Shown here in pieces: positions 1 to 62,436 of a stretch of DNA of 62,436 bases (positions are counted from its first letter, which is position 1; each line of letters opens with the position of its first letter). The translations under genes and the position numbers were made by a program. The stretch is taken from positions 1 through 62,436 of the forward strand of contig JADQBQ010000023.1 of the NCBI GenBank assembly GCA_016278505.1. Reading direction: 5' to 3'. Below the pieces are notes generated by a model. That model did no database searches, was not told where the DNA came from, and was given only the letters and a program-made list of their open reading frames with translations. This stretch comes from Clostridiales bacterium. Lineage in GTDB: Bacteria; Bacillota; Desulfotomaculia; Desulfotomaculales; VENG01.

Positions 1-179
1 CAGACTAAGTCTGCACTAATCTTTCGAGAAGAAGCCGCTTCTCGTCGCACTCGCAATCCAGACATAATGTGCAGCACGTTTTCTCCCGATCTGGATATCC
101 TTTGTACCATAAAGTGTTAATAATAAACACAGCCTATGGTTGAAATACTAAAAGAAACAGTAGAATATAGGAGGGTATC
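1..179. other. 5' edge: intergenic, hairpin-rich, no gene seen
   Basis: No convincing reading frame. Inverted repeats are visible: CAGACT-A-AGTCTG at 1-13 and CGAGAAG-N6-CTTCTCG at 24-43. They could be the tail of a terminator or RNA lying upstream of the window. The stretch ends with the AGGAGGG ribosome site of the next gene at about 168-174. Confidence 0.4.
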
Positions 180-695
180 ATGGTCCAAATTGGTAATTAC
201 CATATCGGCAAAGGTGAGACTGCTAAAACACCCACCTTGGATAGTGGAGAGGCATTTTTGCTTTGGGAAATGCTAGTTTCACGTTACGATGTTATTGAAT
301 TGACACAGATTTATCATAACTATGGTCACGATCCAGATTTTAAGGCCTCATTAAGCCATGGGTTATATAAAACACTGGAAAGAGAAGTAAATATTTTAGA
401 AGATGAATTAAACCGGTATCGTATCCCCCTGCCTAATCGACCACCCAAGAGCGTCAAGCTCCCTGCCAATACAGAAGTACTTGAAGATGAATTTTTGTTT
501 AGACAGATTTTTAAGGATATGCAGTCTTTTTTAGATAACCATATTCGCACCATCCGTTCTATTATAAATAATGATCCTTTACGTGAAATGTTTATTGATT
601 TTTTAAAGAAAGAGTTAGATATTTTTAATGGCATTTGTAAATATGGAAAAATGAAGGGGTGGCTGCAAAATCCTCCAAAATACACTCCAGGTTAA
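180..695 (+). CDS. DUF3231 family protein (spore-coat-associated type)
   Basis: 171 aa, ATG preceded by AGGAGGG. Soluble, largely helical, no signal peptide. The pattern 'LLWEMLVSRYDVIELTQIY', then 'PLPNRPP', then a second helical block 'DEFLFRQIF...DPLREMF' and the end 'YGKMKGWLQ.PP' is what I recall of DUF3231 proteins, helical-bundle (ferritin-like) proteins common in spore formers. Function is not established; a role in the spore coat or stress is inference from its distribution. It stands alone. A perfect 24-bp palindrome (708-731) follows the stop but lacks a clear T-run. Confidence 0.6.
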   Translation: MVQIGNYHIGKGETAKTPTLDSGEAFLLWEMLVSRYDVIELTQIYHNYGHDPDFKASLSHGLYKTLEREVNILEDELNRYRIPLPNRPPKSVKLPANTEVLEDEFLFRQIFKDMQSFLDNHIRTIRSIINNDPLREMFIDFLKKELDIFNGICKYGKMKGWLQNPPKYTPG

Positions 696-707
696 AGATC
701 CCGGCCT

Positions 708-731
708 CATCTGCCTCTTAAGAGGCAGATG
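708..731. repeat. Perfect 24-bp palindrome after the DUF3231 gene
   Basis: CATCTGCCTCTT at 708-719 is followed directly by its reverse complement at 720-731. With no loop and no T-run beyond it, this is at best a weak terminator; it could equally be an mRNA-end structure or a protein-binding palindrome. Confidence 0.4.
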
Positions 732-774
732 AAAGTTGGGTTGTTATGCCCTTTGTCTTGGACAGTTTTTTTAT

Positions 775-1071
775 AGGTAAAATGGACGCGTATAAGGTAA
801 TTCCTTACTTACGGATCTTTTGCGGGAGCGCCCGGTAACGGGCGTTCCTAGTTCGCCCATCGTGTGAAGACGCCCTATGATTATTAACGTTGTCATCGCT
901 GTCGCGACTGCGGCGGCAGCTGCATGACAACGCGCTTCCGTGCAGTAAGACATTATATGCAAATATTAGACAAAGTAGAAGGATTGTCCCTGTTTATTAT
1001 TGAAGATAAAAGCTATGCTTTAATGTACAATAACATTGCTGACTTTTACGGCATAGCGGGAGTGGACATTT
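775..1071. other. GC-rich structured leader upstream of the MFS gene, with a possible 54-aa ORF
   Basis: Much more GC-rich than its surroundings. It contains a hairpin of GGAGCGCCCG / CGGGCGTTCC around 825-850 and a stronger one at 890-930: TTGTCAT pairs with ATGACAA, and inside it GCTGTCGC pairs with GCGGCAGC (8 bp). An ATG at 924, in the distal arm, opens a 54-codon frame ending at 1088 inside the MFS start; its stretch 'KVEGLSLFIIEDKSYAL' looks protein-like but I do not recognise it. A 5' regulatory RNA or a small mobile palindromic element are both possible. Confidence 0.35.
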
Positions 1072-2226
1072 TTGGGACAGAATTATAAATTTTTGCGTGA
1101 CCTGGCTTTAATTTTTTTTGGCGCTTTTTTTGTCTTTATTAATTTTTATACATCCATGACAGTGATTCCCCTCTACGTTATGGAAATGGGCGGGGATGAA
1201 TTTTTTTCGGGCCTGCAGGGTACTGTTTTTTTTATTTCCGGGGTGATTTTGCGTTTGTACTTTGGGCCCATGGCAGATAAAAAGGGTAGAAAAATGCCCC
1301 TTTTAATAGGGGCTTTTGTTTTTGCCACAACTCCTTTACTGTTATTAATGGTTTCCAGCTACTGGATGTTTGTTCCTATCCGAATTTACCAGGGGATCGG
1401 CCTGGCCGCTTTTTTGTCCAGCAGCAGCTCATTTGTAGCGGACATTGTACCCAGAGAAAGACTGGGGACTTATGTTGGGGCTTACCGTTTGGTGATTACG
1501 CTGGCTCTGCTAACCGGGCCGGCTGCCGCGCAGCTTGTGATCATTGATTACGGTTTTGCTGCGTGTTTTGTGCTCACCTTCTTAACCGGGTTTTTGGCAG
1601 TGATTTTAATTGCCTTAATCAATGCTTCACCGCTGCCGGGAAGTGAGGAGACAAGTACCTATAAAAATATGCTTTCGGCACTGCAGGATAAGACACTTTG
1701 GCCCATTTACGGCGGGGTTTTTTTATTGTCCCTGGGATACGGTGGCATTTTGAATTTCGCCACTGTCTACATTTCCCAGGTAACAGATGTACTTAATCCT
1801 GCTATTTACTTTACATATTTCGCCTTAGCCGGTATTGCAGCCAACCTTACTATGGGTTATATTTCCGATCGCCTGGGCCGCAAGGCTGTGGTGTGGCCGT
1901 CGGTGATGATGCTGGCAGTGGGGTGTGGCTCTCTGTATTTCCTTCCCGGAAATCCAGGTATTCTTATTTTAAGCAGCTATCTGGCCGGAATAGGCTTTTC
2001 CGGCGGCATTGCGGCCCTGGTGGCCTGGCTGGTGGATAAAGCGGAAGAGAGAATAAGGGGTACGGTACTATCGGTGGAGGAAAGCTGTATTGATTCAGCC
2101 ATTGCGCTGGGATCGCTTTTGATTGGTGCCACCGGCGCCATGGTGGGATTACCAATTTCCTTTGCTGTGGTAGGTGCCATTACGTTTGTTGGTGCATTGG
2201 CCCTTGCGGTAACAAAAACATCTTAA
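1072..2226 (+). CDS. MFS transporter
   Basis: 384 aa with about 12 hydrophobic segments, a typical single-chain major facilitator. The TTG start follows GGGAGTG at 1058-1064 by 7 nt. The loop between helices 2 and 3 carries the MFS signature ('GPMADKKGRKMPLLIG', about residues 64-79), and a second copy, 'GYISDRLGRKAVV', lies in the C-terminal half, as expected for the duplicated 6+6 fold. Probably a drug/metabolite efflux or sugar-type porter; the substrate cannot be read from sequence. It stands alone, with the convergent HD hydrolase ending 16 bp downstream. Confidence 0.85.
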   Translation: MGQNYKFLRDLALIFFGAFFVFINFYTSMTVIPLYVMEMGGDEFFSGLQGTVFFISGVILRLYFGPMADKKGRKMPLLIGAFVFATTPLLLLMVSSYWMFVPIRIYQGIGLAAFLSSSSSFVADIVPRERLGTYVGAYRLVITLALLTGPAAAQLVIIDYGFAACFVLTFLTGFLAVILIALINASPLPGSEETSTYKNMLSALQDKTLWPIYGGVFLLSLGYGGILNFATVYISQVTDVLNPAIYFTYFALAGIAANLTMGYISDRLGRKAVVWPSVMMLAVGCGSLYFLPGNPGILILSSYLAGIGFSGGIAALVAWLVDKAEERIRGTVLSVEESCIDSAIALGSLLIGATGAMVGLPISFAVVGAITFVGALALAVTKTS

Positions 2227-2242
2227 TATTGCTAGCATTCTT

Positions 2243-2821
2243 TTAAAGTTCTATGCTCTGCAATATCTGAAACCGGGTTAGAAATGAATCTTCGGTGTCA
2301 TCAGGGTTAAGTGCATTTATTGCTAACCGATTAGTTGGCGGGTATGGTAATTCCCAGTTATTAAAGGGCATTAAAACATTGGCTTCTACTGCCAGTACCT
2401 TTAGGTCTATTTCTTCTATTAATCGCTTTTCATCCTCATCGGGTTCAGGAATGGAAAAGGCATCAAAGACAGCCTTTTGCACCTGCTCTTCTATTTGATT
2501 AAAATTATGTACGTAAGGCTTTACCGGCCTGGATACATCAGAAATATAGGCCTCAGCTGCATCGTGCAGTAGTGCCAGTAGTTCCATTCTACGGCCCATT
2601 CCCTGTTTTAACGCCATTTCACTGCAAAGTAAAGAGTGTTCTCCTACACTGTAAAAGCATTTGCACTGGCCGTTAAAGCGGCAGAGTAAAGAAAGGGCGT
2701 GGGCTATATCTTCAATGCAAACATCTTCCGCACGCGGGTCCAGCGGCCAGAATTGCCGCCCGGTAAAGGTTTCAATCCAATCTCCTTTTCTTTCATTGTT
2801 TATTTGATTAATATCTAACAT
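2243..2821 (-). CDS. HD-domain hydrolase (YfbR/phage-type nucleotidase-like)
   Basis: 192 aa. Contains the HD-superfamily metal-site pattern: 'GEHSLLCSEMA' (first His), 'ALLHDAAEAYISDV' (HD dyad followed by EA) and a later conserved Asp ('EEIDLKVLAVEAN'). The N-terminal 'TFTGRQFWPLDPRAEDV..EDIAHALS' is typical of the HD proteins found in phages and bacterial genomes related to 5'-deoxynucleotidases. Expected role: hydrolysis of a (deoxy)nucleoside monophosphate, a housecleaning function. Separated from asnS upstream by a terminator hairpin. The substrate is uncertain. Confidence 0.65.
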   Translation of the reverse strand: MLDINQINNERKGDWIETFTGRQFWPLDPRAEDVCIEDIAHALSLLCRFNGQCKCFYSVGEHSLLCSEMALKQGMGRRMELLALLHDAAEAYISDVSRPVKPYVHNFNQIEEQVQKAVFDAFSIPEPDEDEKRLIEEIDLKVLAVEANVLMPFNNWELPYPPTNRLAINALNPDDTEDSFLTRFQILQSIEL

Positions 2822-2850
2822 ATTAACACCCCATTTTGATTGGTAATTAT

Positions 2851-2875
2851 AAAAAGGGGGACTGTCCCCCTTTTT
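2851..2875 (-). terminator. Symmetrical rho-independent terminator after asnS
   Basis: AAAAAGGGGG, loop ACTGT, CCCCCTTTTT. A-runs and T-runs flank the stem symmetrically, so it can stop transcription in both directions. It lies 21 bp past the asnS stop. A near-identical hairpin ends the tad operon at 17181-17204. Confidence 0.85.
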
Positions 2876-2896
2876 ATATGTGGGCCATTTAAAAAA

Positions 2897-4189
2897 TTAT
2901 GGCCTGATGCGGTAAAGCATGCGTGGGAACGGTATTGCTTCTCTGATGTGTTCCAGGCCGCAGATCCAGGCCACAGTTCTTTCGATCCCCAGGCCGAAAC
3001 CGGAGTGGGGAACCGATCCGTAGCGCCTCAGATCCGTGTACCATGCAAATTCTTCTTCCGGCAGGTTGTGCTCTTTAATCCGCTGCTGCAGTGGTTCCAG
3101 CTCATCAAGCCTTTGCCCGCCGCCTATTATTTCTCCGTAGCCTTCGGAGGCTAAGAGGTCGGCCCCTAAAACCACCCTGGACTCACTGGGGTCAGGTTTC
3201 ATGTAAAAGGCTTTTATATCTGCGGGGAACCTGTGCACAAAGACCGGTGACTCATAATGATCGGAAAGCAACGTTTCTTGGGGGGCACCGAAATCTTCTC
3301 CCCACTGGAAATCTTCCCCGCTATCCTGCAGTATTTTTACGGCCTCGGTGTAGCTTAGGCGGGGGAAGGGCAGTGTTACCGCCTCCAGTTTAGATATGTC
3401 TCTTTTCAAGGTGTTTAGGTCCAGCCGGTTTCTTTCCAGCACCCGCTGTATAATATAATAAACCAATTCTTCCTGTACTTTCAAATTTTGTTCAAAGTCA
3501 CAATAGGCCATTTCCGCCTCAACCATCCAGAATTCCAGCAGGTGCCTTCTGGTTTTGGATTTTTCAGCCCGGAAGACCGGACCGAAATTATAAACACGCC
3601 CTAAAGCCATGGCAGTGGCCTCGCTGTAAAGCTGCCCGGTCTGAGCAAGGTATGCTTTTTCTCCGTGATAATCTATTTCAAAGAGGTTGGTGGTACCCTC
3701 TGCGGCCAGGGAGGTGATAATGGGGGAGTCAGCCAGAATAAAGTCCCGTTGGTAAAAGAAGTCCCGTATGGCCTGTTCAATTTCCGAGCGGATGCGCAAA
3801 ATAGATGCCTGTCGTGGTCCGCGGATCCAAAGGTGCCTCCTGTCGGCCAGGAAATCAACACCGTGTTTTTTAAGGGTGATGGGGTAGTCCTCTGAGCCTC
3901 CCACCACTTCCAGTCCGGTAACTGTAAGTTCGTACCCACTGGGCGCTCTGGGCTCTTCCCGCACAAAACCTCTTACCCGTATAGAAGACTCCTGGGTAAC
4001 CTCACCGGCCAGCTCAAAAAGCTCCGGGTCCGTTTCCTGTTTGGCCATAACTCCCTGCACCTGGCCGCTGCCGTCCCTAACAATAACGAACCTTATTTTC
4101 CCGGACGAGCGCTTATTAAATAACCAGCCCTCAATTTGTATTTCCTGGTTAACGTGTTTGCCAAGGTGTTTTATCAATACAGTTTCCAT
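2897..4189 (-). CDS. asnS: Asparaginyl-tRNA synthetase
   Basis: 430 aa, the usual length of bacterial AsnRS. Charges tRNA-Asn with asparagine in the cytoplasm. N-terminal OB-fold anticodon-binding domain (about residues 1-110, '[26 protein letters not shown]'), then a class II catalytic core: motif 2 region '[27 protein letters not shown]' (given here as a landmark in pieces: FRAEKS, HLLEFWM) and motif 3 '[17 protein letters not shown]' near the C-terminus. AsnRS rather than AspRS is supported by the short length (no GAD insertion) and the [12 protein letters not shown] wording. No T-box seen in the 70 bp upstream. Confidence 0.93.
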
Positions 4190-4258
4190 AAATAATCACC
4201 CCGTCATTTGATTTAACTTATTTTATGATTATTTGTTCTACTCTAAACTACATTTTGT

Positions 4259-4837
4259 TTAATTTTGCCGGGCAAGCTTTTCCTCCAGAAGATCAACAAT
4301 CTGTGGCCATGAGTCTACCCGCCGGACTAAATCAGGAATTTCACCCTGATTATAGGTGGCATTGAAAAGGTAAATGGGGATACCGCAAGAACTTACTTGT
4401 TCTGCGTTTTTTAATGAATCTTCAATGAATAATTGCACACACTCTTCCAGGCAGGTCTTGCGCTTATCATGTTCTCCCAGCAGTATGAGCTGGTCGTGCT
4501 TTATACCATGTTTTCGTAGCCAATCCACGGTGTTCGGGTAAAACTCTGTGGTGCGCGCGGAAATGATGGTTATTCGGCATCTTTCTTTGAGCTTATGTAT
4601 TGCTTCTACTGACCCTTGTACCGGTCCTGCCGCTTTAATCAGCCGCAGCTCGCGCTCTGCTATGAAATCGTATAATTGCGGCCTGTCAATGTTATAAGCT
4701 TCTTCAGGGGTCATATGATAAAAGTCATTGACAGTGTATGTTTTATCAAAGTAAGCATTCAGTTCGGAAATTATCAAGGGTTGCGTGTTGGCGATAACTC
4801 CATCAATATCAATGCCCAAAGAGAATTTATTATTCAT
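4259..4837 (-). CDS. HAD-superfamily 5'(3')-deoxyribonucleotidase-like hydrolase
   Basis: 192 aa from the ATG at 4837, preceded by GGAGG with 10-nt spacing; a longer in-frame start 33 nt upstream would run into the pseudogene. HAD motif I is 'GIDIDGVIANT' (DxDG nucleophile and acid/base), motif II 'TIISAR', then a conserved Lys and motif III 'QLFIEDSLKNA'. This is the NT5C/YqfW-like C2-cap-free group that dephosphorylates (deoxy)nucleotides, so a nucleotide salvage or housecleaning role is likely. Its ribosome site lies in the end of the broken acetyltransferase gene, suggesting former co-transcription. Confidence 0.7.
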   Translation of the reverse strand: MNNKFSLGIDIDGVIANTQPLIISELNAYFDKTYTVNDFYHMTPEEAYNIDRPQLYDFIAERELRLIKAAGPVQGSVEAIHKLKERCRITIISARTTEFYPNTVDWLRKHGIKHDQLILLGEHDKRKTCLEECVQLFIEDSLKNAEQVSSCGIPIYLFNATYNQGEIPDLVRRVDSWPQIVDLLEEKLARQN

Positions 4838-4844
4838 ATTGCAA

Positions 4845-5055
4845 CTAACCTCCAACAGCCAATCCCACAATTACCACATCTCTGGGTATTCCGTCCATCA
4901 TGGTAACCGCTGGTAATCGTCCCAGTTGTTCAAAGCCCATCCCTTTAAATAATGTTAGGCTCTGTGTCCGCGGTAACCATTCGGGATGGCACTGTGGCAT
5001 TATAGATTTCCACTATGGAGGGCAAATCGATTTCTGAAGCGTTACGAATAAACAC
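4845..5055 (-). pseudogene. Broken GNAT acetyltransferase (internal deletion plus frameshift)
   Basis: A GTG start at 5055 behind AAGGAAGG gives 'IRNASEIDLPSIVEIYN' followed by 'VPSRMVTADTEP', the N-terminus of phosphinothricin-acetyltransferase-like GNAT proteins, then a TAA. In a second frame the DNA continues at once with 'LFKGMGFEQLGRLPAV' and 'DGIPRDVVIVG', the C-terminus of the same family, ending at 4845. Roughly 100 central residues, including the acetyl-CoA site, are missing. The in-frame stop is TAA, so recoding as selenocysteine does not apply. It ends 7 bp before the HAD gene. Confidence 0.75.
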
Positions 5056-5261
5056 AAGTGGGACCTTCCTTTATTTCCTTATAATAGTATATCGTTTTAA
5101 TTTTCTCTTTCCTTATGTATATTCCTGCAAAAAGTGCTCCCGGTTAAGCAGGCAAATAATTTGGTGCCCAACTTATACTAGGCATTTAAGGTATGTACCT
5201 TCCCATATTATTTAATAGAGTTCTAAGCGCCTAATAAATAACGGGTATGGGGGTGCCGTCA

Positions 5262-5546
5262 ATGGCAAGGGGTATCAGGGCGAGACACCAGGATGTTGTC
5301 ATATCCGATCACGCGTGGCAGAGATGGACGGAAAGGGCAGGGATCAAAATCAAGCGCAAAAAGCTGGCCAAAAACATTAAAAGAAAATTGACCTCTGCAG
5401 TACAGGGGACAGGGATGTACCTGGATAAAACAGGGGCCGGCTGGCTGGAAATATCCCCGTGGCTGTGGGCAGCAGTACGTTTAACCAATCACGGCTGGCT
5501 GGTTACCACCTTTATTAATTGGAAGCATAAAAAAGAAGCAGGGTAA
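5262..5546 (+). CDS. Small basic hypothetical protein
   Basis: 94 aa from the ATG at 5262, placed behind GGGGGTG; an in-frame ATG at 5247 overlaps that ribosome site. Highly basic first half ('RKKLAKNIKRKL') and a Trp-rich second half ('WLEISPWLWAAVRLTNHGWLVTTFINW'). The opening 'ISDHAWQRWTERAG' resembles the start of small proteins found near toxin-antitoxin and phage genes, but I do not recognise a family. It has no obvious partner. Function unknown. Confidence 0.55.
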   Translation: MARGIRARHQDVVISDHAWQRWTERAGIKIKRKKLAKNIKRKLTSAVQGTGMYLDKTGAGWLEISPWLWAAVRLTNHGWLVTTFINWKHKKEAG

Positions 5547-5629
5547 TGCCATTTTATTCATCGTTTGTTTTCTTGCCGCTTGGGAACTATAACTACAAGT
5601 AGTTTTACTCTAAAACTAAAACGGAGGTG

Positions 5630-5815
5630 ATGGCAATATTTAATAATCAAGATTTTTCTAGATCGAATTTGACTATGCTCACCATGGTATCCATCGGGTT
5701 AACCATTCCCTTTATTTTTTACGCCAAGGATATAGCAAAGTCACTGCGCATAGTTGCTGAATCTCAAGTGCGCCGGCCGTTATCCCAAAGAAGACCCTTC
5801 AGAACAACCAGGTAA
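5630..5815 (+). CDS. Small single-span membrane protein, unknown
   Basis: About 61 aa. GGAGGTG overlaps the first possible starts (GTG 5627, ATG 5630), leaving an unusually short spacing, so the true start may differ. One transmembrane helix ('MLTMVSIGLTIPFIFYA') is followed by a basic tail. It precedes yhaO by about 125 bp and might be co-transcribed with it. Function unknown; reality moderately supported by the strong ribosome site. Confidence 0.4.
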   Translation: MAIFNNQDFSRSNLTMLTMVSIGLTIPFIFYAKDIAKSLRIVAESQVRRPLSQRRPFRTTR

Positions 5816-5940
5816 AAGAAAATTAAACCGCCCTGCGCTGGTCGTGGGGCTTTCGTTTGTATTCCGGCAGGAAAGGAATACCACCTGTCGAAATCTTTGG
5901 GATACCGTTTACGGAAATTTAAACAGCCGGGGGGAAAAAT

Positions 5941-7224
5941 GTGAGTGAAGGTTTTTCTTTTATCCACGCGGGGGATTTGCATTTGGACAGCCCTTTTCGT
6001 GGTTTTGAACATATAAGCGGCATTGATGAGCCCATTAAGGAAAATATACTACGCCGCCTGCGTAACTGTACCTTTGCTGCCCTGGAAAACATTGTAGATG
6101 CATGTATTGAGTATGAAGTTGATTTCCTGGTGCTCTCGGGTGATATTTATGACCTGGTTGACCGCAGTATAAGAGCGGAACTGCGTTTCCGCAATGCCAT
6201 AGAAAGGCTTGCCGATCGAGGGATTCCGGTCTTTGCGGTGCATGGCAATCATGATTTTGATAATGGAATCAGGGCCCGGCTTACCTGGCCTGAAAATGTT
6301 CATTTTTTCAGCCCGGGAGAAGTGGAATACCGGGAGGTAATACGCCAGGGCGAAGAGATTGCTAGGATATACGGTATCAGTTATCCCAGGCGGGACGTCA
6401 CTGAAAATTATGCCGCCAAATTTAAGCGACACCAGAACGCTCCCTTTGCCATCGGAGTTCTGCACTGTAATGTGGGAGGGGTACCCGAGCATGAAAACTA
6501 TTCTCCGTGCCAGGTGAGTGACCTGGTGCAGGCGGGGATGGATTACTGGGCACTGGGGCATGTTCATTCTCATCGGGTTTTAAAGGACAGCCCGTGCATT
6601 GTTTATGCGGGTAGCCCGCAGGGGCGCAATCCCCGGGAAACGGGAGATAAGGGGTGCTGCCTGGTAAATGTCTCGGAGAATGGTCTTATTGACCTCCAGT
6701 TTTTGGCTGTGGACGATGTCAGGTGGACTGAGACACGGATTTCCATAGATAATATACAGAGTGAAGGTGAACTAATAACTCAGTTGGATAATCAATTAAC
6801 CGGCATCCGGTCCATCCATAACAAAAAGTCGGTGGTAACGCGGATTATACTCACCGGCCGGGGCCCATTGCACCGAAAGCTGCAAAGCGGGGCTCCGGCT
6901 GATATCCTGGAAGAACTGCGCCTGCGCCTTGCAGGGGAAGATGGTGATTTTATTTGGCCGGAGTCAATTAAATGTACTACCGGGATCCCGCTGGATAAAG
7001 AAGCACTGCGAAAGGGAGAGACCCTGCTGGCCGATCTACTGGCTTTGCGCGGCAGGGCAGATAAGGATGAAACGCTGCGCTCAATGCTGCGGGAAAGTCT
7101 TGCCCCCCTTGAAGACAGGACAGGCAGTTATGTTTCATCTCCCAGTGAGGCTGAATTGGACCTGCTGCTGGAAGCCGCCGAAGATTTGGCCATCGATCTT
7201 CTCTGGGAGGATGATCAGTTGTGA
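5941..7224 (+). CDS. yhaO: YhaO-type DNA repair metallophosphoesterase (SbcD/Mre11-like)
   Basis: 427 aa, GTG start behind GGGGGG. Calcineurin-like phosphoesterase domain in the first ~280 residues with every metal motif: 'HAGDLHLDSPF' (DxH), 'LSGDIYD' (GDxxD), 'VHGNHDFDN' (GNHD), 'GVLHCNVGG' and 'ALGHVHSH' (GHxH). By family this is the nuclease subunit that pairs with the SMC-like ATPase YhaN to process DNA ends, like SbcCD. The stop overlaps the yhaN start by 4 nt (GTGA), so the two are translationally coupled. The C-terminal ~130 residues are the usual capping/ATPase-contact region. Confidence 0.85.
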   Translation: MSEGFSFIHAGDLHLDSPFRGFEHISGIDEPIKENILRRLRNCTFAALENIVDACIEYEVDFLVLSGDIYDLVDRSIRAELRFRNAIERLADRGIPVFAVHGNHDFDNGIRARLTWPENVHFFSPGEVEYREVIRQGEEIARIYGISYPRRDVTENYAAKFKRHQNAPFAIGVLHCNVGGVPEHENYSPCQVSDLVQAGMDYWALGHVHSHRVLKDSPCIVYAGSPQGRNPRETGDKGCCLVNVSENGLIDLQFLAVDDVRWTETRISIDNIQSEGELITQLDNQLTGIRSIHNKKSVVTRIILTGRGPLHRKLQSGAPADILEELRLRLAGEDGDFIWPESIKCTTGIPLDKEALRKGETLLADLLALRGRADKDETLRSMLRESLAPLEDRTGSYVSSPSEAELDLLLEAAEDLAIDLLWEDDQL

Positions 7225-10200
7225 GACTAGCCGGTTTACATATTAATGCTTACGGAATACTGCGTGATTATACAGTGGACGGCCATGAGTTGGATGGAAG
7301 CCCGGTACTGGTTTACGGTCTAAATGAGGCAGGAAAGTCCACTTTTATGTCGTTTATCCGAGGAGTTCTTTTTGGCTTTAAAGCAGAGGGTGCTAAAACA
7401 GTGCCTGTGCACGGCGGCCAGGTGGGAGGGTGGCTGCTGCTGGAAAACCAAAACGGTGAAATATATCGTGTGGAGCGTACCGGCAAGCGGGACGGTAAAG
7501 TGTCGGTGGAATTACCGGACGGCACACGGGAAGGGGATTCATTTTTGCGCTCCCGTATTCTGCACGGGGTCAGTCCGGTTTTATTTAGAAATGTTTTTGC
7601 CATCGGGATGGATGAACTCAGAAAACTGGAAGACTTAAAAAAAGAAGAGGTAAGTGCCCATATTTACGGTGTCGGCACCGGAGTTAACCCGGACCGGCTG
7701 GCCAGGGCCGTCAATACCCTTGAGTCCTCGGCACGGGATATTTTTAATCCCCGGGGGCGGGTGCAGAAAGTAAACGCACTTCTGAAAGGGTTAAAAGATG
7801 CCGATAGGCGGATTAAGCAGCTGGAACAGCAACCGGCACGCTACCTAAAGACAAAGGATGAGTTAGCAGAGCTGGAGGAAGAGCAGATTAGCCTGGGCAA
7901 TAAGCGCCGCGGGTTAGAATCGAGGAAAAGCAAGCTGGAAAATTTGATTAAGGCCCGGGAGCCCTGGGTGAAAATACAGCACCGGATAAGCCGCTTGAAA
8001 GAGTTGGAGCCTGTTGAAACTTTTCCGGCAGACGGTGCTGCCCGGCTGGAAAAACTGCTGGAGCGCAGGGAGGCCAAGATTAATGCTTTGCGCCAATGTG
8101 ACTTGGCAGTAAAGGATTTACAAGAGGCATTAAATAAGCTTGAAGTTGATGCCCGGCTTATGAAATACGGGCCACAGATAAAGGCTTTAAATGAGGAAAG
8201 ATCTTTATACACGGAAAAGAGGCAAAGGCTTACGGAAGAGGAAGCCAAAATGTTTCAGCTGCAGGAGTATGTGCGGGAGAGGTTATCCGCCCTGGGCCCG
8301 CAGTGGGATGAACAGCGGGTGGCGGGGCTTGATCTTTCTTTGACTGTATACCGCACGGCTGAAGATTTTGAAGAGCAAATTCGGGCGCGGGAAGGGAATT
8401 TAAGGGATATTGTGCGGAAGATGGAAGCAGTACAGAATAACCTGCATCAAGCACAAGAAGATCTAAAAGATATTGAAAATGAGCTTTCCTCACTGCCAGT
8501 TAATAACGGCATAACTATTGCGCTGGAAGAGCGTTTTACAGCTCTGGAACAACTGAACTTAAACCTGCAGCAAACAGGTGCGGCTGAGGTTGAAATAGAG
8601 GGTGAGCGCAAGCGTGTCAGGGATTTACAGGCCCGCAAAGATTTTGCACAAAAAAACATGGAAGGTGAAACAGGTTATGCAAAACTGGCCTGGCTGCCCT
8701 GGCTGGCAGCGGCCCTAGGTATAGCGGGACTGGTGGCCGGCGGGCTGAATGCAGGAGGAATGCTGCTTTTAGCCGGAGGCCTGGGGTTTGGTTTTTTGGC
8801 CCAAGCCTTATTGAAAAAGCTCAAGCATCAAGCCATTACCCGGCAGGAGCAATTCCAGCGGGAAGTGGAGACACTGGACCATGAATTGGAAACCCTGCAA
8901 GCCAACGTGATAGCTTTGGGCAACCGTCTGCAATCCCTGCGAGAGAAAAATAATGTTCTGTCGAATAAACTTGACTGTACCCCGGACATTGTTCTAACGG
9001 ATTTGCCGGAAATCCGCCGCAGGCTGGAGCAGGAAAGGGAAAAACAACACCACAGGCAGCAGCTGGAAACTGAAAAACAAAAGGCGATAAAAGAACTAGC
9101 CTTCAGGCAAGAAACTCTGTCAAAAATAAAAAAACAAGAGACAGGCAAACAAGAAGAGTTGGACCGGTTAATTGACAAATGGCGTCAATGGTGTTTGGAA
9201 AAGGGACTGCCGGAATTGAAACCGGCCGACATTGTCTCCTTTTTGTATTTAGCAGATAAGGCCAGGGACAGCGTTAATAAATTTAAAGTAAGCTGTGAAG
9301 AGCGCCATCAGGTATTAGAATTCGTGGAAAGTTATTTGCAAAGGGCAAATGTCATTGCGAGTGCATTAGATATGGAACAGGCTGACCGGTCAAACGCAGA
9401 CAGTTTTATAGCCAACCTGGCTGTTACCCTGGCAGCGAGTGAGGCAGACGCGGAACGAAGAAGGGAATTGCAATCCCGGCTGGAAAAGGCCGAGGCTGAT
9501 CAAAAATTGGCTCGCACCGGGCTCAGGGAAACGGAAGAGCATATAACTGAGCTGTTGGAACAGGGTGGGGCTAACGAAGAGGAAGAGTTCAGGTTACGTG
9601 CTGCTACTTATGCCAGACGTGAAGGGCTAAAGCAAAAGGTGGACGGCTGGAAGGAAAATTTACTATCCCTGGCCGGATCTATGGAGGAATACGAGGGATT
9701 TTGTGCCGAGCTGGATAGCTCCACCGGTGACCATAACCTGCAGGAGCTGGAGCAGGTCAAAGCTGAACTGGGCCTTTTGGATGACCATGCCCGTGAAGTC
9801 AGTGACGTGGCCGCCGAAAAAAGACTGCGCCTGGAAGAGATGGAAAAGGGGGAGGAATTGGCCCGGGCCCGCCAGGACCGGGATATGCTGAAAGAACGGC
9901 TGAAGCGGGAGGCCGGGGAATGGCGTGTGCGTACTCTGTGCTCCACCCTTTTAAACATGGCACGGGAAAAACACGAGCGTGACCGGCAGCCCGCGGTATT
10001 GCTGAAGGCATCCGGTTATTTGCAAGAAATGACCCACGGACGATATATGAAGGTGATATCGCCCATAGGTTCTCCGGGGCAGCTGGAGGTGGAGATGCCT
10101 AGCGGTGAAAGAGTGGAAGCACCGAATCTGAGCAGAGGAGCTGCCGGCCAGTTATACTTATCCCTGAGACTGGCCCTGGCCGGGCATTATAGTACTCGGG

Positions 10201-10385
10201 TGGCGCCCTTCCCGGTTATGTTGGACGACATTGCGGTGGATTTTGACCGGGAGCGATTAGCCGGCGCATTGACTGTTATCAAGGAAATTGCGGCTGAGCA
10301 CCAGGTGCTGTTCTTTACCTGCCACCGCCACATATTAGACATGTTCAGAGAACAGCTACCGGGGCAGAAGTGCCTTGCGCTTTAA
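7221..10385 (+). CDS. yhaN: YhaN-type SMC-like AAA ATPase
   Basis: 1054 aa. Split ABC-type ATPase separated by very long coiled coils: Walker A 'GLNEAGKST' (residues 33-41), ABC signature region 'LSRGAAGQLYLSLRLAL' (about 970-986), Walker B 'FPVMLDDIAVDFD' (about 998-1010) and a His switch region 'FFTCHRHIL'. Two adjoining hydrophobic helices lie in the middle of the coiled coil (about residues 485-535), as in other YhaN proteins, suggesting membrane attachment in place of the SbcC zinc hook. Works with YhaO as an ATP-driven DNA-end nuclease/tether (family knowledge). Confidence 0.85.
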   Translation: MRLAGLHINAYGILRDYTVDGHELDGSPVLVYGLNEAGKSTFMSFIRGVLFGFKAEGAKTVPVHGGQVGGWLLLENQNGEIYRVERTGKRDGKVSVELPDGTREGDSFLRSRILHGVSPVLFRNVFAIGMDELRKLEDLKKEEVSAHIYGVGTGVNPDRLARAVNTLESSARDIFNPRGRVQKVNALLKGLKDADRRIKQLEQQPARYLKTKDELAELEEEQISLGNKRRGLESRKSKLENLIKAREPWVKIQHRISRLKELEPVETFPADGAARLEKLLERREAKINALRQCDLAVKDLQEALNKLEVDARLMKYGPQIKALNEERSLYTEKRQRLTEEEAKMFQLQEYVRERLSALGPQWDEQRVAGLDLSLTVYRTAEDFEEQIRAREGNLRDIVRKMEAVQNNLHQAQEDLKDIENELSSLPVNNGITIALEERFTALEQLNLNLQQTGAAEVEIEGERKRVRDLQARKDFAQKNMEGETGYAKLAWLPWLAAALGIAGLVAGGLNAGGMLLLAGGLGFGFLAQALLKKLKHQAITRQEQFQREVETLDHELETLQANVIALGNRLQSLREKNNVLSNKLDCTPDIVLTDLPEIRRRLEQEREKQHHRQQLETEKQKAIKELAFRQETLSKIKKQETGKQEELDRLIDKWRQWCLEKGLPELKPADIVSFLYLADKARDSVNKFKVSCEERHQVLEFVESYLQRANVIASALDMEQADRSNADSFIANLAVTLAASEADAERRRELQSRLEKAEADQKLARTGLRETEEHITELLEQGGANEEEEFRLRAATYARREGLKQKVDGWKENLLSLAGSMEEYEGFCAELDSSTGDHNLQELEQVKAELGLLDDHAREVSDVAAEKRLRLEEMEKGEELARARQDRDMLKERLKREAGEWRVRTLCSTLLNMAREKHERDRQPAVLLKASGYLQEMTHGRYMKVISPIGSPGQLEVEMPSGERVEAPNLSRGAAGQLYLSLRLALAGHYSTRVAPFPVMLDDIAVDFDRERLAGALTVIKEIAAEHQVLFFTCHRHILDMFREQLPGQKCLAL

Positions 10386-10511
10386 TAGTTAAGATGCGAC
10401 AATATTTTCCTGCTTTGGAAGTTTATTTGACAACTTTCCCGAAGGGATAGTTGTTTTATATGGCTAATTACTCACCATACCAAACTCTTTGCTGAATATG
10501 AGGGTGTTATT

Positions 10512-11018
10512 ATGCCATACTTCATTAATCATTGCGAAAATGTCGCAAGTTATGCTGTTTATATGCAGGGAACAGTGTTTGATCCCGCGTTGTTTATGGC
10601 CGGTCTTTTCCATGACCTTGGAAAAATGAGAATCCCCTATTCGATTCTGGAGACAAGAGGTGTGTTGACAGTAGAGGAATATGAAGTTGTGAAAGAGCAT
10701 TCCCATTATGGATCGTGGATGCTGGACAAAAGGTCTTACAGCGATAAACTAATTAGGGCTGTATTGCACCATCATGAACGCTGGGATGGCAATGGCTATC
10801 CAGGCGGGCTAAAAGGGGAAAATATTCCTTTATACAGTAGAATCCTGGCCGTAGCGGATAGTTTTGACGCCATGACGGCTGGCAGACCTTACAGAAGGCC
10901 ATTATCACAGGATGCCGCTCTGGCTGAGATTGCAGTCAATGCGGGAACCCAATTCGATCCTAATGTTGTGGAAATGTTTTTACTGCAGATGAAGCAAAAA
11001 GGTTGTCGTTGTTCATAA
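10512..11018 (+). CDS. Stand-alone HD-GYP domain protein (probable c-di-GMP phosphodiesterase)
   Basis: 168 aa, ATG behind GAGGGTG; no earlier in-frame start exists, so it is a bare HD-GYP domain without a sensor. All catalytic motifs are present: 'FHDLGKMRIP' (HD), 'VKEHSHYGSWML' (His), 'HHHERWDGNGYPGGLKG' (HHE plus GYP) and 'AVADSFDAMTAGRPY' (D). Expected to hydrolyse cyclic di-GMP to GMP in the cytoplasm. It ends in a strong terminator shared with the convergent tRNA-Leu. Contrast with the degenerate HD-GYP domain at 58156-59763. Confidence 0.85.
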   Translation: MPYFINHCENVASYAVYMQGTVFDPALFMAGLFHDLGKMRIPYSILETRGVLTVEEYEVVKEHSHYGSWMLDKRSYSDKLIRAVLHHHERWDGNGYPGGLKGENIPLYSRILAVADSFDAMTAGRPYRRPLSQDAALAEIAVNAGTQFDPNVVEMFLLQMKQKGCRCS

Positions 11019-11024
11019 AAGGCC

Positions 11025-11077
11025 AAAAAGAGAGCGGGATTTCAACAGATTACACTGTGAAATCCCGCTCTCTTTTT
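11025..11077 (+). terminator. Long-stem terminator between the HD-GYP gene and tRNA-Leu
   Basis: A 20-bp stem (AAAAAGAGAGCGGGATTTCA with its complement at 11058-11077) closes a 13-nt loop and ends in a T-run. Its last base is also the last base of the encoded CCA end of the opposite-strand tRNA, so one hairpin serves two convergent transcripts. Confidence 0.85.
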
Positions 11078-11161
11078 GGTGCCGAAGGTGGGAGTCGAAC
11101 CCACACATCCGGAGATACGCGATTTTGAGTCGCGCGCGTCTGCCGATTCCGCCACTTCGGC
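11077..11161 (-). tRNA. tRNA-Leu (anticodon CAA)
   Basis: Class II tRNA of 85 nt with encoded CCA. The acceptor stem GCCGAAG/CTTCGGC is perfect, the anticodon stem CGCGA/TCGCG closes the loop CTCAAAA (anticodon CAA, reads UUG), a long variable arm follows, and the T arm is GTGGG-TTCGACT-CCCAC. Discriminator A. Its own promoter lies just upstream. Confidence 0.96.
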
Positions 11162-11175
11162 CCAACACATTAACT

Positions 11176-11204
11176 ATTTTACACTAATCGTTTAACTTTT
11201 GCAA
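11176..11204 (-). promoter_or_regulatory. Sigma-A promoter of tRNA-Leu
   Basis: On the minus strand TTGCAA (11204-11199), 17 nt, TAAAAT (11181-11176). This places transcription start about 7-8 nt before the mature tRNA 5' end at 11161. Confidence 0.65.
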
Positions 11205-11380
11205 CTGGGATTTAAAACTATCTCCCACAAATGAAGTGCCTAAATAATATAACATCTAGCCAGGTTGATGTCAATTCATAATACGTGGAAGGGTTTTTGC
11301 AGCAGGATACTGTGTGAAATTGTCGAATACTATGATTTATGTGCCCGGTTACTAAGCGAGCCCGGTGAGGGGTGAATAAC

Positions 11381-11950
11381 ATGCAGTGTTCCGACGAACA
11401 ACTGGTAGATAAGTTTAAAAGTGGAAGTGTAGAGGCCTTTGAGGAACTGGTGAACCGGTATGAGAGAAAGGTCTATACTCTTGCCTATCGCTTTACCGGC
11501 AATTATGCCGATGCCGGGGACATGGTACAGGAGGTATTCATTCGTGTGTACCGGGCTTTGCCAAAATTTCGTGCTGAATCCAGCTTTTCCACGTGGATTT
11601 ATAAGGTGGCGGCAAATGTATGCCGGGATGAACTCAGGAAGCAGCGTCGTAAGAAAAGTGTTTCTTTGGAAAATATGGAGGCAAACCAAGGCGAGATCGC
11701 TGTTGCGGATGATGCCCAGTCACCGGAGGAATTTGTCGAACAGCGGGATTTGCAGGCACGTGTGCAGAAATATATTGACCAGCTTACAGAGGATCAGAGA
11801 ATGATCCTTCTTTTACGTGAAATGCACCAGTTATCCTACGAGGAAATGGCGGATGTGCTGGAGTGTTCGCTTGGTACCGTGAAATCGCGTCTCAGTAGGG
11901 CCAGGCTGGCACTTAAAAATAAAATGCAAGCAGCCGGGGAACTTTCATAG
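11381..11950 (+). CDS. ECF RNA polymerase sigma factor (SigW/RpoE-like)
   Basis: 189 aa from the ATG at 11381, about 9 nt after GAGGGG; the upstream in-frame GTG (11372) abuts that ribosome site. Region 2: 'FEELVNRYERKVYTLAYRFTG' with 'DMVQEVFIRVYRAL' and 'FSTWIYKVAANVCRDELRK'. Region 4: 'QLSYEEMADVLECSLGTVKSRLSRARLAL'. An extracytoplasmic-function sigma factor followed 38 bp later by its probable membrane anti-sigma factor. A 7-mer identical to the Spo0A box (TGTCGAA, 11321-11327) sits about 50 bp upstream, which may be chance. Confidence 0.92.
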   Translation: MQCSDEQLVDKFKSGSVEAFEELVNRYERKVYTLAYRFTGNYADAGDMVQEVFIRVYRALPKFRAESSFSTWIYKVAANVCRDELRKQRRKKSVSLENMEANQGEIAVADDAQSPEEFVEQRDLQARVQKYIDQLTEDQRMILLLREMHQLSYEEMADVLECSLGTVKSRLSRARLALKNKMQAAGELS

Positions 11951-11988
11951 CGAGGCGGGCGTCTAGTCAGGTAAAGGGGGAGAGAAAT

Positions 11989-13194
11989 ATGCAGTGTCAG
12001 GAAGTCAGACAACTTTTATCAGCTTATATGGACGAACAGCTGGAGGCATTACAGAAAGAAGATGTGTCTGCCCATTTGAGAGAATGTACTGTATGTGTGG
12101 CAGAGCTGGCAGAAATGCAACAAGCTGTTAATCTCTTGCGCCAATTACCTGAATTATCTCCCCCACCCCAATTTAGGACCCGGCTTAGTGAACAAATAGC
12201 TGCCAAGGATTTGAGCCCTAGCCCGGCCAGGCCACCCCGCAGTTTTTTCCTGCAGCGCTGGGTTCGTTTTGTTGCCGCGGCGGCAGTCATTTTTTTAACA
12301 GTAGGCATAACCACCTTATTATACGGGCTTCCTTCCCCGTGGGGTCATAAAGATTTGACCCAAAACTCTGTGCAAGAAGATGCAGCAGCGAAGGAGCAGT
12401 TAACGGCTAGTACAGATTTAAGGCATAGGCCCGAAAGTAATGTGGTGCAAGCGCCGGAAAGCAGTAATCAGCGCGGGCCACTGGAAAGCTTTAATGCAGG
12501 GGACAGCGTAAAGCTGCGCAAAGAGAGCAGACAGACAGAAGCTATCCCACCGGAAAAAGAGGACGGACCTACTCCTTCGTCTGGCATAGAACCGCGTGGA
12601 GGGCAGGGAGGAGGACAATCAGCCGGAGAAAATGACCGGCAGGTAAGTATAATGGCTCTCCCAGCTGAAGACGATAGCGGGGATATGTCTCCCGCGCAGC
12701 CGGATGACAGCCCGCAGATGGGCATTTCCGCCGTGCCGGAAGAGGACGCCAAATTACCCGCGAAATTGCCTGAAGCAGTGCCCGAGGCAGTAAATGAAGT
12801 AGGAAATGCAATGTTAACTCTACAGGTTCAGGATTTTAACCAGGCGCTAAACATGGTGAATAATATAGTGGAAAAATACTCAGGTGAGGTAATCAGACGG
12901 GAAGAAAAAACACTCGAATTACAATTCCCTGCTGCTATATACGATAAAGCTGTAATGGAAATGAAATCGATGGGTAAGGTTTTGGAATCGCAAACTAAAG
13001 ATGCCGTGAGCGTGAAATACCAGAAAATTAATGATAAACTGCAAGCTTTATTGAAGGAAAAAAATGATTTGTTACAGAAGGAAAATATTACGCCTGTAGA
13101 GAAAGAACGGCTGGAAGATATGCAAAATAGTATAGATGAATACAGCAGGCAATTACAAGATGTAAATAAATTAATAACTGTTAACTTCAATTAA
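11989..13194 (+). CDS. Membrane anti-sigma factor with zinc finger and DUF4349-like ectodomain
   Basis: 401 aa. An N-terminal zinc-binding anti-sigma motif ('CQEVRQLLSAYMDEQLEAL', then 'HLRECTVC', i.e. HxxxCxxC) binds the sigma factor in the cytoplasm. One transmembrane helix (about residues 88-108) leads to a low-complexity Pro/Glu/Ser-rich linker (about 120-265) and a C-terminal extracellular domain with coiled coil ('NAMLTLQVQDFNQALNMV' to 'DVNKLITVNFN') resembling DUF4349. Encoded directly after the ECF sigma factor, so it presumably releases that sigma factor in response to envelope stress. Confidence 0.82.
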   Translation: MQCQEVRQLLSAYMDEQLEALQKEDVSAHLRECTVCVAELAEMQQAVNLLRQLPELSPPPQFRTRLSEQIAAKDLSPSPARPPRSFFLQRWVRFVAAAAVIFLTVGITTLLYGLPSPWGHKDLTQNSVQEDAAAKEQLTASTDLRHRPESNVVQAPESSNQRGPLESFNAGDSVKLRKESRQTEAIPPEKEDGPTPSSGIEPRGGQGGGQSAGENDRQVSIMALPAEDDSGDMSPAQPDDSPQMGISAVPEEDAKLPAKLPEAVPEAVNEVGNAMLTLQVQDFNQALNMVNNIVEKYSGEVIRREEKTLELQFPAAIYDKAVMEMKSMGKVLESQTKDAVSVKYQKINDKLQALLKEKNDLLQKENITPVEKERLEDMQNSIDEYSRQLQDVNKLITVNFN

Positions 13195-13327
13195 TTTAGT
13201 TCCCAAAAATTTACTTGTCAATGCAGTTAATCAAAGGTAAAATGTCTACAAGTTTGTCTAGTTCACTGCACATAGAGAATAAAGCAAACTGATATAATAC
13301 AATTATAGAGAAAGGAGGTCAAAAACA

Positions 13328-13549
13328 GTGTTGGAAAAGGTAAATGAAGTAATGGAAAAAGTTCGTCCTGCTCTGCAAAGGGACGGTGGTGATGTTGAAG
13401 TCATTGAAGTAACAGATGACGGTGTGGTCAGAGTTAAGCTAACAGGTGCTTGTGGTTCATGTCCCATGTCAACAATGACCCTTAAGCAGGGGATTGAGCG
13501 GGTACTTAAAGAGAATATACCGGAAGTAAAGGAAGTTGTGCAGGTTTAG
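13328..13549 (+). CDS. NifU-like C-terminal domain iron-sulfur scaffold
   Basis: 73 aa, GTG start behind a perfect AAAGGAGGT. The single domain matches the NifU C-terminal (Nfu) fold: '[17 protein letters not shown]' and the cluster-binding '[18 protein letters not shown]' (CxxC). It assembles and hands on Fe-S clusters in the cytoplasm. TATAAT at 13293-13298 may be its -10 element. A terminator follows immediately, so it is a single-gene unit. Confidence 0.9.
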
Positions 13550-13557
13550 TTAAAAGG

Positions 13558-13586
13558 CCTCTGCTGTTAACAGCAGGGGTTTTTTG
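13558..13586 (+). terminator. Terminator of the NifU-like gene
   Basis: CCTCTGCTGTT / AACAGCAGGGG stem with the run TTTTTT behind it. Confidence 0.85.
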
Positions 13587-13639
13587 CACTATAGAGAAAT
13601 TAAACCTTGCCATATCTATGGCAAAGGAGGTTTTGCACA

Positions 13640-14470
13640 TTGGCTGTTTTTCAACTAGCCGTATGCCAACTTAATGTTGCCGAGAATAAAAGAAAAAATA
13701 TTGACCGTGCAGCAGAAATGGTACGCTGCGCCGCGGACAACGGTGCCCGGATGGTAATCCTGCCGGAAATGTTTAACTGTCCCTACCAGACGAAACTATT
13801 CCCTGAGTATGCCGAGCACTTTGCAGGAGGAGAAACCACGTCTATGCTCAGGGAAGTAGCCAGTGAAAAGCAGATTTATCTTGTGGGAGGGTCCATACCT
13901 GAAAAGGATGGAGACCAGGTATATAACAGTAGTTTTACCTTTGGCCCGCAGGGAGAGTTGTTGGGCAGTTATCGCAAAATGCATCTATTTGACGTAGATC
14001 TGCCGGGGGGGCCGAAGGTGCAAGAATCCAGCACACTTGATTACGGCCATGGTCTTACGGTTTTCGATACGGAGTGGTGCCGCGTAGGTATCGTAATCTG
14101 TTTTGATGTGCGTTTTCCAGAATTGATAAGGCTTTTGGCTTTGCAGGGGGTACAGCTGGTTGTGATCCCCGCAGCCTTTAATACTACCAGCGGGCCTGCT
14201 CACTGGGAGATGACCATGCGCACCCGGGCAGTGGATAACCAGGTCTATGTAGCTGCCGCTTCTCCGGCCAGGGATCCTGAAACCGGGTATGTGGTATACG
14301 GGCATTCCGTGGTAGTGGAACCTTGGGGGGAAGTAGTGGCCGAGGCCGGAGAAGGCGAGGAGACCATTACGGCGGAGATTGACATTGATCGGGTGGAAAA
14401 GGTACGCCAACAAATCCCGCTTTTAAACCTGCGCCGGCATGATTTGTATGATCTGCAGTGGAAGAAATAG
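13640..14470 (+). CDS. Carbon-nitrogen hydrolase, omega-amidase (Nit2)-like
   Basis: 276 aa from the TTG at 13640, 9 nt after AAGGAGG; longer frames lack a ribosome site. Nitrilase-superfamily triad: Glu in 'VILPEMFNCPY', Lys in 'YRKMHLFDVDLPGG' and Cys in 'VGIVICFDVRFPEL'. The 'KMHLFD.D.PG' and 'CFDVRFPEL' wording is closest to omega-amidases, which hydrolyse alpha-ketoglutaramate/ketosuccinamate after transamination of glutamine or asparagine. Repair of deaminated glutathione is the alternative for this branch. Followed by two repeat copies. Confidence 0.82.
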   Translation: MAVFQLAVCQLNVAENKRKNIDRAAEMVRCAADNGARMVILPEMFNCPYQTKLFPEYAEHFAGGETTSMLREVASEKQIYLVGGSIPEKDGDQVYNSSFTFGPQGELLGSYRKMHLFDVDLPGGPKVQESSTLDYGHGLTVFDTEWCRVGIVICFDVRFPELIRLLALQGVQLVVIPAAFNTTSGPAHWEMTMRTRAVDNQVYVAAASPARDPETGYVVYGHSVVVEPWGEVVAEAGEGEETITAEIDIDRVEKVRQQIPLLNLRRHDLYDLQWKK

Positions 14471-14474
14471 TGGG

Positions 14475-14742
14475 ATTAAAGGATTCTGCATGTAGGGCTT
14501 TGGGGCAAACAATTTTTTAGACAGGATAACAGGATCTATAGGATTGTTAAAAAAATAGAATAAAGCAATCGAAAGCCTTTATTATCTAAGTAGAGTTTAT
14601 AGGGCAGTCCAAAATATTAAAAACAAAAACTTTACAATGTTTTTAAAGACCCCAAAGTACTACCCCAAAGCATCCTGCAAATCCTGTTAATCCTGTCAAA
14701 TAAATGTTGGCCCAAAAGCTACGACCCAAACAATCTTTAAGC
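14475..14742 (+). repeat. Interspersed repeat, family A (about 260 bp), copy 1
   Basis: Starts GCATGTAGGGCTTTGGGGC and ends CCCAAACAATCTTT. Near the left end are three ~9-bp units (GACAGGAT / AACAGGATC / TATAGGATT). Near the right end the same unit occurs inverted (CCTGCAAATCCTGTTAATCC). Between them is a conserved core with AATCGAAAG...CTTTATTATCTAA. Imperfect terminal inverted repeats with no ORF: a MITE-like architecture. Confidence 0.8.
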
Positions 14743-14783
14743 AAGGAGTATAGGAAACTTTGCCGTGCTTACTTGAAAGCAAG

Positions 14784-15046
14784 AAAAAAGGCTTTGCATG
14801 TGGGGATATGGGGCAAACAATTTTTTTAGACAGGATTAACAGGATCTACAGGATTGTTAAAAGAATAGAACAACACAATCGAAAGACTTTATTATCTAAG
14901 CAGAGCTTACGGAACAGTCCAAAATAAAAAGAGGTAATTTAAAAAGTTTTTAAAGACCCCAAAGTATTACCCCAAAGCATCCTGCGAATCCTGTAATCTT
15001 GTCAAATAAATGTTGGCCCAAAAGCTACGACCCAAACAATCTTTAC
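14784..15046 (+). repeat. Interspersed repeat, family A, copy 2 (tandem with copy 1)
   Basis: Same order of blocks as copy 1 (GCTTTGCATGTGGGGATATG, three AACAGGATC-type units, core AATCGAAAGACTTTATTATC, right arm with CCTGCGAATCCTGTAATC, tail CCCAAACAATCTTT). It ends about 70 bp before the YchF-like start, so the downstream gene's leader is largely repeat. Confidence 0.8.
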
Positions 15047-15118
15047 CAGCTTTACGCTGTGTGGAAAAATATGCTACAATTCTTAAGTATTGATAAAGAA
15101 AAATCGGGAGTGACGATC

Positions 15119-16207
15119 TTGGAAATAGGACTTGTAGGTTTGCCCATGGTGGGGAAGACCACCATATTTAACCTGGTAACCAATGCCGGTGTGGAAACAT
15201 CCAACTACCAGACCGGTAAAACCGAAACCAATGTCAGCATGGCCAAAGTACCGGACAAACGCATAGATTTCTTGTCCGACCTGTATAAACCAAAGAAAAC
15301 TACCTACGCCCAGATTCAATTCAGCGACGTGCCGGGCCTGGTTCAAGGGGCCAGCCAGGGCAAGGGAGTGGGCAACCAATTTTTGGATTCCATCCGGAAT
15401 TCAGATCTGCTGGTGCACGTGGTAAGAGCTTTTTCCGATCCGGATGTTCTTCATGCCGACGGCAGCATTGACCCGCTGCGTGATGTGGAGACTATCAACA
15501 TGGAACTTTTGCTGACTGACCTGGATCTGGTGGAGAAAAGAATCGAGCGTATCAAGGGTGGCAAAAAAATAACGAAAGAAGCTGCCGCCGAGCTGGAAGT
15601 GCTGGGCAAGCTCAAGGATGCGCTGGAAAACGAAGTTTCTTTGCGCCAGCTGAATTTAAGCGACAGTGAGCAGGAAATACTGCAAAACTACAGCTTCTTT
15701 ACCGAAAAACCCTTAATGATAGCTGTTAATACCGACGAAGAGCAGTTTAAGGCCGGTGATTATCCACGCAGGCAGGATTTAGAGGCCTGGGCAGCGGAAA
15801 GAGAAACCAGGCTTATTGAGGTTTGCGGGCAGGCTGAAATGGAGATTGCCCAACTGCCTGAGGAAGACCGGGAGTTATTTATGGAAGATCTGGGCATTCA
15901 AGAATCCGGTGTTGACCGTCTGGCCAGGGCGGCTTTTGATAAGCTGGGCCTGATGGCATTTTTCACCGTGGGAGAGGATGAAGTAAGGGCCTGGACCATT
16001 AAAAAAGAGACAGTGGCTCGCAAGGCGGCAGGAAAAATACATAATGATCTGGAGCGGGGCTTTATCCGGGCCGAAGTAATCCACTTTGATGACTTAAAGG
16101 CTTCTGGAAGCATGGCCGCTGCCAAGGATAAAGGCCTGGTTCGATTGGAAGGCAAGGAATACGTGGTCAAAGACGGAGACATTTTGAATATAAGGTTTAA
16201 TGTGTAG
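15119..16207 (+). CDS. YchF-like P-loop GTPase/ATPase (Obg-HflX clan, DUF933 C-terminus)
   Basis: 362 aa from the TTG at 15119, 6 nt after GGGAGTG; the longer frame is repeat-derived. G1 'GLPMVGKTT', G2/switch region 'YAQIQFSDVPGLVQGASQGKGVG' (landmarks DVPGLV and GKGVGNQFL), coiled-coil insert (about 130-200) and a C-terminal TGS-like DUF933 domain ('LGLMAFFTVGEDEVRAW', 'KEYVVKDGDILNIRFNV'). Canonical YchF has G-P-N-V-G-K-S/T; here the N is M and the G4-equivalent region differs, so this is a divergent member, possibly an extra copy. Flanked by family A repeats on both sides. Confidence 0.75.
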   Translation: MEIGLVGLPMVGKTTIFNLVTNAGVETSNYQTGKTETNVSMAKVPDKRIDFLSDLYKPKKTTYAQIQFSDVPGLVQGASQGKGVGNQFLDSIRNSDLLVHVVRAFSDPDVLHADGSIDPLRDVETINMELLLTDLDLVEKRIERIKGGKKITKEAAAELEVLGKLKDALENEVSLRQLNLSDSEQEILQNYSFFTEKPLMIAVNTDEEQFKAGDYPRRQDLEAWAAERETRLIEVCGQAEMEIAQLPEEDRELFMEDLGIQESGVDRLARAAFDKLGLMAFFTVGEDEVRAWTIKKETVARKAAGKIHNDLERGFIRAEVIHFDDLKASGSMAAAKDKGLVRLEGKEYVVKDGDILNIRFNV

Positions 16208-16473
16208 CAAAGGATAAAAGGCTTTGCATGTGGGGCTTTGAGGCAAACAATTTTTTTAGACAGGATTAACAGGATCTACAGGATTATTTAAATAATAAAA
16301 ACTAAATCGAAAGTCTTTATCATCTAAACAGAGCTTTGGACAAGTCCAAAGTTCTAAAGCAAACAATTTGAAAATGCTTTTAAAGACCCCAAAATATTGA
16401 CCCTAAAGCATCCTACAAATCCTGTAATCCTGTCAAGAAAGAAGACCCATAAGCAATGACCCAAATAGTCTTA
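16208..16473 (+). repeat. Interspersed repeat, family A, copy 3
   Basis: Begins immediately after the YchF-like stop: GCTTTGCATGTGGGGCTTTG, units GACAGGATT/AACAGGATC/TACAGGATT, core AATCGAAAGTCTTTATCATC followed by TTGGAC-AA-GTCCAA, then right arm CCTACAAATCCTGTAATCC. With copies 1 and 2 it brackets a single gene. Confidence 0.8.
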
Positions 16474-16515
16474 AGAAAAGAAGCACGAGAATCGGCCCCG
16501 TGCTTCCTTTCTTTT

Positions 16516-17088
16516 TTATTTGGCTTTCTCTACGGCCTTTATGAAGGCTGCTTCAGGTTGGGCACCTACTATTCTGGTGTCACCTATGAAGAAAGTGGGT
16601 ACTGCCATCACCTCAAGCCTCTTGGCTTCTGCAAAATCAGCTTCCACTGCATCTTTCAGGCGTCCCTCTTCAAGTGCGGACCTGAAGTCAGCACTGTCCA
16701 GACCGGCCTCTCCGGCGATAGTAGTTAAAACATCTAAATCATTGATGTTCAAACTTTTGATGAATTGAGCCTCAAACATCCTTTGGTTGTATGCTTCAAA
16801 TTTACCTTTTTCCTGCGCGTACTTGGCACCTTCCAGGGCCAAACGGGAAGAGCTGAAGTGAGGGTTAAAATTAACTTCCAGACCTTCTTTAGCAGCGGTC
16901 TTCTTGAAACTCTCGAACCCTTTTTCAAGCTGTTCGGAAGTCGGTCGCGGCCTACCTTCAGGCATTAGTTCATATGCTTTCCACTCTACCTGGATGTCGT
17001 ATTCCTCTTTGAGTTTCTCCAGCCTCTTTTCCCCGATGTAGCAAAAAGGTCACAAGTAATCCGAAAATAAAAGGATCTTTAATGACAT
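16516..17088 (-). CDS. DsbA/FrnE-family thiol oxidoreductase, probable selenoprotein (UGA at codon 13)
   Basis: 190 codons from the ATG at 17088, 7 nt after GGAGG. The frame reads 'MSLKILLFSDYL', then TGA (17052-17050), then 'PFCYIGEKRLEKL' and on through a complete DsbA/2-hydroxychromene-isomerase-like thioredoxin fold with the cis-Pro loop 'VMAVPTFFIGDTRIVGAQPE'. FrnE-type relatives have CPFC here, so UGA stands exactly at the first active-site Cys, giving U-P-F-C. Just after UGA, CCUUUUU can pair with AAAAGAGG around a 13-nt loop, a candidate but unproven SECIS. The alternatives are a nonsense mutation, or internal initiation at the ATG at 16965. Confidence 0.72.
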
Positions 17089-17180
17089 GATAATTCCTCC
17101 AGACAGTAGTATTAATTCTGCTGCAATAAGGACAGTTCTATTCTGTCCATGTTTTTCCTGCTGAATTTAGATCAAATTAA

Positions 17181-17204
17181 AAAAAGGGGATTGTCCCCCT
17201 TTTT
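17181..17204 (-). terminator. Terminator at the end of the tad operon
   Basis: AAAAAGGGG, short loop, CCCCTTTTT. It lies directly behind the last gene of the minus-strand operon and can also act towards the DsbA-like gene. Nearly the same hairpin as 2851-2875. Confidence 0.8.
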
Positions 17205-18196
17205 CAATCTGTATTTTCAGTTTTAAATTGTAGGGCCAGGGAGTTGAGCTTGTCTGACATGCGGGTTAGTCGCCTGGCCGAAGAATTAATCTCTTTCATT
17301 ATTTCACGCTGGCGGGTTTCATCAACTTCCTGCTCTTGGTCTTGTGACTGTTCCGACCGCTGGACAATCAAGCTTGATGCGTGTCCCATCTCTGATACGG
17401 TATTGCGAAGGGATAGAAAAAGAACTCCCAGCTGTTCATTCATGGTGTTAAAAGCATTGCCCAGGCGCCCCAATTCATCTCGGGTTGTAATTTGAACTTG
17501 TTCCGAGAAGTCCCCTGTGGAAACTTTTTCTGTAGCTTTAACCAGTGTTTGTACCGGGCGGTGTACAGAGCGCAAAATAATAAGACGAGTTAAGATCATG
17601 CCAGCAATTACTGCCAGTACAAAGTTAAAAAGAATGTTTCTGATGGTCTCTTGCAAGTGAGCCTGTACCCAGGACAGATCTACAGTAAGGTTAACAAAAC
17701 CGGAAACCTTATTGTTATCGTCCTTAATGGGAGCCGAGAAGGAAAGGGCGGTGGCGGTTCCGTCGCTGCCGATTACATAATTGGCATGTTTTTCTTTACC
17801 GGATAAGGCTTCTTTAATGGATTGCCCTTCTTCCGGCCGGCTTAATATTTGTGGGTTGTTATGAGCCACAAAATTACCGGTAGCGTCCAGAATGGCCGCC
17901 TGGTTTATAAAAGGATCTTGTGCTAAATTTTCTGTAAGCTCATTGAGCAATCTGTAATTCTCATGTTTTAAGGGGAGTGCAGCCAAAGTTTGAACTGAAC
18001 TTACAGTAGACCAGCCCCTTGAATAAGTTTCTTCCATAAAGGCACTACGATCCCGCATAAAGGTAGCAAACCCAACTGCCGCCATTAAAAAGGTGATCAG
18101 CAGGGTGATGCCCAGGCTTAGTCGGAAGGTAAGGGAAAAACCTGTAAACAATGGTTTCTTGGGAGGCCTCGTTTTATTATTCTTTTTTATTTTCAT
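17204..18196 (-). CDS. Cache-HAMP membrane sensor protein without an output domain
   Basis: 330 aa from the ATG at 18196, 6 nt after GAGGTG. Basic N-terminus, TM1 (about 25-47), extracellular single-Cache-like sensor (about 48-180, 'ENYRLLNELTENLAQDPFINQAAILDATG' in part), TM2 (about 185-207), HAMP ('HRPVQTLVKATEKVSTGDFSEQV' in part, about 210-262) and a short coiled coil to the end. There is no kinase, GGDEF or full MCP signalling domain. It is the last gene of the tad operon (1 bp after DUF192), so it probably acts through a partner or tunes pilus function. The role is inferred only. Confidence 0.7.
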   Translation of the reverse strand: MKIKKNNKTRPPKKPLFTGFSLTFRLSLGITLLITFLMAAVGFATFMRDRSAFMEETYSRGWSTVSSVQTLAALPLKHENYRLLNELTENLAQDPFINQAAILDATGNFVAHNNPQILSRPEEGQSIKEALSGKEKHANYVIGSDGTATALSFSAPIKDDNNKVSGFVNLTVDLSWVQAHLQETIRNILFNFVLAVIAGMILTRLIILRSVHRPVQTLVKATEKVSTGDFSEQVQITTRDELGRLGNAFNTMNEQLGVLFLSLRNTVSEMGHASSLIVQRSEQSQDQEQEVDETRQREIMKEINSSARRLTRMSDKLNSLALQFKTENTD

Positions 18197-18206
18197 TAGA
18201 TTCACC

Positions 18207-18551
18207 TCACAGGCTAAAGTTTAATTTGTCTCCGGCCTTAGTGTCTGTCTCTTGAACTACGCCGGCAGGCAGTTCCACTACCACGCGTGAATGCCTATAT
18301 ATTTTAGATGCTCTGTAGGGAGAGAGACTTTCCAGCACTGCCACAACCTCAAAATCACCGTTTAAGAATAAAACATCGATGGCAAATCGCATGAAAAAAG
18401 TATGGATTGATGAACACGGGTGTAGTACCAGAGCGTTTCCCGGTGGGAGTGATGGCCTGCCCAATAAGCCTTTGAGGCGTGCCTTGAATGTAGTTGCAAA
18501 CTCTATTTGAGTAGCCAATACATGGCCATTGCGGCAGTTTTGCAGACCCAT
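18207..18551 (-). CDS. DUF192 family protein
   Basis: 114 aa. Matches the DUF192 pattern: 'FATTFKARLKGLLGRPSLPPG', 'CSSIHTFFMRFAIDVLFL', 'VVVELPAGV'. Small beta-barrel proteins often encoded at the end of tad or secretion clusters; biochemical role unknown. This copy has no signal peptide, unlike many relatives. It starts 11 bp after tadC and ends 1 bp before the Cache-HAMP gene, so it belongs to the operon. Confidence 0.82.
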   Translation of the reverse strand: MGLQNCRNGHVLATQIEFATTFKARLKGLLGRPSLPPGNALVLHPCSSIHTFFMRFAIDVLFLNGDFEVVAVLESLSPYRASKIYRHSRVVVELPAGVVQETDTKAGDKLNFSL

Positions 18552-18562
18552 TTTCTCCCTCC

Positions 18563-19492
18563 TTATTGTGCAAAAGCTTTAATAATATTGATCACGGCAG
18601 GACCCAGCAACACTATAAAAATAGCCGGAAAAATAAACATAACCATGGGTAAAAGCATTTTTACCGGTGCTTTCATTGCCTTTTCCTCTGCACGCTGGCG
18701 CCTTTTTTGCCGCATCTGCTCGCTTTGCAGGCGTAAAACATTTCCCATGCTGATCCCCAGCTTATCGGCTAGAATTATTGAGCCCACAAAGTTAGATAAA
18801 TCATCCACCGCTATTCTGTCAGCCATGTCTCGCAGCGCTTCCTGGCGCGGTTTACCCATTTTGGCTTCCTGCAGTACCTGCAGGAATTCATCCGCCAGCA
18901 CACCTTTAAACTTCTCCACTACCTTCATTAAAGCGCCGTCAAAGCCCAGCCCGGCTTCTACGCTTACGGTAAGCAGGTCTAAAACGTCGGGCAGGTTCTT
19001 TTCCACTTCATCTTTGCGTCTTTGGGCACGTGATTTTAGCCAGATGTCAGGCATTATCCACCCCAGAGGGATTCCCGCTGCAGCCAGCAGGATACCCTGG
19101 GCTGTGCTGGTATTGGCTAAGCCTGCCAGCAGCCAGAGGAGGGTGCCTGCTCCTGCAGCCAGGAGGTATTTTATAACCAGCAGCTCTCTGGGCGCCAGGT
19201 TCCCTGGATTCCCCGCCTCGGTCATTTTTTGCGCCAGCGAGGCTTCACGGGCCGCGGGAACAAAACGGGTTAAAAGACCGGCCAGTTGGGCCAGAAATGG
19301 TTTAATAGCCCTCTGGTATAGTGGTGCAGACAATTCCTCCTCCCGCGCCGATACCGGTTCGTTTTGGTTGCCAACCACTTGGTCGACCCGCTCAGCCATT
19401 TTGATACGCTCACCGAAGATTAAGCGGTAGGAGGTAATGGTCCCGGTCAAGACTACACCAAATACACCTAATAAACTTAAATAAATCATCAC
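18563..19492 (-). CDS. tadC: Flp pilus inner-membrane platform protein TadC
   Basis: 309 aa. T2SSF domain near 150-290 ('LPDVLDLLTVSVEAGLGFDGAL', 'FLQVLQEAKMGKPRQEALRDMA', 'SIILADKLGISMGNVL') with TM segments at the N-terminus, the middle and the C-terminus, as in TadC. With TadB it forms the membrane platform turned by the CpaF ATPase to extrude Flp pili. It starts 8 bp after tadB. Confidence 0.88.
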   Translation of the reverse strand: MMIYLSLLGVFGVVLTGTITSYRLIFGERIKMAERVDQVVGNQNEPVSAREEELSAPLYQRAIKPFLAQLAGLLTRFVPAAREASLAQKMTEAGNPGNLAPRELLVIKYLLAAGAGTLLWLLAGLANTSTAQGILLAAAGIPLGWIMPDIWLKSRAQRRKDEVEKNLPDVLDLLTVSVEAGLGFDGALMKVVEKFKGVLADEFLQVLQEAKMGKPRQEALRDMADRIAVDDLSNFVGSIILADKLGISMGNVLRLQSEQMRQKRRQRAEEKAMKAPVKMLLPMVMFIFPAIFIVLLGPAVINIIKAFAQ

Positions 19493-19500
19493 CAGACCTC

Positions 19501-20472
19501 CTACACCTGAATGTTGACAATGCGTTTAATTAAGAGTATGCCTAACAATTCTCCGCCAATAGCTGCCAGCAGCATCAGCCTACCTACTTCAGAGGTAAAA
19601 AGAGTCATTATGTATTCAGGATTAAGTCCAGTCATTATAACGGCCAATACCACAGGTAAAAATCCAATTATGATGCCGGAAATACGTCCCTGGGCGGTAA
19701 GTGTCTTTATTTCCCCTTTAATCCGAATACGTTCACGGATAGTTTTACCGATGTTATCAAGTACTTCGGCCAGGTTTCCACCTACCTGGCGCTGGATCAT
19801 AACCGCAGTTACGATCAATTCCATATCCTCACTGTTTACCCTGTGTACTAAGTTTTGCAGTGCTTCTTCGGTGGACGTACCCAGGTTAATTTCTCGGAAA
19901 GTACGCGAAAACTCCTTGCTGATGGGATCGGGAAGTTCCCGGCGTACCATGTCCATGGCTTGCAGGAAACTGAATCCCGACCGAAGTGAATTGGACATTA
20001 TAGATAGTGCGTCCCCAATTTGTGCATTTAGTTTGGTTACTCTCCGGGCGTGGGCTGTACGCACAAACAAGAAAGGGAGCAGGGAAGAAGCAATGGCAGC
20101 CATTAAACCGGTTAACACATTCATTGTAATGAGTGAGAAAAAGGTTCCGGCTGTGATACCGGATGCAGCCACGATAACTACAAATTCTTCTCCCCGCAGT
20201 GGTATATCGGATTCTGTTAGCTGTTTTTCAACCTTACGGCCCAGGCGGCGGGCCAGTAATAGTTGGCTGGAATTGGCAAGCAGTCGCCGCCAAAAGTCAG
20301 TATGTTCTTCTTTATTATGCATACGGGCCAGCTTTTCTTTTACTTGCTTGGCACTAACGCGCTGCATGCGGTGGGCCACCAGCTGTTCTTCAGCGTTTTT
20401 TAGTTGGTAAACGCCAAGTACTACCAAGCAAGCCGAGATAAAAACCAGTATGGTAATAGTTGTAGGTTCCAA
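19501..20472 (-). CDS. tadB: Flp pilus inner-membrane platform protein TadB
   Basis: 323 aa, TTG start behind a run of G residues. N-terminal TM, a basic cytoplasmic stretch, paired TMs near residues 105-140, T2SSF domain ('IGDALSIMSNSLRSGFSFLQAM', 'GTSTEEALQNLVHRV', 'VQRQVGGNLAEVLDNIGKTIRER' in part) and two C-terminal TMs. Partner of TadC. Confidence 0.88.
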   Translation of the reverse strand: MEPTTITILVFISACLVVLGVYQLKNAEEQLVAHRMQRVSAKQVKEKLARMHNKEEHTDFWRRLLANSSQLLLARRLGRKVEKQLTESDIPLRGEEFVVIVAASGITAGTFFSLITMNVLTGLMAAIASSLLPFLFVRTAHARRVTKLNAQIGDALSIMSNSLRSGFSFLQAMDMVRRELPDPISKEFSRTFREINLGTSTEEALQNLVHRVNSEDMELIVTAVMIQRQVGGNLAEVLDNIGKTIRERIRIKGEIKTLTAQGRISGIIIGFLPVVLAVIMTGLNPEYIMTLFTSEVGRLMLLAAIGGELLGILLIKRIVNIQV

Positions 20473-20486
20473 TGGTACCCCCCCCC

Positions 20487-21848
20487 CTAAAAAAAGGCCG
20501 GCTCAAAAATACTGGGCGGCAATTTAAAACCGGCTGCTTCGATACGGTCTATAAACTTGGGACGAATGCCGGTGGACTGAAATTCTCCCTGTAACATGCC
20601 GTCCGCATCTACTCCTTGCTGCTGAAAGGTGAATAGATCCTGCAGGATTATTACATCTCCTTCCATTCCCTGCACCTCAGTAATATGGGTAATTTTACGG
20701 GTTCCGTCCCTGAGCCGGCTTTGCTGAATGATAAGGTCTACGGCCGAAGCAATTTGCTCGCGGATAGCTTTGATGGGTAGTTCCATCCCGGCCATAAGGA
20801 CCATGGTTTCCAGGCGGGAGAGTATATCCCGGGGGGAATTGGCGTGTCCCGTGGTCAGCGACCCGTCATGGCCTGTATTCATAGCCTGCAGCATGTCCAG
20901 TGCTTCTCCGCTGCGAACCTCGCCCACCACTATGCGGTCCGGGCGCATGCGCAGGGAGTTTCTGACTAGGTCTCGAATGGTAATGGCACCTTTGCCTTCA
21001 ATGTTAGGCGGGCGGCTCTCCAGTGTTAGTACATGCTGCTGGTGTAGTTGAAGCTCCGCGGCGTCCTCAATGGTTATAATCCTTTCGCTGGATGGAATAA
21101 AAGAAGATAAAACGTTCAGCGAGCTGGTTTTACCGCTGCCTGTACCACCGGAAACAACTATGTTCAAACGTGATTTTACACAGACATCAATAAATTCCGC
21201 CATTTGTTCCGTAAGCGTTCCAAACTTTACCAGGTCAGCTACCTGGAAGGGATCCCGGGAGAATTTACGTATGGTTATAGTGGGGCCATGCAGGGCCAGC
21301 GGAGGAATAACTGCATTCACCCGGGAGCCGTCGGGAAGACGGGCGTCTACCATGGGCATGCTTTCATCGATACGCCTGCCAAGTGGTGCTACAATGCGCT
21401 CAATAACATGCATTACGTGCGCATCGTCTTTGAACCGTACATTGGATGTAACTAGACGCCCCTTTTTTTCCACGTAGATTTGGTGAGGGCCATTAACCAT
21501 AACTTCACTAACTTCCGGGTCGTTCAGCAGCGAGGTAATGGGGCCAAAACCGGTAATTTCATCGATAAGCTCACTGGCCAGGCGTAAACGGTCCAGGCGT
21601 GGTATACGTTTACTGTCTTCTTCGGTGAGCATCTCTTCAACCAATTGTTCTATACGACTGGCCAGCAATTCACTATCCTCTTTTTCTTCCGTCTCTACGT
21701 CTTTGAGGCCGGCCACCAATTTTTTATGCAGTTCGGATTTTAGCTTTTCGTACGGGTCAATATTGGGTTGGACCTTTTCCTTTTCTTTTTCATGGTCTCT
21801 GGCGGTTTTTTCCGCTCGCTGAGCTTCCAATCGTTCCAGTAAAGCCAT
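20487..21848 (-). CDS. cpaF: Flp pilus assembly ATPase CpaF/TadA
   Basis: 453 aa from the ATG at 21848, 8 nt after GGAGTG. Secretion ATPase of the type II/IV family: N-terminal coiled region, then 'GPITSLLNDPEVSEVMVNG' (N2 domain), Walker A 'SGGTGSGKTSSLNVL', Asp box 'TIEDAAELQL', Walker B 'RPDRIVVGEVRSGEALDML' and His box 'GHDGSLTTGHANS'. It powers assembly of Flp pili at the cytoplasmic face of the TadB/TadC platform. Confidence 0.93.
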   Translation of the reverse strand: MALLERLEAQRAEKTARDHEKEKEKVQPNIDPYEKLKSELHKKLVAGLKDVETEEKEDSELLASRIEQLVEEMLTEEDSKRIPRLDRLRLASELIDEITGFGPITSLLNDPEVSEVMVNGPHQIYVEKKGRLVTSNVRFKDDAHVMHVIERIVAPLGRRIDESMPMVDARLPDGSRVNAVIPPLALHGPTITIRKFSRDPFQVADLVKFGTLTEQMAEFIDVCVKSRLNIVVSGGTGSGKTSSLNVLSSFIPSSERIITIEDAAELQLHQQHVLTLESRPPNIEGKGAITIRDLVRNSLRMRPDRIVVGEVRSGEALDMLQAMNTGHDGSLTTGHANSPRDILSRLETMVLMAGMELPIKAIREQIASAVDLIIQQSRLRDGTRKITHITEVQGMEGDVIILQDLFTFQQQGVDADGMLQGEFQSTGIRPKFIDRIEAAGFKLPPSIFEPAFF

Positions 21849-21865
21849 ATAACTCACTCCAATGA

Positions 21866-23098
21866 CTAAAAGCTAAAGAACTTACTGATCAGTGTCTTCC
21901 TGGGCAATCCTTCTTCCTCCGGCATCCCTTCCGGGGAAGCCAGGCCCAGGGTGGATACCATCTCCCGCACGGATAAGGCCACCCGGCTGCCGGTTTGTGA
22001 CATTACAAAGGGAAGCCCTTTATTGATAGCACTCCGGACAGTTTTGCGGTCATCCGGGATAATGGCGGATAAGTTGCCGTTGATGCTTTTCTCTAAGTCA
22101 GCTGTTTTGATACCGGCCTCGCTGCTGTGCTGATTGAGAACTATCCGTACCCGCGGGGCGTAATTAAGGGTATCCAATATTTTAAGCGCGGTAGTGGTTT
22201 GACGCAGGCTGGGTAATTCCTGCGTTAAGACCAGTACCACCTGATCACTGGACTCCAGTACGCTCAAATTGATCTCACTATAAACCGGGGCAGTATCTAT
22301 TACGATATAATCATAGTTATCCTTTAGTACCCTTAGAATCTGTTCCACATGTTCCGGCTGTATTAGCTCTGCCTGCTCAGGGCTGGTGGGAGCAGGTAAC
22401 AATTTAGTGCCCGAAAGGTGGGGAACGCAAAAGGAGTCAATGAGCCCAAAATCAATGGTATCCTGCTCTTGTACCAGGTCGCCCACGGTGCCTTTAACGT
22501 TAATGTTCAACAGAACCGCCGCATCGCCCGCGGTTAAATCCAGGTCGACCAGAACCACCTTTCCCTTAGTTTCCTGGGAGAGGCATACGGCCAGGTTAGT
22601 GGCCAGTGTTGTCTTTCCTGTTCCTCCCTTGGTGGAAAAGAAAGTGATAATACGCCCTTGCTGCCTGTGTGGGGAAGATGTATCTTTTTCTTTTGATGGC
22701 ATCTGTAAATACACGCTGCGTCTTTGGTGTGTGTCATGCACCTTGCGGATGGTTTCAGCCAATTCACTGGCTGAAAAGGGCTTTACCAGGAATTCTCGGG
22801 CACCGGCGGCCATAGCCTTACGAAGATATTCCTGTTCCCCCTGAATGGAAACAATGATAATGGCAGTTTCCGGTAGCTCCAGGGATATGGCCTCTGTGGC
22901 ACCGATACCGTCCAGGCGGGGCATGTTGATATCCATCAGAATAATGTCCGGCCGCATTTCTTTGGCCATGGCCACGGCCTCCTCACCGTCGCCGGCCTCT
23001 CCTATTACATCCATGTCATCTTCAAAGTATAATAATCTCTTTATATCTTCTCTGGTGTTAGCTATATCATCTGCAATCATTACAGTTATGGGGTTCAT
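21866..23098 (-). CDS. cpaE: CpaE-like pilus localisation ATPase with intact receiver domain
   Basis: 410 aa from the ATG at 23098 behind GAGGTG. Residues 1-120 are a full receiver domain: acidic pair 'IADDIAN', phospho-acceptor Asp in 'DIILMDINMPRLDG', Thr/Ser in 'IIIVSIQG' and Lys in 'EFLVKPFSA'. Residues 140-400 are a MinD/ParA ATPase with deviant Walker A 'STKGGTGKTTLATNLA', 'VVLVDLDLTAGDAA' and 'YDYIVIDTAP'. CpaE positions the pilus machine at the membrane. The intact receiver suggests direct phospho-control, possibly by the kinase encoded upstream (27092-28258). Confidence 0.88.
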   Translation of the reverse strand: MNPITVMIADDIANTREDIKRLLYFEDDMDVIGEAGDGEEAVAMAKEMRPDIILMDINMPRLDGIGATEAISLELPETAIIIVSIQGEQEYLRKAMAAGAREFLVKPFSASELAETIRKVHDTHQRRSVYLQMPSKEKDTSSPHRQQGRIITFFSTKGGTGKTTLATNLAVCLSQETKGKVVLVDLDLTAGDAAVLLNINVKGTVGDLVQEQDTIDFGLIDSFCVPHLSGTKLLPAPTSPEQAELIQPEHVEQILRVLKDNYDYIVIDTAPVYSEINLSVLESSDQVVLVLTQELPSLRQTTTALKILDTLNYAPRVRIVLNQHSSEAGIKTADLEKSINGNLSAIIPDDRKTVRSAINKGLPFVMSQTGSRVALSVREMVSTLGLASPEGMPEEEGLPRKTLISKFFSF

Positions 23099-23116
23099 AC
23101 TAAACACCTCATTTCA

Positions 23117-23812
23117 TTAATGTAAAAGATCATTTTTCCGGGACGGAGGTATACCGGCGGCCTTGTCGTCAGCCGGTGCCCGAAGCAGTAATCGTACCGC
23201 ACCTGTTTCTGTTGCCAGTATGAGTTCCTGGGCCTGGGTAGGTGTTAGCATAAGAGTTGCAGTTGCCGGGTTTGCTTTATCTTTATTGTTATTGGGACTT
23301 GTATTTTTGTTAATAGCCAGAACCGGTATATTATAAAGTACCGTAGTGGTTAAGGTACCGCCGTCCCCGGCAAGGGTTACCGCCACGTCAACATTGTCCC
23401 CGGGAGTGACCAATCCCGAAAGGGCAGATACTTGGTCTACCGCAATGGTGGCCGCCCTTTGTCCCGGGGTAATTTTTGCCGATAGCCCCCCGGCAGGATC
23501 ATTTTTACCAATAAGCTTTTTTTGCAAAATTTGTTCTCCGGGGTAAATGTCGGTGCGGGCAAGTTTGCCCAGTGCATCCTTCCTGTCTATGACTGAACCC
23601 GGCAGTATATAGTCTGCCGGTACTTCTATGAATTTCAACATGTTTTCGGTGATGGGTGTTTTGGCCGGGATGCGAGTGGCAGCTACTGCAACATTGGTGT
23701 AATTGCCCGATTCCCGGTAAGTGCTTTTTAAATTTTCCAGGTATTTATATGTTCCGAAGGCGGCCACTAGAGCAAAGACCAGGGCCAATAATAAAATGAG
23801 CTTATTTTTCAT
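23117..23812 (-). CDS. cpaB: Flp pilus assembly protein CpaB/RcpC
   Basis: 231 aa. Single N-terminal TM ('LILLLALVFALVAAFGTY'), then an SAF/ChapFlgA domain ('VAVAATRIPAKTPITENML', 'GKLARTDIYPGEQIL') and an RcpC-like beta domain ('ATIAVDQVSALSGLVTPGDNVDV', given as the landmark GLVTPGDNVDV). It sits outside the membrane and in diderms guides the pilus through the wall/secretin; in a monoderm it may anchor to peptidoglycan. Operon member between the TadG-like gene and cpaE. Confidence 0.88.
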   Translation of the reverse strand: MKNKLILLLALVFALVAAFGTYKYLENLKSTYRESGNYTNVAVAATRIPAKTPITENMLKFIEVPADYILPGSVIDRKDALGKLARTDIYPGEQILQKKLIGKNDPAGGLSAKITPGQRAATIAVDQVSALSGLVTPGDNVDVAVTLAGDGGTLTTTVLYNIPVLAINKNTSPNNNKDKANPATATLMLTPTQAQELILATETGAVRLLLRAPADDKAAGIPPSRKNDLLH

Positions 23813-23837
23813 GTTGCCGTCTCCTCGTATTTGGGTT

Positions 23838-24815
23838 TTACTCTACTAGCTTTGCGGCGTGGAGGCCGAAATCAGGAGCGTCGGGGTCAATAATATAAGA
23901 AGTATCAGGAGGTGGAGCCATTTGCAGGAAAGTCCCGGTTACTTCGGATTCATTTCCCGATCCGTCTACGCCCTCCAGCAGGAAAGATGCGAATCCTACT
24001 ATTAAAACATCATCCCTACCCCCATCCAAAGTGGTTGGGTCGAAAACGGGTACTAAAATTACTCTTTCACAATCGGTTTCATAATTTTGTGGGGTGCAGC
24101 CATTGGCACATTGGTTTAAACGGTAGGTCACCCCGTCGTAGGTGGGCCCGGACATATTTCCTGTTTCTGTCACCACCTCATCTCCGATGGTAACCATGTC
24201 CCCTACGTTAAGCGCGCCGCCATAGCCGTATTTTAAATTTTCTTCATACGTACTCGCTCCCGTTCCTCCCAGCGCCAGTGCGCCGAAGTTACCGTGGATT
24301 CTGAAACCGTCATCTGTACTCCCACCGGAACCTTCCTTGAGCACATATTGCTTATCAAAAACCAGTTCCTGGTCCGGAACCGCAAAGGGGGTTACACCGC
24401 CGGCGGCACTGACAGGTCCGTAAATAGCCGCTGCTTGGGCCTCCACTATATTAGATGTAAACCCCAGCACCCGGGCAAAGGTATAATTTACAGTGCGAGA
24501 AGACTCTACGGTTATGGTTTTGTTATTTACTTCAATATTGAAGCTGTCTTCACCAAATATAATATTATTGTGTTCTAGGTAATCAGTTGCCTCTTGCATG
24601 GCATCAAGTGCGGACCCGGTTTCAGAATCCAGTTCGTGAGCTCCGGCCAGGGCTGCAGCGTCACATGCATTGATAAGACGGCTTCTGGTAAGATAAACTG
24701 ATCCGATATCTACCACCAGTGCGGCAAATCCCAGAATTACCGTCATAGCTGCAGCCACCAGTACCAGGGCCAGCCCGTTTTCTTCCTTACAAAAACTACG
24801 CAGGTTGTTGGTCAT
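23838..24815 (-). CDS. TadG-like pilus assembly protein (Tad N-terminal domain)
   Basis: 325 aa. The N-terminal 'EENGLALVLVAAAMTVILGF' leads into 'VDIGSVYLTRSRLINACDAAALAGA', the TadE/G-like domain with one TM (about 13-37); the remaining ~260 residues are extracellular with several Gly-rich and Cys-containing loops. TadG-type minor pseudopilins anchor or initiate the fibre. It lies between tadE and cpaB. Confidence 0.8.
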   Translation of the reverse strand: MTNNLRSFCKEENGLALVLVAAAMTVILGFAALVVDIGSVYLTRSRLINACDAAALAGAHELDSETGSALDAMQEATDYLEHNNIIFGEDSFNIEVNNKTITVESSRTVNYTFARVLGFTSNIVEAQAAAIYGPVSAAGGVTPFAVPDQELVFDKQYVLKEGSGGSTDDGFRIHGNFGALALGGTGASTYEENLKYGYGGALNVGDMVTIGDEVVTETGNMSGPTYDGVTYRLNQCANGCTPQNYETDCERVILVPVFDPTTLDGGRDDVLIVGFASFLLEGVDGSGNESEVTGTFLQMAPPPDTSYIIDPDAPDFGLHAAKLVE

Positions 24816-24829
24816 TTATATCCACCTCT

Positions 24830-25234
24830 CTATTCCACCCGCATGGTACTGGAGGTTGAAATGACTATTGGATTGGGTATGATGTCAGCCAGAACCGGGG
24901 TAAAGAGGTCTAACTGGTATTCCACGGAAATGGTAAGGGGGACGCCGGCAGTTAAATTGGTGGAGGGGTTAACATCAATATCACTCAGGTCCAGCGTTAT
25001 TCCCGGTGATGCATCCTGCACCTTTTGTTTTATTTGGGCGGCGTCCTTACTAATTATTCCGTACCGTGCTCCCTCCCGTGCCGCGTGGGTTATAACCAGG
25101 TAGGAGTGGAAAACACGGCCAAATTCCATGATACCAAAAAGGATAATTAATAAAATGGGTAGAATCAGGGCTATCTCTACAAGAGATTGACCTCTTTTAG
25201 ATCTTCGAAGTTTTTTAGCTAATTGATATAACAT
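24830..25234 (-). CDS. tadE: TadE-like minor pseudopilin
   Basis: 134 aa. Basic N-terminus then 'RGQSLVEIALILPILLIILFGIMEFGRVF', the TadE signature (named by RGQSLVEIALILP), with a processing site Gly-Gln-Ser-Leu-Val-Glu and one TM. The rest is an extracellular beta domain. Likely matured by the neighbouring CpaA peptidase. It starts 6 bp after cpaA. Confidence 0.88.
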   Translation of the reverse strand: MLYQLAKKLRRSKRGQSLVEIALILPILLIILFGIMEFGRVFHSYLVITHAAREGARYGIISKDAAQIKQKVQDASPGITLDLSDIDVNPSTNLTAGVPLTISVEYQLDLFTPVLADIIPNPIVISTSSTMRVE

Positions 25235-25240
25235 TCAAGT

Positions 25241-25750
25241 TCACCTCATAAGGTAAGCCACTACCGTACCTGTAGTTATGGCCACTCCGTAGGGGAAGGC
25301 TATTGTGTTTTCCGCTTCCAGGGTTCCAAGCATGTTGACCCGGGGGGTAGTCCCAAAAAGGGAAAGGAGAGTGTACCATACTACCTTTAGGCTGGATAAT
25401 AGTTTTTTATTCTTTATGAGTATAAGTATGGCCAATAGCCCGCCCGCCAGAGCAGTGGCCAGGAAGGTGAGCCATACAAAACCAGGCCCGCCACAGGCAC
25501 CGATGAAGCCCAGTAGTTTTACATCTCCTGCTCCTATACCACCCATGGCGAAGGGGATGATTAGAAGTGCCATACCCAGTAGGAGGCCTTTTACGCTGGA
25601 CCACAATTCTGCCGGACCACCCGACAACAACTGAAAAGCTAAGGCTATTATGGTACCCGGTAAGATAATCCAGTTGTAGATTTTTTTGTACCGTAGGTCG
25701 GTGTAGAGGCAGATGGATAATACGGCCAGCAGTAATATCTCCAGGGCCAT
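25241..25750 (-). CDS. cpaA: Prepilin peptidase CpaA/TadV
   Basis: 169 aa with about 6 TM segments. The two catalytic aspartates of type IV prepilin peptidases are visible: 'YTDLRYKKIYNWIILPG' near residue 17 and 'GGIGAGDVKLLGFIGA' (GxGD) near 70-85. It removes the leader of Flp pilins and TadE/G pseudopilins and lacks the methylase domain of PilD. Encoded after the pilin genes beyond a strong hairpin. Confidence 0.9.
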   Translation of the reverse strand: MALEILLLAVLSICLYTDLRYKKIYNWIILPGTIIALAFQLLSGGPAELWSSVKGLLLGMALLIIPFAMGGIGAGDVKLLGFIGACGGPGFVWLTFLATALAGGLLAILILIKNKKLLSSLKVVWYTLLSLFGTTPRVNMLGTLEAENTIAFPYGVAITTGTVVAYLMR

Positions 25751-25781
25751 AATAATCAGTCCCTTCGCTTTTGTCTTAGTT

Positions 25782-25820
25782 GCTAAACTGGCCCTACTTT
25801 AAATGTAGGGCCAGTTTAGC
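25782..25820 (-). promoter_or_regulatory. Perfect 16-bp hairpin between the Flp pilin genes and cpaA
   Basis: GCTAAACTGGCCCTAC, 7-nt loop, exact complement. There is no T-run in either direction, so it is more likely an mRNA 3'-protecting or attenuating structure that allows pilin transcripts to outnumber the assembly-protein transcripts. Confidence 0.7.
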
Positions 25821-25849
25821 GGAACAATTATAAAAACATTATTTAGTGT

Positions 25850-26029
25850 TTATTGACTTGCCGGATTCTCAAGAGCATTCTGAGCGTCACCAAAGATTTC
25901 AGATAACCCACCCTGCAGACCTACAAGTGCTCCAATCAAAACTACGGCAACCAGTGCAATGATTAATCCGTATTCAACCATACCTTGTCCTTCCTCTTCA
26001 GATAAAAACCTTTTCAATAAAAGTTCCAT
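25850..26029 (-). CDS. flp: Flp-type pilin (Flp1)
   Basis: 59 aa. Short leader 'MELLLKRFLSEEEG' followed by 'QGMVEYGLIIALVAVVLIGAL': the Flp processing site with cleavage predicted after Gly14, which places Glu at +5 and the Glu-Tyr pair typical of Flp pilins, then one TM. The tail ends 'NALENPASQ'. Ribosome site AAAGGTGG 8 nt upstream. Probable major subunit of the Tad pilus. Confidence 0.9.
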   Translation of the reverse strand: MELLLKRFLSEEEGQGMVEYGLIIALVAVVLIGALVGLQGGLSEIFGDAQNALENPASQ

Positions 26030-26053
26030 TATTTGACCACCTTTCCTAAATTT

Positions 26054-26218
26054 TTATTCAAACTCTTGAGCAGCCTGTTTAATAAATTGCGAAAGACTTT
26101 GTCCCATTAATTTTAGTCCGGTAAAACACGCCAGGGCAATAAATACAATAATTAGCGCATATTCAACCATTCCTTGCCCGCTTTCATCATCCCAGAGTCT
26201 GAGGGCTCCCGTTGGCAC
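26054..26218 (-). CDS. flp: Second Flp-type pilin (Flp2)
   Basis: 54 aa from a GTG at 26218. Contains 'DESGQGMVEYALIIVFIAL', sharing the GQGMVEY processing site with Flp1 but having a different TM and a Cys in it ('ALACFTGLKLMG'). GGAGG lies only 2 nt before the GTG, so either the start is non-standard or translation is deliberately weak. Probably a minor pilin. First gene of the operon, 24 bp before Flp1. Confidence 0.82.
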   Translation of the reverse strand: MPTGALRLWDDESGQGMVEYALIIVFIALACFTGLKLMGQSLSQFIKQAAQEFE

Positions 26219-26354
26219 CACCTCCGGTTGATTCTCTCCCGCCTTATGTAATATCAGTTTAGCATTTTCATGATTTTTTTACATGAATCGCCGGTACGGT
26301 TTATTTAAGGACATGTTTCCTTAAAAACTATAGGACCTGCGGTCTATGAGTGAC
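26219..26354 (-). promoter_or_regulatory. Leader of the tad operon
   Basis: Contains TTCATG-N9-CATGAA (about 26268-26289), a possible operator or hairpin, just upstream of the expected promoter region. I could not assign -35/-10 boxes confidently and see no c-di-GMP riboswitch core. Regulation by the adjacent DegU-like regulator is plausible from position only. Confidence 0.35.
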
Positions 26355-26382
26355 AAAAAACCCGTTTCTCTTGGAAACGGGT
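26355..26382 (-). terminator. Terminator between the response regulator and the tad operon
   Basis: On the minus strand ACCCGTTTC / GAAACGGGT with a 4-nt loop, followed by TTTTTTG, 4 bp after the regulator stop. It separates the two-component genes from the pilus genes. Confidence 0.85.
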
Positions 26383-26385
26383 CTC

Positions 26386-27039
26386 TTAAATCTGAACAAT
26401 TTTATTTTTAATGGCGTATAAAGCTGCCTGGGTTCTGTCGGTTACTTCGAGTTTTTGAAAAATATTGGTTAAGTGATTCTTTACAGTTTTCTCACTGATA
26501 AACAGCTTTTCCGCAATAGATTTGTTGTTTTCCCCCTTGGCCACAAGTTCCAGTACTTCCAGTTCCCTTTTGGTAAGCCCGTGGTTTTCTTCATTGGGTT
26601 CGGAAGAGAGCCGGTTGAATTCCTGAAAAACCCGGGCCATAAGTTTGGGAGGGATAAAAGATTCACCCTGCGCAGTTCCTTTAATGGTATGTATTAACTG
26701 GTCGGGACTTACATCTTTTAAAAGGTAGGCAGAAGACCCGGAGCGAATCATTTCGAACAAGTATTCTTCATCCTCATGGATGGTAAGAGCTATGACCCTG
26801 GTTTGAGGTGACTTTTCCCTGATCAACTTGCAGGCCTCTATGCCATTCATTTGGGGCATGTTTATGTCCATGAGGACCACATCTGCCTTTTTTTCTAGGG
26901 TAATTTCTACCGCGTGGTTACCGTCTTCAGCCTCGCCAACCAACGATATGGCAGGGTCCAGAGATAGGACACGGCTCAATCCTTCCCGAATTAATGCGTG
27001 GTCGTCGGCTACCACAACTCTTATTTTATTACCAGCCAT
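26386..27039 (-). CDS. DegU/NarL-type response regulator
   Basis: 217 aa from the ATG at 27039, 8 nt after AAGGAG. Receiver domain: acidic pair 'VVADDHALIREGL', phospho-acceptor in 'DVVLMDINMPQMNG', Thr in 'VIALTIHED' and Lys in 'AYLLKDVSPD'. C-terminal LuxR helix-turn-helix 'LTKRELEVLELVAKGE' through 'ISEKTVKNHLTNIFQKL'. Encoded 52 bp after its cognate kinase and just before the tad operon, its likely target. Confidence 0.92.
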   Translation of the reverse strand: MAGNKIRVVVADDHALIREGLSRVLSLDPAISLVGEAEDGNHAVEITLEKKADVVLMDINMPQMNGIEACKLIREKSPQTRVIALTIHEDEEYLFEMIRSGSSAYLLKDVSPDQLIHTIKGTAQGESFIPPKLMARVFQEFNRLSSEPNEENHGLTKRELEVLELVAKGENNKSIAEKLFISEKTVKNHLTNIFQKLEVTDRTQAALYAIKNKIVQI

Positions 27040-27091
27040 CGGCAAACTCCTTTTTAACTAAATTTTATTACCTTGAAAGTCAAAGTGAAAT

Positions 27092-28258
27092 TTATTGTTC
27101 CTTAGGCGGGCCGTCAAACCATTCTTTTACGGGAATTGAAACATATACTGCCGTGCCTTTTCCGGGAGAGCTCTGAATGTCAATGTTTCCATTTAAAAGT
27201 GCTGTACGCTCCCTAATATTAACTAAGCCATATCCTTCCTGGCTGCTGTTTTGGTTTTCCGTGGTGTTTAATTCAAAGCCTTGCCCGTCGTCGCGGACTG
27301 TTACATTGAGTTTATCTTCCAACATTTCTACCTTAACCGTGGCATGCTTAGCTCCGGCATGCTTCTGGATATTGTTTAAGCACTCCTGGATAACGCGAAA
27401 TACTGCAACTTCACTGGTGGATGACATACGCCTGTTGGGACCCATACATACCAGCTCGGTCTTAAAGCTGTTTTGTTCTTTATACTGTGTTAAGTAGCGT
27501 TTTAATGCAGCTATCAAGCCAAGGTCATCAAGCACCATGGGGCGCAGGTCGAATATAATTTTGCGGACGTCGTGCAGGCTTTGACGCACTGACTCTTGCA
27601 GGCCATGCAATTCATCTTTTACTTTCCTGGGCTCTACCTCCAGCAACTTAAGACAAAATTCAGCCCGCATTACTATATTGGCTAAAAGTTGTGCAGGCCC
27701 GTCATGAATTTCCCGGGCTACTCTCTTTCTTTCCTCTTCCTGGGCCCGTATTATATTTACTCCCATTTGCTGCATTTTTTGCAGTTCATTTATCTTGTCT
27801 GAAGCCAATTGCAGGTCGCTGCTGAGGTAATTGAAGACAACACCCAGATGAGACATCATATTCTCGGCTTTCTGTACCATTTCCTTTAAATGTTTTACTC
27901 TTCGTGCCAGCTGGTCTCTTTTAAAGCGGGCCAAGGTTTCCTGGTGTCTCCAGTCGTTTACCAAAAGCTGCAGATCTTGAGCCTCTTTATAAGCTGCCTT
28001 TACAACCTGCTCCGTGTAGCGGGAGAAATCTCGGTGTACTTCCATTAGCCTGATGCGGGAATTTTTCTCTTTCTTCTCTATTTGATCCACCCGCTTAATA
28101 ATCTTGGTAACTTCTTCCTTTGCCTTTTCCAGCTCCTCACAGGCTTGTTGGTATTCTTCGCGCGTACTCTCTGCTATATCATAAAGCTGTTTTTTACCTT
28201 GTTCCAGTGCTTCAAGGGTGTTATTGATAATTTTGTCCAATACTTTTATGTCTATCAT
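27092..28258 (-). CDS. DegS-like cytoplasmic sensor histidine kinase
   Basis: 388 aa from the ATG at 28258 (GGGGTG upstream); the longer frame adds 10 unlikely residues. No TM. A long N-terminal coiled coil (about 1-175) resembles the DegS sensor region. HisKA_3 dimerisation domain with phospho-acceptor His in 'RVAREIHDGPAQLLANIV', then HATPase_c with the N box 'CLNNIQKHAGAKHATV', 'VRDDGQGF' and 'GLVNIRERTALLNG'. Pairs with the downstream NarL-type regulator; a DegS/DegU-like pair placed to govern pili. Confidence 0.9.
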   Translation of the reverse strand: MIDIKVLDKIINNTLEALEQGKKQLYDIAESTREEYQQACEELEKAKEEVTKIIKRVDQIEKKEKNSRIRLMEVHRDFSRYTEQVVKAAYKEAQDLQLLVNDWRHQETLARFKRDQLARRVKHLKEMVQKAENMMSHLGVVFNYLSSDLQLASDKINELQKMQQMGVNIIRAQEEERKRVAREIHDGPAQLLANIVMRAEFCLKLLEVEPRKVKDELHGLQESVRQSLHDVRKIIFDLRPMVLDDLGLIAALKRYLTQYKEQNSFKTELVCMGPNRRMSSTSEVAVFRVIQECLNNIQKHAGAKHATVKVEMLEDKLNVTVRDDGQGFELNTTENQNSSQEGYGLVNIRERTALLNGNIDIQSSPGKGTAVYVSIPVKEWFDGPPKEQ

Positions 28259-28479
28259 GAAAAAGCACCCCAAAAAAAATAGTATCAAAATAGTTATTCG
28301 TTGTAAAACGTCCCATTTCCTGCCTAATAATCAGAATATGCTAGAAAAAGTCGAATCAAGAAGGTGGCTGTCATCCTGCTTTTGATTGTAGGGTATAATA
28401 TAACTCAATATAAGTGTTGGCAGCAAGGGGAGATTATAGAAAGAGGGTAGATAGGTATGAATGTGGTATGAAAGAAGTA

Positions 28480-28504
28480 AAGTCCCACGTGCGTGGGACT
28501 TTAC
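28480..28504 (-). terminator. Palindromic hairpin after the L,D-transpeptidase gene
   Basis: AAAGTCCCACG-TG-CGTGGGACTTT, 7 bp past the stop. The T-run is short, so it is a probable but not ideal terminator. The 220 bp between it and the kinase gene hold no recognisable gene. Confidence 0.6.
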
Positions 28505-28511
28505 CGGTAGG

Positions 28512-29318
28512 TTACTTATAAACCAGTGTTATTTTTCTCTCCTGCTCATTCCACCGGGTAGTAATTCCCGCCAGCAGGTTAAAAAATTCCAGTGGTACGT
28601 AAAGACCGTTGTTTTTTAAAGACGGTAATGTAGGCAGCCTGTGGAAGCGACCGTCGACCATAGTGGAGTCTCCTTCGACATCTATGAAAGAGCTTATACC
28701 TTCTTTTTTTATTTCAACAATGTTATATTTATTGTGCCATACCAGCTCGTAACCCAAATTTTCAACTGCCGGGCGCAGGGGGATCAAAATATGACTGCCC
28801 CTTTCTTCGGGGCCCTGGTTGTGGGGTAGTGATAATAACTTGTTGCGTACCACAAGTTTTATAGGTTTTGGTTTGGGCTTTTCAGCTATGATGCCTCTTA
28901 GTGGATTGCTTATAGGTGAACTATTGATGGTCACCGGAGTCCCTGTGGGCACATGATTAAATAGCCAGATAACATCTTGGTCGTACATGCGGATACATCC
29001 GCCGGAGGCATACGTGCCGATGGAAGCAGGATTGCTGTTACCATGTATACCGTAGGTACCTCCTCCGCCAATACTAAGACCTAACCAGCGTGGCCCCAGG
29101 GGGTTATTCGGGCTGCCGCCGGGAATTTTACCCCGCCCATAGTAAGGGTTTACTATTTTACTTACTATGGTGAATGTTCCTTCCGGGGTGAAAGAATGGT
29201 GACGGCCGGTGGCTACGGGGAAAACGCGAATCTGTTTGCCGTCGTCATATAAAGCCAGTTTATTGCTGGCTTTACTGATAGTTATGGAGTACCCGGCCCA
29301 AGCTATATTACAAATCAT
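28512..29318 (-). CDS. Secreted L,D-transpeptidase (YkuD) with copper-amine-oxidase-like C-terminal domain; start unresolved
   Basis: YkuD domain (about 1-135 from the ATG at 29318) with catalytic motif 'GIHGNS' ... 'SGGCIRMYDQDV' (His and Cys). The C-terminal ~100 residues look like the copper amine oxidase N-terminal-like stalk domain ('LIPLRPAVENLGYELVWHN', 'KKITLVYK'-type end). It cross-links peptidoglycan 3-3 outside the membrane. The ATG at 29318 has no ribosome site, but in-frame upstream codons encode 'KKGLTLCLALCFALMIC', a clear signal peptide with no standard start. One extra A in the A6 run (29360-29355) would join it to a TTG at 29365 that has GGGGGTG 8 nt upstream. Confidence 0.8.
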   Translation of the reverse strand: MICNIAWAGYSITISKASNKLALYDDGKQIRVFPVATGRHHSFTPEGTFTIVSKIVNPYYGRGKIPGGSPNNPLGPRWLGLSIGGGGTYGIHGNSNPASIGTYASGGCIRMYDQDVIWLFNHVPTGTPVTINSSPISNPLRGIIAEKPKPKPIKLVVRNKLLSLPHNQGPEERGSHILIPLRPAVENLGYELVWHNKYNIVEIKKEGISSFIDVEGDSTMVDGRFHRLPTLPSLKNNGLYVPLEFFNLLAGITTRWNEQERKITLVYK

Positions 29319-29506
29319 TAAAGCAAAACAAAGGGCCAGGCATAATGTTAGGCCTTTTTTCTCAACTAATTAGCACCCCCTTGGGAAAAAATTGTTATTT
29401 TTTGATGCAGATTGTGTTATCACATAATAATATTTGGTTAGAAATCAAATGATGCATGTCCAAATATTTGGCGAGACTTAAAATTTTATGGCAGGGGGTC
29501 ATGTTT

Positions 29507-30769
29507 ATGGAAATAATAGGTGAGGATAGCCAGGAAAAAGCAGTACTTATTGGCGTTGAACTTCCGGGCACCGGCAGTCAGGAAGTGGAAGACTCCTTGG
29601 AAGAACTGGCCCGGCTTACAGAAACAGCCGGAGCATACGTAGCTGATGTGCAGGTACAAAGGAGAAAACGGCCGCATCCCGCTACATTTATCGGCCCGGG
29701 TAAGGCCGAAGAGTTAAGGGATATCTGTGCTGAATTAGAGGCCGGAGTTGTTATTTGCGACCGGGAAATATCCCCCGGCCAGGCCAACAAACTGGAGAAA
29801 ATTGTGGAAGTAAAGGTACTTGATCGCACTCAGCTTATCTTGGACATCTTTGCTGGGAGGGCTCGTACCAGGGAAGGAAAGCTGCAGGTTGAATTAGCTC
29901 AATTGGAATACATGCTGCCCCGCTTAGTGGGTACCGGTACTCAGCTTTCCCGCCTGGGCGGGGGCATAGGTACCCGGGGCCCCGGGGAAACCAAGTTGGA
30001 AATTGACCGCAGGAGGATTAGAAAACGTATATCTGATCTGAGGAAAGAAATTATCGAAGTGAGGCGGCACCGAGAACTTTTACGGCGTGGGCGCAAGGAA
30101 ATCCCAGTTCCTTTGGTATCCCTGGTGGGCTATACTAATGCCGGTAAGTCAACACTATTAAACTCATTGACGGGTGCAGAGGTGCTGGTGGAGGATAAAT
30201 TGTTTGCTACCTTGGATCCAACCACGCGGCGGGTAGACTTACCTAATAACCAGGAAGTCTTGTTTACTGATACTGTTGGCTTTATCAAAAATTTACCCCA
30301 CCATCTGGTGGCTGCATTCAGGGCTACTTTGGAAGAGGTGGTTGAGGCGGACCTTTTACTGCACGTGGTGGATGCATCCCATCCCAATTATCCGGAACAA
30401 GTAGAGGCGGTAAACTCGGTATTGGAATCACTGGACGTGGGAGGCAAGTCAACTATAATGGTATTTAACAAGATGGACAGGGTGCAGGATTTACCGGTGT
30501 TCCAAGACCCGAATGTGCCCTGGGTGGCGGTATCGGCCCATACGGGAGAGGGGCTGGACAATTTGCTGGGTGCCGTAGAAGATGCACTGGGAAAAGAAAG
30601 AGTACGGGTTACATTTTCAATTCCTTATGATAAAAGCAGTCTTCTCGATACTATACATCAAAAGGGGCAGGTGCTGCACCATGAGCATGGTCAGGACGGG
30701 ATAAGTTTGGAAGTTGAAATGGATCGCGTGTGGGCTGAGAGGATAGAGTCGAAGCTAGAGGGAGAATAA
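29507..30769 (+). CDS. hflX: Ribosome-associated GTPase HflX
   Basis: 420 aa from the ATG at 29507, 8 nt after AGGGGGT. N-terminal HflX domain ('HPATFIGPGKAEEL', 'GVVICDREISPGQANKLEK' region), the Gly-rich linker 'GTQLSRLGGGIGTRGPGETKLE', here named by RGPGETKLE, then the G domain: G1 'GYTNAGKST', G3 'FTDTVGFIKNLP', G4 'NKMD', G5 'VSAHTGEG'. Splits or rescues stalled 70S ribosomes under stress (family knowledge). Monocistronic, followed by repeats. Confidence 0.95.
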   Translation: MEIIGEDSQEKAVLIGVELPGTGSQEVEDSLEELARLTETAGAYVADVQVQRRKRPHPATFIGPGKAEELRDICAELEAGVVICDREISPGQANKLEKIVEVKVLDRTQLILDIFAGRARTREGKLQVELAQLEYMLPRLVGTGTQLSRLGGGIGTRGPGETKLEIDRRRIRKRISDLRKEIIEVRRHRELLRRGRKEIPVPLVSLVGYTNAGKSTLLNSLTGAEVLVEDKLFATLDPTTRRVDLPNNQEVLFTDTVGFIKNLPHHLVAAFRATLEEVVEADLLLHVVDASHPNYPEQVEAVNSVLESLDVGGKSTIMVFNKMDRVQDLPVFQDPNVPWVAVSAHTGEGLDNLLGAVEDALGKERVRVTFSIPYDKSSLLDTIHQKGQVLHHEHGQDGISLEVEMDRVWAERIESKLEGE

Positions 30770-30774
30770 TTAAA

Positions 30775-30935
30775 ACCCAAAAACCTTTTGACGGGATTAA
30801 CGGGATTGTTGGGATTTTAAAACATTTGAATATAGTTTAGTAAATGAAGTGGTGGTGAGCGGGAGAATTGGAATGGAGCAATAAACAAAAAGAGAAAATC
30901 TTAGACAGGATTACAGGATTTCAAGGATTTTTTAA
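30775..30935 (+). repeat. Interspersed repeat, family B, copy 1
   Basis: About 160 bp: left arm GACGGGATTAACGGGATTG, a middle with GGAATGGAGCAATAAACAAA, right arm GACAGGATTACAGGATTTC. Unlike family A, the two arms are in the same orientation and use different unit spellings (ACGGGAT versus ACAGGAT). A frame through this region translates as DRITGF/DGINGI-type runs and is not a gene. Confidence 0.8.
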
Positions 30936-31037
30936 AAGTAAAAGCCCAACTTATTTGCTTATTCTTGAGAGGCCTTTAAAAGGACCAGAGGAATGGCATG
31001 AAATTCTTAATGCAAGTAGTGTTTTGGGGTCCTGTTT

Positions 31038-31264
31038 TTTAGACGGGATTAACGGGATTGTTGGGATTTTTGAAACATTTTAGATATAGCTTTAGCAAAT
31101 AAAGTAATGGTGGCGGGGGAATTGGAATGGAGCAATAAACAAAAAAGAGAAAGGCTTAGACAGGATTACAGGATTACAGGATTTTTAAAAAACATTAGTG
31201 GCAAGGCTTGTTGAATAATCTCATTTTGGGGTCTGTTTAAAATTTGGTTTTAAATTCCTTATGT
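31038..31264 (+). repeat. Interspersed repeat, family B, copy 2
   Basis: Same blocks as copy 1 (GACGGGATTAACGGGATTG, GGAATGGAGCAATAAAC, GACAGGATTACAGGATTAC), with an additional right flank ending GGTTTTAAATTCCTTATGTA, which is shared with the copy near 32451. Confidence 0.8.
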
Positions 31265-31309
31265 AAATGAGACCGGCAATAATAAATGCTGAACTCATAA
31301 AGAAAGCAA

Positions 31310-31440
31310 CTCCCAACTTTTAAAATCCCTATCCCGTGAAATCCCGTTAATCCCGTCAAAGAACTAAAAGACCCCAAAGAAAAAACCCACAATGTCTTAA
31401 TGTTTAAATCTTTATCCTGCAATCCTGTAATCCTGTCCAA
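31310..31440 (-). repeat. Interspersed repeat, family C, copy 1
   Basis: Arms ATCCCGTTAATCCCGTC and CCTGCAATCCTGTAATCC around a core containing ACTAAAAGACCCCAAAG and CCCACAATGTCTTAATG. The reverse complement of this whole arrangement recurs at 37195-37335. Confidence 0.8.
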
Positions 31441-31561
31441 AAAAAGACTCCAAAGGAATACCCAATTATTTACCCCCCTGTTTTTACCAACAGGGGTTTT
31501 TACATAAAAAGTAACGATCGGTAAAAACTAGGCACAGGATCAGCTTAAAGGGGGTGATTTT

Positions 31562-31798
31562 GTGCACCAAGGACAGTTGACCGAGAAAGAGAAGCTTGTC
31601 ATCCAGGAGCAATTAATGGCCGAACAGCTCTGCTCCAAAAAAGTTCAAATGTATTTAAGCCAGGTGCAAGACCCTGCTATCCAGGGAGTGTTGCAGCAAA
31701 TGGCAGATAAAGGCCAAAGACATGTTAGTACCTTGAACAACATGCTGCAGCAGCAAACACTATCTGCTACCGGTGGTTACACCACTACCATGCAGTAA
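31562..31798 (+). CDS. Small coat-type protein (ferritin-like, CotF-associated)
   Basis: 78 aa, GTG start behind AAAGGGGGTG. Helical, Gln-rich ('QGQLTEKEKLVIQEQLMAEQL', here named by TEKEKLVIQEQL), with the pattern 'EQLCSKKVQMYLSQVQDPAIQ' typical of short spore coat proteins paired with CotF-like proteins. It precedes the next coat gene by 42 bp, so the two form an operon. Probable spore coat component; the function is inferred from family and pairing. Confidence 0.65.
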   Translation: MHQGQLTEKEKLVIQEQLMAEQLCSKKVQMYLSQVQDPAIQGVLQQMADKGQRHVSTLNNMLQQQTLSATGGYTTTMQ

Positions 31799-31840
31799 AT
31801 ATGATGTGAGTATATAGAAAAGTGAAGGAGGTGGAAGGAA

Positions 31841-32140
31841 TTGCAGCTAAGTGACAAAGATATGTTAACGGATTTACTGCTCGGTACCAAGTCAATCTCC
31901 ACGGCTTATCATCATGGGGTTCTTGAGGCGGCCAATAACCGCACAAGAAATACCTTTATCCAGCTAAATAATGAAGAGCTAAATTTTCAAAAGCAAATTT
32001 TTGATATTATGCACGACAGAAACTGGTACCAGGTTGAACCTGCCCAAATGACTGCGGCTTCGCAGCAACAACAAAGGACTGTCGCACCGCAGCAGATGAA
32101 TGTGCGCGAGGATTACCAGGTGGAGCAAAGGCCATATTAA
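31841..32140 (+). CDS. CotF-family spore coat protein
   Basis: 99 aa, TTG start behind AAGGAGGTGG. CotF pattern: 'LSDKDMLTDLLLGTKSIST', 'HHGVLEAANNRTRNTF', 'LNNEELNFQKQIFDIMHDRNWYQVEPA' (in pieces). It continues into a Gln-rich tail. Expected in the spore coat; presumably under late mother-cell sigma control, though no promoter was assigned. Ends in a strong terminator. Confidence 0.82.
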   Translation: MQLSDKDMLTDLLLGTKSISTAYHHGVLEAANNRTRNTFIQLNNEELNFQKQIFDIMHDRNWYQVEPAQMTAASQQQQRTVAPQQMNVREDYQVEQRPY

Positions 32141-32174
32141 AATTCGTTTTACCGGGGTAGCCCTTGGAGAGGGA

Positions 32175-32206
32175 GACGGGGACAGGAACGTTGTCCTCGT
32201 CTTTTT
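32175..32206 (+). terminator. Terminator of the coat-protein operon
   Basis: GACGGGGACA / TGTCCTCGTC, 7-nt loop, then TTTTT. Confidence 0.85.
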
Positions 32207-32217
32207 CACGTAAAAAT

Positions 32218-32451
32218 TAAAATCTTTGACGGGATTAACGGGATTATTGGGATTTTTAAGACATTTTAATATAGCCTTGGGTAAAGAAAGTAGTGCTGTA
32301 CCGGGAGAATTAGAATTGGAGTAATAAACAAAAACAAAATCTTAGACAGGATTACAGGATTGCAAGGATTTTTAAAAAAATTTAAAGGCCATACTGGTGG
32401 TTGATACATATTTTTTTAGCCTGATCATAATGGTTTTAAATTCCTTATGTA
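32218..32451 (+). repeat. Interspersed repeat, family B, copy 3
   Basis: GACGGGATTAACGGGATTAT, GAATTGGAGTAATAAAC, GACAGGATTACAGGATTGC and the right flank GGTTTTAAATTCCTTATGTA, all in the same order as copy 2. Confidence 0.8.
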
Positions 32452-32456
32452 GGATT

Positions 32457-32540
32457 ATCATTCTGAGTGCAGCGAAGAATCTGAGTATTTATGCGACTTT
32501 TAAGATTCTTCATTTCACTTCGTTTCATTCCAGAATGACA
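32457..32540. repeat. TCATTCTGAG-type palindromic repeat element
   Basis: The outer arms TCATTCTG... and ...CAGAATGACA and the inner arms GAAGAATCT / AGATTCTTC pair into a long imperfect hairpin. Elements reading 'CATTCTGAG..AGCGAAGAATCT' occur in many unrelated bacterial genomes (recalled knowledge). Probably a non-autonomous mobile palindrome inserted among the other repeats. Confidence 0.75.
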
Positions 32541-32609
32541 TGAATATGGACTTTTTTCAGCAGTCCCGGACGAGTCCTCTTGCTTCCTTGCTTAAAAGTA
32601 TTGTTTGGG

Positions 32610-32880
32610 TCTTGGCTTATGGGTCTTTTTTATTTGACAGGATTACAGGATTTGCAGGATGCTTTGGGGTCATTGCTTTTGGGTCTTTAAAAGCATTTTT
32701 AAATTGTTTGCTTTAGAACTTTGGACTTGCCCAAAGCTCTGTTTAGATGATAAAGACTTTCGATTGAGTTTTTATTTTTTAAAAAATCCTGTTGATCCTG
32801 TTAATCCTGTCTAAGAAAATTGTTTACCCCAAAGCCCCACATACAAAGCCATTTATCCCTCTTATCCCATCAAAACTCAC
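32610..32880 (-). repeat. Interspersed repeat, family A, copy 4 (inverted)
   Basis: The reverse complement of copies 1-3: GACAGGATTACAGGATTTGC at the left, core TAAAGACTTTCGATTGAG in the middle, ATCCTGTTGATCCTGTTAA at the right, outer tail ACATACAAAGCC. Confidence 0.8.
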
Positions 32881-33391
32881 ATAAACCATATACACGAACT
32901 AGAATGAGAATTTATTTTCGTACAAAAAGGGCTTAAATCTTTTAAATCTTAAAACCTTAGACAGGATTACAGGATAAAAGACGATTAAAGATTAAGGCCC
33001 CGGGTATTCCTTTGGGGTCTTTTATATTTTTTACGGGATTAACGGGATCAAACGGGATTTTGTTATGCGCAGTTGCATAGTCAGCATATGTAACCTTCCT
33101 CCACTCTATATTCATTACTTATCTTATGTGATTTTTTAATCTGCTCATTAGTAAAGCCACTCACTCCAAGCCTCCATAATTTAACCATCCCGCAAATCCC
33201 GTCAATCCCGTCGAAAAAGGTCTTAATCTTTAAGCCGTAGCCACGAACAACTCCCCTTAATCAGCAAAGGCATCAATCCAAAGCCCACCTAACTTATCTA
33301 TCCTGTAATCCTGTAATCCTGTCTAAAAAAAATTGTTTACCCCAAAGCTTCACATGCAAAGCCTTTTATCCCGATAGTGTTTTTTTTCTTC
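32881..33391. repeat. Repeat cluster: family D block and two family C-like elements; no gene
   Basis: About 32877-32925 is a ~50-bp block (ACATAAACCATATACACGAA...AGAATGAGAATTTATTTTCG) that recurs at 38655-38705 and inverted at 53920-53970. Family C-like elements follow at 32945-33060 (GACAGGATTACAGGATAAAA to TTACGGGATTAACGGGATC) and 33185-33345 (AATCCCGTCAATCCCGTCG to ATCCTGTAATCCTGTAATCC). I see no coding frame. Confidence 0.7.
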
Positions 33392-34546
33392 CTAAAAAAC
33401 TGCCCCTTCTGTATTAAGGCTGTTTGTCTCAAACCTGTCCGGTGAAAGCTTTGATGTATCCACAAGCTCACATTTCCCGTCAACGATAAGCTGCGCCGCT
33501 ATAAGTCCCACTGCCGGGGCGTGCATAAACCCCTGTCCTCCGAAACCACCGGCCAGGAAAAACCCGGGCAAACCTTTACTCTCTCCCACTATACCGTGGT
33601 AATCCGGAGTTAAGGACCTTATCCCAACATAAGCCCGCATAAGTTCAGCCTGATCAAGGGTGGGGATCCTATTTACCGCCGCCTCAATAAAATTATCCAG
33701 GCAGGACCAGTCCACCGCGGTACTGGTGCCCGGAGCGGTATCCTTATCAGTGCCGCCCAGCAGCAGAGTGCCGTTTTTTTCCACGTGCATGTAAAAACCT
33801 GTATCCGAGTCCACCACCAGTGGGCTCTGCCGTGGGATATTCTCCATGGAAGCACAGACGTACACCTGCCGGCGAAATGGCCTGGAAGGCACTTCGAGGC
33901 CGGCCAAAGAAGCTAACCGGTTAAACCCTGGGCCTGCAGCATTCACCACCACCGGGGCGGACAATTCTCCCTTATCTGTCTTAACTCCTGCCATACGGCC
34001 TCCTCGGACCAATATCTCTTCCACCGCCTCACCCAGCCTTACTTCCACCCCCTGTCTTGCAGCCTGTTTGTAATAACCCTGTACTACATTTCCCGGGTCG
34101 GCGTAAGCGTCCACCGGGCAGTAAGTTGCTCCCTTGATGTCCTCTGTATTTAAAAAGGGGTACCTTTGCTGCAGCTGTTCCCGAGTAAAGAATTGGGTCG
34201 GAATGCCCAACTCCTTGGTAGTCTTCAACATGTTCTTAAATTCTGCCAGGCGTTTGTCCTGCCCGGTGCAAAATAGGTAACCCCGCTGCCTCAGGAAAAT
34301 AGGTGTGTCCATTTGGGAGTTAAATTTTCGAAAATAAGGCATGCTTAGTTTGGTCAGATTAACGTTTAGTTTACTGGTAAACTGGTGCCTGATTCCGCCC
34401 GTACACTGTGCCGTGGAACCCATGCCCGGAAGTTTCTCTTGCTCAATAACAGTTATCTTTAAGCCTTTTTTCTTGACAGCCAGGTTATAGGCTATGCTGA
34501 GGCCGATAACACCGGCACCGGTAATGATTACATCTGCACTGTTCAT
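33392..34546 (-). CDS. FAD-dependent amine/amino-acid oxidoreductase (DAO family)
   Basis: 384 aa. N-terminal Rossmann motif 'DVIITGAGVIGLSIAYNLA' (GxGxxG), 'TVIEQEKLPGMGSTAQCTGGIRH' (landmark CTGGIRHQF), the FAD-binding 'VVNAAGPGFNRLASLAGL', and C-terminal 'GFFLAGGFGGQGFMHAPAVG'. Resembles sarcosine oxidase beta-subunit/glycine oxidase-like or D-amino-acid dehydrogenase proteins that oxidise a secondary amine; the substrate is unknown. A stand-alone gene with no heterotetramer partners alongside. Confidence 0.82.
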   Translation of the reverse strand: MNSADVIITGAGVIGLSIAYNLAVKKKGLKITVIEQEKLPGMGSTAQCTGGIRHQFTSKLNVNLTKLSMPYFRKFNSQMDTPIFLRQRGYLFCTGQDKRLAEFKNMLKTTKELGIPTQFFTREQLQQRYPFLNTEDIKGATYCPVDAYADPGNVVQGYYKQAARQGVEVRLGEAVEEILVRGGRMAGVKTDKGELSAPVVVNAAGPGFNRLASLAGLEVPSRPFRRQVYVCASMENIPRQSPLVVDSDTGFYMHVEKNGTLLLGGTDKDTAPGTSTAVDWSCLDNFIEAAVNRIPTLDQAELMRAYVGIRSLTPDYHGIVGESKGLPGFFLAGGFGGQGFMHAPAVGLIAAQLIVDGKCELVDTSKLSPDRFETNSLNTEGAVF

Positions 34547-34673
34547 ATTACATCACTCCTGTTAAAATCTTCCCTGCCGGCTAAATGAATCCTCCCAAAG
34601 TAATAATACAGTGAAAGGTTTTATGGGTTCAGTGCAGAATAAATACTACCAGGAGAACGCGGGAGGAATCGAC

Positions 34674-36296
34674 ATGAAAATTTACTCTTTTGACGGAGAG
34701 GACCTCAAGATGATGCTGGTGGGAAGTGTAAACCTGCTGGCCAAGTCTAAGGCTGAAATAGATGCTCTAAATGTTTTTCCGGTACCCGACGGGGATACAG
34801 GTACCAATATGTATTTAACCCTCTTGGCAGGTGTTAAAGAAGCCCGGCAGGTGGAAGGTGCAGCCATAGGGGAAGTAGCTGAGGCCGCGGCCCGGGGTTG
34901 TTTGTACGGGGCCCGCGGAAATTCAGGCGTCATATTGTCGCAAATATTAAAGGGATTTGCCGATGCCCTTAGTGGACAGGCCTGTGCCGGTGCCGAAGAT
35001 GTGGCCAGGGCCTTCCGCATGGCTTCCGATGCGGCATTCCAAGCTGTTGCCGACCCGGTAGAGGGGACCATATTGACTGTCTGCCGGGAAATAGCTGCTG
35101 CCTTTGAGAACCTGGCCCAGCGTTATTCCGATCTGGTCAGGATTACAGTACACGCGTACAAGCAGGCGCAGGCAGTACTGGATAGAACACCGGAACAACT
35201 GCCGGTTTTAAAACAGTCTGGAGTTGTAGATGCCGGGGGGCAGGGGCTGGTAACTATCCTGCATGGAATAATCCGTGCGTTAAAGGATGCTGCCGCCCAG
35301 CAGGACATTGAACTATTTGACCTGGCTGCCAGCCAGCAAAAGGAATTTGTGGAGACCAGGGCCAAAGATTATGCTGCGGAATTGAAATATACATATTGTA
35401 CGGAATTTATCATACTTGGTAACCAAATTCCTATGGGAATTTTACGCGAAGAACTGGCTCCCTATGGCGATTGCCTACTGGTGGTGGGTGATAATAGTGC
35501 TGCCAAGGTACATATTCATTCCAACCACCCCGGACTGGTGATGGAATGCGGCTTAAAGTACGGAGCGCTGCAAAATGTAAAGATCAGTAACATGGAAGAG
35601 CAAGGCCAGGAAATGCGGTCCGGACCGAAAAAGAACGGTTCGGAATTGGGTGTGGTGGCGGTAGCCATGGGAGAAGGTCTAAACACAATCCTGCAGAGCA
35701 TGGGGGTGGATACCGTAATCAGCGGCGGCCAAACTATGAATCCCAGTTCAGAGGATATTCTGGAAGCTGTCAATAATCTTCCCTTTGGTAATATTATCGT
35801 ACTGCCCAACAATAAAAATATAATTATGGCCGCAGAGCAGGCTGCAAAGATGGCTGATAAGCCGGTGGCGGTTATTCCAACAGAAAGTATCCCCCAGGGG
35901 ATTGCTGCTCTGCTGAGTCTCAACCCCATGGAGGGTTTGGAAGAGAATGAAGAGAAGATGAACTCCTCCTATCAAGATGTTGTGACAGGGGAAATTACCA
36001 GGGCGGTGCGAGACAGCCAGGCAGAGGGGCTGGAAGTTAAAGAGGGACAATTTATAGGGCTGGCCGATGGACGGCTTTCTGTGTGCGGCAGCGAGCTTGC
36101 CCCGGTGACAGGCGAATTAATAGGCCTTATGGCAGAGGAAGAAGGCAGCCTGGTTACTCTCTTTTTCGGTGCGGACGTTAGCAGTGGTAAAGCGGACGGT
36201 ATACTGGAGGCGCTGGAAGAACAATATCCTGATATTGATTTTGAGCTTTATTATGGGGGACAGCCCCTTTATCATTTCTTAATTTCGGTAGACTGA
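34674..36296 (+). CDS. fakA: Fatty acid kinase subunit FakA (DAK2/DegV-associated)
   Basis: 540 aa from the ATG at 34674, 7 nt after GGGAGG. N-terminal DhaL/DAK2 ATP-binding domain with 'NVFPVPDGDTGTNMYLTL' (Mg/ATP aspartates) and 'GARGNSGVILSQILKGFADAL'. Middle domain 'YCTEFIILG' and a C-terminal DegV-like domain. Phosphorylates fatty acids held by a DegV/FakB carrier for phospholipid synthesis (family knowledge). The partner gene starts 4 bp later. Confidence 0.9.
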   Translation: MKIYSFDGEDLKMMLVGSVNLLAKSKAEIDALNVFPVPDGDTGTNMYLTLLAGVKEARQVEGAAIGEVAEAAARGCLYGARGNSGVILSQILKGFADALSGQACAGAEDVARAFRMASDAAFQAVADPVEGTILTVCREIAAAFENLAQRYSDLVRITVHAYKQAQAVLDRTPEQLPVLKQSGVVDAGGQGLVTILHGIIRALKDAAAQQDIELFDLAASQQKEFVETRAKDYAAELKYTYCTEFIILGNQIPMGILREELAPYGDCLLVVGDNSAAKVHIHSNHPGLVMECGLKYGALQNVKISNMEEQGQEMRSGPKKNGSELGVVAVAMGEGLNTILQSMGVDTVISGGQTMNPSSEDILEAVNNLPFGNIIVLPNNKNIIMAAEQAAKMADKPVAVIPTESIPQGIAALLSLNPMEGLEENEEKMNSSYQDVVTGEITRAVRDSQAEGLEVKEGQFIGLADGRLSVCGSELAPVTGELIGLMAEEEGSLVTLFFGADVSSGKADGILEALEEQYPDIDFELYYGGQPLYHFLISVD

Positions 36297-36300
36297 GGCG

Positions 36301-37170
36301 GTGGATAAATTGCCTGAAGTATGCATAGTCACTGACAGTACGGCGGATATACCCGGGGAACTGGCCGAGAAGTATAATATAACCGTAGTACCTTTAAAGG
36401 TGTTTTTCGGAGAAGAGGTTTTTCGCGATGGCGTAGACCTTACTCCTGGGGAATTTTTTCAAAAATTGGAGTCCAGTACGGTATTACCCACCACGTCTCA
36501 GCCTACCCCGGCAGAGTTTGAGGAGTATTACCGCCCTCTCATGGACCAGGGGGCTTCCATCATATCTATTCATATTTCCTCCCAGATGAGCGGTACCTTT
36601 CAATCGGCTAAGCTGGCTAAAAAGATAGTTGATTATGAAGATCTGGAAATTATTGATTCCCAGGTAGTGAGTGTACCCATGGCCATGATGGTCATTGCCT
36701 CTGCCCGGGCGGCTAAAGCAGGGAGGTCCAGGGATGAGATATTGGCAATGATACGTGGGATAATGAAAAGCCAGCAGACGTACTTTGTGGTGGATACTCT
36801 AGAGTATTTACAGCGTGGTGGGCGTATTGGTAAAGCGCAGGCATTTCTGGGCACACTGTTAAATGTAAAACCGGTGCTGCATTTAAAGGAAGGATTAATC
36901 CACCCGTATGAAAAGGTGCGGGGCAGGAATAAGGCACTAAACCGGTTGGTGCAGGTGGCTGAAGAGAACTATAAGGATGACAAGGTATGGGTTTACCTTA
37001 CCCACGGGAATGACCCGGAAACTCTTAAAACCCTGCGCCGCAAGGCGGAGGAAAAGTTAAATTGCACCGAAGTGCGGGAAAACCAGCTGGGACCCGTAGT
37101 AGGCACACACGTAGGCCCCGGATTGGTCGGCTTGGCTATATGTAAAGTAGATGGGATCATAGAATTTTAA
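36301..37170 (+). CDS. DegV family fatty-acid-binding protein (FakB-like)
   Basis: 289 aa, GTG start. DegV fold: 'VCIVTDSTADIPGELAEKYN', 'TSQPTPAEF' (fatty-acid head-group loop), 'IHISSQMSGTFQSA', 'VDTLEYLQRGGRIGKAQAFLG', 'LGPVVGTHVGPGLVGLA'. Presents an exogenous fatty acid to FakA, which makes the acyl-phosphate. The 4-bp gap to fakA argues for one complex. Confidence 0.92.
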   Translation: MDKLPEVCIVTDSTADIPGELAEKYNITVVPLKVFFGEEVFRDGVDLTPGEFFQKLESSTVLPTTSQPTPAEFEEYYRPLMDQGASIISIHISSQMSGTFQSAKLAKKIVDYEDLEIIDSQVVSVPMAMMVIASARAAKAGRSRDEILAMIRGIMKSQQTYFVVDTLEYLQRGGRIGKAQAFLGTLLNVKPVLHLKEGLIHPYEKVRGRNKALNRLVQVAEENYKDDKVWVYLTHGNDPETLKTLRRKAEEKLNCTEVRENQLGPVVGTHVGPGLVGLAICKVDGIIEF

Positions 37171-37653
37171 AGAGCTTGGGTCGAGACTTTGGGGTCAAAG
37201 TAAAAACCTTTGACAGGATTACAGGATAGCAGGAGAAGGATTTAAACATTAAGACATTGTGGGGTATTTCATTGGGGTCTTTTAGTTCTTCGACGGGATT
37301 AACGGGATTTCACGGGATAGGGATTTTAAAAGCAAGGATTTGTTTCTTTAGTATTTAGCATTTAAATTACAAACGCAAAAGACTAAGACATTAGACAGGA
37401 TTACAGGATATGCAGGATAAAGGTCAAAATCACGGGGTAAAACAGAGGCTGACAAAAACGAAAAAGTCTTACTGTAAAAATTTAGTAAAAAATAATTTTA
37501 AAAAAATAACAAAAACAAGTCGTACATAAAGAATAAAGACCTTTATAGACAGAGCAAAGCCAACCAGCAAAAACCAAAATCCTGCTAATCCTGTCAAAAA
37601 AATAACCCCAAAGAAATACATACAATTCTTTTTAGCAAAGGACGAGATATAAC
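37171..37653. repeat. Repeat cluster upstream of hslO: family C copy 2 plus another GGATTA-armed element
   Basis: 37195-37335 is the reverse complement of 31310-31440 (GACAGGATTACAGGATAGC ... GACGGGATTAACGGGATTTC). A second element at about 37395-37610 runs from GACAGGATTACAGGATATGC to AATCCTGCTAATCCTGTC, with an AT-rich core not shared with the other families. No gene. Confidence 0.75.
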
Positions 37654-38529
37654 ATGCAGGACTACATAATACGCGCTGTGGCTAAAAATGAACCGGTAAG
37701 GATCACAGCAGTTACTACCACCGGTGTGGTGGAAGAAGCACATATAAGACATAAAACCTCTCCCATAGCCGCCGCAGCATTAGGCCGCACCCTTACAGCC
37801 GCCCTAATGCTGGCCACCGAAATAAAAGGCAAGGACATACTAACCGTCCGCATCATGGGCGACGGTCCGCTGGGAGCCATTGTTGCCTCCGCCGGTGGAA
37901 ACGGCACTGTGCGCGGCTACGTACAGAACCCCGAATTCGACCTGCCGCCCAACGAAAAAGGTAAATTACCTGTAGGGGCCGCTGTGGGGAAAGGCACGCT
38001 GCACGTATCCAAAGACCTGGGCCTCAAATATCCCTTTGTAGGCAGCTCCGAACTGGTAACTGGTGAAATAAGCGAAGATATTACTTACTATCTTTACAAA
38101 TCCGAGCAAATCCCCTCGGCAGTGTCCCTGGGTGTACTGGTGGGCCCGGACGGGCATATACGCTCGGCAGGAGGAGTCATGGTCCAAATAATGGGCGATG
38201 TGGACGAAGTAACAGAGAAAAGGCTGATCAAACAGTTTGAAAGTATGGAGGCAGTCAGCAGCCTTATTGACCGTGGCTACAAACCTGAAGACCTGGTAAA
38301 AGAACTGGATTTTGAATTTGAAATACTGGCCAACTATCCTGTTGCCTTTCAATGCCAGTGTACTAAGGAGAGAGTAGAAAAGGCCCTAATCAGCCTCGGG
38401 GTGGAAGAAATAGAGGACATAATGGCCAAAGAAGGGCAGGCGGAAGCAAGCTGCCACTTTTGTGGAGAGAACTATATATTTGGCAAAGATGAATTAGGGA
38501 AGCTGCTGGTGGAAATGAGTAACACGTAA
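37654..38529 (+). CDS. hslO: Redox-regulated chaperone Hsp33
   Basis: 291 aa. N-terminal Hsp33 fold ('MQDYIIRAVAKNEPVRI', 'GRTLTAALMLATEIKG', 'GPLGAIVASAGGNGTVRGY') and the C-terminal redox zinc switch 'CQCTKERVE' ... 'CHFCGENYIF' (CxC and CxxC). On oxidation the Zn site opens and the protein becomes a holdase for unfolded proteins. Ribosome site AAAGGACGAG upstream. A single gene flanked by repeats on both sides. Confidence 0.96.
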   Translation: MQDYIIRAVAKNEPVRITAVTTTGVVEEAHIRHKTSPIAAAALGRTLTAALMLATEIKGKDILTVRIMGDGPLGAIVASAGGNGTVRGYVQNPEFDLPPNEKGKLPVGAAVGKGTLHVSKDLGLKYPFVGSSELVTGEISEDITYYLYKSEQIPSAVSLGVLVGPDGHIRSAGGVMVQIMGDVDEVTEKRLIKQFESMEAVSSLIDRGYKPEDLVKELDFEFEILANYPVAFQCQCTKERVEKALISLGVEEIEDIMAKEGQAEASCHFCGENYIFGKDELGKLLVEMSNT

Positions 38530-38985
38530 TTTAAAAGAAAAAGAATTCTTTTGACGGGATCAATGGGATTCGCGGGATAGAGATTAAAAACGATAAAGAA
38601 AAGACAAAGACAAAAGACATTAGACAGGATTACAGGATTTGCAGGATAAGGGATTCACATGAAACATATACACAAACTAGTATGAAAATTTATATCCGCA
38701 AAAAAACATTTGGGGTCGTACTTTGCGGCCAACCAATTTTTGACAGGATTACAGGATTAAAAGGATACGCAATGAAGTTTATCTGGCAATGGAATTGTTA
38801 ATAAATACTTTCATTTCGATTCAATCAATATAAGTCATTGTTTTTTCATTTTTTTCAATAATAGTGCTCTTTTTGAATCATGATGTGTCTACGCTCTTAA
38901 GTAATGATCCTGCTCAAAAACAATCCTGCAAATCCTGTTAATCCTGTCAAAATTCAACCCAAAAGGAATACCCCAGATGTTTTTC
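38530..38985. repeat. Repeat cluster between hslO and the O-antigen-ligase-like gene
   Basis: GACGGGATCAATGGGATTCG (about 38552), GACAGGATTACAGGATTTGC (about 38622), a family D block (38655-38705), GACAGGATTACAGGATTAAA (about 38740) and a terminal inverted arm AATCCTGCAAATCCTGTTAA (about 38922-38950). No coding frame seen. Confidence 0.75.
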
Positions 38986-40227
38986 CTATCTAACACTAAA
39001 TTCATTATTAGCCAGCGACAGCCCCAGTACAATCCAAAAAAGGGGCCAAACCATAATTACATCTATATTAAAAAAACCCTGTAAAAGATAGGTCGTAATC
39101 ATTATAAAGTATAAAAAGCCGTAAAAACCTTCCCGCGGCTTTAAAAAATAAGCCAGGAAAGCAAGATAGGAAAGCAGGGCAAACAGGCCCATAGTGACTG
39201 CGATTTCCAGGTAAATATTATGTGTTTTATCCACCAGAGTTCCATTGGGAGTATGAATATCAGCCAACCCAAGGTTGTCCGGCCCCATGCCAAAGGCCCA
39301 GTATTGCGGCAGCAGCTGCATCGTTTCCTTCCAGATAAACATTCTTCCTGAACCTGCTTGATCATCCAACTGAACGGCAGCCTGCATCTGATCCGACACA
39401 GTAAAAATCCTATTAAACAGCAGGCCGTCCTGGACAGGTAACAAAAAGGCGGTTACCAAAAAAAGCACCAGAATCACAGTGCCCAAAGCTTTTCTTTTCC
39501 CGGGTAATTTATACACGTATATGGAGAGCATTATGAATGTCAAAAAAGACGCGATCCACACGCCCCTGGTGAGAGATACCAAAAGGCCGGCGTAGATAAC
39601 GCCTGTATATATCAGTAAGCCTATTTTTTTATCTTTTAAATAAAAAAGGATGGCAGCAGGTAATACAAATGCTGTGTAAGTGCCTAAAAAATTAGGATTC
39701 CCCATGGTGCTGTAACCACGAATAGAATTGTCCCTAAATGGCTCATGAGGAACAATATTGAGGCCAAAATATTGCAATACTGCCAAAACTGAAACAATCG
39801 CGGCTGTGACAATCATAGGCAGCAGTATTTTTTCCTCCGGTTTTTTATTGGCAAAAGCAATTAAAAACAAGATCATGCAGAAAAATAAAGTGGTTAATCC
39901 TGTAAGTCTATGGGGGCTTCCTATTAAGGCAATTGCTTGGTTTTCGGCCAAAAATGTAGAAATTATAACAAAGGCCAGGAAAAAGGCGGCCGGAATCAAG
40001 ACAGGATGGAAAACCTTTATTCTTTCTCTGAAGATTACATAGAGCGCTAATACGGATACAACAGTCAAAACCAGATACCTTGGCGCGTAAAAGTAATTCA
40101 AATTGTTGGGTATCACTATCAGGGGATAAATACTTACCATAAACCAAAGTATGACATAAACAATAGTTGGTTGATCAATAGATGGGTTAAATGTATACTT
40201 ATCTGCTGGGATTTTGCCATTTAGCAC
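38986..40227 (-). CDS. O-antigen ligase/polymerase (Wzy/WaaL-like) membrane protein
   Basis: 413 aa, GTG start behind AGGAGG, with 10-12 TM helices. The large extracellular loop near residues 290-345 has the Wzy_C pattern: 'SGRMFIWKETMQLLPQYWAFGMGPDNL' (landmarks GRMFIWKETM and GMGPDNL) followed by 'DKTHNIYLEIAVTMGLFALLSYL' (key His). It transfers or polymerises surface glycans outside the membrane, a plausible partner for the SLH surface protein, though no glycosyltransferase genes are adjacent. Confidence 0.78.
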   Translation of the reverse strand: MLNGKIPADKYTFNPSIDQPTIVYVILWFMVSIYPLIVIPNNLNYFYAPRYLVLTVVSVLALYVIFRERIKVFHPVLIPAAFFLAFVIISTFLAENQAIALIGSPHRLTGLTTLFFCMILFLIAFANKKPEEKILLPMIVTAAIVSVLAVLQYFGLNIVPHEPFRDNSIRGYSTMGNPNFLGTYTAFVLPAAILFYLKDKKIGLLIYTGVIYAGLLVSLTRGVWIASFLTFIMLSIYVYKLPGKRKALGTVILVLFLVTAFLLPVQDGLLFNRIFTVSDQMQAAVQLDDQAGSGRMFIWKETMQLLPQYWAFGMGPDNLGLADIHTPNGTLVDKTHNIYLEIAVTMGLFALLSYLAFLAYFLKPREGFYGFLYFIMITTYLLQGFFNIDVIMVWPLFWIVLGLSLANNEFSVR

Positions 40228-40308
40228 CTTAACTGCCTCCTAATATCGCTAACTTAATCTTAACGGTACAAAAGTATATTTGTGAAGGTACTACGGTCCT
40301 AAATTGTA

Positions 40309-41010
40309 CTAAAGCAATCTCTCCAGCGCGATAACAAATACAGCCGCGAAAAGAATCGCCGGCAGCAGGTTACCCACGCGAATCTTCGCCAGTTCCAGTA
40401 TATTCAACCCTATGCCCAAAATTAAAAGCCCACCGGTGGCCGTAAGCTCAGCTATAACCCAGTCGCTTAGATATGCGGATGCTCCTGCTGCAGCCAGGGT
40501 GATGCCGCCTTGGTACAAAAGCACCGGTACGCTGGAAAAAATCACCCCGATGCCCATAGTGGAGGCGAATACCACCGAGGCAATGCCATCCAGCATGGAC
40601 TTGGCAAAAAGGATATTGGGTTCCCCGGTGAGCCCGTCCTCAATGGAACCCATCACCGCCATGGCTCCTACACAGAATACAATACTGGCCATGACAAAGG
40701 CCTTGGCCACGTTTTGCTCTTCCCCGGCAGGAACTCCACGGGTTGTTTTTTTCTCTATCCAAGCTCCCAGGTTGTCCAACCGTTCTTCAATACGGGCCAA
40801 TTCCCCTATAATACCACCTACTGCCAGACTGGAGATTACAATCAGCACATTTTCAGTCTTAAAGGCCATCTGCATCCCCAATAGTATTACCGAGAGTCCT
40901 AATCCCTGGGTTAATGTTTTCTTTATATTATCCGGAATACCCTTGGTAAGAAAGGCTCCTATCAGACTGCCCGCACAGATTGCCGCTACGTTAACCAGCG
41001 TTCCTGTCAA
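40309..41010 (-). CDS. DUF554 (YdfK-like) membrane protein
   Basis: 233 aa with about 6-7 TM helices: 'VNVAAICAGSLIGAFLTKGIPD', 'GLSVILLGMQMAF', 'FCVGAMAVMGSIEDGLTGEP' and 'MLDGIASVVFASTMGIGV', all typical of DUF554. Putative transporter, substrate unknown. Divergent from the LuxR-type regulator; a TTCGACA (0A-box-like) site lies about 90 bp upstream. Confidence 0.87.
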   Translation of the reverse strand: MTGTLVNVAAICAGSLIGAFLTKGIPDNIKKTLTQGLGLSVILLGMQMAFKTENVLIVISSLAVGGIIGELARIEERLDNLGAWIEKKTTRGVPAGEEQNVAKAFVMASIVFCVGAMAVMGSIEDGLTGEPNILFAKSMLDGIASVVFASTMGIGVIFSSVPVLLYQGGITLAAAGASAYLSDWVIAELTATGGLLILGIGLNILELAKIRVGNLLPAILFAAVFVIALERLL

Positions 41011-41100
41011 GAAAACTCGCTCCCTTTAATTTGGGTTACTCATACCAAAACATTTTCATTATATCACTAACTAAAAAATAATCTAAATTAATTTTTGGCG

Positions 41101-41253
41101 TTCGACAATCATTGGAAGCAAATAGTAAAACCTGGGAACCAATAGAATGTCCGGTGTTTAAAAGGTTAAGATGCTATGGATTAGGGGTTATCTGTAAGAA
41201 AATGTTAATATCATATGTCGAAAATTAATAATTATAATATTTAGTATTCGACA
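41101..41253. promoter_or_regulatory. Three perfect Spo0A-box-like heptamers
   Basis: TTCGACA at 41101-41107 and 41247-41253 (TGTCGAA on the minus strand) and TGTCGAA at 41216-41222. The last two form an inverted pair separated by 24 AT-rich nt. The known B. subtilis 0A box is TGTCGAA. They lie between the divergent DUF554 and LuxR-type genes. Confidence 0.5.
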
Positions 41254-41317
41254 TGTTTTCTGGGACAAGGTATTAATCCTTCTGATATATTAATACTGAT
41301 CTCGGAAGGATGCAATG

Positions 41318-41404
41318 AGACGCGGCGATACTTTTTTGGGCACCGAAAGCTGCGTGGAGCAAGTGGTGCAACCGGCCTTCTGAACCTAAGGCTGGTTTTG
41401 TTTT
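41318..41404 (+). ncRNA. Candidate riboswitch-like leader with pseudoknot and terminator
   Basis: CGCGGC (41321-41326) pairs with GCTGCG (41349-41354), and GCACC (41340-41344) pairs with GGTGC (41365-41369). The two helices interleave, forming an H-type pseudoknot. It is followed by a terminator hairpin CCGGCCTT / AAGGCTGG (41372-41395) and TTTTGTTTT. This pseudoknot-then-terminator layout 50 bp before a regulator gene is typical of riboswitches, but I do not recognise the class. It shares three ordered blocks with 44879-44940. Confidence 0.5.
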
Positions 41405-41453
41405 GGCAAGAAGATAGCCAGTCAAAAATTTAGGGGAAGTGAGGGCCATTTTT

Positions 41454-42143
41454 GTGGATAAGATTCGCTTGGTGATTGTGAGTGAGGATTTATATTCACT
41501 GAAAGGACTAACAGCAATTTTTAATACTGAGGATGTATTCGAAGTACTAGGCGGTTTCTCTCTGGGCGAGGCTTTAGAGAATGCAATATCATATCAGCCT
41601 GATGTGGTATTGGTGGATATCCCGGATGACATGATGACAGATTACGGTGATAAAATCGTGGAAATCAAAGGTGGGTGCCCGTGCAGCTTAATTTTGGCCG
41701 TGGTGGGGGAAGAGTACCGTAAGACTCTGGAAGAAGTGTTGAGAAACGGCCTGGATGGCTGCGTGCCCAGGGGGATAATGCGTGGATGTCTGGTTAGAAC
41801 CGTAGAACTTGCCTGTCGTTCGGGATTGCTGTGTCTGCCCCGTTCTTTTAAAAAGGGGGACAATTCCTCGAAGCATACTTCTTCATCCAGTAGTCCCTTT
41901 TGTAGAACTGCTATTCCCGGTCAGGTGGAAACATTGACAAGGCGTGAAGTGGAAATATTACAGTTAATGAGTGAAAATCTTTCCAACCGCAAAATTGGGG
42001 AAAGGCTGTTTATCAGTGAACCAACAGTGAAAACCCATGTGAGTAATATTCTCCGCAAACTGGGACAGAGTAATAGGGCCCAGGCCATAGTATATTCCTA
42101 TAAAATGGGTCTGGTGACCGGAAACGAGCTTGTGGTTAAGTAG
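41454..42143 (+). CDS. LuxR-type regulator with atypical receiver domain
   Basis: 229 aa from the GTG at 41454, 6 nt after GAGGG; an earlier GTG (41439) abuts another purine run. The receiver-like domain keeps an Asp in 'DVVLVDIPDDMM' but lacks the normal acidic pair ('IVSEDLYSL') and the conserved Lys ('GCVPRGIMRG'), so ordinary phosphorylation is doubtful. A Ser-rich linker ('SSKHTSSSSSPF') leads to the LuxR HTH 'LTRREVEILQLMSENLSNR' and 'ISEPTVKTHVSNILRKL'. It likely regulates the neighbouring surface-protein locus. Confidence 0.82.
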   Translation: MDKIRLVIVSEDLYSLKGLTAIFNTEDVFEVLGGFSLGEALENAISYQPDVVLVDIPDDMMTDYGDKIVEIKGGCPCSLILAVVGEEYRKTLEEVLRNGLDGCVPRGIMRGCLVRTVELACRSGLLCLPRSFKKGDNSSKHTSSSSSPFCRTAIPGQVETLTRREVEILQLMSENLSNRKIGERLFISEPTVKTHVSNILRKLGQSNRAQAIVYSYKMGLVTGNELVVK

Positions 42144-42232
42144 TTTTATTATAGTTATCTAACGCGAATTTAATCCACCTGTTGGATTAATGTGAATCTT
42201 ATGAAAAAAGTCAATTAATAACATTTACAAAA

Positions 42233-42266
42233 AAGGACCTCCTTCATTTGGAGGTCCTTAAAATTT
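42233..42266 (+). terminator. Terminator of the LuxR-type regulator
   Basis: AAGGACCTCC / GGAGGTCCTT with a 7-nt loop, then a weak AT-rich tail. The 300 bp that follow, to 42563, are AT-rich and hold no recognisable gene. Confidence 0.75.
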
Positions 42267-42563
42267 TGATCATTGTTTCAAGGGCAAGTCTTTGCCTTGG
42301 AGAACTTTGTGCAATTCATACCATTGAATGATAGAAAAATATTTTAAAATGATTTAACATTAATTATGCTCTTTTATTGTTGTTGATATTGTTATACCTT
42401 GAGAAATTTGATTCTAATATAGTTCGCAGGGGATTAAACATAATCGTATGTGCATACACTATTGTGATGTTTTTACATATAAACTGCCTGGTGAAATATT
42501 TAAGTTCCGGGTTATGATTATTTTTTGAATCTGAAATTCAAATTCTGGATGGTGGTGCTTCTG

Positions 42564-43232
42564 TTGCGACTAAAAGCTCTAGCTATATTAGTATGTATTA
42601 CCGTGTTATGTTCCATAACTTGTGGTTTTTTTAAGATTGATGAGAAAGAGTCCAGCAGGCAACCAAATAGAGACTATAAAAAACAAACGAAGGCTTCTAA
42701 CATAATGCCACAACCACTACAAAATAAAGGGCAAAAACCATCGAATGTTAACAGTAATAAAGATTTAGCCAAACAAGAAGAACCAGCAAGGGGAGGCCGT
42801 CAAGACCCTGCCATTATAAAGCAGCGGGTTGCTAAGGAGAAACTGCCTAAATCGCATAAAGAAAAAACTGTAACCGTTAGTGACATTGAAGAACGTTATA
42901 GCCCAAGGTTTTTAGCTCTTAAAGATGAATTTAATGGTGAACTGAATTCATTGATAGTCCAAGGTTTAGAGGAATATGGTACTTATCAGCAAAATAACAT
43001 CGATCCCCCACTAATCAAATTGGTTTTAAAGTATCTTTCATTGGGGAGGGCGTTAGAGGACGAATGTGACCGCAGGTTTAATAATCTTGTAGGTCAAATG
43101 AAGCAGGAACTGTCGGCAAATAGCCTCCCAGTAAACCTAATTAAAAAGGCTGAAAGACAATATGAGAATCAAAAACTACAGGAGAAGAGACAGTTGATTA
43201 AAAACGGCATGAAGTATATCGGTTATCACTAA
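42564..43232 (+). CDS. Membrane-anchored or secreted coiled-coil protein, unknown (paralog of 43340-43864)
   Basis: About 222 aa from a TTG at 42564 behind GGTGGTG; the ATG at 42549 and an upstream TTG at 42525 are also possible. Signal/anchor helix 'LKALAILVCITVLCSITCG', a basic, Gln/Lys-rich disordered stretch (about 30-105), then a helical domain: 'RYSPRFLALKDEFNGELNSL', 'LKYLSLGRALEDECDRRFN', 'MKQELSANSLPVNLIKKAE'. The C-terminal ~70 residues align by eye with the convergent gene at 43340. No family recognised. Part of the sortase neighbourhood. Confidence 0.65.
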   Translation: MRLKALAILVCITVLCSITCGFFKIDEKESSRQPNRDYKKQTKASNIMPQPLQNKGQKPSNVNSNKDLAKQEEPARGGRQDPAIIKQRVAKEKLPKSHKEKTVTVSDIEERYSPRFLALKDEFNGELNSLIVQGLEEYGTYQQNNIDPPLIKLVLKYLSLGRALEDECDRRFNNLVGQMKQELSANSLPVNLIKKAERQYENQKLQEKRQLIKNGMKYIGYH

Positions 43233-43339
43233 AGTCAATGAGCGGCATTCCTTAAGCACAAGGGATTGCCACTCATTCTTTTATATACTCACATCCTCCT
43301 TCCTCATTTACTATATCTCCACCATATCATCAGGTGATA

Positions 43340-43864
43340 TTAATCTTTATCCACCAGTTTTTTTCCCTTATTATATAATGTTTGTTTGATACTTCTCTTT
43401 TTTAACCGGTATGCATATTGGGCATGCGCCACTAATTCCAGGGATAGGGACTTGGATTTAAGTTCTCGTTCCATTCTGTTTATGTAATCTTCAAAATGAG
43501 AGTCGTATTTTTCTTCTAGGATTCTCACTTTTCTCATATATTTTCCGGCCAGGGAATGAGGGGATGTGTCAGGGGCTTTAGCTTTGATTACTTGATATTC
43601 TTGGTATGCAGTATGTCCCATATCGGTCAGTTCTTGTCTAAATCTATTTTCCAGTTCAGATATATAGTATTTGCAATCCCGGGCAATGTCATGTTCTACA
43701 GGGCAGGATATTAAATCCGTTTGCTGGCCCAAAAAATAGTTCTTTTGTTCCATCCTGGTTCTTTCAGTTTCAATCTTAGGCATAAATGTGACCCCTGAAT
43801 AGATAATTAGCGCTATGAACAAGTATACTAAGAATAAAGAAAACGGTATTTTAAAGCGTCTCAT
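43340..43864 (-). CDS. Membrane-anchored coiled-coil protein, unknown (paralog of 42564-43232)
   Basis: 174 aa, ATG behind GGAG with 8-nt spacing. N-terminal TM ('IPFSLFLVYLFIALIIYSG'), then an extracellular helical domain: 'CKYYISELENRFRQELTDMG' and 'KYMRKVRILEEKYDSHFED', then 'MERELKSKSLSLELVAHAQ'. The same spacing of K-Y-[LM]..R.LE...D..F and M..EL...SL...L..[KA]A is seen in the other paralog. Lies 54 bp downstream of the archaeosortase-like gene on the same strand, so it is probably co-transcribed with it. Unknown function, likely outside the cell. Confidence 0.68.
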   Translation of the reverse strand: MRRFKIPFSLFLVYLFIALIIYSGVTFMPKIETERTRMEQKNYFLGQQTDLISCPVEHDIARDCKYYISELENRFRQELTDMGHTAYQEYQVIKAKAPDTSPHSLAGKYMRKVRILEEKYDSHFEDYINRMERELKSKSLSLELVAHAQYAYRLKKRSIKQTLYNKGKKLVDKD

Positions 43865-43918
43865 TTTAACAGCTCCAATTAGATCTTTTTCTTAATCTTT
43901 CCCTAATATGAATTGGGT

Positions 43919-44788
43919 TTAACCTGAAGGAGGATGCTTCATAGCCCATTTTGAATGCTTACTGGCAAAAAGAAAGTACACGCTTACAAAAACCAGGTAC
44001 CAAAGAGGAAATAATACATAAATGGTCCAGAAATGAGCACTCCACAGGACATCTTCCCCGGCCAGGTGCCCGGAAGCAGCAATTATAACGATGCGGACAA
44101 TGTTTTGCAGCCAGGTCCCGGCTACGCCGAATATTAACAGCGGTAATGCCCGGGACCATTCTATCTTTACGTCCAGCATCATCAGGGTAAATATGGCAAT
44201 AAAAACGGCCATGGTGGCAGGCCCTGCGCAGGCGCCGGTTACCAGCACGGATATGGTTTCCCCGCTGGGATCGGGAAAACTTAATATCTGGCCGGATTTA
44301 GATACAGGTATGTCCAAAAGATTAGCGAGCCAGGTGGCTGGTATGACTGAGCCCATTGCGTACGGGGTATCTGCAAATTTATCAACCAGGAGGGGAAAGA
44401 CAATGGTAAAAGCATAAGTGTTGAAAAGTATAAAGGGTACTAGCGCGCCCTGGCCAAACATAATCATAAAAAGACCCAACCAGGTTAGGGAGAGCTTAAC
44501 AACCATATAATCAATATTATGGGGAACATAAAAAGCTAGTAGTATAAAAGATGCTCCCGCTATAAAAAAGAGTGGATTATTATTTCGATCCATCTTTGCC
44601 GCGATTTCTTTCCGTTTTAGAATAATCCAAATAACACAAAGAGTAAGCACGCCCCAGGGGGCAGCATTATGCTGGCCAATTATATAATCATATGAAATGG
44701 CATTTGACAGTTGTGCGAAGTTATCCTGTAGGTGCAGGGCACTGGTTAGGCCACTTAACAGAAAATATGTTATTAACCTTTTTTTCAT
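43919..44788 (-). CDS. Exosortase/archaeosortase-like transpeptidase
   Basis: 289 aa with about 8 TM helices. The invariant triad of the exosortase/archaeosortase family is present in order: Cys187 in 'VLVTGACAGPATMAVFIA', Arg232 in 'GVAGTWLQNIVRIVIIA' and His252 in 'LWSAHFWTIYVLF'. By family it cleaves a C-terminal tripartite sorting signal and attaches the protein to a membrane or wall acceptor. The probable substrate is the PEF-CTERM-tailed SLH protein, encoded divergently (45289). Such enzymes are common in archaea and Gram-negatives but unusual in spore-forming Firmicutes (recalled knowledge). Confidence 0.82.
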   Translation of the reverse strand: MKKRLITYFLLSGLTSALHLQDNFAQLSNAISYDYIIGQHNAAPWGVLTLCVIWIILKRKEIAAKMDRNNNPLFFIAGASFILLAFYVPHNIDYMVVKLSLTWLGLFMIMFGQGALVPFILFNTYAFTIVFPLLVDKFADTPYAMGSVIPATWLANLLDIPVSKSGQILSFPDPSGETISVLVTGACAGPATMAVFIAIFTLMMLDVKIEWSRALPLLIFGVAGTWLQNIVRIVIIAASGHLAGEDVLWSAHFWTIYVLFPLWYLVFVSVYFLFASKHSKWAMKHPPSG

Positions 44789-44878
44789 ACTTATCCTCCC
44801 GAACCGTAGTTGTTTTTATACTCTATTAGATGGTAAACGAGGAATATCCTTCTAATAAATGTCATTTTTTACTTATGA

Positions 44879-44940
44879 GGCGATTTTGCTTGGCGTTCTT
44901 GTTGCCCGAAAGGCTGTAGGTATCAGGCTGGTTTTGCCGG
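44879..44940 (+). ncRNA. Second candidate structured leader, upstream of the SLH gene
   Basis: Shares with 41318-41404, in the same order, GGCGAT, then CCGAAAG(G)CTG..GG (44906-44920), then the exact 12-mer AGGCTGGTTTTG (44925-44936). It lies 350 bp before the SLH/PEF-CTERM gene on the same strand. Local pairing such as GCC-CGAAA-GGC is possible. The rest of 44789-45288 shows no gene; TATATT near 45228 may be a -10 element. Confidence 0.4.
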
Positions 44941-45288
44941 GTCTATATTACTTATCTTACGGAGACACTTGGTTGTGGTTGCATTTACGGCATCATACAA
45001 AAGCATGAGTAAAAGAATATACCTGCACGAAATGTGTACGGAATCGCCCAGTTATTCAGATCAAAGAACTAGGCCATCAAGTACTTTATTCATACTTATG
45101 TAGGATGGGAAAACATACCGGTTAGGGGACATTGCTTGCATTAGACACTCTACTTCTTTTGGTTGTCAAGGACAATTCGGTGGTGGTGAATCATCCCTAT
45201 GGCTGATTTATTTTAAATATTTTTATGGTATATTTTGTTGGATGCACTGGACGATATTTTTACTATGTGTTTATACGAGGGGTGTGAA

Positions 45289-46878
45289 ATGAGATTGGGA
45301 AGAAAGGCCACTGCTGTTTTAGTCTTGGCCGTATTAATGACTCTGATTTTCTCAGCAACAGCATTTGCCCAACCGTCTGATATCGAGGGTCATTGGGCAC
45401 AACAACCGATTGAAGAATGGCTGAAAAAAGGCTTTGCAAGTGGATATCCTGATGACACATTCAGGCCTAATCAGGAGGTTTCACGATCAGAGTTTGTGGC
45501 CCTAGTGAACCGTGCCTTTGGCTTTGACTATGAAGGTGTAGCTACCAATTTTAGTGATGTCAATGAAGGAAGTTGGTACTACAAAGAAGTAGGCGTAGCT
45601 GGTGCTGCGGGATATATAGGCGGTTACCGGGATGGCTCTTTTGAGCCCTATAGATCAATCTCGCGACAGGAAGTAGCGTGCATACTGGTAAGATTGCTAA
45701 ATTTGAGATCGTCCACAAAATTGGCCAATTTTACTGACGCAAATGAGATCCCGCAATGGTCTAGGGGCAGTATCGGGGCTGTAGCTCTAAAAGGCTTGAT
45801 GGCCGGATTCCCTGATCAAACTTTTAGAGCCACAAGTAGTATAACCAGGGCTGAGGCAGTGGCATCCCTTGACCGGGCATTGAGACTAATGATTGTGGAA
45901 AGTGCTATTGAGGGTAAAGTATTTCTGGGAAGAGAAGCAGGGAATGACGTAACCATAAAGGTCTTTAAGGCGAATAGCAAAAAGGTGCTGGAGGAAACCA
46001 AAACCGACAGTGAGGGCCGGTATGCAATAAACTTGGAACCAGGGCAATACGATATTACTGCTACCACAGCTAAAGAAGTTGCTTACACATGTGACGTCGC
46101 AGTATATAAAAATAGAATCAGCACAGTAGATCTTTTTTTGGAAGTTGGTGTTGTAATCAGTGGAATTTTACAAGACAGATGGGGAAGAGGAATTGAGGGT
46201 GCCACAGTAATATTTACCACTAATCCCACTTTTGTTACTACCACCATCGAAGAAGGTAGGTTTACTTTAGTAGTGCCCCGTGACCGATTTTATACTGTGC
46301 GTGCGCAAGAACCAGACCATGAAGATGAAGAACCGTTAGTAGTTGCTAGAGAGATTGAAGTTGGTTTAAAGGCGACGCAAGATGTAGGCATCCTTATTAT
46401 CGGAAGACATACCGGTGGTGGCGGTGGATCTACGAGCATGAGTGAATCGATTTCCTGGAATTCTTATTCTGATCCAGAGCGAACTGTACAAACCAGCAAT
46501 TTTTCCGGAGACTCTAACACTGTATACATGGAAGGGAGTAACCTTAAAAGCAATAGTGATTATAAGGTAACATACGTGAATCCAAATGGGGACGAAGTCC
46601 ACGCTCATACTTTTGATAATATAGCTAAAGGAGAAATCGAAAGTAGTTTAAAGTTATCTGATTACCAGAACACAGAATACGGTGTGGCCGGTGAATGGCA
46701 TGCACACCTACTGATGCGAAAATCTGACAGTGGGGACTATGAGGAAGTTGCTAACTGTGCTTTTTATGTTGAGGAGACAGCTATCCCTGAATTTTCCTCT
46801 GTTGTTGCTGCTTTTTTTGTTGTAGCGTCATGTGCTGTCATTTATCTGCTTTTTAGGAGAAGGGCTGCAGTATGCTAA
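45289..46878 (+). CDS. S-layer-homology surface protein with PEF-CTERM-like sorting tail
   Basis: 529 aa from the ATG at 45289 (GAGGGGTG upstream). Signal peptide 'TAVLVLAVLMTLIFSATAFA', then three SLH domains (about 30-80, 88-140, 147-200; e.g. 'IEGHWAQQPIEEWLKKGFAS'), two carboxypeptidase-regulatory-like beta domains (about 205-285 and 286-375), a Gly-rich hinge 'HTGGGGGST', a beta domain (about 385-495) and a C-terminal 'IPEFSSVVAAFFVVASC' hydrophobic helix ending FRRR. The PEF motif (residue 500) plus TM plus Arg cluster is the archaeal PEF-CTERM layout. Carrying both an SLH anchor and a sorting tail is unusual. Confidence 0.85.
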   Translation: MRLGRKATAVLVLAVLMTLIFSATAFAQPSDIEGHWAQQPIEEWLKKGFASGYPDDTFRPNQEVSRSEFVALVNRAFGFDYEGVATNFSDVNEGSWYYKEVGVAGAAGYIGGYRDGSFEPYRSISRQEVACILVRLLNLRSSTKLANFTDANEIPQWSRGSIGAVALKGLMAGFPDQTFRATSSITRAEAVASLDRALRLMIVESAIEGKVFLGREAGNDVTIKVFKANSKKVLEETKTDSEGRYAINLEPGQYDITATTAKEVAYTCDVAVYKNRISTVDLFLEVGVVISGILQDRWGRGIEGATVIFTTNPTFVTTTIEEGRFTLVVPRDRFYTVRAQEPDHEDEEPLVVAREIEVGLKATQDVGILIIGRHTGGGGGSTSMSESISWNSYSDPERTVQTSNFSGDSNTVYMEGSNLKSNSDYKVTYVNPNGDEVHAHTFDNIAKGEIESSLKLSDYQNTEYGVAGEWHAHLLMRKSDSGDYEEVANCAFYVEETAIPEFSSVVAAFFVVASCAVIYLLFRRRAAVC

Positions 46879-47264
46879 AGAGAATTAAGCAGACCAACTT
46901 TAAATGGGTCTATGCGCTGTCCATGGTGGTTTTGGCATCGCTCCTGATGGCAATGGTTTATTATGTCCCTCAGGCCGAAAAAAACTATACCGAAGTTCGC
47001 AGAGCGGAGTTAATAAAAACAAGCAGCGGTTGGGCTTTACAATTTGACATGCTCAATGATGAAGACAGAAAGAAGGAATATACGGTAGTGGTTACAAGTG
47101 ACGGAAGAGAGGTTGACAGGCATGATCTGGTGGTGCACGGGGGGTGTAAGTATAAGTACAGTTTTATTCCCCGGGAAGATGCACAAGGGGTTTCTTTTTC
47201 GGTTTATAACAAGGCGGATTCCACAATAATGGCATCGGATACCTATTATTTATTAAATGATTAA
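46872..47264 (+). CDS. Membrane protein with one TM and an Ig-like ectodomain
   Basis: 130 aa. Its ATG overlaps the end of the SLH gene by 7 nt, implying coupled translation. TM helix 'WVYALSMVVLASLLMAMVYYV', then an ~85-residue beta domain with 'EYTVVVTSDGREVDRHDL' and 'GGCKYKYSF'. The beta domain matches by eye a stretch of the next protein ('RYSFYCNGTKVQSG ... GTKYQYT'), so the two share a fold. No named family recognised; the coupling suggests it assists sorting or assembly of the SLH protein. Confidence 0.7.
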   Translation: MLKRIKQTNFKWVYALSMVVLASLLMAMVYYVPQAEKNYTEVRRAELIKTSSGWALQFDMLNDEDRKKEYTVVVTSDGREVDRHDLVVHGGCKYKYSFIPREDAQGVSFSVYNKADSTIMASDTYYLLND

Positions 47265-47281
47265 TTGGGTGGTTAATACAC

Positions 47282-47980
47282 ATGGGAGAAAAAGTGAGTC
47301 GATATAAGTTTAAGGTATTAATATTGTGGGTAGCAATCTTTTTGGCCGGTGTTTTTTTGATGGGAATTTATTATTCTTCGTTGCCGATAACTTTAACAGT
47401 GCTGCCGGAGGCTCCTAAAGAAGGGGACCCGGTGATTGCCCTTTTTTCTCTGAATAACCCTTTGCCTTCCGAGCAGAAAGTGAGGTATTCGTTTTATTGC
47501 AATGGCACCAAAGTACAGTCAGGATATGTCACACTGGCCGCGCTTTCCGGAACCAAATACCAGTATACGTCCAAGAATAACCTAAATGTTGGTGAGCAAC
47601 AAAATTATACCGTTCGAATGAATACATCTTTCGGTAACTTTGAAAAAAATGCCTCGGTGCCTGCTTACCCACCACAGATATTTTGCAGTTTTACATCCTT
47701 TGCCTCTTTTTCAACATCGGTAATGAGTTTTATGACCAGTGCACCTTACTATGATACTACCTTTGCAGCAAATGAGGGACTCAATGTGGGTCTCTTTTGT
47801 TCACTGGTGCTTATTGCCTTATTAATTTTCCTGGAACTATCCGAGCCTTTGATTGCTGTGGACGGTACGCGGGTATCCCTTTTTAAGCTGAGAGTCAGGT
47901 TTAGTACAATTACCTGGATATTGTTGACCATATTCCTGGGTATAGTTTTTACAAAAGTGACTATGATTTTAGCCGCGTAA
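47282..47980 (+). CDS. Multi-pass membrane protein with Ig-like ectodomain
   Basis: 232 aa. TM1 'VLILWVAIFLAGVFLMGIYY', extracellular beta domain (about 40-130; 'LNNPLPSEQKVRYSFYCNG', 'SGTKYQYT'), a Ser/Phe-rich stretch, then two TMs ('GLFCSLVLIALLIFLEL' and 'ITWILLTIFLGIVFTKV'). The ectodomain resembles that of the preceding gene and, loosely, domains in archaeal membrane proteins. Tightly spaced (17 bp) in the SLH-protease operon. Function unknown. Confidence 0.68.
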   Translation: MGEKVSRYKFKVLILWVAIFLAGVFLMGIYYSSLPITLTVLPEAPKEGDPVIALFSLNNPLPSEQKVRYSFYCNGTKVQSGYVTLAALSGTKYQYTSKNNLNVGEQQNYTVRMNTSFGNFEKNASVPAYPPQIFCSFTSFASFSTSVMSFMTSAPYYDTTFAANEGLNVGLFCSLVLIALLIFLELSEPLIAVDGTRVSLFKLRVRFSTITWILLTIFLGIVFTKVTMILAA

Positions 47981-47996
47981 GGGAGAGGTTAAGTGA

Positions 47997-49052
47997 ATGG
48001 AAATACCCATGAGGACCATATCAGAACCAGTGATTTCCCCAATGTCAAAGCAGATTAATGGGAATCCCGTTGAGGGACATATGGCTTTGACCCTGGTAGT
48101 TATTTTAGCTGCCAGTGCCTGTGGAGGTGTTTTTGCTTTTTACAGTAAATTGGGGGCTATTATCCTTTCAGTGGCTTTATTCCTTCTCTTGTATCTAGCT
48201 ATTAATATTAAGTTCTCAATCGAAAAAACATTCGTATCACCGGTACAGGTAGTTTTACGGGGAGGGTACGGTTTTCCCCTGCAAATGCCGTATAAAAACG
48301 GGCATATTTTTATCCTGAGCATACTGGCGGCAATAACTACCTGTGAATGGATTTTTGCGTTTCGAAATGTTGCTCTGGGCATAGTGCTTTCATTGGTTTT
48401 AGCAATATTGGTGTATTTTATTGTTTCTGTATTCAAATGGGATCAAGAGTTCGTTAACGCCTCCGAGAGCCTCACTTTGATACCGTTGTATATTCTGTTT
48501 ACCTCATCATTGCCATGGTTTTTTTTGGCCACGGAAGTTCGCCTGCCTGCTGTATACAGCATAATCATAGCGTTGTGTGCTTGGCACATATACCAGCGTG
48601 GGTTGCAACTAAAGGATTTGGGGTTTAAGCGGGAGAATCTCCTGCCCGTGCTACTTTTAGGAGTTGTTCTGGGAGTACAGGTAGGTATGATTGAGTTTTT
48701 TGTTATTAATGTAGAGCCTATGTATCCTGGTTTTTCGGTGGTCTATCTACTGCGGGATTTTTTCTATATGCTACTTTTTGTTGGCTTGGCAGAGGAAGTT
48801 CTTTTCCGCCGAATTATCCAAAGGGACTTAATCAAAATTTTCGGCTACCATGAGGGCATATTTTTACAGGCAGCTTTATTCGGTGTGATGCATTTAACTT
48901 GGCGTTCCAATTTGGAGCTTTTTTTTACCTTCACGGTAGGTCTTGTGTTGGGGTACTTTTACGAACGCACCGGGAATTTAACCGGCCCGGTTGTAATGCA
49001 CGGGGTTGGTAACACTATGCTGGTGGCGGTGATGCCCTATATAGTTAGTTAG
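47997..49052 (+). CDS. CPBP family intramembrane metalloprotease
   Basis: 351 aa, ATG behind GGGAGAGG, with about 8-9 TM helices. CPBP/Abi (Rce1-like) motifs: 'LAEEVLFRRIIQRD' (EExxxR), 'ALFGVMHLTW' (His) and 'GPVVMHGVGNTMLVA' (HxxxN). A glutamate intramembrane protease. As the last gene of the SLH operon it may process the sorted protein or its remnant tail. It could also modify a prenyl-linked acceptor, but that is speculation. Confidence 0.83.
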   Translation: MEIPMRTISEPVISPMSKQINGNPVEGHMALTLVVILAASACGGVFAFYSKLGAIILSVALFLLLYLAINIKFSIEKTFVSPVQVVLRGGYGFPLQMPYKNGHIFILSILAAITTCEWIFAFRNVALGIVLSLVLAILVYFIVSVFKWDQEFVNASESLTLIPLYILFTSSLPWFFLATEVRLPAVYSIIIALCAWHIYQRGLQLKDLGFKRENLLPVLLLGVVLGVQVGMIEFFVINVEPMYPGFSVVYLLRDFFYMLLFVGLAEEVLFRRIIQRDLIKIFGYHEGIFLQAALFGVMHLTWRSNLELFFTFTVGLVLGYFYERTGNLTGPVVMHGVGNTMLVAVMPYIVS

Positions 49053-49204
49053 TTCCGGGCAAAAGGAATGCAATATGAAAGGAAATCTAAATAGGTGCAG
49101 CCCTAAAAGGTATCACCACATATCAGCCAGGAAACAGTGGACAAGAAGAATTAGAATTATCACAACCGTTCGTTCAAAAAGTATGGTTTTAGGGGATGGT
49201 TCTC

Positions 49205-49393
49205 TTGTACCAAAAGACTTGCCCCAATTGTAAGGGAAATTCCTATTCTTCAGCCGGGAGAGGAAAATGGATGTGCCCTTATTGTGGAGCTGATTTATCG
49301 GAGGTTACCCCGGTGCCGGCCGGAAGTGCTGACGAAAACGGGGTAAAGGTTAAGGGTAATGTAATACCCATAAGGAAACGCAGCCAAGATTAA
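49205..49393 (+). CDS. Small zinc-ribbon protein
   Basis: 62 aa from a TTG at 49205, 8 nt after AGGGG; an ATG at 49196 abuts that ribosome site. Two CxxC knuckles: 'CPNCKGNSYSS' and 'CPYCGADLSE', then a flexible tail ending 'NVIPIRKRSQD'. A 52-codon frame at 49075-49233 overlaps the start but has no ribosome site and was not called. Function unknown; possibly a nucleic-acid or protein adaptor. Confidence 0.62.
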   Translation: MYQKTCPNCKGNSYSSAGRGKWMCPYCGADLSEVTPVPAGSADENGVKVKGNVIPIRKRSQD

Positions 49394-49481
49394 GATAATT
49401 TAAAATTAACAGTTAACAAAACGCCCCTTATCCTGTAGAATTAAAGCCGAGTATGTAAACTTTTCTACAATGGGGGAAGTT

Positions 49482-50111
49482 ATGGAGCCGTGGATGAAGG
49501 CAGATGGCATAAAAAGGCTGGCTATTATGGGGGGCACCTTTGATCCTATTCATTACGGGCACCTGGTGGCTGCGGAGGGGGCCAAGTGTGAATTTGACCT
49601 GGATCGGGTTATATTTATTCCTGCAGCCAGGCCTCCTCATAAAACTAAAAAGGAAATGACTGCTCCTTACCATCGGTTGCATATGGTGGAGCGGGCAATT
49701 TATTCTAACAGCCATTTTGAGATTTCCGCTCTGGAACTGGAGCGGGAAGGCCTTTCTTATACCATTAATACTGTGAATGCTGTGCGGGAAATTCACCCCC
49801 AGGCCAGCATTTACTTTATTACCGGGGCGGATGCCGTGCTGGAGATTCTTACGTGGAAGAACGTGGAAGAGCTTTTGAATGTGTGTAAGTTTATAGCGGC
49901 TACTCGGCCTGGTTACGATCTTGAGAATTTAGAACATACATTGAGCTGCCTGCCCCGGCAATATTTGAAAAATATATGTACAATGGAGGTACCGGCCCTG
50001 GCTATTTCGTCCACAGACATACGGGCCAGGGTGGCAGACAACAGGCCTATTAAATACCTTTTACCGGAGTTGGTGGAAAGGTATATTTTTGAAGAAGGTT
50101 TATATAAGTAA
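49482..50111 (+). CDS. nadD: Nicotinate-nucleotide adenylyltransferase
   Basis: 209 aa from the ATG at 49482, 5 nt after GGGGG. Nucleotidyltransferase alpha/beta phosphodiesterase fold with 'AIMGGTFDPIHYGHLVAAE' (GGTFDPxHxGH), 'IFIPAARPPHKTKKEMT' and the C-terminal 'ISSTDIRARVADNRPIKYLLP' (ISST.IR). Makes deamido-NAD from NaMN and ATP. Placed in the usual Firmicute order nadD-yqeK-rsfS, here with an RRM gene inserted. Confidence 0.95.
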   Translation: MEPWMKADGIKRLAIMGGTFDPIHYGHLVAAEGAKCEFDLDRVIFIPAARPPHKTKKEMTAPYHRLHMVERAIYSNSHFEISALELEREGLSYTINTVNAVREIHPQASIYFITGADAVLEILTWKNVEELLNVCKFIAATRPGYDLENLEHTLSCLPRQYLKNICTMEVPALAISSTDIRARVADNRPIKYLLPELVERYIFEEGLYK

Positions 50112-50183
50112 CGTCTTTTTATTTGCATCATTATTCCCGCTTCTGCAAAACATAGTGATATAATAATTGGGAACGAGGTGGGA

Positions 50184-50441
50184 ATGGTGACTACCCTTTA
50201 TGTGGGTAATTTGCCTTGGGCGACCAAGGCGGACGAGTTAAAGGATGTCTTTTCGGGTTATGGTGATGTGCAGGACAGTAGAATAATCACCGATCGGAAT
50301 ACTGGACGATCCCGGGGCTTCGGCTTTGTTGAGGTCGGTGAAGGTGATGCGGAAAAGATTATTGCCGCCCTAAATGGCAGTGAGCTGGAAGGCCGGGTGA
50401 TTACTGTCAGTGAGGCCAAGCCGCGTAATGACGATGCTTGA
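50184..50441 (+). CDS. RRM-type RNA-binding protein
   Basis: 85 aa from the ATG at 50184 (GAGG 5 nt upstream). One RNA-recognition motif: RNP2 'LYVGNL', then RNP1 'RGFGFVEV', with the usual spacing, and a short acidic tail. Similar single-RRM proteins occur in cyanobacteria and scattered Firmicutes. Probably binds single-stranded RNA; the target is unknown. It lies between nadD and yqeK and has its own terminator. Confidence 0.9.
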   Translation: MVTTLYVGNLPWATKADELKDVFSGYGDVQDSRIITDRNTGRSRGFGFVEVGEGDAEKIIAALNGSELEGRVITVSEAKPRNDDA

Positions 50442-50469
50442 AAAGAAGGCTGTAGACAAGAAGGGTATA

Positions 50470-50501
50470 AAAAAAGCCCCCGCTGGATGCAGGGGTTTTT
50501 T
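50470..50501 (+). terminator. Terminator of the RRM gene
   Basis: AAAAAAGCCCC(C)GC, loop TGGAT, GCAGGGGTTTTTT; one internal mismatch. Confidence 0.75.
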
Positions 50502-50546
50502 GATTTTCACATAGGTTTTCTATAAAATATAGGGGAGAGTTATTTT

Positions 50547-51122
50547 TTGGAGGGAAAGCTGCTTAAACAATTATCCCAAAGTATCAGCACCCTTCGCCTG
50601 GAGCATTCTCTGGGTACCAGGGACTTGGCGGTAAAGCTTGGGAACAGATATGGGTTGGATAAGGAGCGAGTTGTTATGGCAGCCCTTTTGCATGACTGTG
50701 CTCGGGAACTGGGGAATGATCGTTTGACCGAGTTTGCGCTGCAGGAGGGCTTAGTCGTTGGCGAAGCAGAAAAGGAAATGCCGGTCTTCTTACATGGGCC
50801 GGTTGGTGCGGTGATAGCCCGTAAGGAATATGGTGTAACCGACCTTAAGGTCTTGAGGGCCATAACACTGCATACCACGGGAGCGCAAAAAATGGGTCTG
50901 TTGGATAAAGTGCTGTTTGTGGCGGATAAGGTGGAGCCGGGGCGTAAATATTCAGGTGTGGAAGAGTTAAGGGAACTGGCCTTTAATAATTTGGACAAGT
51001 GTCTGCTTTTCTGTCTGGACCGCAGTGTAAGACATAGCCTGGAAAAAGGGGTTATATTGCACCCGGAAATATGTGAAGCAAGAAATGGTGCCTTAAGGGA
51101 TATAATCAAAATAAGACCGTAA
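50547..51122 (+). CDS. yqeK: YqeK: HD-domain bis(5'-nucleosyl)-tetraphosphatase (symmetrical)
   Basis: 191 aa, TTG start 8 nt after GGGGAGAG. HD-type metal site: 'LEHSLGTRDLAVKL' (His), 'MAALLHDCARELGND' (HD), 'LHGPVGAVIARKEYG', 'RAITLHTTGAQKMGLLDKVLFVADKVEPGR' (landmarks ITLHTTG and ADKVEPGR). YqeK splits Ap4A into two ADP. Conserved partner of nadD and rsfS. Confidence 0.9.
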   Translation: MEGKLLKQLSQSISTLRLEHSLGTRDLAVKLGNRYGLDKERVVMAALLHDCARELGNDRLTEFALQEGLVVGEAEKEMPVFLHGPVGAVIARKEYGVTDLKVLRAITLHTTGAQKMGLLDKVLFVADKVEPGRKYSGVEELRELAFNNLDKCLLFCLDRSVRHSLEKGVILHPEICEARNGALRDIIKIRP

Positions 51123-51209
51123 ATTTTCCTGCAGGAACTTTTTCGTAGGGAAAGAATAGAATAATAATGACTTATTTATCAAATTTAACCTTTAAGGGAG
51201 GAGTGCTGT

Positions 51210-51566
51210 TTGGTTCTAGATCCACAGGCTGTGGCCCGTTATGCAGTGGAGGCTGCCGAGGAAAAAAAAGCATATGAGGTTACGGTGCTGGACATCGGAA
51301 GTGTTTCCGTTGTTGCTGATTATTTTGTCATGCTAAACGGGAGATCTTCGACCCATACCAAGTCCATTGCGGAAGAAATTGAGAACAAGCTGGAAGAGGC
51401 AGGTTTAAGGCCCTATCGTAAAGAAGGTTTTCGTGAGGGGCGGTGGATCTTGCTGGATTACGGTGATGTGGTAGTTCATGTATTTCAGGAGTCGGAGCGC
51501 CGTTTTTATAACTTGGAACGCCTGTGGGGGGACGCTGAGGTTGTGGGCATGCCCATGAACGGTTAA
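51210..51566 (+). CDS. rsfS: Ribosomal silencing factor RsfS
   Basis: 118 aa, TTG start behind AAGGGAGGAG. RsfS/Iojap fold: 'VTVLDIGSVSVVADYFVMLNG' (landmark DIGSVSVVADYFV), 'GRWILLDYGDVVVHVFQE', 'FYNLERLWGDAEVV'. Binds uL14 and blocks subunit joining when nutrients are scarce. In relatives leuS usually follows (recalled); here the T-box, a tRNA and an acyl-CoA synthetase gene intervene. Confidence 0.95.
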   Translation: MVLDPQAVARYAVEAAEEKKAYEVTVLDIGSVSVVADYFVMLNGRSSTHTKSIAEEIENKLEEAGLRPYRKEGFREGRWILLDYGDVVVHVFQESERRFYNLERLWGDAEVVGMPMNG

Positions 51567-51584
51567 TAAATTGATTTTGTAGTG

Positions 51585-51613
51585 TTGACATTAATTTAAG
51601 TTTTAATTATAAT
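51585..51613 (+). promoter_or_regulatory. Perfect consensus sigma-A promoter of the T-box/tRNA unit
   Basis: TTGACA at 51585-51590, a 17-bp spacer, TATAAT at 51608-51613. Both hexamers and the spacing are ideal, so strong constitutive initiation is expected, as for stable-RNA genes. Confidence 0.92.
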
Positions 51614-51619
51614 ATAGTG

Positions 51620-51946
51620 CAGTTGCATGAGCAAAGAAAAGCCTTGATGGGAAGTAGTAAACAATGTAACTGTCAGAGAGCCACCGGTTGGTGTGAGGTG
51701 GTCAGCCAAGTTGTTGAACTCGTCCCGGAGCTGTTTGGAGGAAATCATTATTCCAGACCGGCAGGTGACCGTTATCACTGTGAGCGGGTAAAGATATGGG
51801 GATGTAGCTCAGCTGGGAGAGCGCCTGAATGGCATTCAGGAGGCCAGGGGTTCGAGCCCCCTCATCTCCACCAGTATTGTCTTTACCAAATAGGGTGGTA
51901 CCGCGAGATAAACCTCTCGTCCCTTCATGGGATGAGGGGTTTTTTT
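51620..51946 (+). ncRNA. Leucine T-box riboswitch with an embedded tRNA gene
   Basis: Stem I carries the distal-loop block AGAGAGCCACCGGTTGG with TGTGAGGTGG (51676-51703) and the specifier region GAACTC-GTCCCGGAG, specifier CUC (Leu) at 51719-51721. Stem III is GGTAAAGA (51787-51794) pairing perfectly with TCTTTACC (51880-51887); the whole tRNA-Ala lies in its loop. The T-box sequence AGGGTGGTACCGCG (51892-51905) has UGGU for an ACCA end. The terminator CCTCTCGTCCC / GGGATGAGGGG plus T7 ends at 51946. It reads through when uncharged tRNA-Leu binds. Confidence 0.9.
51798..51873 (+). tRNA. tRNA-Ala (anticodon GGC), inside the T-box leader
   Basis: 76 nt with encoded CCA. Acceptor GGGGATG / CATCTCC (one G-U), D arm GCTC-AGCTGGGA-GAGC, anticodon stem CCTGA/TCAGG with loop ATGGCAT (anticodon GGC), T arm AGGGG-TTCGAGC-CCCCT, discriminator A. 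It has no promoter or terminator of its own. Without it, Stem III of the T-box would close on a 9-nt loop (TAT + GTATTG). Confidence 0.96.
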
Positions 51947-52069
51947 AGTTTTTATACACCCCTTGGGAGTGTTGGATGTACTACCCGTGTAATTTGTCCC
52001 TTTGAGTGGTTAATGTTTTAATCAGATAAAGAAGAACCTTATAAAGTATGACCCGGGAGGTTGCGAATA

Positions 52070-53725
52070 ATGAATTTTGGTAAGATGACTATTGGTGAAC
52101 TGTTGGATGCTGCTGTTGATCGGTACCCGGAAAATGATGCATTGGTTTATCACGAGCTTGGCCTGCGCTATTCTTACCGTGAATTTCAGCACCAATGCGA
52201 GGCAGTGGCCAAGGGGCTTATGGCCCTGGGTATTAAGCGAGGCGAACATATTTTAATTTGGGCAACAAATGTACCTGAATGGGTCATTCTACAATTTGCA
52301 GCAGCAAAAATGGGGGCAGTATTGGTAACGGCTAATACCAATTATAAATCCTTTGAAATTAAATATCTTTTAGAACAATCCGATGCCACTACATTACTGT
52401 TTATGGAGGGAACCAAAGAGATAGATTTTGTGGAAGTGATCAATGAGTTGTGTCCGGAATTGAGTGAATCTATGCCCGGCCGTTTGAACTGCTCAAAACT
52501 TCCCCGGCTTCAGAATGTGGTTTTCTTTGGTGAACAGGAGCATGCCGGGATGTTTTCCTGGGAGGATCTGTTGGAAATGGGCAAGTGGGTTTCTAATGAG
52601 GAATTGCATGCACGTCAGTTGTCCCTGGATGCAGATGATGTGGCTAACATGCAGTATACTTCGGGGACTACCGGTTTTCCGAAAGGGGTCATGCTGACCC
52701 ACTATAACCTGGTGGGTAATGCCATCAGTATCGGACGGTGTATGAATTTGGGACCGGAGGACCGTATGTGTATTCCCGTGCCCCTATTTCACTGTTTTGG
52801 CTGTGTGCTGGGGACGCTGTCCTGTGTGGCCTGGGGGAGTACAATGTTACCCATGTTGGCCTTTAACCCTGCTAAGGTGTTGGAAGCGGTGGAGGCGGAG
52901 CGGTGTACCGCGCTGCACGGGGTGCCCACCATGTTTATTACCGAACTGGAAATAATGGAAAACAATCATTATGATACATCCTCTCTGCGCACCGGCATTA
53001 TGGCAGGCGCACCCTGTCCCACAGAAGTTATGAAGGCAGTGGTGGAGCACATGGGAGCGAGTGAAATAGTAATTACTTATGGCCAGACTGAGGCATCCCC
53101 GGGAATTACCATGACCCGTACCCAGGATCCGCTGGACATTAGGGTTTCCACCGTAGGTCGTGCCCTACCCGGTATTGACGTCAAGATTTTGGATCCGGAA
53201 ACCGGTGTAGAGGTTGAGCAGGGCCGGCAGGGTGAAATTTGCGCCAAGGGATACAATGTAATGAAAGGCTATTACAAAATGCCCGAAGCAACTGCTGCTG
53301 CAGTGGACACTGAAGGGTGGTTGCATACAGGCGATTTAGGTGTTATGGATGAAAACGGTTATGTTTCTATCACCGGGCGTCTCAAGGATATGATTATACG
53401 CGGCGGAGAAAATATTTACCCGCGGGAGGTTGAAGAGTTTCTTTATACCCATCCTAACGTAAAGGATGTACAGGTAGTGGGGGTACCCAGCGAAAAATAC
53501 GGTGAAGAAGTAATGGCCTTTATTCAATTAAAAGAGGGTTCGCAGGTAAAGGCCGAGGAAATAAAGGAGTTCTGTAAGGGTAAGATAGCGCGCTATAAGA
53601 TTCCGCGGCATGTACAGTTTGTGGCCAGCTATCCTACTACTGCCAATGGAAAGGTGCAGAAATACAAGCTCAGGGAACAAGGCATTAAAAAACTGGGCCT
53701 TGAGCACCTTATCGAAACAGCGTAG
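52070..53725 (+). CDS. AMP-dependent acyl-CoA synthetase
   Basis: 551 aa from the ATG at 52070 (GGGAGG 10 nt upstream; an earlier TTG is too close). ANL-superfamily motifs: A3 'YTSGTTGFPKGVMLTH', A5 'TYGQTEASPG', A7 'EGWLHTGDLGVMDENGY', A8 'GRLKDMIIRGGENIYPREVE' (landmark RGGENIYP) and the catalytic Lys of A10 in 'TANGKVQKYKLRE'. Resembles FadD-type medium/long-chain acyl-CoA ligases. First gene after the leucine T-box, so if read-through occurs it would respond to leucine starvation, which is unexpected unless it activates leucine-derived acids. Confidence 0.88.
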   Translation: MNFGKMTIGELLDAAVDRYPENDALVYHELGLRYSYREFQHQCEAVAKGLMALGIKRGEHILIWATNVPEWVILQFAAAKMGAVLVTANTNYKSFEIKYLLEQSDATTLLFMEGTKEIDFVEVINELCPELSESMPGRLNCSKLPRLQNVVFFGEQEHAGMFSWEDLLEMGKWVSNEELHARQLSLDADDVANMQYTSGTTGFPKGVMLTHYNLVGNAISIGRCMNLGPEDRMCIPVPLFHCFGCVLGTLSCVAWGSTMLPMLAFNPAKVLEAVEAERCTALHGVPTMFITELEIMENNHYDTSSLRTGIMAGAPCPTEVMKAVVEHMGASEIVITYGQTEASPGITMTRTQDPLDIRVSTVGRALPGIDVKILDPETGVEVEQGRQGEICAKGYNVMKGYYKMPEATAAAVDTEGWLHTGDLGVMDENGYVSITGRLKDMIIRGGENIYPREVEEFLYTHPNVKDVQVVGVPSEKYGEEVMAFIQLKEGSQVKAEEIKEFCKGKIARYKIPRHVQFVASYPTTANGKVQKYKLREQGIKKLGLEHLIETA

Positions 53726-53729
53726 ACAA

Positions 53730-53807
53730 AATGTGCCTGCCGGATACGGGTGTTTAAAACAGAAGAGGTTGCTTGGCCTCGATTTAGGCGCCCGTATCCG
53801 CCACATT
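53730..53807 (+). terminator. Large stem-loop after the acyl-CoA synthetase gene
   Basis: AATGTG / CACATT and CGGATACGGG / CCCGTATCCG (10 bp, perfect) close a loop that itself contains a GAGG...CCTC helix, followed by TTCTTTTGTTTTC. Probably a terminator, bigger than usual. A palindrome AGCAGTT-A-AACTGCT follows near 53850. Confidence 0.55.
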
Positions 53808-53983
53808 CTTTTGTTTTCTTGTCTGTACGTGTCTTTTATGATAGACTTAAGCAGTTAAACTGCTAGAAAATGCACGGTGTCTCAAGCCGTGTGTTTGCTA
53901 CGTTTAGAGAGATTTGTTTTAATACGAAAATAAATTTTCATTCTAGTTTATGTATATAGTTCATGTGAGTTTTAACGGGATAA

Positions 53984-54232
53984 GCGGGGTAAAGGCTTTG
54001 CATGTGGGTCTTTGGGGCAAACAATTTTTTTAGACAGGATTAACAGGATCAACAGGATTATTTAAAAAATAAAAACTCAATCGAAAGTCTTTATCATCTA
54101 AACAGAGCTTATGGACCAGTCCAAAATATTAAAACAAATAATTTAAAAAGTTTTTTAAGACCCCCAAGCACTACCCTAAAGCATCCTGCAAATCCTATAA
54201 TCCTGTCAAAGAAGAAAAGACCCATAAGCCCA
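53984..54232 (+). repeat. Interspersed repeat, family A, copy 5 (in front of leuS)
   Basis: GCTTTGCATGTGGGTCTTTG, GACAGGATTAACAGGATCAA, core AATCGAAAGTCTTTATCATC, right arm CCTGCAAATCCTATAATCC. An inverted family D block precedes it (53920-53970). It occupies most of the leuS upstream region, where no second T-box is visible. Confidence 0.8.
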
Positions 54233-54305
54233 AGAATTAAATTTGCTACCAAAGTTGAAGGAGGTGTCCAACCGGTTTTTATCATTGATAGGACCGGGAA
54301 GGATT

Positions 54306-56786
54306 GTGAAGGAACGTTATGATTTTAAATCAATTGAACAAAAATGGCAGGCCCAATGGGAAACAAAAGATATCTATTCGGTGCCTGATTTTAGTGACAA
54401 GCCCAAATACTATTGTCTGGAAATGTTCCCGTACCCGTCAGGTAAATTACACATGGGCCACGTGCGCAATTACTCCATAGGGGATGTTGTAGCCCGTTTT
54501 AAGAGCATGCACGGATATCATGTTTTGCACCCCATGGGCTGGGATGCTTTCGGCCTTCCGGCAGAGAATGCTGCCATTAAACATGGTGGCCTGCACCCTG
54601 CGGAATGGACCCGGGATAATATTGATGCCATGCGCTCACAGCTTAAACAGCTGGGTTTGAGCTACGACTGGAACAGGGAAGTAGCCACCTGTCACCCGGG
54701 GTATTACAAATGGACCCAGTGGCTTTTCCTCGAGCTTTATAAAACAGGATTAGCTTACAAGAAAAAGGCTGCCGTTAACTGGTGCCCCTCCTGCGCCACT
54801 GTACTGGCCAATGAGCAGGTTAAGGAAGGCGAATGTGAGCGCTGCAGCACCGTGGTGCAAAGGCGGGAACTGGACCAGTGGTTCTTTAAGATAACCGACT
54901 ATGCTGACCGCCTGCTGGCCGATCTAAAAAAACTGGAAGGCTGGCCGGAAAAAGTAAAGATAATGCAGGAAAACTGGATTGGGCGCAGTGAGGGGTCGGA
55001 AATAGTATTTAAGGCCGAAACCGGTGATGAAATGAAGGTTTTTACCACTCGCCCGGACACCATTTACGGTGTTACTTATATGGTGCTGGCGCCGGAACAT
55101 CCCCTGGTGGAAAAGATGATTCAGGGTAAGCCGGAGGCCCAACAGGTGCGTGAATTTGTAAACCAGGTACGTGACTTGAGCGAATTGGACCGTACCTCCA
55201 CCGAGGCCGAAAAAATAGGACTTCCTACTGGTGCCTACTGTATAAACCCGGTAAACGGTGAAAAGGTACCTGTTTTAGTGGGTAACTATGTACTTATGGA
55301 ATACGGTACTGGAGCGGTGATGGGTGTACCTGCCCACGACCAGCGCGACTTTGAATTTGCCCGCAAGTACGGCCTGCCCATACGGGTAGTTATACAGCCC
55401 AAGGGACAAGAACTGCAGTCTGAAACAATGACCGAGGCTTATACGGAAGACGGTTTAATGGTCAATTCAGGACACTTTGACGGCACTCCCAACCGGCAGG
55501 GTATCACAAAAGTTATTAAATATCTGGAAGAAAATAGATGGGGCAGTGGACAGATCAATTACCGGCTGCGGGATTGGTTGATATCCCGCCAGCGTTACTG
55601 GGGTGCTCCCATTCCCATGGTTTATTGTGATCAGTGTGGGATAGTCCCGGTGCCGGAGGAAGAGCTGCCGGTTACGCTGCCCCTGGATGTGGAGCTTAAG
55701 CAGGTAGGTAAAAATCCTCTCACCGAGTGTGAGGATTTCATGAATACCACTTGTCCACAATGTGGTGCCAAGGCTCGGCGTGAGACCGATACCATGGACA
55801 CCTTTATGTGTTCTTCCTGGTACTATTACCGCTATACTAGTCCCAGGGATGAGGAAAATGCCTGGGGGAAGCAGCAGGTGGAGCACTGGCTGCCGGTGGA
55901 CCAGTATATAGGTGGCGTGGAGCACGCAATTTTGCACCTTTTATACAGCCGTTTTTTCACCAAGGTTTTCTATGACCAGGGGTATTGTAAAAATGAAGAG
56001 CCCTTTGAAAACCTGCTCACTCAGGGCATGGTGCTTAAAGACGGAGCAAAAATGAGCAAGTCCAAGGGTAACGTGGTGAGCCCTGAAGATATTATTGCCA
56101 GGTATGGTGCTGATACAGCCAGGATGTTTATTTTGTTTGCCGCACCCCCCGAACGCGACCTGGAGTGGAGTGACCAGGGAGTGGAGGGTTGCTACCGGTT
56201 CTTGAACCGGGTGTGGCGGCTGGTGGCAGCGGTGAGTGAGTCCTTGCAGGAGGTTCCTTCCAGGCCGGAAGGGAATCTGGTAGGTGTGAACCGGGAAATG
56301 CGCCGTATCACCCACTATACTATCAAGAAAGTTACCGAGGATATTTCACAGCGTTTTAACTTTAACACTGCGGTGAGCGCAGTCATGGAACTGGTAAACG
56401 CTATGTACCAGTATAAGGATGTCCCGGCAAGCGACCGGGACCCGGCAGTAATGCGCGAGGGCATTGAAACCATATTGGTGCTGCTGGCTCCCTTTGCCCC
56501 CCATGTTACTGAAGAATTATGGGAAGGCATCGGTAATACCCAGAGCGTCCATACGCAGTCCTGGCCGCAGTATGACAAGGATGCTATTGTGGAGGAAGAA
56601 GTAACCATTGTGGTTCAGATTAACGGTAAGGTGCGGGATAGGATGATAATCCCGGCGGAAATGGATCCCGAGGCGATGAAGGAATTGGTTATGGGGCAGC
56701 CCAAGGTGCAGGAGTTAATAGAAGGAAAAAATGTAGTCAAAGTTATTGCCGTACCGAAAAAGCTGGTTAATATAGTGGTAAAGTAG
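54306..56786 (+). CDS. leuS: Leucyl-tRNA synthetase
   Basis: 826 aa from the GTG at 54306 behind GGGAAGG; the longer frame runs into the repeat. Class I synthetase: HIGH-type motif in '[15 protein letters not shown]', zinc-type Cys pairs '[18 protein letters not shown]' (CPSC, CERC), CP1 editing domain with the Thr-rich '[14 protein letters not shown]' and '[16 protein letters not shown]', KMSKS in '[16 protein letters not shown]', then the anticodon-binding domain and a C-terminal domain. It should be the natural target of the leucine T-box 2.4 kb upstream. Confidence 0.97.
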
Positions 56787-56790
56787 AGAT

Positions 56791-56818
56791 AAAAGCCGCC
56801 TGACAGGGCGGCTTTTTT
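56791..56818 (+). terminator. Terminator of leuS
   Basis: AAAAGCCGCC, loop TGACA, GGGCGGCTTTTTT. Confidence 0.9.
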
Positions 56819-56829
56819 GTTGGGGTCGT

Positions 56830-57240
56830 GGCTTGGGGGACCATTTTATTTGACAGGATTAACAGGATTAAGTGATGGATTAAAACCAAAAAATGTGAGG
56901 GTCATGACTTATGGGTCTCCTTTAGACGGGATCAATGAAATAGAGATTAGAAACAAAAAAAGAAAAGACAGAAAACATTAGACAGGATTACAGGATTTGC
57001 AGGATAAAGTATTAAAGAAGAGATATAAAGAAAGTTAGTAGCTATACTAAGGCATTAAGCTAATAAAATGAATTATTATAAAAAAACAAAACGCCCAATG
57101 GCTTTGCTAATAAAAGAATTTGTATACAAAGGAATAACATAGAAATGTAAGCAAAGCAAAAAATCATGTCAATCCTGTTAATCCTGTCAAAAAAATACCC
57201 CAAAGCAACGACATGCAAAAGCACTTTTAACGGTATCATA
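56830..57240. repeat. Repeat cluster after leuS
   Basis: GACAGGATTAACAGGATTAA (about 56850), GACGGGATCAATGAAATAGA (about 56926), GACAGGATTACAGGATTTGC (about 56982) and the inverted terminal arm ATCCTGTTAATCCTGTC (about 57174-57190) around an AT-rich core. The last pair delimits a ~210-bp element similar in layout to that at 37395-37610. No gene. Confidence 0.75.
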
Positions 57241-57303
57241 TCAAAAAACCGCCTGTCCTAAATGCAGACACTCCCGCATATATATGAGCAGGGGGTGTTT
57301 AAT

Positions 57304-57489
57304 ATGACTGCACTTCTTTCCCTTATTACCGGTTTATTGGGGCTGGCGCTTTCTCTATGGTTTCTGGCTGATTTTTGCCTGGGTGTGGTGCAAGGGTTCG
57401 GTCGGAATAAAATTCTATGGTTGTTGGGGAAACTAATCCTGGCAATGCTTTTATTACACTTTCACTTTGAGCTGGAGATTTTTGGTTAA
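57304..57489 (+). CDS. Small two-span membrane protein, unknown
   Basis: 61 aa from the ATG at 57304 (GGGGGTG 7 nt upstream). Two hydrophobic helices: 'LSLITGLLGLALSLWFLADF' and 'ILWLLGKLILAMLLLHFHF', with a short basic loop between (GFGRNK). Single gene with its own terminator. No family recognised. Confidence 0.55.
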   Translation: MTALLSLITGLLGLALSLWFLADFCLGVVQGFGRNKILWLLGKLILAMLLLHFHFELEIFG

Positions 57490-57520
57490 AGCCGCCTGGA
57501 AAAGGCGGCTTAATTTTTTT
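57489..57520 (+). terminator. Terminator of the small membrane protein gene
   Basis: AAGCCGCC, loop, GGCGGCTT, then AA and seven T. The stem begins at the stop codon. Confidence 0.85.
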
Positions 57521-57579
57521 CGATATAATTACTTTTACCAGGGAATAATGAATGCAAGTAACAGAAAGGAGTGCATCTT

Positions 57580-58107
57580 GTGTCTCAAGAAAAGGACAGC
57601 AAATTAAGAGAAGAAATACAGTCCATGTTGGATTCCCACAAGGAGTTTAAAGGTTACGGCCTGGAAGTAGACGTGCATGGAGGAAAAGTACAGCTTTCAG
57701 GTATTGTTGATGCACTGGCGGATGGTAATCGCGCCGTTCAAGCAATTACCGATATGGATGGCGTAAAGGCGGTGGAAAATGGTACTACAGTTTGTACTGA
57801 CGGTGCCATTACCGATTCCGGGGTGGCCATGGAAGTGTCGGAAGAACTGCAGGCCGATCCCCAGGTCAATATACGACACGTGGGAGTGAAAGCAGCTAAG
57901 GGTAGGGCGTATCTACTGGGCCATGTGGATAGCCCTGAAGAGGAGCATGCAGCCATTAACGCGGCAGCAAAAGCGCGGGGTGTCAAAGAAGTAATCAGCG
58001 AACTGAATGTGCGCCCCGGAGGTTTTGATACCGATGATCTGGGAGCAATCTTTCATCACCAGGTTAATAATGACCGGGAGGGTGAAGGGGAGACAAATCT
58101 CTATTGA
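57580..58107 (+). CDS. BON-domain protein
   Basis: 175 aa from the GTG at 57580, behind AAAGGAG. Two BON domains in tandem: about 8-70 ('LEVDVHGGKVQLSGIVDAL', 'GVKAVENGT') and about 85-150 ('VGVKAAKGRAYLLGHVDS', 'GVKEVISELNV'). No signal peptide, so cytoplasmic. BON domains bind phospholipid or other surfaces; the function of the cytoplasmic Firmicute type is unclear. Confidence 0.82.
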   Translation: MSQEKDSKLREEIQSMLDSHKEFKGYGLEVDVHGGKVQLSGIVDALADGNRAVQAITDMDGVKAVENGTTVCTDGAITDSGVAMEVSEELQADPQVNIRHVGVKAAKGRAYLLGHVDSPEEEHAAINAAAKARGVKEVISELNVRPGGFDTDDLGAIFHHQVNNDREGEGETNLY

Positions 58108-58155
58108 TATTTAAAAAAGGATAGACTCCGTAGTTTAAACGGAAATTTTATACTT

Positions 58156-59763
58156 TTATTCCGGGGCTAAAACATGGTCAAGATTGTCTAAGAATATTTG
58201 GGTTAATGTGGGGTCAAATTGTGATCCGCTTTGTCTTTGAATCTCATTCCGGGCTTCTCTTGGGCTTAAAGCGCTTTGAAAAGCACGTTCACTGGTTATC
58301 ACTTCGTAAACTTCTAAAATTGAAAAAACCCTGGAAAGATACGGTATCTGCTCACCCTTTAGGCCGGAGGGATAACCGGTGCCATCCCACCTTTCCCGTA
58401 AGGCCAGCATTGCTTCAGCCACACCCGGCTCTCCAATAGACTGAGCCATTCTATAGCCTATTTCAGAGTAGCTCTTTATAATCTCCCATTCATCAGACGT
58501 TAATTGACCTTGTTTTTTTAATAGATCTTGAGGAATAGCTATTTTCCCTGCATCATGCAGCGAGGCCAACAAGATGAGATTTTGTGTTTCCATGGATTCT
58601 TCCGGGAAACCTAATACTCCGGCAAATTTCACAACTATACTCTTCATTCTCCTTATATGATCCGGCGGGATGATTCCGGTTGATTCCAGGACGGTTTCTA
58701 TTTTACTGATGATGTTTTTTCGTACTGTCTTATTGTCCAGCAGCTTATTTTTATACATTCTGTTTTCTGCTACGGCAAATAATTCAGTAATATTAGCGTT
58801 GGGGATTTCCATGGTGGCTGTTCCCATGGACACACTTATGTCCACTATCTCTTGTTCAGTTTCCCGGCATGCCTTATTTATGGACTCTACAATTTGCAGG
58901 CATGCATAGGAATCAGTATTGGGAAGCAAGAGTAGAAATTCGTCGCCACCCCAACGTGAAACAATATCTGTTTCACGGCAGCATTTTTTCAATATTTGGG
59001 CCACTTTTACTATCAGCTGATCACCCTTTTGATGGCCGAACACGTCATTAGTTAATTTAAGGGCATTCATGTCCGCTAAAACAACACTTAACGGTAAATT
59101 GGACGGGGCAATGATCTTGGGAATAGTTTTGTCAATATAAGACCTGTTATATAAGCAAGTCAAACAATCATGCTCACTTAGATATTTGATTTGGGCATCC
59201 GTGATTGTTTTTTCCGTTACATCAGTGAGAATAGCCAAAATAGCATATTCGTCATCCAGGCGGTTGATTAATTTATATTTAACATCAATATTGCGGTTGT
59301 TGATATTAATATTAGAAGGTAAGTGTTCTAAATTACCTTCTTTTAGCTCTTCAAATACGGATTTAAATACATCAATGTATTTTTGCTGTGCACCTGAATC
59401 ATTGCTTAGTAATGAAGAGATATGTTCTTTTCTTATCTTTTGACCAAATATACTGGTGCATTCAGCACTGTATTCTTCATCGACCAGTAGATCATTACCA
59501 AAGGTTAAAAATCCTTGATTGGAATTATTTAACAAGCTCTTTATTTTATACTCTCGTTTTTTTAAAACATTTCCCTGTGTATCGGCAATTTTCACTATCT
59601 TTTTGGTGAATTTTAATAATCTTTCATAATTACGCACAAGTTTTTGGTATTTGGGCAGTAGTGGGTTACCCTCAAACTCCCCGCTTTCCATTTCGGCCTT
59701 GCACAATCGAACAATTTTTTCTTCCTGGCCAAACAGCAGTTTGTTATCCTGGTTATTCCCCAA
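58156..59763 (-). CDS. GGDEF diguanylate cyclase with degenerate HD-GYP domain (SiaD-like output of the Sia module)
   Basis: 535 aa. N-terminal helical region (1-85), a PAS-like segment (about 85-180), GGDEF domain (about 195-345) with the intact active site 'SRWGGDEFLLLLPNT' and D in 'VVLADMNALKLTNDVFGH'. The C-terminal HD-GYP domain (about 365-530) keeps 'LASLHDAGKIAIP' and 'WDGTGYPSGLKGEQIP' but has lost the other ligands: H to Y ('IKSYSEIGY'), HHE to LRE ('LALRERWDG') and D to E ('ILEVYEVI'). So it probably makes c-di-GMP but cannot degrade it. Starts 17 bp after the SiaA-like gene. Confidence 0.85.
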   Translation of the reverse strand: MGNNQDNKLLFGQEEKIVRLCKAEMESGEFEGNPLLPKYQKLVRNYERLLKFTKKIVKIADTQGNVLKKREYKIKSLLNNSNQGFLTFGNDLLVDEEYSAECTSIFGQKIRKEHISSLLSNDSGAQQKYIDVFKSVFEELKEGNLEHLPSNININNRNIDVKYKLINRLDDEYAILAILTDVTEKTITDAQIKYLSEHDCLTCLYNRSYIDKTIPKIIAPSNLPLSVVLADMNALKLTNDVFGHQKGDQLIVKVAQILKKCCRETDIVSRWGGDEFLLLLPNTDSYACLQIVESINKACRETEQEIVDISVSMGTATMEIPNANITELFAVAENRMYKNKLLDNKTVRKNIISKIETVLESTGIIPPDHIRRMKSIVVKFAGVLGFPEESMETQNLILLASLHDAGKIAIPQDLLKKQGQLTSDEWEIIKSYSEIGYRMAQSIGEPGVAEAMLALRERWDGTGYPSGLKGEQIPYLSRVFSILEVYEVITSERAFQSALSPREARNEIQRQSGSQFDPTLTQIFLDNLDHVLAPE

Positions 59764-59780
59764 AGCACAACCGCCTTTCC

Positions 59781-61646
59781 TTATTCTTTAAAAATCTTAA
59801 ACCCCATTACTGTTATATCATCCCGCTGTGGTTCATTACCCATATAGTCATGGATTGCCTGCAGGAATATTTTTCTCTGTTCAGAGAGGGGTTTTTGATA
59901 GCAATCATCAATTATCTGCATGAATTTTGTTTTACCAAAGCTGTAACCTTTAGGTCCTCCGTTTTGATCAATATAGCCATCTGTAGTCATGTAAAACATA
60001 TCGTTGCTGTTCACGTTCATGATAGTATCTGTAAAGGAATAGTCCGGGTTTGTTCTGGTGTAGCCCAAACTCTGCTTGTCTCCTTTGATAAGCCTTAAAT
60101 CCCGGTCATTTTTAATATAGAGGGAAGCTCTGGCACCTGCAAAGGTAATGTTATTTTCCTTGTCAATGAAACATAATCCCATATCCAGTCCATCGTCGGT
60201 TAAAGAATCACCGCTTTCTTGTTTTAAAGTCTGTTTAACTAATAGATTTAGTTTTTTCAGGATTGAGGAAGGGGTGTCTTTAGTGTCTTTTACCACCTGG
60301 TTTAAAATAGAAACTGAAATCATGCTCATTAGTGCTCCGGGAACTCCATGACCGGTACAATCGCCTATTGCAACAAAGAAGCCGTCATCGAATTCTTTTA
60401 CCCAGTAGAAGTCACCACCCACGGTATCGGTTGGTTGCCAGATTAAAAAATAATCCCAAAATATTCTTTTCAAGGTATCGTCCGGTGGCAAAATGGATTG
60501 TTGTATTCTTTGTGCGTATTCAATACTATCTGTAATCTTGGCATTTTTCTCCTGTAGTTCCTGAGTTCTTTCCAGAACTTTCTCTTCAAGTTCCTGGTTT
60601 AACTCTATCGCTTTTTTATACGGGTTAACCAATCTATGGGACACAAAGTAGAAAAAGAAAGTAATTGAAAAAAGTACAATAATTGATGCGAATAAGGTAT
60701 TTAGTTTTATGGTATTTAAAAAGCCAATTGATTCATCCCGGGGTATCTGAAACAATATGGACCACCGGGTAGAGGATAAGGGGTGAACTATTAAGTCGGT
60801 TAATCCCTGGTTAGTGCTTCGATACTCCAGTGCGTACTGCTTTATGTTACGGCCGTTCATATGCTTTATAACATTTATGCTTGCTTCCTTGGGCAATAGT
60901 TCATCAATGTTCTTTCCATTATATTCTACCTTATCCGATAGGTATATTTCACCTTGCGGATCAACTAACCAAAGATCGCTTTGGTTACCATACTTGAATT
61001 CCTGAAATTCGCGAGAAAGCCCTTGTAGGCCTAGTCCCACTCCGGTAACGCCCAAGGGGCTGCTTGTCTCACCAATCAAGGCATTGACGAACACAAAAGT
61101 CCCTTTTCTATCCTCATTATAGTCAAAGGATACAGATACTCGCTCCCCGGCAGAAAGGGTGTTGAAAAACCAATCGTCATCGGGGTCACTTTCACTCAAG
61201 GTATCAATTATATTACCCTTTTCATCCCAATAGTGGTTTGTCGTGGCGCTAACGATAAAAGAATTGGAATAATCAAATTGGGTTACCAAGCTTACTAGGT
61301 TGTTTATTTTCTGAATGGCGTAATCCTTTTGTAATGGGTCGCTCTCTCCGCTGGAAACCCATTCTATTATTTGCGGGTCATTTGCCATTACTAAAGATAC
61401 TTCCTTGGCCCGTTCAATACGGCTGTCAATTCTATAGGAAATAGATTCGGCTATGCTAACCAGATCCCGATTTTTGAGCTTATTAACAACTTCATTCTTA
61501 GTGATTATGTAAACAATTGTTCCCACCAGGATTATGGAAAGGATAATAATTATACTTGCAAAAGCAATTATCTTGATAATATCGTAATCAGGTCCTATAC
61601 CCTTGGTTCCAGGTGCGTTCTTTTCTTGTTCCGTCTTTAGTTTCAT
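59781..61646 (-). CDS. SiaA-like Cache-PP2C (SpoIIE-type) phosphatase
   Basis: 621 aa. TM1 (about 27-52), extracellular double-Cache-like sensor (about 55-320), TM2 (about 325-350), a coiled-coil linker ('LNQELEEKVLERTQELQEK') and a C-terminal SpoIIE/PP2C domain (about 385-621) with metal motifs 'VGGDFYWVKEFDDG', 'AIGDCTGHGVPGALM' and 'FYMTTDGYID', ending 'RDDITVMGFKI'. Same architecture as Pseudomonas SiaA, which dephosphorylates SiaC. Encoded with SiaB- and SiaC-like proteins. Confidence 0.85.
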   Translation of the reverse strand: MKLKTEQEKNAPGTKGIGPDYDIIKIIAFASIIIILSIILVGTIVYIITKNEVVNKLKNRDLVSIAESISYRIDSRIERAKEVSLVMANDPQIIEWVSSGESDPLQKDYAIQKINNLVSLVTQFDYSNSFIVSATTNHYWDEKGNIIDTLSESDPDDDWFFNTLSAGERVSVSFDYNEDRKGTFVFVNALIGETSSPLGVTGVGLGLQGLSREFQEFKYGNQSDLWLVDPQGEIYLSDKVEYNGKNIDELLPKEASINVIKHMNGRNIKQYALEYRSTNQGLTDLIVHPLSSTRWSILFQIPRDESIGFLNTIKLNTLFASIIVLFSITFFFYFVSHRLVNPYKKAIELNQELEEKVLERTQELQEKNAKITDSIEYAQRIQQSILPPDDTLKRIFWDYFLIWQPTDTVGGDFYWVKEFDDGFFVAIGDCTGHGVPGALMSMISVSILNQVVKDTKDTPSSILKKLNLLVKQTLKQESGDSLTDDGLDMGLCFIDKENNITFAGARASLYIKNDRDLRLIKGDKQSLGYTRTNPDYSFTDTIMNVNSNDMFYMTTDGYIDQNGGPKGYSFGKTKFMQIIDDCYQKPLSEQRKIFLQAIHDYMGNEPQRDDITVMGFKIFKE

Positions 61647-61682
61647 TTATATAAGTCTCCGTTCGATATACCTTAAACTCAT

Positions 61683-62066
61683 TTACCGCGTTATAATATT
61701 AAAAGGTAGATTTAAGTCTTCTGTAAATTCTTCGGCACATTCCAATTCGCTTTCATTTTCCACATCATAATACCAGTAAAGGATAATATTTTTGCCCGAC
61801 AAAAAAGCTTCATCGAACTTTTCCAGGAGCATCATAATACACTTAGAGCTGCTGGTATTGATGTAAGGAAGGGTAAAGTCTATTTTAACACTGGCCTCGG
61901 TTTCTAATTTTTGAATATATTCATCAACCCAGTTAAAAATGGATTCATAAAACTTAAATGCATTTTCGGGGTAAGACTGCCCTTTTATGGACAAAATATT
62001 ATTTTCCGGATCAAAGTTAATTTCGGGCGTACTTTTTGAGCTTTCGATAATTAGTTTTTGCATCAT
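61683..62066 (-). CDS. siaC: SiaC-like regulatory phosphoprotein (DUF1987)
   Basis: 127 aa from the ATG at 62066 (or the next ATG at 62063), behind GGGAGG. DUF1987 pattern: 'STPEINFDPENNILSIKGQSYPEN' (landmarks STPEINFD and GQSYPEN), 'DFTLPYINTSSSKCIMMLLE' containing the Thr/Ser site expected to be phosphorylated, and 'VNWVDEY'-like helices. In Pseudomonas, unphosphorylated SiaC activates the diguanylate cyclase SiaD. Located between the siaB-like and siaA-like genes. Confidence 0.85.
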   Translation of the reverse strand: MMQKLIIESSKSTPEINFDPENNILSIKGQSYPENAFKFYESIFNWVDEYIQKLETEASVKIDFTLPYINTSSSKCIMMLLEKFDEAFLSGKNIILYWYYDVENESELECAEEFTEDLNLPFNIITR

Positions 62067-62086
62067 CTTACCTCCCAATTAGCTTT

Positions 62087-62436
62087 CTATACAGTTGCCT
62101 TTAAAGTAAAGAAAGAATAAAGTTCGTCTATGTTTTCCAAAGAGAATTCCAGTGGCGAGCTTGACTTTCTGGCGATGTCAACTATACCCAGCCCGGCACT
62201 CTTACTTGTAAGGGCAATGTCCTGTTTGAGTTTTTGTTTGTATAACTTTTTTAATTCCTGTTTGTCCAATCCGTTTACTTCATTTATTACTCGCTTCAAT
62301 TTATCTACGTCAATATTTTGAACAAGGTTACCTGAACATACATACTTTCCGCCACTCTCAGCTTTTCCGATTACAACAATACATGAGTTTGAAATTTGTT
62401 CATAAACACCGACCTCTTTTTTACTAACACAATAGT
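62087..62436 (-). CDS. siaB: SiaB-like protein kinase (DUF6272), 5' part outside the window
   Basis: The frame is open from the window edge to the stop at 62087, so about 115 C-terminal residues are visible; the internal TTG at 62299 is not the real start. It includes 'CIVVIGKAESGGKYVCSGN' and 'ALTSKSAGLGIVDIARKSS', the G-rich ATP-lid region (SAGLGIVDIARKS) of the SiaB/GHKL-like family, ending 'ELYSFFTLKATV'. By family it phosphorylates SiaC. First gene seen of the siaB-siaC-siaA-GGDEF unit. Confidence 0.82.
   Translation of the reverse strand, partial: YCVSKKEVGVYEQISNSCIVVIGKAESGGKYVCSGNLVQNIDVDKLKRVINEVNGLDKQELKKLYKQKLKQDIALTSKSAGLGIVDIARKSSSPLEFSLENIDELYSFFTLKATV

Follow-up and report, generated by a model that had tools for sequence, protein, structure and literature searches.

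The question raised by this locus is whether a Clostridiales bacterium related to Peptococcaceae possesses an archaeal-style surface-protein sorting system and which of the genes around its sortase-like enzyme belong to it. The window analysed here is a whole stretch of 62,436 nucleotides (contig JADQBQ010000023.1), for which an original prediction had proposed an anchoring pathway comprising an exosortase/archaeosortase-like enzyme, an SLH protein with an IPEF-TM-RRR tail, two membrane proteins with Ig-like ectodomains (M1 and M2) and a CPBP protease. All of these were found as described, and the five genes occupy positions 43919-49052 in the list of open reading frames (ORFs) (Table 1). The enzyme gene (SORT) is divergent from the substrate operon and begins at 44788, preceded by a clear ribosome-binding site (GGGAGGATAAGTATG), and the operon runs in the order substrate, M1 (7-bp overlap with the SLH gene), M2 (after a 17-bp gap) and CPBP (after a 16-bp gap). 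For the SLH gene, the ATG at 45289, which is preceded by GAGGGGTG, is a likelier start than the TTG at 45235 given in the ORF list. The G+C content of the locus (42.7%) is near that of the window (44.9%), so composition gives no mark of foreign origin.

Table 1. Features of the sorting locus and their positions in the window
Feature	Position	Strand	Description
SORT, exosortase/archaeosortase-superfamily enzyme	43919..44788	-	289 aa; C187/R232/H252
Substrate: signal peptide, 3 SLH, carboxypeptidase-regulatory-like domains, pre-tail domain, AIPEF tail	45289..46878	+	
Pre-tail domain of substrate	46426..46779	+	conserved in bacterial and archaeal substrates
Sorting tail	46780..46875	+	AIPEF, hydrophobic helix; Cys codon 46831-46833; Tyr four residues after; RRR 46855-46863
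M1	46872..47264	+	130 aa; N-terminal TM helix and Ig-like ectodomain; like C-terminal part of DUF1616
M2	47282..47980	+	232 aa; TM helix, CARDB-type Ig ectodomain, PPQxxxSFxSFASFST stretch, two C-terminal TM helices
CPBP (Rce1-like) intramembrane protease	47997..49052	+	351 aa; EExxxR / H / HxxxN motifs

In line with the predicted enzyme class, SORT scored above cut-off with both models of the exosortase superfamily, PF09721 (50.3 bits, cut-off 25.7) and TIGR04178 (32.8 bits, cut-off 23), being the sole match of its genome to either, and the residues C187, R232 and H252 were invariant in all 13 alignment rows (the window enzyme and 12 relatives). Within a wider set of 28 SORT proteins, the C and R were kept in 28/28 and the H in 24/28; the four others have Glu in its place and are all Methanosarcinia-type (this and similar group names are our own, after the titled genomes used as centres). 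The conserved portion of the substrates consists of the pre-tail domain and the tail. All 24 substrate tails align in register and gap-free as [AIL][IVL]PE[FLV][PS]-x11-C-x3-[YF], followed mostly by W, M and basic residues. The Cys, which lies inside the helix 13 residues past the Phe of AIPEF, occupies one column in 19 of the 24 tails (lacking in L158, in L066 and L140 of one genome, and in L162 and L163), and the other helix cells contain Cys in 3 of 408 cases. It was present in 18/18 tails having F and in 1/6 tails without F; since the rows are related, no p-value is given for this association. Searching the ORFs of all loci with the strict pattern gave 20 distinct tails, and five shuffles gave none; 19 of the 20 belong to the tabulated tails and the remaining one is a short ORF (L062). 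Methanosarcinia-type cassettes keep CPBP, M1 and M2 and have PEF tails without Cys at the usual position; the Cys is thus not needed by all such CPBPs, and the idea of the helix Cys as a general CPBP requirement was rejected.

Relatives of the substrate were checked for loss of the tail and keep it, and their N-terminal parts differ. These comprise SLH domains (three in the window protein, 106.8 bits, and also in BRH_c4a), RCC1 repeats (the second substrate of the window genome), cadherin-like/Ig domains (L055) and beta-propeller repeats (L138), and five of the ten substrates scanned, one of the five being covered partly, had no Pfam match at E ≤ 1e-5. The SLH domains named in the original prediction are therefore no general feature of the substrates of this system. 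A substrate profile matched exactly two proteins in the window genome, the SLH substrate and C2:31397-31897, the latter belonging to a substrate, M1, CPBP and M2 set without a sortase. The genome-wide search for further PEF tails that had been suggested yielded a second tailed substrate, and only one of the two adjoins the single SORT. The two CPBPs are placed in separate parts of the CPBP tree, so the two sets do not resemble a recent duplicate. Neither the second cassette nor the tail cysteine figured in the original prediction.

The same gene set recurs in relatives. The window SORT as a single query found no loci, and a profile of three sortases yielded 13, which lie in Peptococcaceae MAGs, Chloroflexota/Dehalococcoidia MAGs and archaeal MAGs titled Methanophagales, Methanosarcinales and Candidatus Argoarchaeum and which are partly dependent (L055 and L062 come from one genome, L057 and L058 are near copies). 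Twelve of these 13 loci had CPBP on their stretch, the exception being a 4.4-kb contig, while nine had M1 and nine M2; the missing cases include short contigs, and the genome of L057 (G497) has M2 on another contig. Among 20 loci found through M2 (L137, L144, L147-L164), 16 contained SORT and 17 CPBP; the L137 stretch has SORT, M1 and M2 and no CPBP. The closest full parallel, Peptococcaceae BRH_c4a (L017/L063), contains an SLH-AIPEF substrate, the sortase, a second IPEL-tailed protein, M1, CPBP and M2 in one run, and AIPE-tailed substrates are common among the loci of SORT relatives. In L060 (Chloroflexota), SORT and substrate are fused in one 670-aa ORF, which may be due to an assembly error deleting a stop codon. 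The recurrence of the same gene families across genera, phyla and two domains is more than chance, and with relatives in Chloroflexota and archaea the system is not peculiar to a Firmicute. At E ≤ 0.001, M2 matches were found in 5/398 genomes of a sample of the window's phylum (strong only in G000 and G218), in 13/113 genomes of its class (full-length in G000, G015 and G028, C-terminal pieces in the others) and in 7/58, 16/237 and 9/343 genomes of the classes of G497, G498 and G502, respectively. Among other class members with PF09721, the system was present only in G015 and G028:C49, and the exosortases of G012, G027, G034, G057, G028:C66 and G092 do not belong to it.

These data slightly favour, at a little better than even, a five-part system for surface-protein maturation in which SORT would cut or transfer the substrate at AIPEF and CPBP, with M1 and M2, would cut again. 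A signal peptide would direct export of the substrate, and the C-terminal tail would retain it, with AIPEF outside, one helix in the membrane and Arg/Lys inside; Cys187 of SORT would then attack the outward-facing region near AIPEF, and the C terminus so formed would be transferred to an acceptor that is probably a membrane lipid. CPBP, together with M1 and M2, would cut a second time, within the membrane and most simply close to the fixed tail Cys or in the leftover helix, with the Ig domains of M1 and M2 facing outside and the C-terminal helices of M2 as the CPBP-linked part. The two cuts and the order in which they occur, as well as the acceptor and the role of M1 and M2 as CPBP partners or substrate holders, are inferred from sequence; the pairing of SORT and AIPEF tail as enzyme and signal is the strongest of these proposals and the target of CPBP the weakest. 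We favour this scheme because SORT, CPBP, M1 and M2 co-occur, because of the L060 fusion, the in-register tails and the kept catalytic residues, and because the window genome has one SORT and two substrate, M1, CPBP and M2 sets. Counting against it are the five Cys-less tails among 24, the four SORT proteins among 28 with Glu for His, and the stretches of L137 and L213, which contain SORT, M1 and M2 and no CPBP.

The tail Cys and the second cassette also bear on a different division of labour, in which CPBP would be the main sorting enzyme, cutting beside a lipidated tail Cys as in myxosortases, and SORT would have a secondary task such as trimming or transfer. CPBP passed PF02517 (65.5 bits, cut-off 22.4), and its catalytic motifs EExxxR, H and HxxxN were kept in 30/30 proteins. 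It shares the CPBP/Rce1-like family, the catalytic residues and the theme of an invariant-Cys tail with the sorting enzymes MrtX, MrtJ and MrtS, of which MrtX cut its target upon expression in E. coli, in a reaction type that requires the tail Cys (PMC11980579). Moreover, MrtS and MrtJ are its best models, and it is CPBP, not SORT, that is duplicated with each substrate set of the window genome. However, all Mrt scores were below their cut-offs (MrtS 46.3 of 130 bits, MrtJ 45.6 of 75, Mrt_core 35.6 of 100), CPBP here stands beside an exosortase, and cassettes that keep CPBP can be without the Cys. In addition, the MYXO-CTERM Cys precedes the TM helix, whereas the Cys in the present tails is deep within it, on the inner side, so that they do not conform to the myxosortase motif (PMC11980579). 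We therefore consider a myxosortase-like main role of CPBP unlikely, though the least so of the alternatives.

M1 and M2 matched no known family above cut-off. Their profiles match one another (hhalign probability 90.9, E 1.1e-6) and both are predicted to form a TM helix plus an Ig-like sandwich, in agreement with the shared ectodomain proposed originally; no similarity was detected between M1 and the pre-tail domain (hhalign probability 0.3). The M1 model (mean pLDDT 89.7) shows a TM helix and an Ig-type sandwich whose best structural match (Z 12.2, rmsd 2.3, 94 aligned) is to a common fold. M2 is modelled as a TM helix, a CARDB-like Ig domain (3idu, Z 11.9, rmsd 2.2, 95 aligned; the comparison spans the Ig domain, residues 34-131, and barely covers the helical part), a low-confidence stretch containing the conserved PPQxxxSFxSFASFST and two TM helices. 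M1 scored 12.1 bits against DUF1616 (PF07760; cut-off 31.6), and the profile-profile comparison with three DUF1616 proteins gave a probability of 88.9 (E 2.4e-6). DUF1616 and CPBP pairs thus resemble the present set in that M1 is like the C-terminal part of DUF1616 and CPBP adjoins; they differ in that DUF1616, to which Pfam assigns no function, has an additional multi-TM N-terminal half. CPBP with DUF1616 also occurs away from SORT, in some cases near other archaeosortase-like genes, so CPBP may serve a non-sorting role, and since DUF1616 and CPBP adjoin in L203 and L214, the association of CPBP and an M1-like domain with nearby archaeosortase-type genes extends beyond the present system. Short stand-alone proteins that resemble the C-terminal third of M2 exist, with CPBP within about 5 kb in 7 of 10 stretches (L071, L078, L138, L145, L197, L198, L199) and absent from the other three (L200-L202), suggesting that the C-terminal part of M2 may be a CPBP partner.

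The predicted resemblance of M1 and M2 to sensor or scaffold ectodomains would also suit regulated proteolysis, in which both would sense the state outside and CPBP and SORT would cut a surface protein for release or signalling, not for anchoring. c-di-GMP riboswitches are located near the SORT/substrate locus and near related CPBP modules; in L138, a c-di-GMP-I riboswitch lies upstream of DUF1616, CPBP, an M2-C-like short protein and an SLH protein. The architecture of the substrates, with surface-binding parts or repeats, is however typical of displayed proteins, and they end in a sorting-type tail, which makes this reading quite improbable.

As to the archaeal style of the system, ArtC (TIGR03762) was the best-scoring of the named exosortase models, none of which the window SORT passed, and ArtC/PEF-CTERM shares with the present system the exosortase superfamily and a tail composed of P-E-F, helix and basic end. 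Together with archaeal SORT relatives that are 43-45% identical to the window enzyme, this could indicate an ordinary archaeal ArtC/PEF-CTERM pair transferred to bacteria. This fails already on the cut-offs: the window enzyme reached 47.4 of 100 bits, and all 13 rows were below this cut-off. The window tail reached 16.0 bits (protein) or 21.7 bits (genome search) against PEF-CTERM (TIGR03024; cut-off 23), and differs from it in combining AIPEF with the helix Cys-x3-Tyr. At E ≤ 10, the window genome had two PEF-CTERM matches only, the tails of its two substrates; 10/10 other substrates were without a match at E ≤ 1, and across 113 genomes of the class, matches were found in 33, all sub-cut-off, the window's being the best. 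True ArtC was above cut-off in 62/237 genomes of the class of G498, an archaeal genome that holds both true ArtC and SORT. Among 20 true ArtC loci (1.5-kb flanks where the contig allowed), CPBP, M1 and M2 were found in none, and SORT-model scores were 18-29 bits, whereas intact cassette sortases reach about 200-460. Around 13 weaker ArtC matches (L203-L215), L203 and L208 (320 and 299 bits against the SORT model) have CPBP nearby, L213 (245 bits) has M1 and M2 and no CPBP within its 7.8 kb, L205 and L206 (25 and 31 bits) have no CPBP, L212, L214 and L215 have CPBP without a SORT-model match, and L204, L207, L209, L210 and L211 have neither. The predicted archaeal PEF-CTERM character thus stands for the PEF-like tail and the sharing with archaea, and falls for the models and partner genes; the system is not the classical ArtC/PEF-CTERM pair, and its transfer from archaea as such a pair is very unlikely. 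The ArtA/PGF-CTERM system of Haloferax volcanii is of the same enzyme superfamily, and its tail cutting followed by prenyl-lipid attachment is a likely analogy, but it has another tail, and the available part of PMC11980579 mentions no CPBP, M1 or M2 partner. That only SORT and the tailed protein belong together, the rest being chance neighbours, would suit the locus-to-locus differences in gene order and strand and is extremely improbable given the joint recurrence of these families across phyla and two domains.

That the system resides in archaea gains support from flanking genes common to the MAG contigs L057, L059 and L208. The SORT tree requires three changes of domain label and the CPBP tree two, but strongly supported branches force only one, and the trees favour no direction of transfer between domains. 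Support for separating SORT from true ArtC is weak in the SORT tree (88/52), where the two EpsH rows are also uncertain.

Maturation by SORT and CPBP with M1 and M2 would thus place an exosortase-type enzyme, a CPBP protease and two unnamed families within a single conserved unit. Among the titles and abstract openings listed for the exosortase, archaeosortase, PEF-CTERM, myxosortase and DUF1616 literature, no description of this combination was found; full texts may mention it. The unit provides a handle on two questions, the acceptor of exosortases and what prokaryotic CPBP proteases cut, and predicts anchored surface proteins in Methanophagales- and Argoarchaeum-type archaea. PMC5244752 reports PEF-CTERM and ArtC domains to be absent from ANME-1, as expected if detection used models that the SORT system does not pass. 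As a more tentative extension, one tag may serve two unrelated intramembrane enzymes, the exosortase reading AIPEF at the outer face and CPBP reading Cys-x3-Tyr at the inner one, and M1 and M2 acting as partners dedicated to the task. In that case two modes of sorting that have hitherto been described separately, exosortase-type and myxosortase-type, would be combined in a single system found across Bacteria and Archaea, including the Methanophagales (ANME-1-type), which have been reported to be without PEF-CTERM and ArtC.

In the window, the sortase gene lies about 2.5 kb from a c-di-GMP-II riboswitch, which is followed directly 3' by a LuxR-type regulator gene. Riboswitches of the c-di-GMP-I type adjoin related modules at three further loci, 5' of genes for DUF1616, CPBP, short M2-like and SLH proteins at L138, and immediately 3' of the CPBP gene, followed by a sensor-kinase-like gene, at L197 and L199. 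The window also carries a T-box leader enclosing a complete tRNA-Ala(GGC) gene, which occupies the helix loop immediately 5' of the GGGUGGUACCGCG antiterminator element.

Coordinates of features in the window and at related loci
Feature	Position	Strand	Score
c-di-GMP-II riboswitch	window 41299-41386	+	56.1 bits (cut-off 53.5)
LuxR-type regulator gene	window 41439-42143
Protein similar to L017:14665-15324	window 42525-43229	+	E 2.5e-16
Protein similar to L017:14665-15324	window 43340-43864	-	E 3e-6
T-box leader	window 51635-51927	+	132.2 bits
tRNA-Ala(GGC) gene	window 51798-51873
c-di-GMP-I type riboswitches	L138:3620-5796; L197:791-898; L199:2109-2215
Sortase-substrate ORF	L060:8968-10977
Sortase fragment	L138:10099-10287

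At the Chloroflexota locus L060, sortase and tailed substrate are joined in a single 670-aa ORF. Two copies of the cassette are decayed: G016:C51 (L190) retains remnants of M1, CPBP, M2 and the sortase, and in G015:C38 (L138) a C-terminal sortase fragment adjoins a substrate, M1, CPBP and M2 set. A different exosortase-like family, its gene adjoined by that of a ~440-aa membrane protein, was present at L018, L019, L020 and L022 (G027, G057, G034 and G028:C66), accompanied by a ~1100-aa protein at L018, L020 and L022, and by LPDxGDI motifs within or next to it at L018 and L019.

Two window proteins resemble the same protein, L017:14665-15324 (= L063:3901-4560), encoded close to the Peptococcaceae BRH_c4a cassette, and are possible additional partners.

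Follow-up and report, generated by a model that had tools for sequence, protein, structure and literature searches.

On the forward strand of the 62,436-nucleotide stretch of DNA analysed here (the window), the gene rsfS, encoding the ribosomal silencing factor (51210-51566; Pfam RsfS, 4.6e-34), precedes a T-box leader, a gene for an AMP-binding acyl-CoA ligase (52061-53725; Pfam PF00501, 9.4e-98), which is the first gene 3' of the leader, and leuS, assigned by Pfam to leucyl-tRNA synthetase (54243-56786). Scanning the DNA from the ligase gene to leuS revealed neither a terminator nor a promoter-like site on their strand; judging by this layout, the arrangement is consistent with a single operon comprising the leader, the ligase gene and leuS, and leucine control may have been extended to the ligase. 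An amino-acid-related gene, leuS, is therefore present downstream of the leader, though in the window the ligase gene intervenes. In most relatives leuS lies directly 3' of the leader, and in four loci (L032, L036, L040 and L041) it starts about 1.9-2.0 kb past the T-box, a distance that leaves room for a gene.

The leader fitted the T-box family RF00230 over its full length, model positions 1-219 being matched at 51635-51927 of the + strand with 132.2 bits (gathering score 93, E 3.7e-29), and the fit treated a tRNA as an 83-nt insert located in the Stem III loop. The specifier is CTC, a leucine codon (51719-51721, + strand); it matches the tRNA-Leu(GAG) found in the same genome, and a strict pattern recovered it in 91 of 105 nested loci. 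The sequence GAGCG (51782-51786, + strand) constitutes the RRRNG purine motif preceding Stem III, as defined in PMC7778990 and PMC7583486. Sequence, covariance fit and covariation all identify the 5' strand of Stem III, GGTAAAGA, at 51787-51794 and its 3' strand, TCTTTACC, at 51880-51887, both on the + strand, the latter being followed by a conserved AA (51888-51889). The RRRNG-Stem III-AA motif, essential to the aminoacylation sensor according to T-box structural work (PMC7778990; PMC7583486), is thus present as GAGCG-GGTAAAGA...TCTTTACC-AA. Downstream, the sequence and the covariance fit place the T-box core AGGGTGGTACCGCG, belonging to the antiterminator with its UGGU bulge, at 51892-51905 (+ strand), and both the antiterminator with the UGGN bulge and a competing 14-pair terminator are present in the leader.

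The insert is a tRNA-Ala(GGC) gene with an encoded CCA (51798-51873, + strand, by ARAGORN; RF00005, 65.0 bits at 51798-51870). Both methods recovered a complete cloverleaf with the anticodon GGC, and the tRNA carries the G3:U70 identity pair of AlaRS (GGGGATG/CATCTCC); in alignment A1, the G3 and U70 columns were invariant. The identity pair, the full cloverleaf and the CCA rule out that the tRNA of the window is a pseudogene. In 105 of 113 loci, position -1 is U, which bacterial RNase P prefers, and CCA is encoded in most nested loci. Four loci (L261-L264, in genomes G237, G290, G166 and G384) harbor a nested tRNA-Ala of 74 nt lacking an encoded CCA (ARAGORN), and in three of them at most a few bases separate the 3' end of the tRNA from the start of Stem III; as deduced from the sequence of these tRNAs, their maturation would call for RNase Z and the addition of CCA, not trimming.

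A previous sequence-only reading of this DNA had described a tRNA-Ala(GGC) nested in Stem III of a leucine T-box, between two exact 8-bp arms with linkers of 3 and 6 nt, within a leader comprising a TTGACA-17-TATAAT promoter, a CUC specifier, a T-box core and a terminator. The sequence at 51580-51960 agrees with this description: the T-box and tRNA covariance fits and ARAGORN confirmed the nesting, every element lies where it had been placed, and GGTAAAGA and TCTTTACC are complementary at 8 of 8 positions, with the coordinates and the 3- and 6-nt linkers as proposed. The covariance fit, which had been named as a possible refutation if the flanks proved not to be Stem III, assigned them to Stem III.

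The leader and the tRNA are predicted to share one transcription unit. The sigma-70 promoter TTGACA-17-TATAAT (51585-51613, + strand), a 12/12 match found in the same position class in relatives, is the sole promoter-like site ahead of both, and the sole terminator 3' of both is an intrinsic one of 14 pairs and a T run, located by the terminator scan at 51910-51942 (+ strand), beyond the tRNA and the T-box core. No promoter-like site was found in the window between Stem I and the tRNA, nor any promoter/terminator pair isolating the tRNA, in keeping with the earlier proposal that it has no promoter of its own. For comparison, the best promoters of the genome's other T-box leaders score 6-12. 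Among the 103 nested loci scanned, 97 have a best promoter with 11 or 12 matches out of 12, and it ends 145-280 nt 5' of the tRNA in all but one; freestanding tRNA-Ala genes, those without a T-box, have a promoter of similar quality whose end is mostly 10-13 nt upstream. The promoter scan therefore led us to reject a separate tRNA promoter in the window and in its relatives, with the possible exception of L229 (genome G478), the only one of the 103 loci with a strong promoter less than 150 nt from the tRNA. There, a perfect promoter ends 64 nt 5' of the tRNA, a distance that suggests that most of Stem I may be missing from the element.

The genome to which the window belongs (G000) is a 3.92-Mb draft in 56 contigs. 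Besides the leader, it contains 14 T-box matches that reach or come close to the Rfam cut-off and three weaker ones, and no tRNA was found inside any of the 14. At G000:C32:37119-37483 and at G000:C36:20588-20991, a strong T-box match adjoins or overlaps a weak one, an arrangement of sequence that suggests tandem or partial T-boxes. Of the 48 tRNA places read by ARAGORN, exactly one is Ala(GGC), the nested one. Among these 48 places we did not find tRNAs for Ala(TGC), Ile, Asp, Phe or Cys, which probably lie in unassembled rRNA-operon repeats. Because the draft misses tRNAs, the nested gene is regarded here as the only Ala(GGC) gene found and is not claimed as the only alanine tRNA.

The sequence-only reading had treated the nesting as a single curiosity while proposing a comparison of the leader in relatives; this comparison revealed some T-boxes without a tRNA and many with the same nesting, that is, a widely conserved architecture instead. 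The other genome of the window's family has this nested element as well, with 85% identity, and the nesting was also present in Desulfofundulus thermosubterraneus, D. thermobenzoicus, Desulfotruncus alcoholivorax, Desulfallas sp. Bu1-1 and several metagenome-derived genomes. An unbiased pattern, requiring the T-arm of any tRNA and any T-box core within the next 20-50 nt, matched 44 of the order's 113 genomes, and in 43 the match was the end of a tRNA-Ala; four further genomes (G015 and G017-G019) have a variant T-box core, raising the nested total to 47 of 113. In this sample the class consists of that one order, so the class search repeats the order search. In the phylum sample, the pattern matched 73 of 398 genomes, from 47 of 267 genera, and once the matches without a nested tRNA were removed about 70 of the 398 genomes, in at least 25 families, were truly nested. 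A reversed-pattern control was almost silent.

Each place was read, and in about 105 loci the nested tRNA was always Ala(GGC); in the nested relatives the T-box core was always 3' of the tRNA. As the pattern permitted any tRNA and any T-box and its real matches were only Ala(GGC), other tRNA types in other T-boxes were discarded. A tRNA-Arg match (L231) was rejected for having neither leuS nor a recognisable T-box flank, and the matches at L248 and on contig C80 of G100 were not tRNAs. Outside the order, leuS was the next gene in 58 of 60 nested loci, one of the two exceptions being a contig end. The full Rfam T-box threshold was passed by 12 of 20 distant nested loci; since the remaining 8 fell below it, not all distant nested loci may be functional switches. 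An isolated accident or an assembly artefact is ruled out by the occurrence of the same nesting across many independent assemblies, and chance is excluded because the nesting recurs in at least 25 families and is accompanied by compensatory changes in Stem III.

These changes were evident even though the two strands of Stem III are separated by a tRNA of about 76 nt. The strands co-vary between loci, as illustrated by the pairs GGTAAA/TTTACC, GGCAGC/GCTGCC, GACAGA/TCTGTC, AGCAGA/TCTGCT, GATGAG/CTCGTC and TAAAAA/TTTTTA, and changes on both sides were detected at 6 of the 6 pairs tested (54 distinct rows, nine irregular rows having been left out). Of all Stem III cells, 92.8% were paired, versus 77.5% in shuffled sets and 22-46% when the partner was slid by 1-3 columns, a comparison that favours the unslid version since pairing had helped to set the register. 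On this comparative evidence, Stem III is real and under selection. In the predicted fold, Stem III continues into the acceptor stem and the arms of the tRNA are formed; the folding energy of the segment comprising the tRNA and Stem III was no better than that of shuffles (z -0.75). Both the nesting and the short linkers are conserved across loci.

Across the order, the rsfS-leuS locus contains the nested element, a T-box without a tRNA, a tRNA without a T-box, or neither. Eroding tRNA-Ala sequences lie within an intact Stem III in L193 and L192/L194, and nested-tRNA pseudogenes comprise L148, L150, L192-L194 and apparently also L199-L201. In tRNA-free T-boxes after a clean loss, Stem III is a short hairpin. 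In the opposite direction, terminators still resembling the T-box terminator (CCTCTCGTCC...) lie downstream of several free tRNA-Ala genes, and L050 retains ACCGCGAGAGAAGCCTCTCGCCC. Because decay intermediates run in both directions, the nested state looks, from these sequences, ancestral to the T-box-only and the tRNA-only states, with repeated losses. The RsfS tree, which is small and weak (118 residues), required 12 changes of the nested state. In L148 (G011) and L150 (G013), the truncated tRNA within Stem III keeps the acceptor stem and the D arm and has lost the anticodon and T arms; it might be an acceptor-stem mimic or the product of simple decay.

The nested copy is usually the sole Ala(GGC) gene of the genome. 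A further Ala(GGC) gene was present in 2 of 45 nested genomes, compared with 16 of the 20 genomes that have a T-box alone (Fisher p about 1e-9), a value that counts genomes, not events, as on the RsfS tree only 3 independent pairs bear on the idea that the nested gene replaces other copies. In the 16 nested genomes from other families, a second Ala(GGC) gene was found in none.

Together, the anatomy, the conservation, the covariation of Stem III, the single promoter and the usual sole copy of Ala(GGC) lead us to propose, with a probability of about 0.8, that this is a conserved and old dual-function leader, a leucine T-box and a tRNA-Ala(GGC) precursor in one RNA. From this basis we infer the order of events, an efficient processing and a tRNA supply independent of leucine. 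RNA polymerase would start at the single leader promoter and transcribe Stem I, Stem II, the first strand of Stem III, the tRNA and the antiterminator/terminator. When uncharged tRNA-Leu(GAG) occupies the CUC specifier and the UGGU bulge, read-through toward leuS would be favoured; with charged tRNA-Leu, termination would be. As the tRNA lies 5' of the sole terminator, it would be carried by terminated and read-through transcripts alike, and these short and long RNAs would supply tRNA-Ala(GGC) irrespective of leucine. The tRNA would then be released by RNase P and 3' nucleases, probably once the switching decision is made, and until that release the short Stem III helix would keep the halves of the switch joined.

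With respect to the interpretation, the sequence-only reading had offered three options: sensing of tRNA-Leu before processing, a tRNA-Ala supply linked to leucine status, or constitutive tRNA-Ala production from the strong leader promoter. Its anatomy stood, and of the three options the constitutive one fits best, because the tRNA precedes the only terminator. That the T-box decision ties the supply of tRNA-Ala to leucine status seems very improbable to us; the two are physically linked, but a terminator placed after the tRNA in the window, and a T-box core 3' of the tRNA in the relatives, imply that termination spares the tRNA. The notion that maturation by RNase P/Z cuts the riboswitch in two is possible; a Stem III of 5-11 bp could hold both halves together, and the switching decision probably precedes maturation.

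The dual-function reading is mostly compatible with a frozen accident, in which the tRNA entered a permissive loop of a leuS T-box on one occasion and stayed there for want of another promoter, without any functional interplay in either direction; the two differ only in that the latter denies a benefit. The presence of one combination everywhere, the repeated decay of either part and the insertions that T-box domains, including Stem III, are known to carry (PMC7583486) make such an accident conceivable, although we would bet against it, as persistence in at least 25 families, the tight linkers and the covarying clamp suggest that both parts stay functional together. Far harder to sustain is the idea that the tRNA gene is surrounded by the degenerate remains of a T-box whose switching is lost: relatives with a freestanding tRNA-Ala and T-box-like terminators do exist, but the leader of the window scores 132 bits over its full length and has kept the specifier, the purine motif, the AA, the bulge and the terminator intact, and Stem III covaries across families.

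It is also unlikely, if less so, that the decision and the excision of the nested tRNA are coupled, such that co-transcriptional folding of tRNA-Ala or its cleavage by RNase P times, resets or splits the switch and amino-acid sensing and maturation of the tRNA form one device. Cleavage by RNase P could separate Stem I/II from the discriminator and thereby set the decision window, or it could trim and stabilise the read-through leuS mRNA, as a J-type RNase does in thrS/thrZ of B. subtilis; we consider these two variants, even taken jointly, rather doubtful. In support of them, the nesting, the short linkers and U(-1) are conserved, the leaders of B. subtilis thrS and thrZ are cut just 5' of the leader terminator (PMC3997798), and the title of reference 161 in that article presents thrS leader processing as important for induction. 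In B. subtilis, J/Y-type RNases cut at a plain site and no tRNA is released. Against these variants, lineages that lost the tRNA keep ordinary T-boxes, which implies that the tRNA is not required for switching, and after a clean loss nothing but a short hairpin stands in its place.

The leader resembles the RF00230 T-boxes of leuS leaders in Firmicutes in having a Stem I with a CUC specifier, a Stem II region, the RRRNG-Stem III-AA motif, a T-box bulge, an antiterminator/terminator and leuS downstream. Unlike these, its Stem III loop is the whole tRNA gene of another amino acid, and the leader doubles as a predicted pre-tRNA. The tRNA genes of 16S-23S spacers and of tRNA-mRNA operons such as E. 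coli tufB also lie within a longer RNA, from which the tRNA is cut by RNase P and 3' nucleases, but they are located outside any regulatory RNA fold. Tandem T-boxes, whether partial or full (PMC7583486), are likewise composite leaders, yet what they join is a pair of sensors, with no tRNA gene. In the open literature we found no description of a tRNA inside a T-box or another riboswitch, although an earlier notice in T-box surveys is possible; keyword searches of the TBDB paper (PMC7778990), the 2008 survey (PMC2494555) and the 2020 review (PMC7583486) brought up no mention of a nested tRNA. A functional RNA gene within the working fold of a riboswitch, with always the same pair kept over deep bacterial divergence, appears to be undescribed in the open literature covered here.

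Our results suggest that terminated T-box leaders are not always waste and can be a main source of a tRNA. The nested leader represents a natural test of the T-box as a split RNA, of the limits of Stem III and of the timing of RNase P relative to transcription decisions. For annotation and genetics, it is worth pointing out that deletion of the leader would take out what is usually the cell's sole tRNA-Ala(GGC) gene. Elsewhere in the window, a Cyclic di-GMP-II riboswitch aptamer was detected at 41299-41386 (+ strand), its 56.1 bits lying barely above the gathering score.
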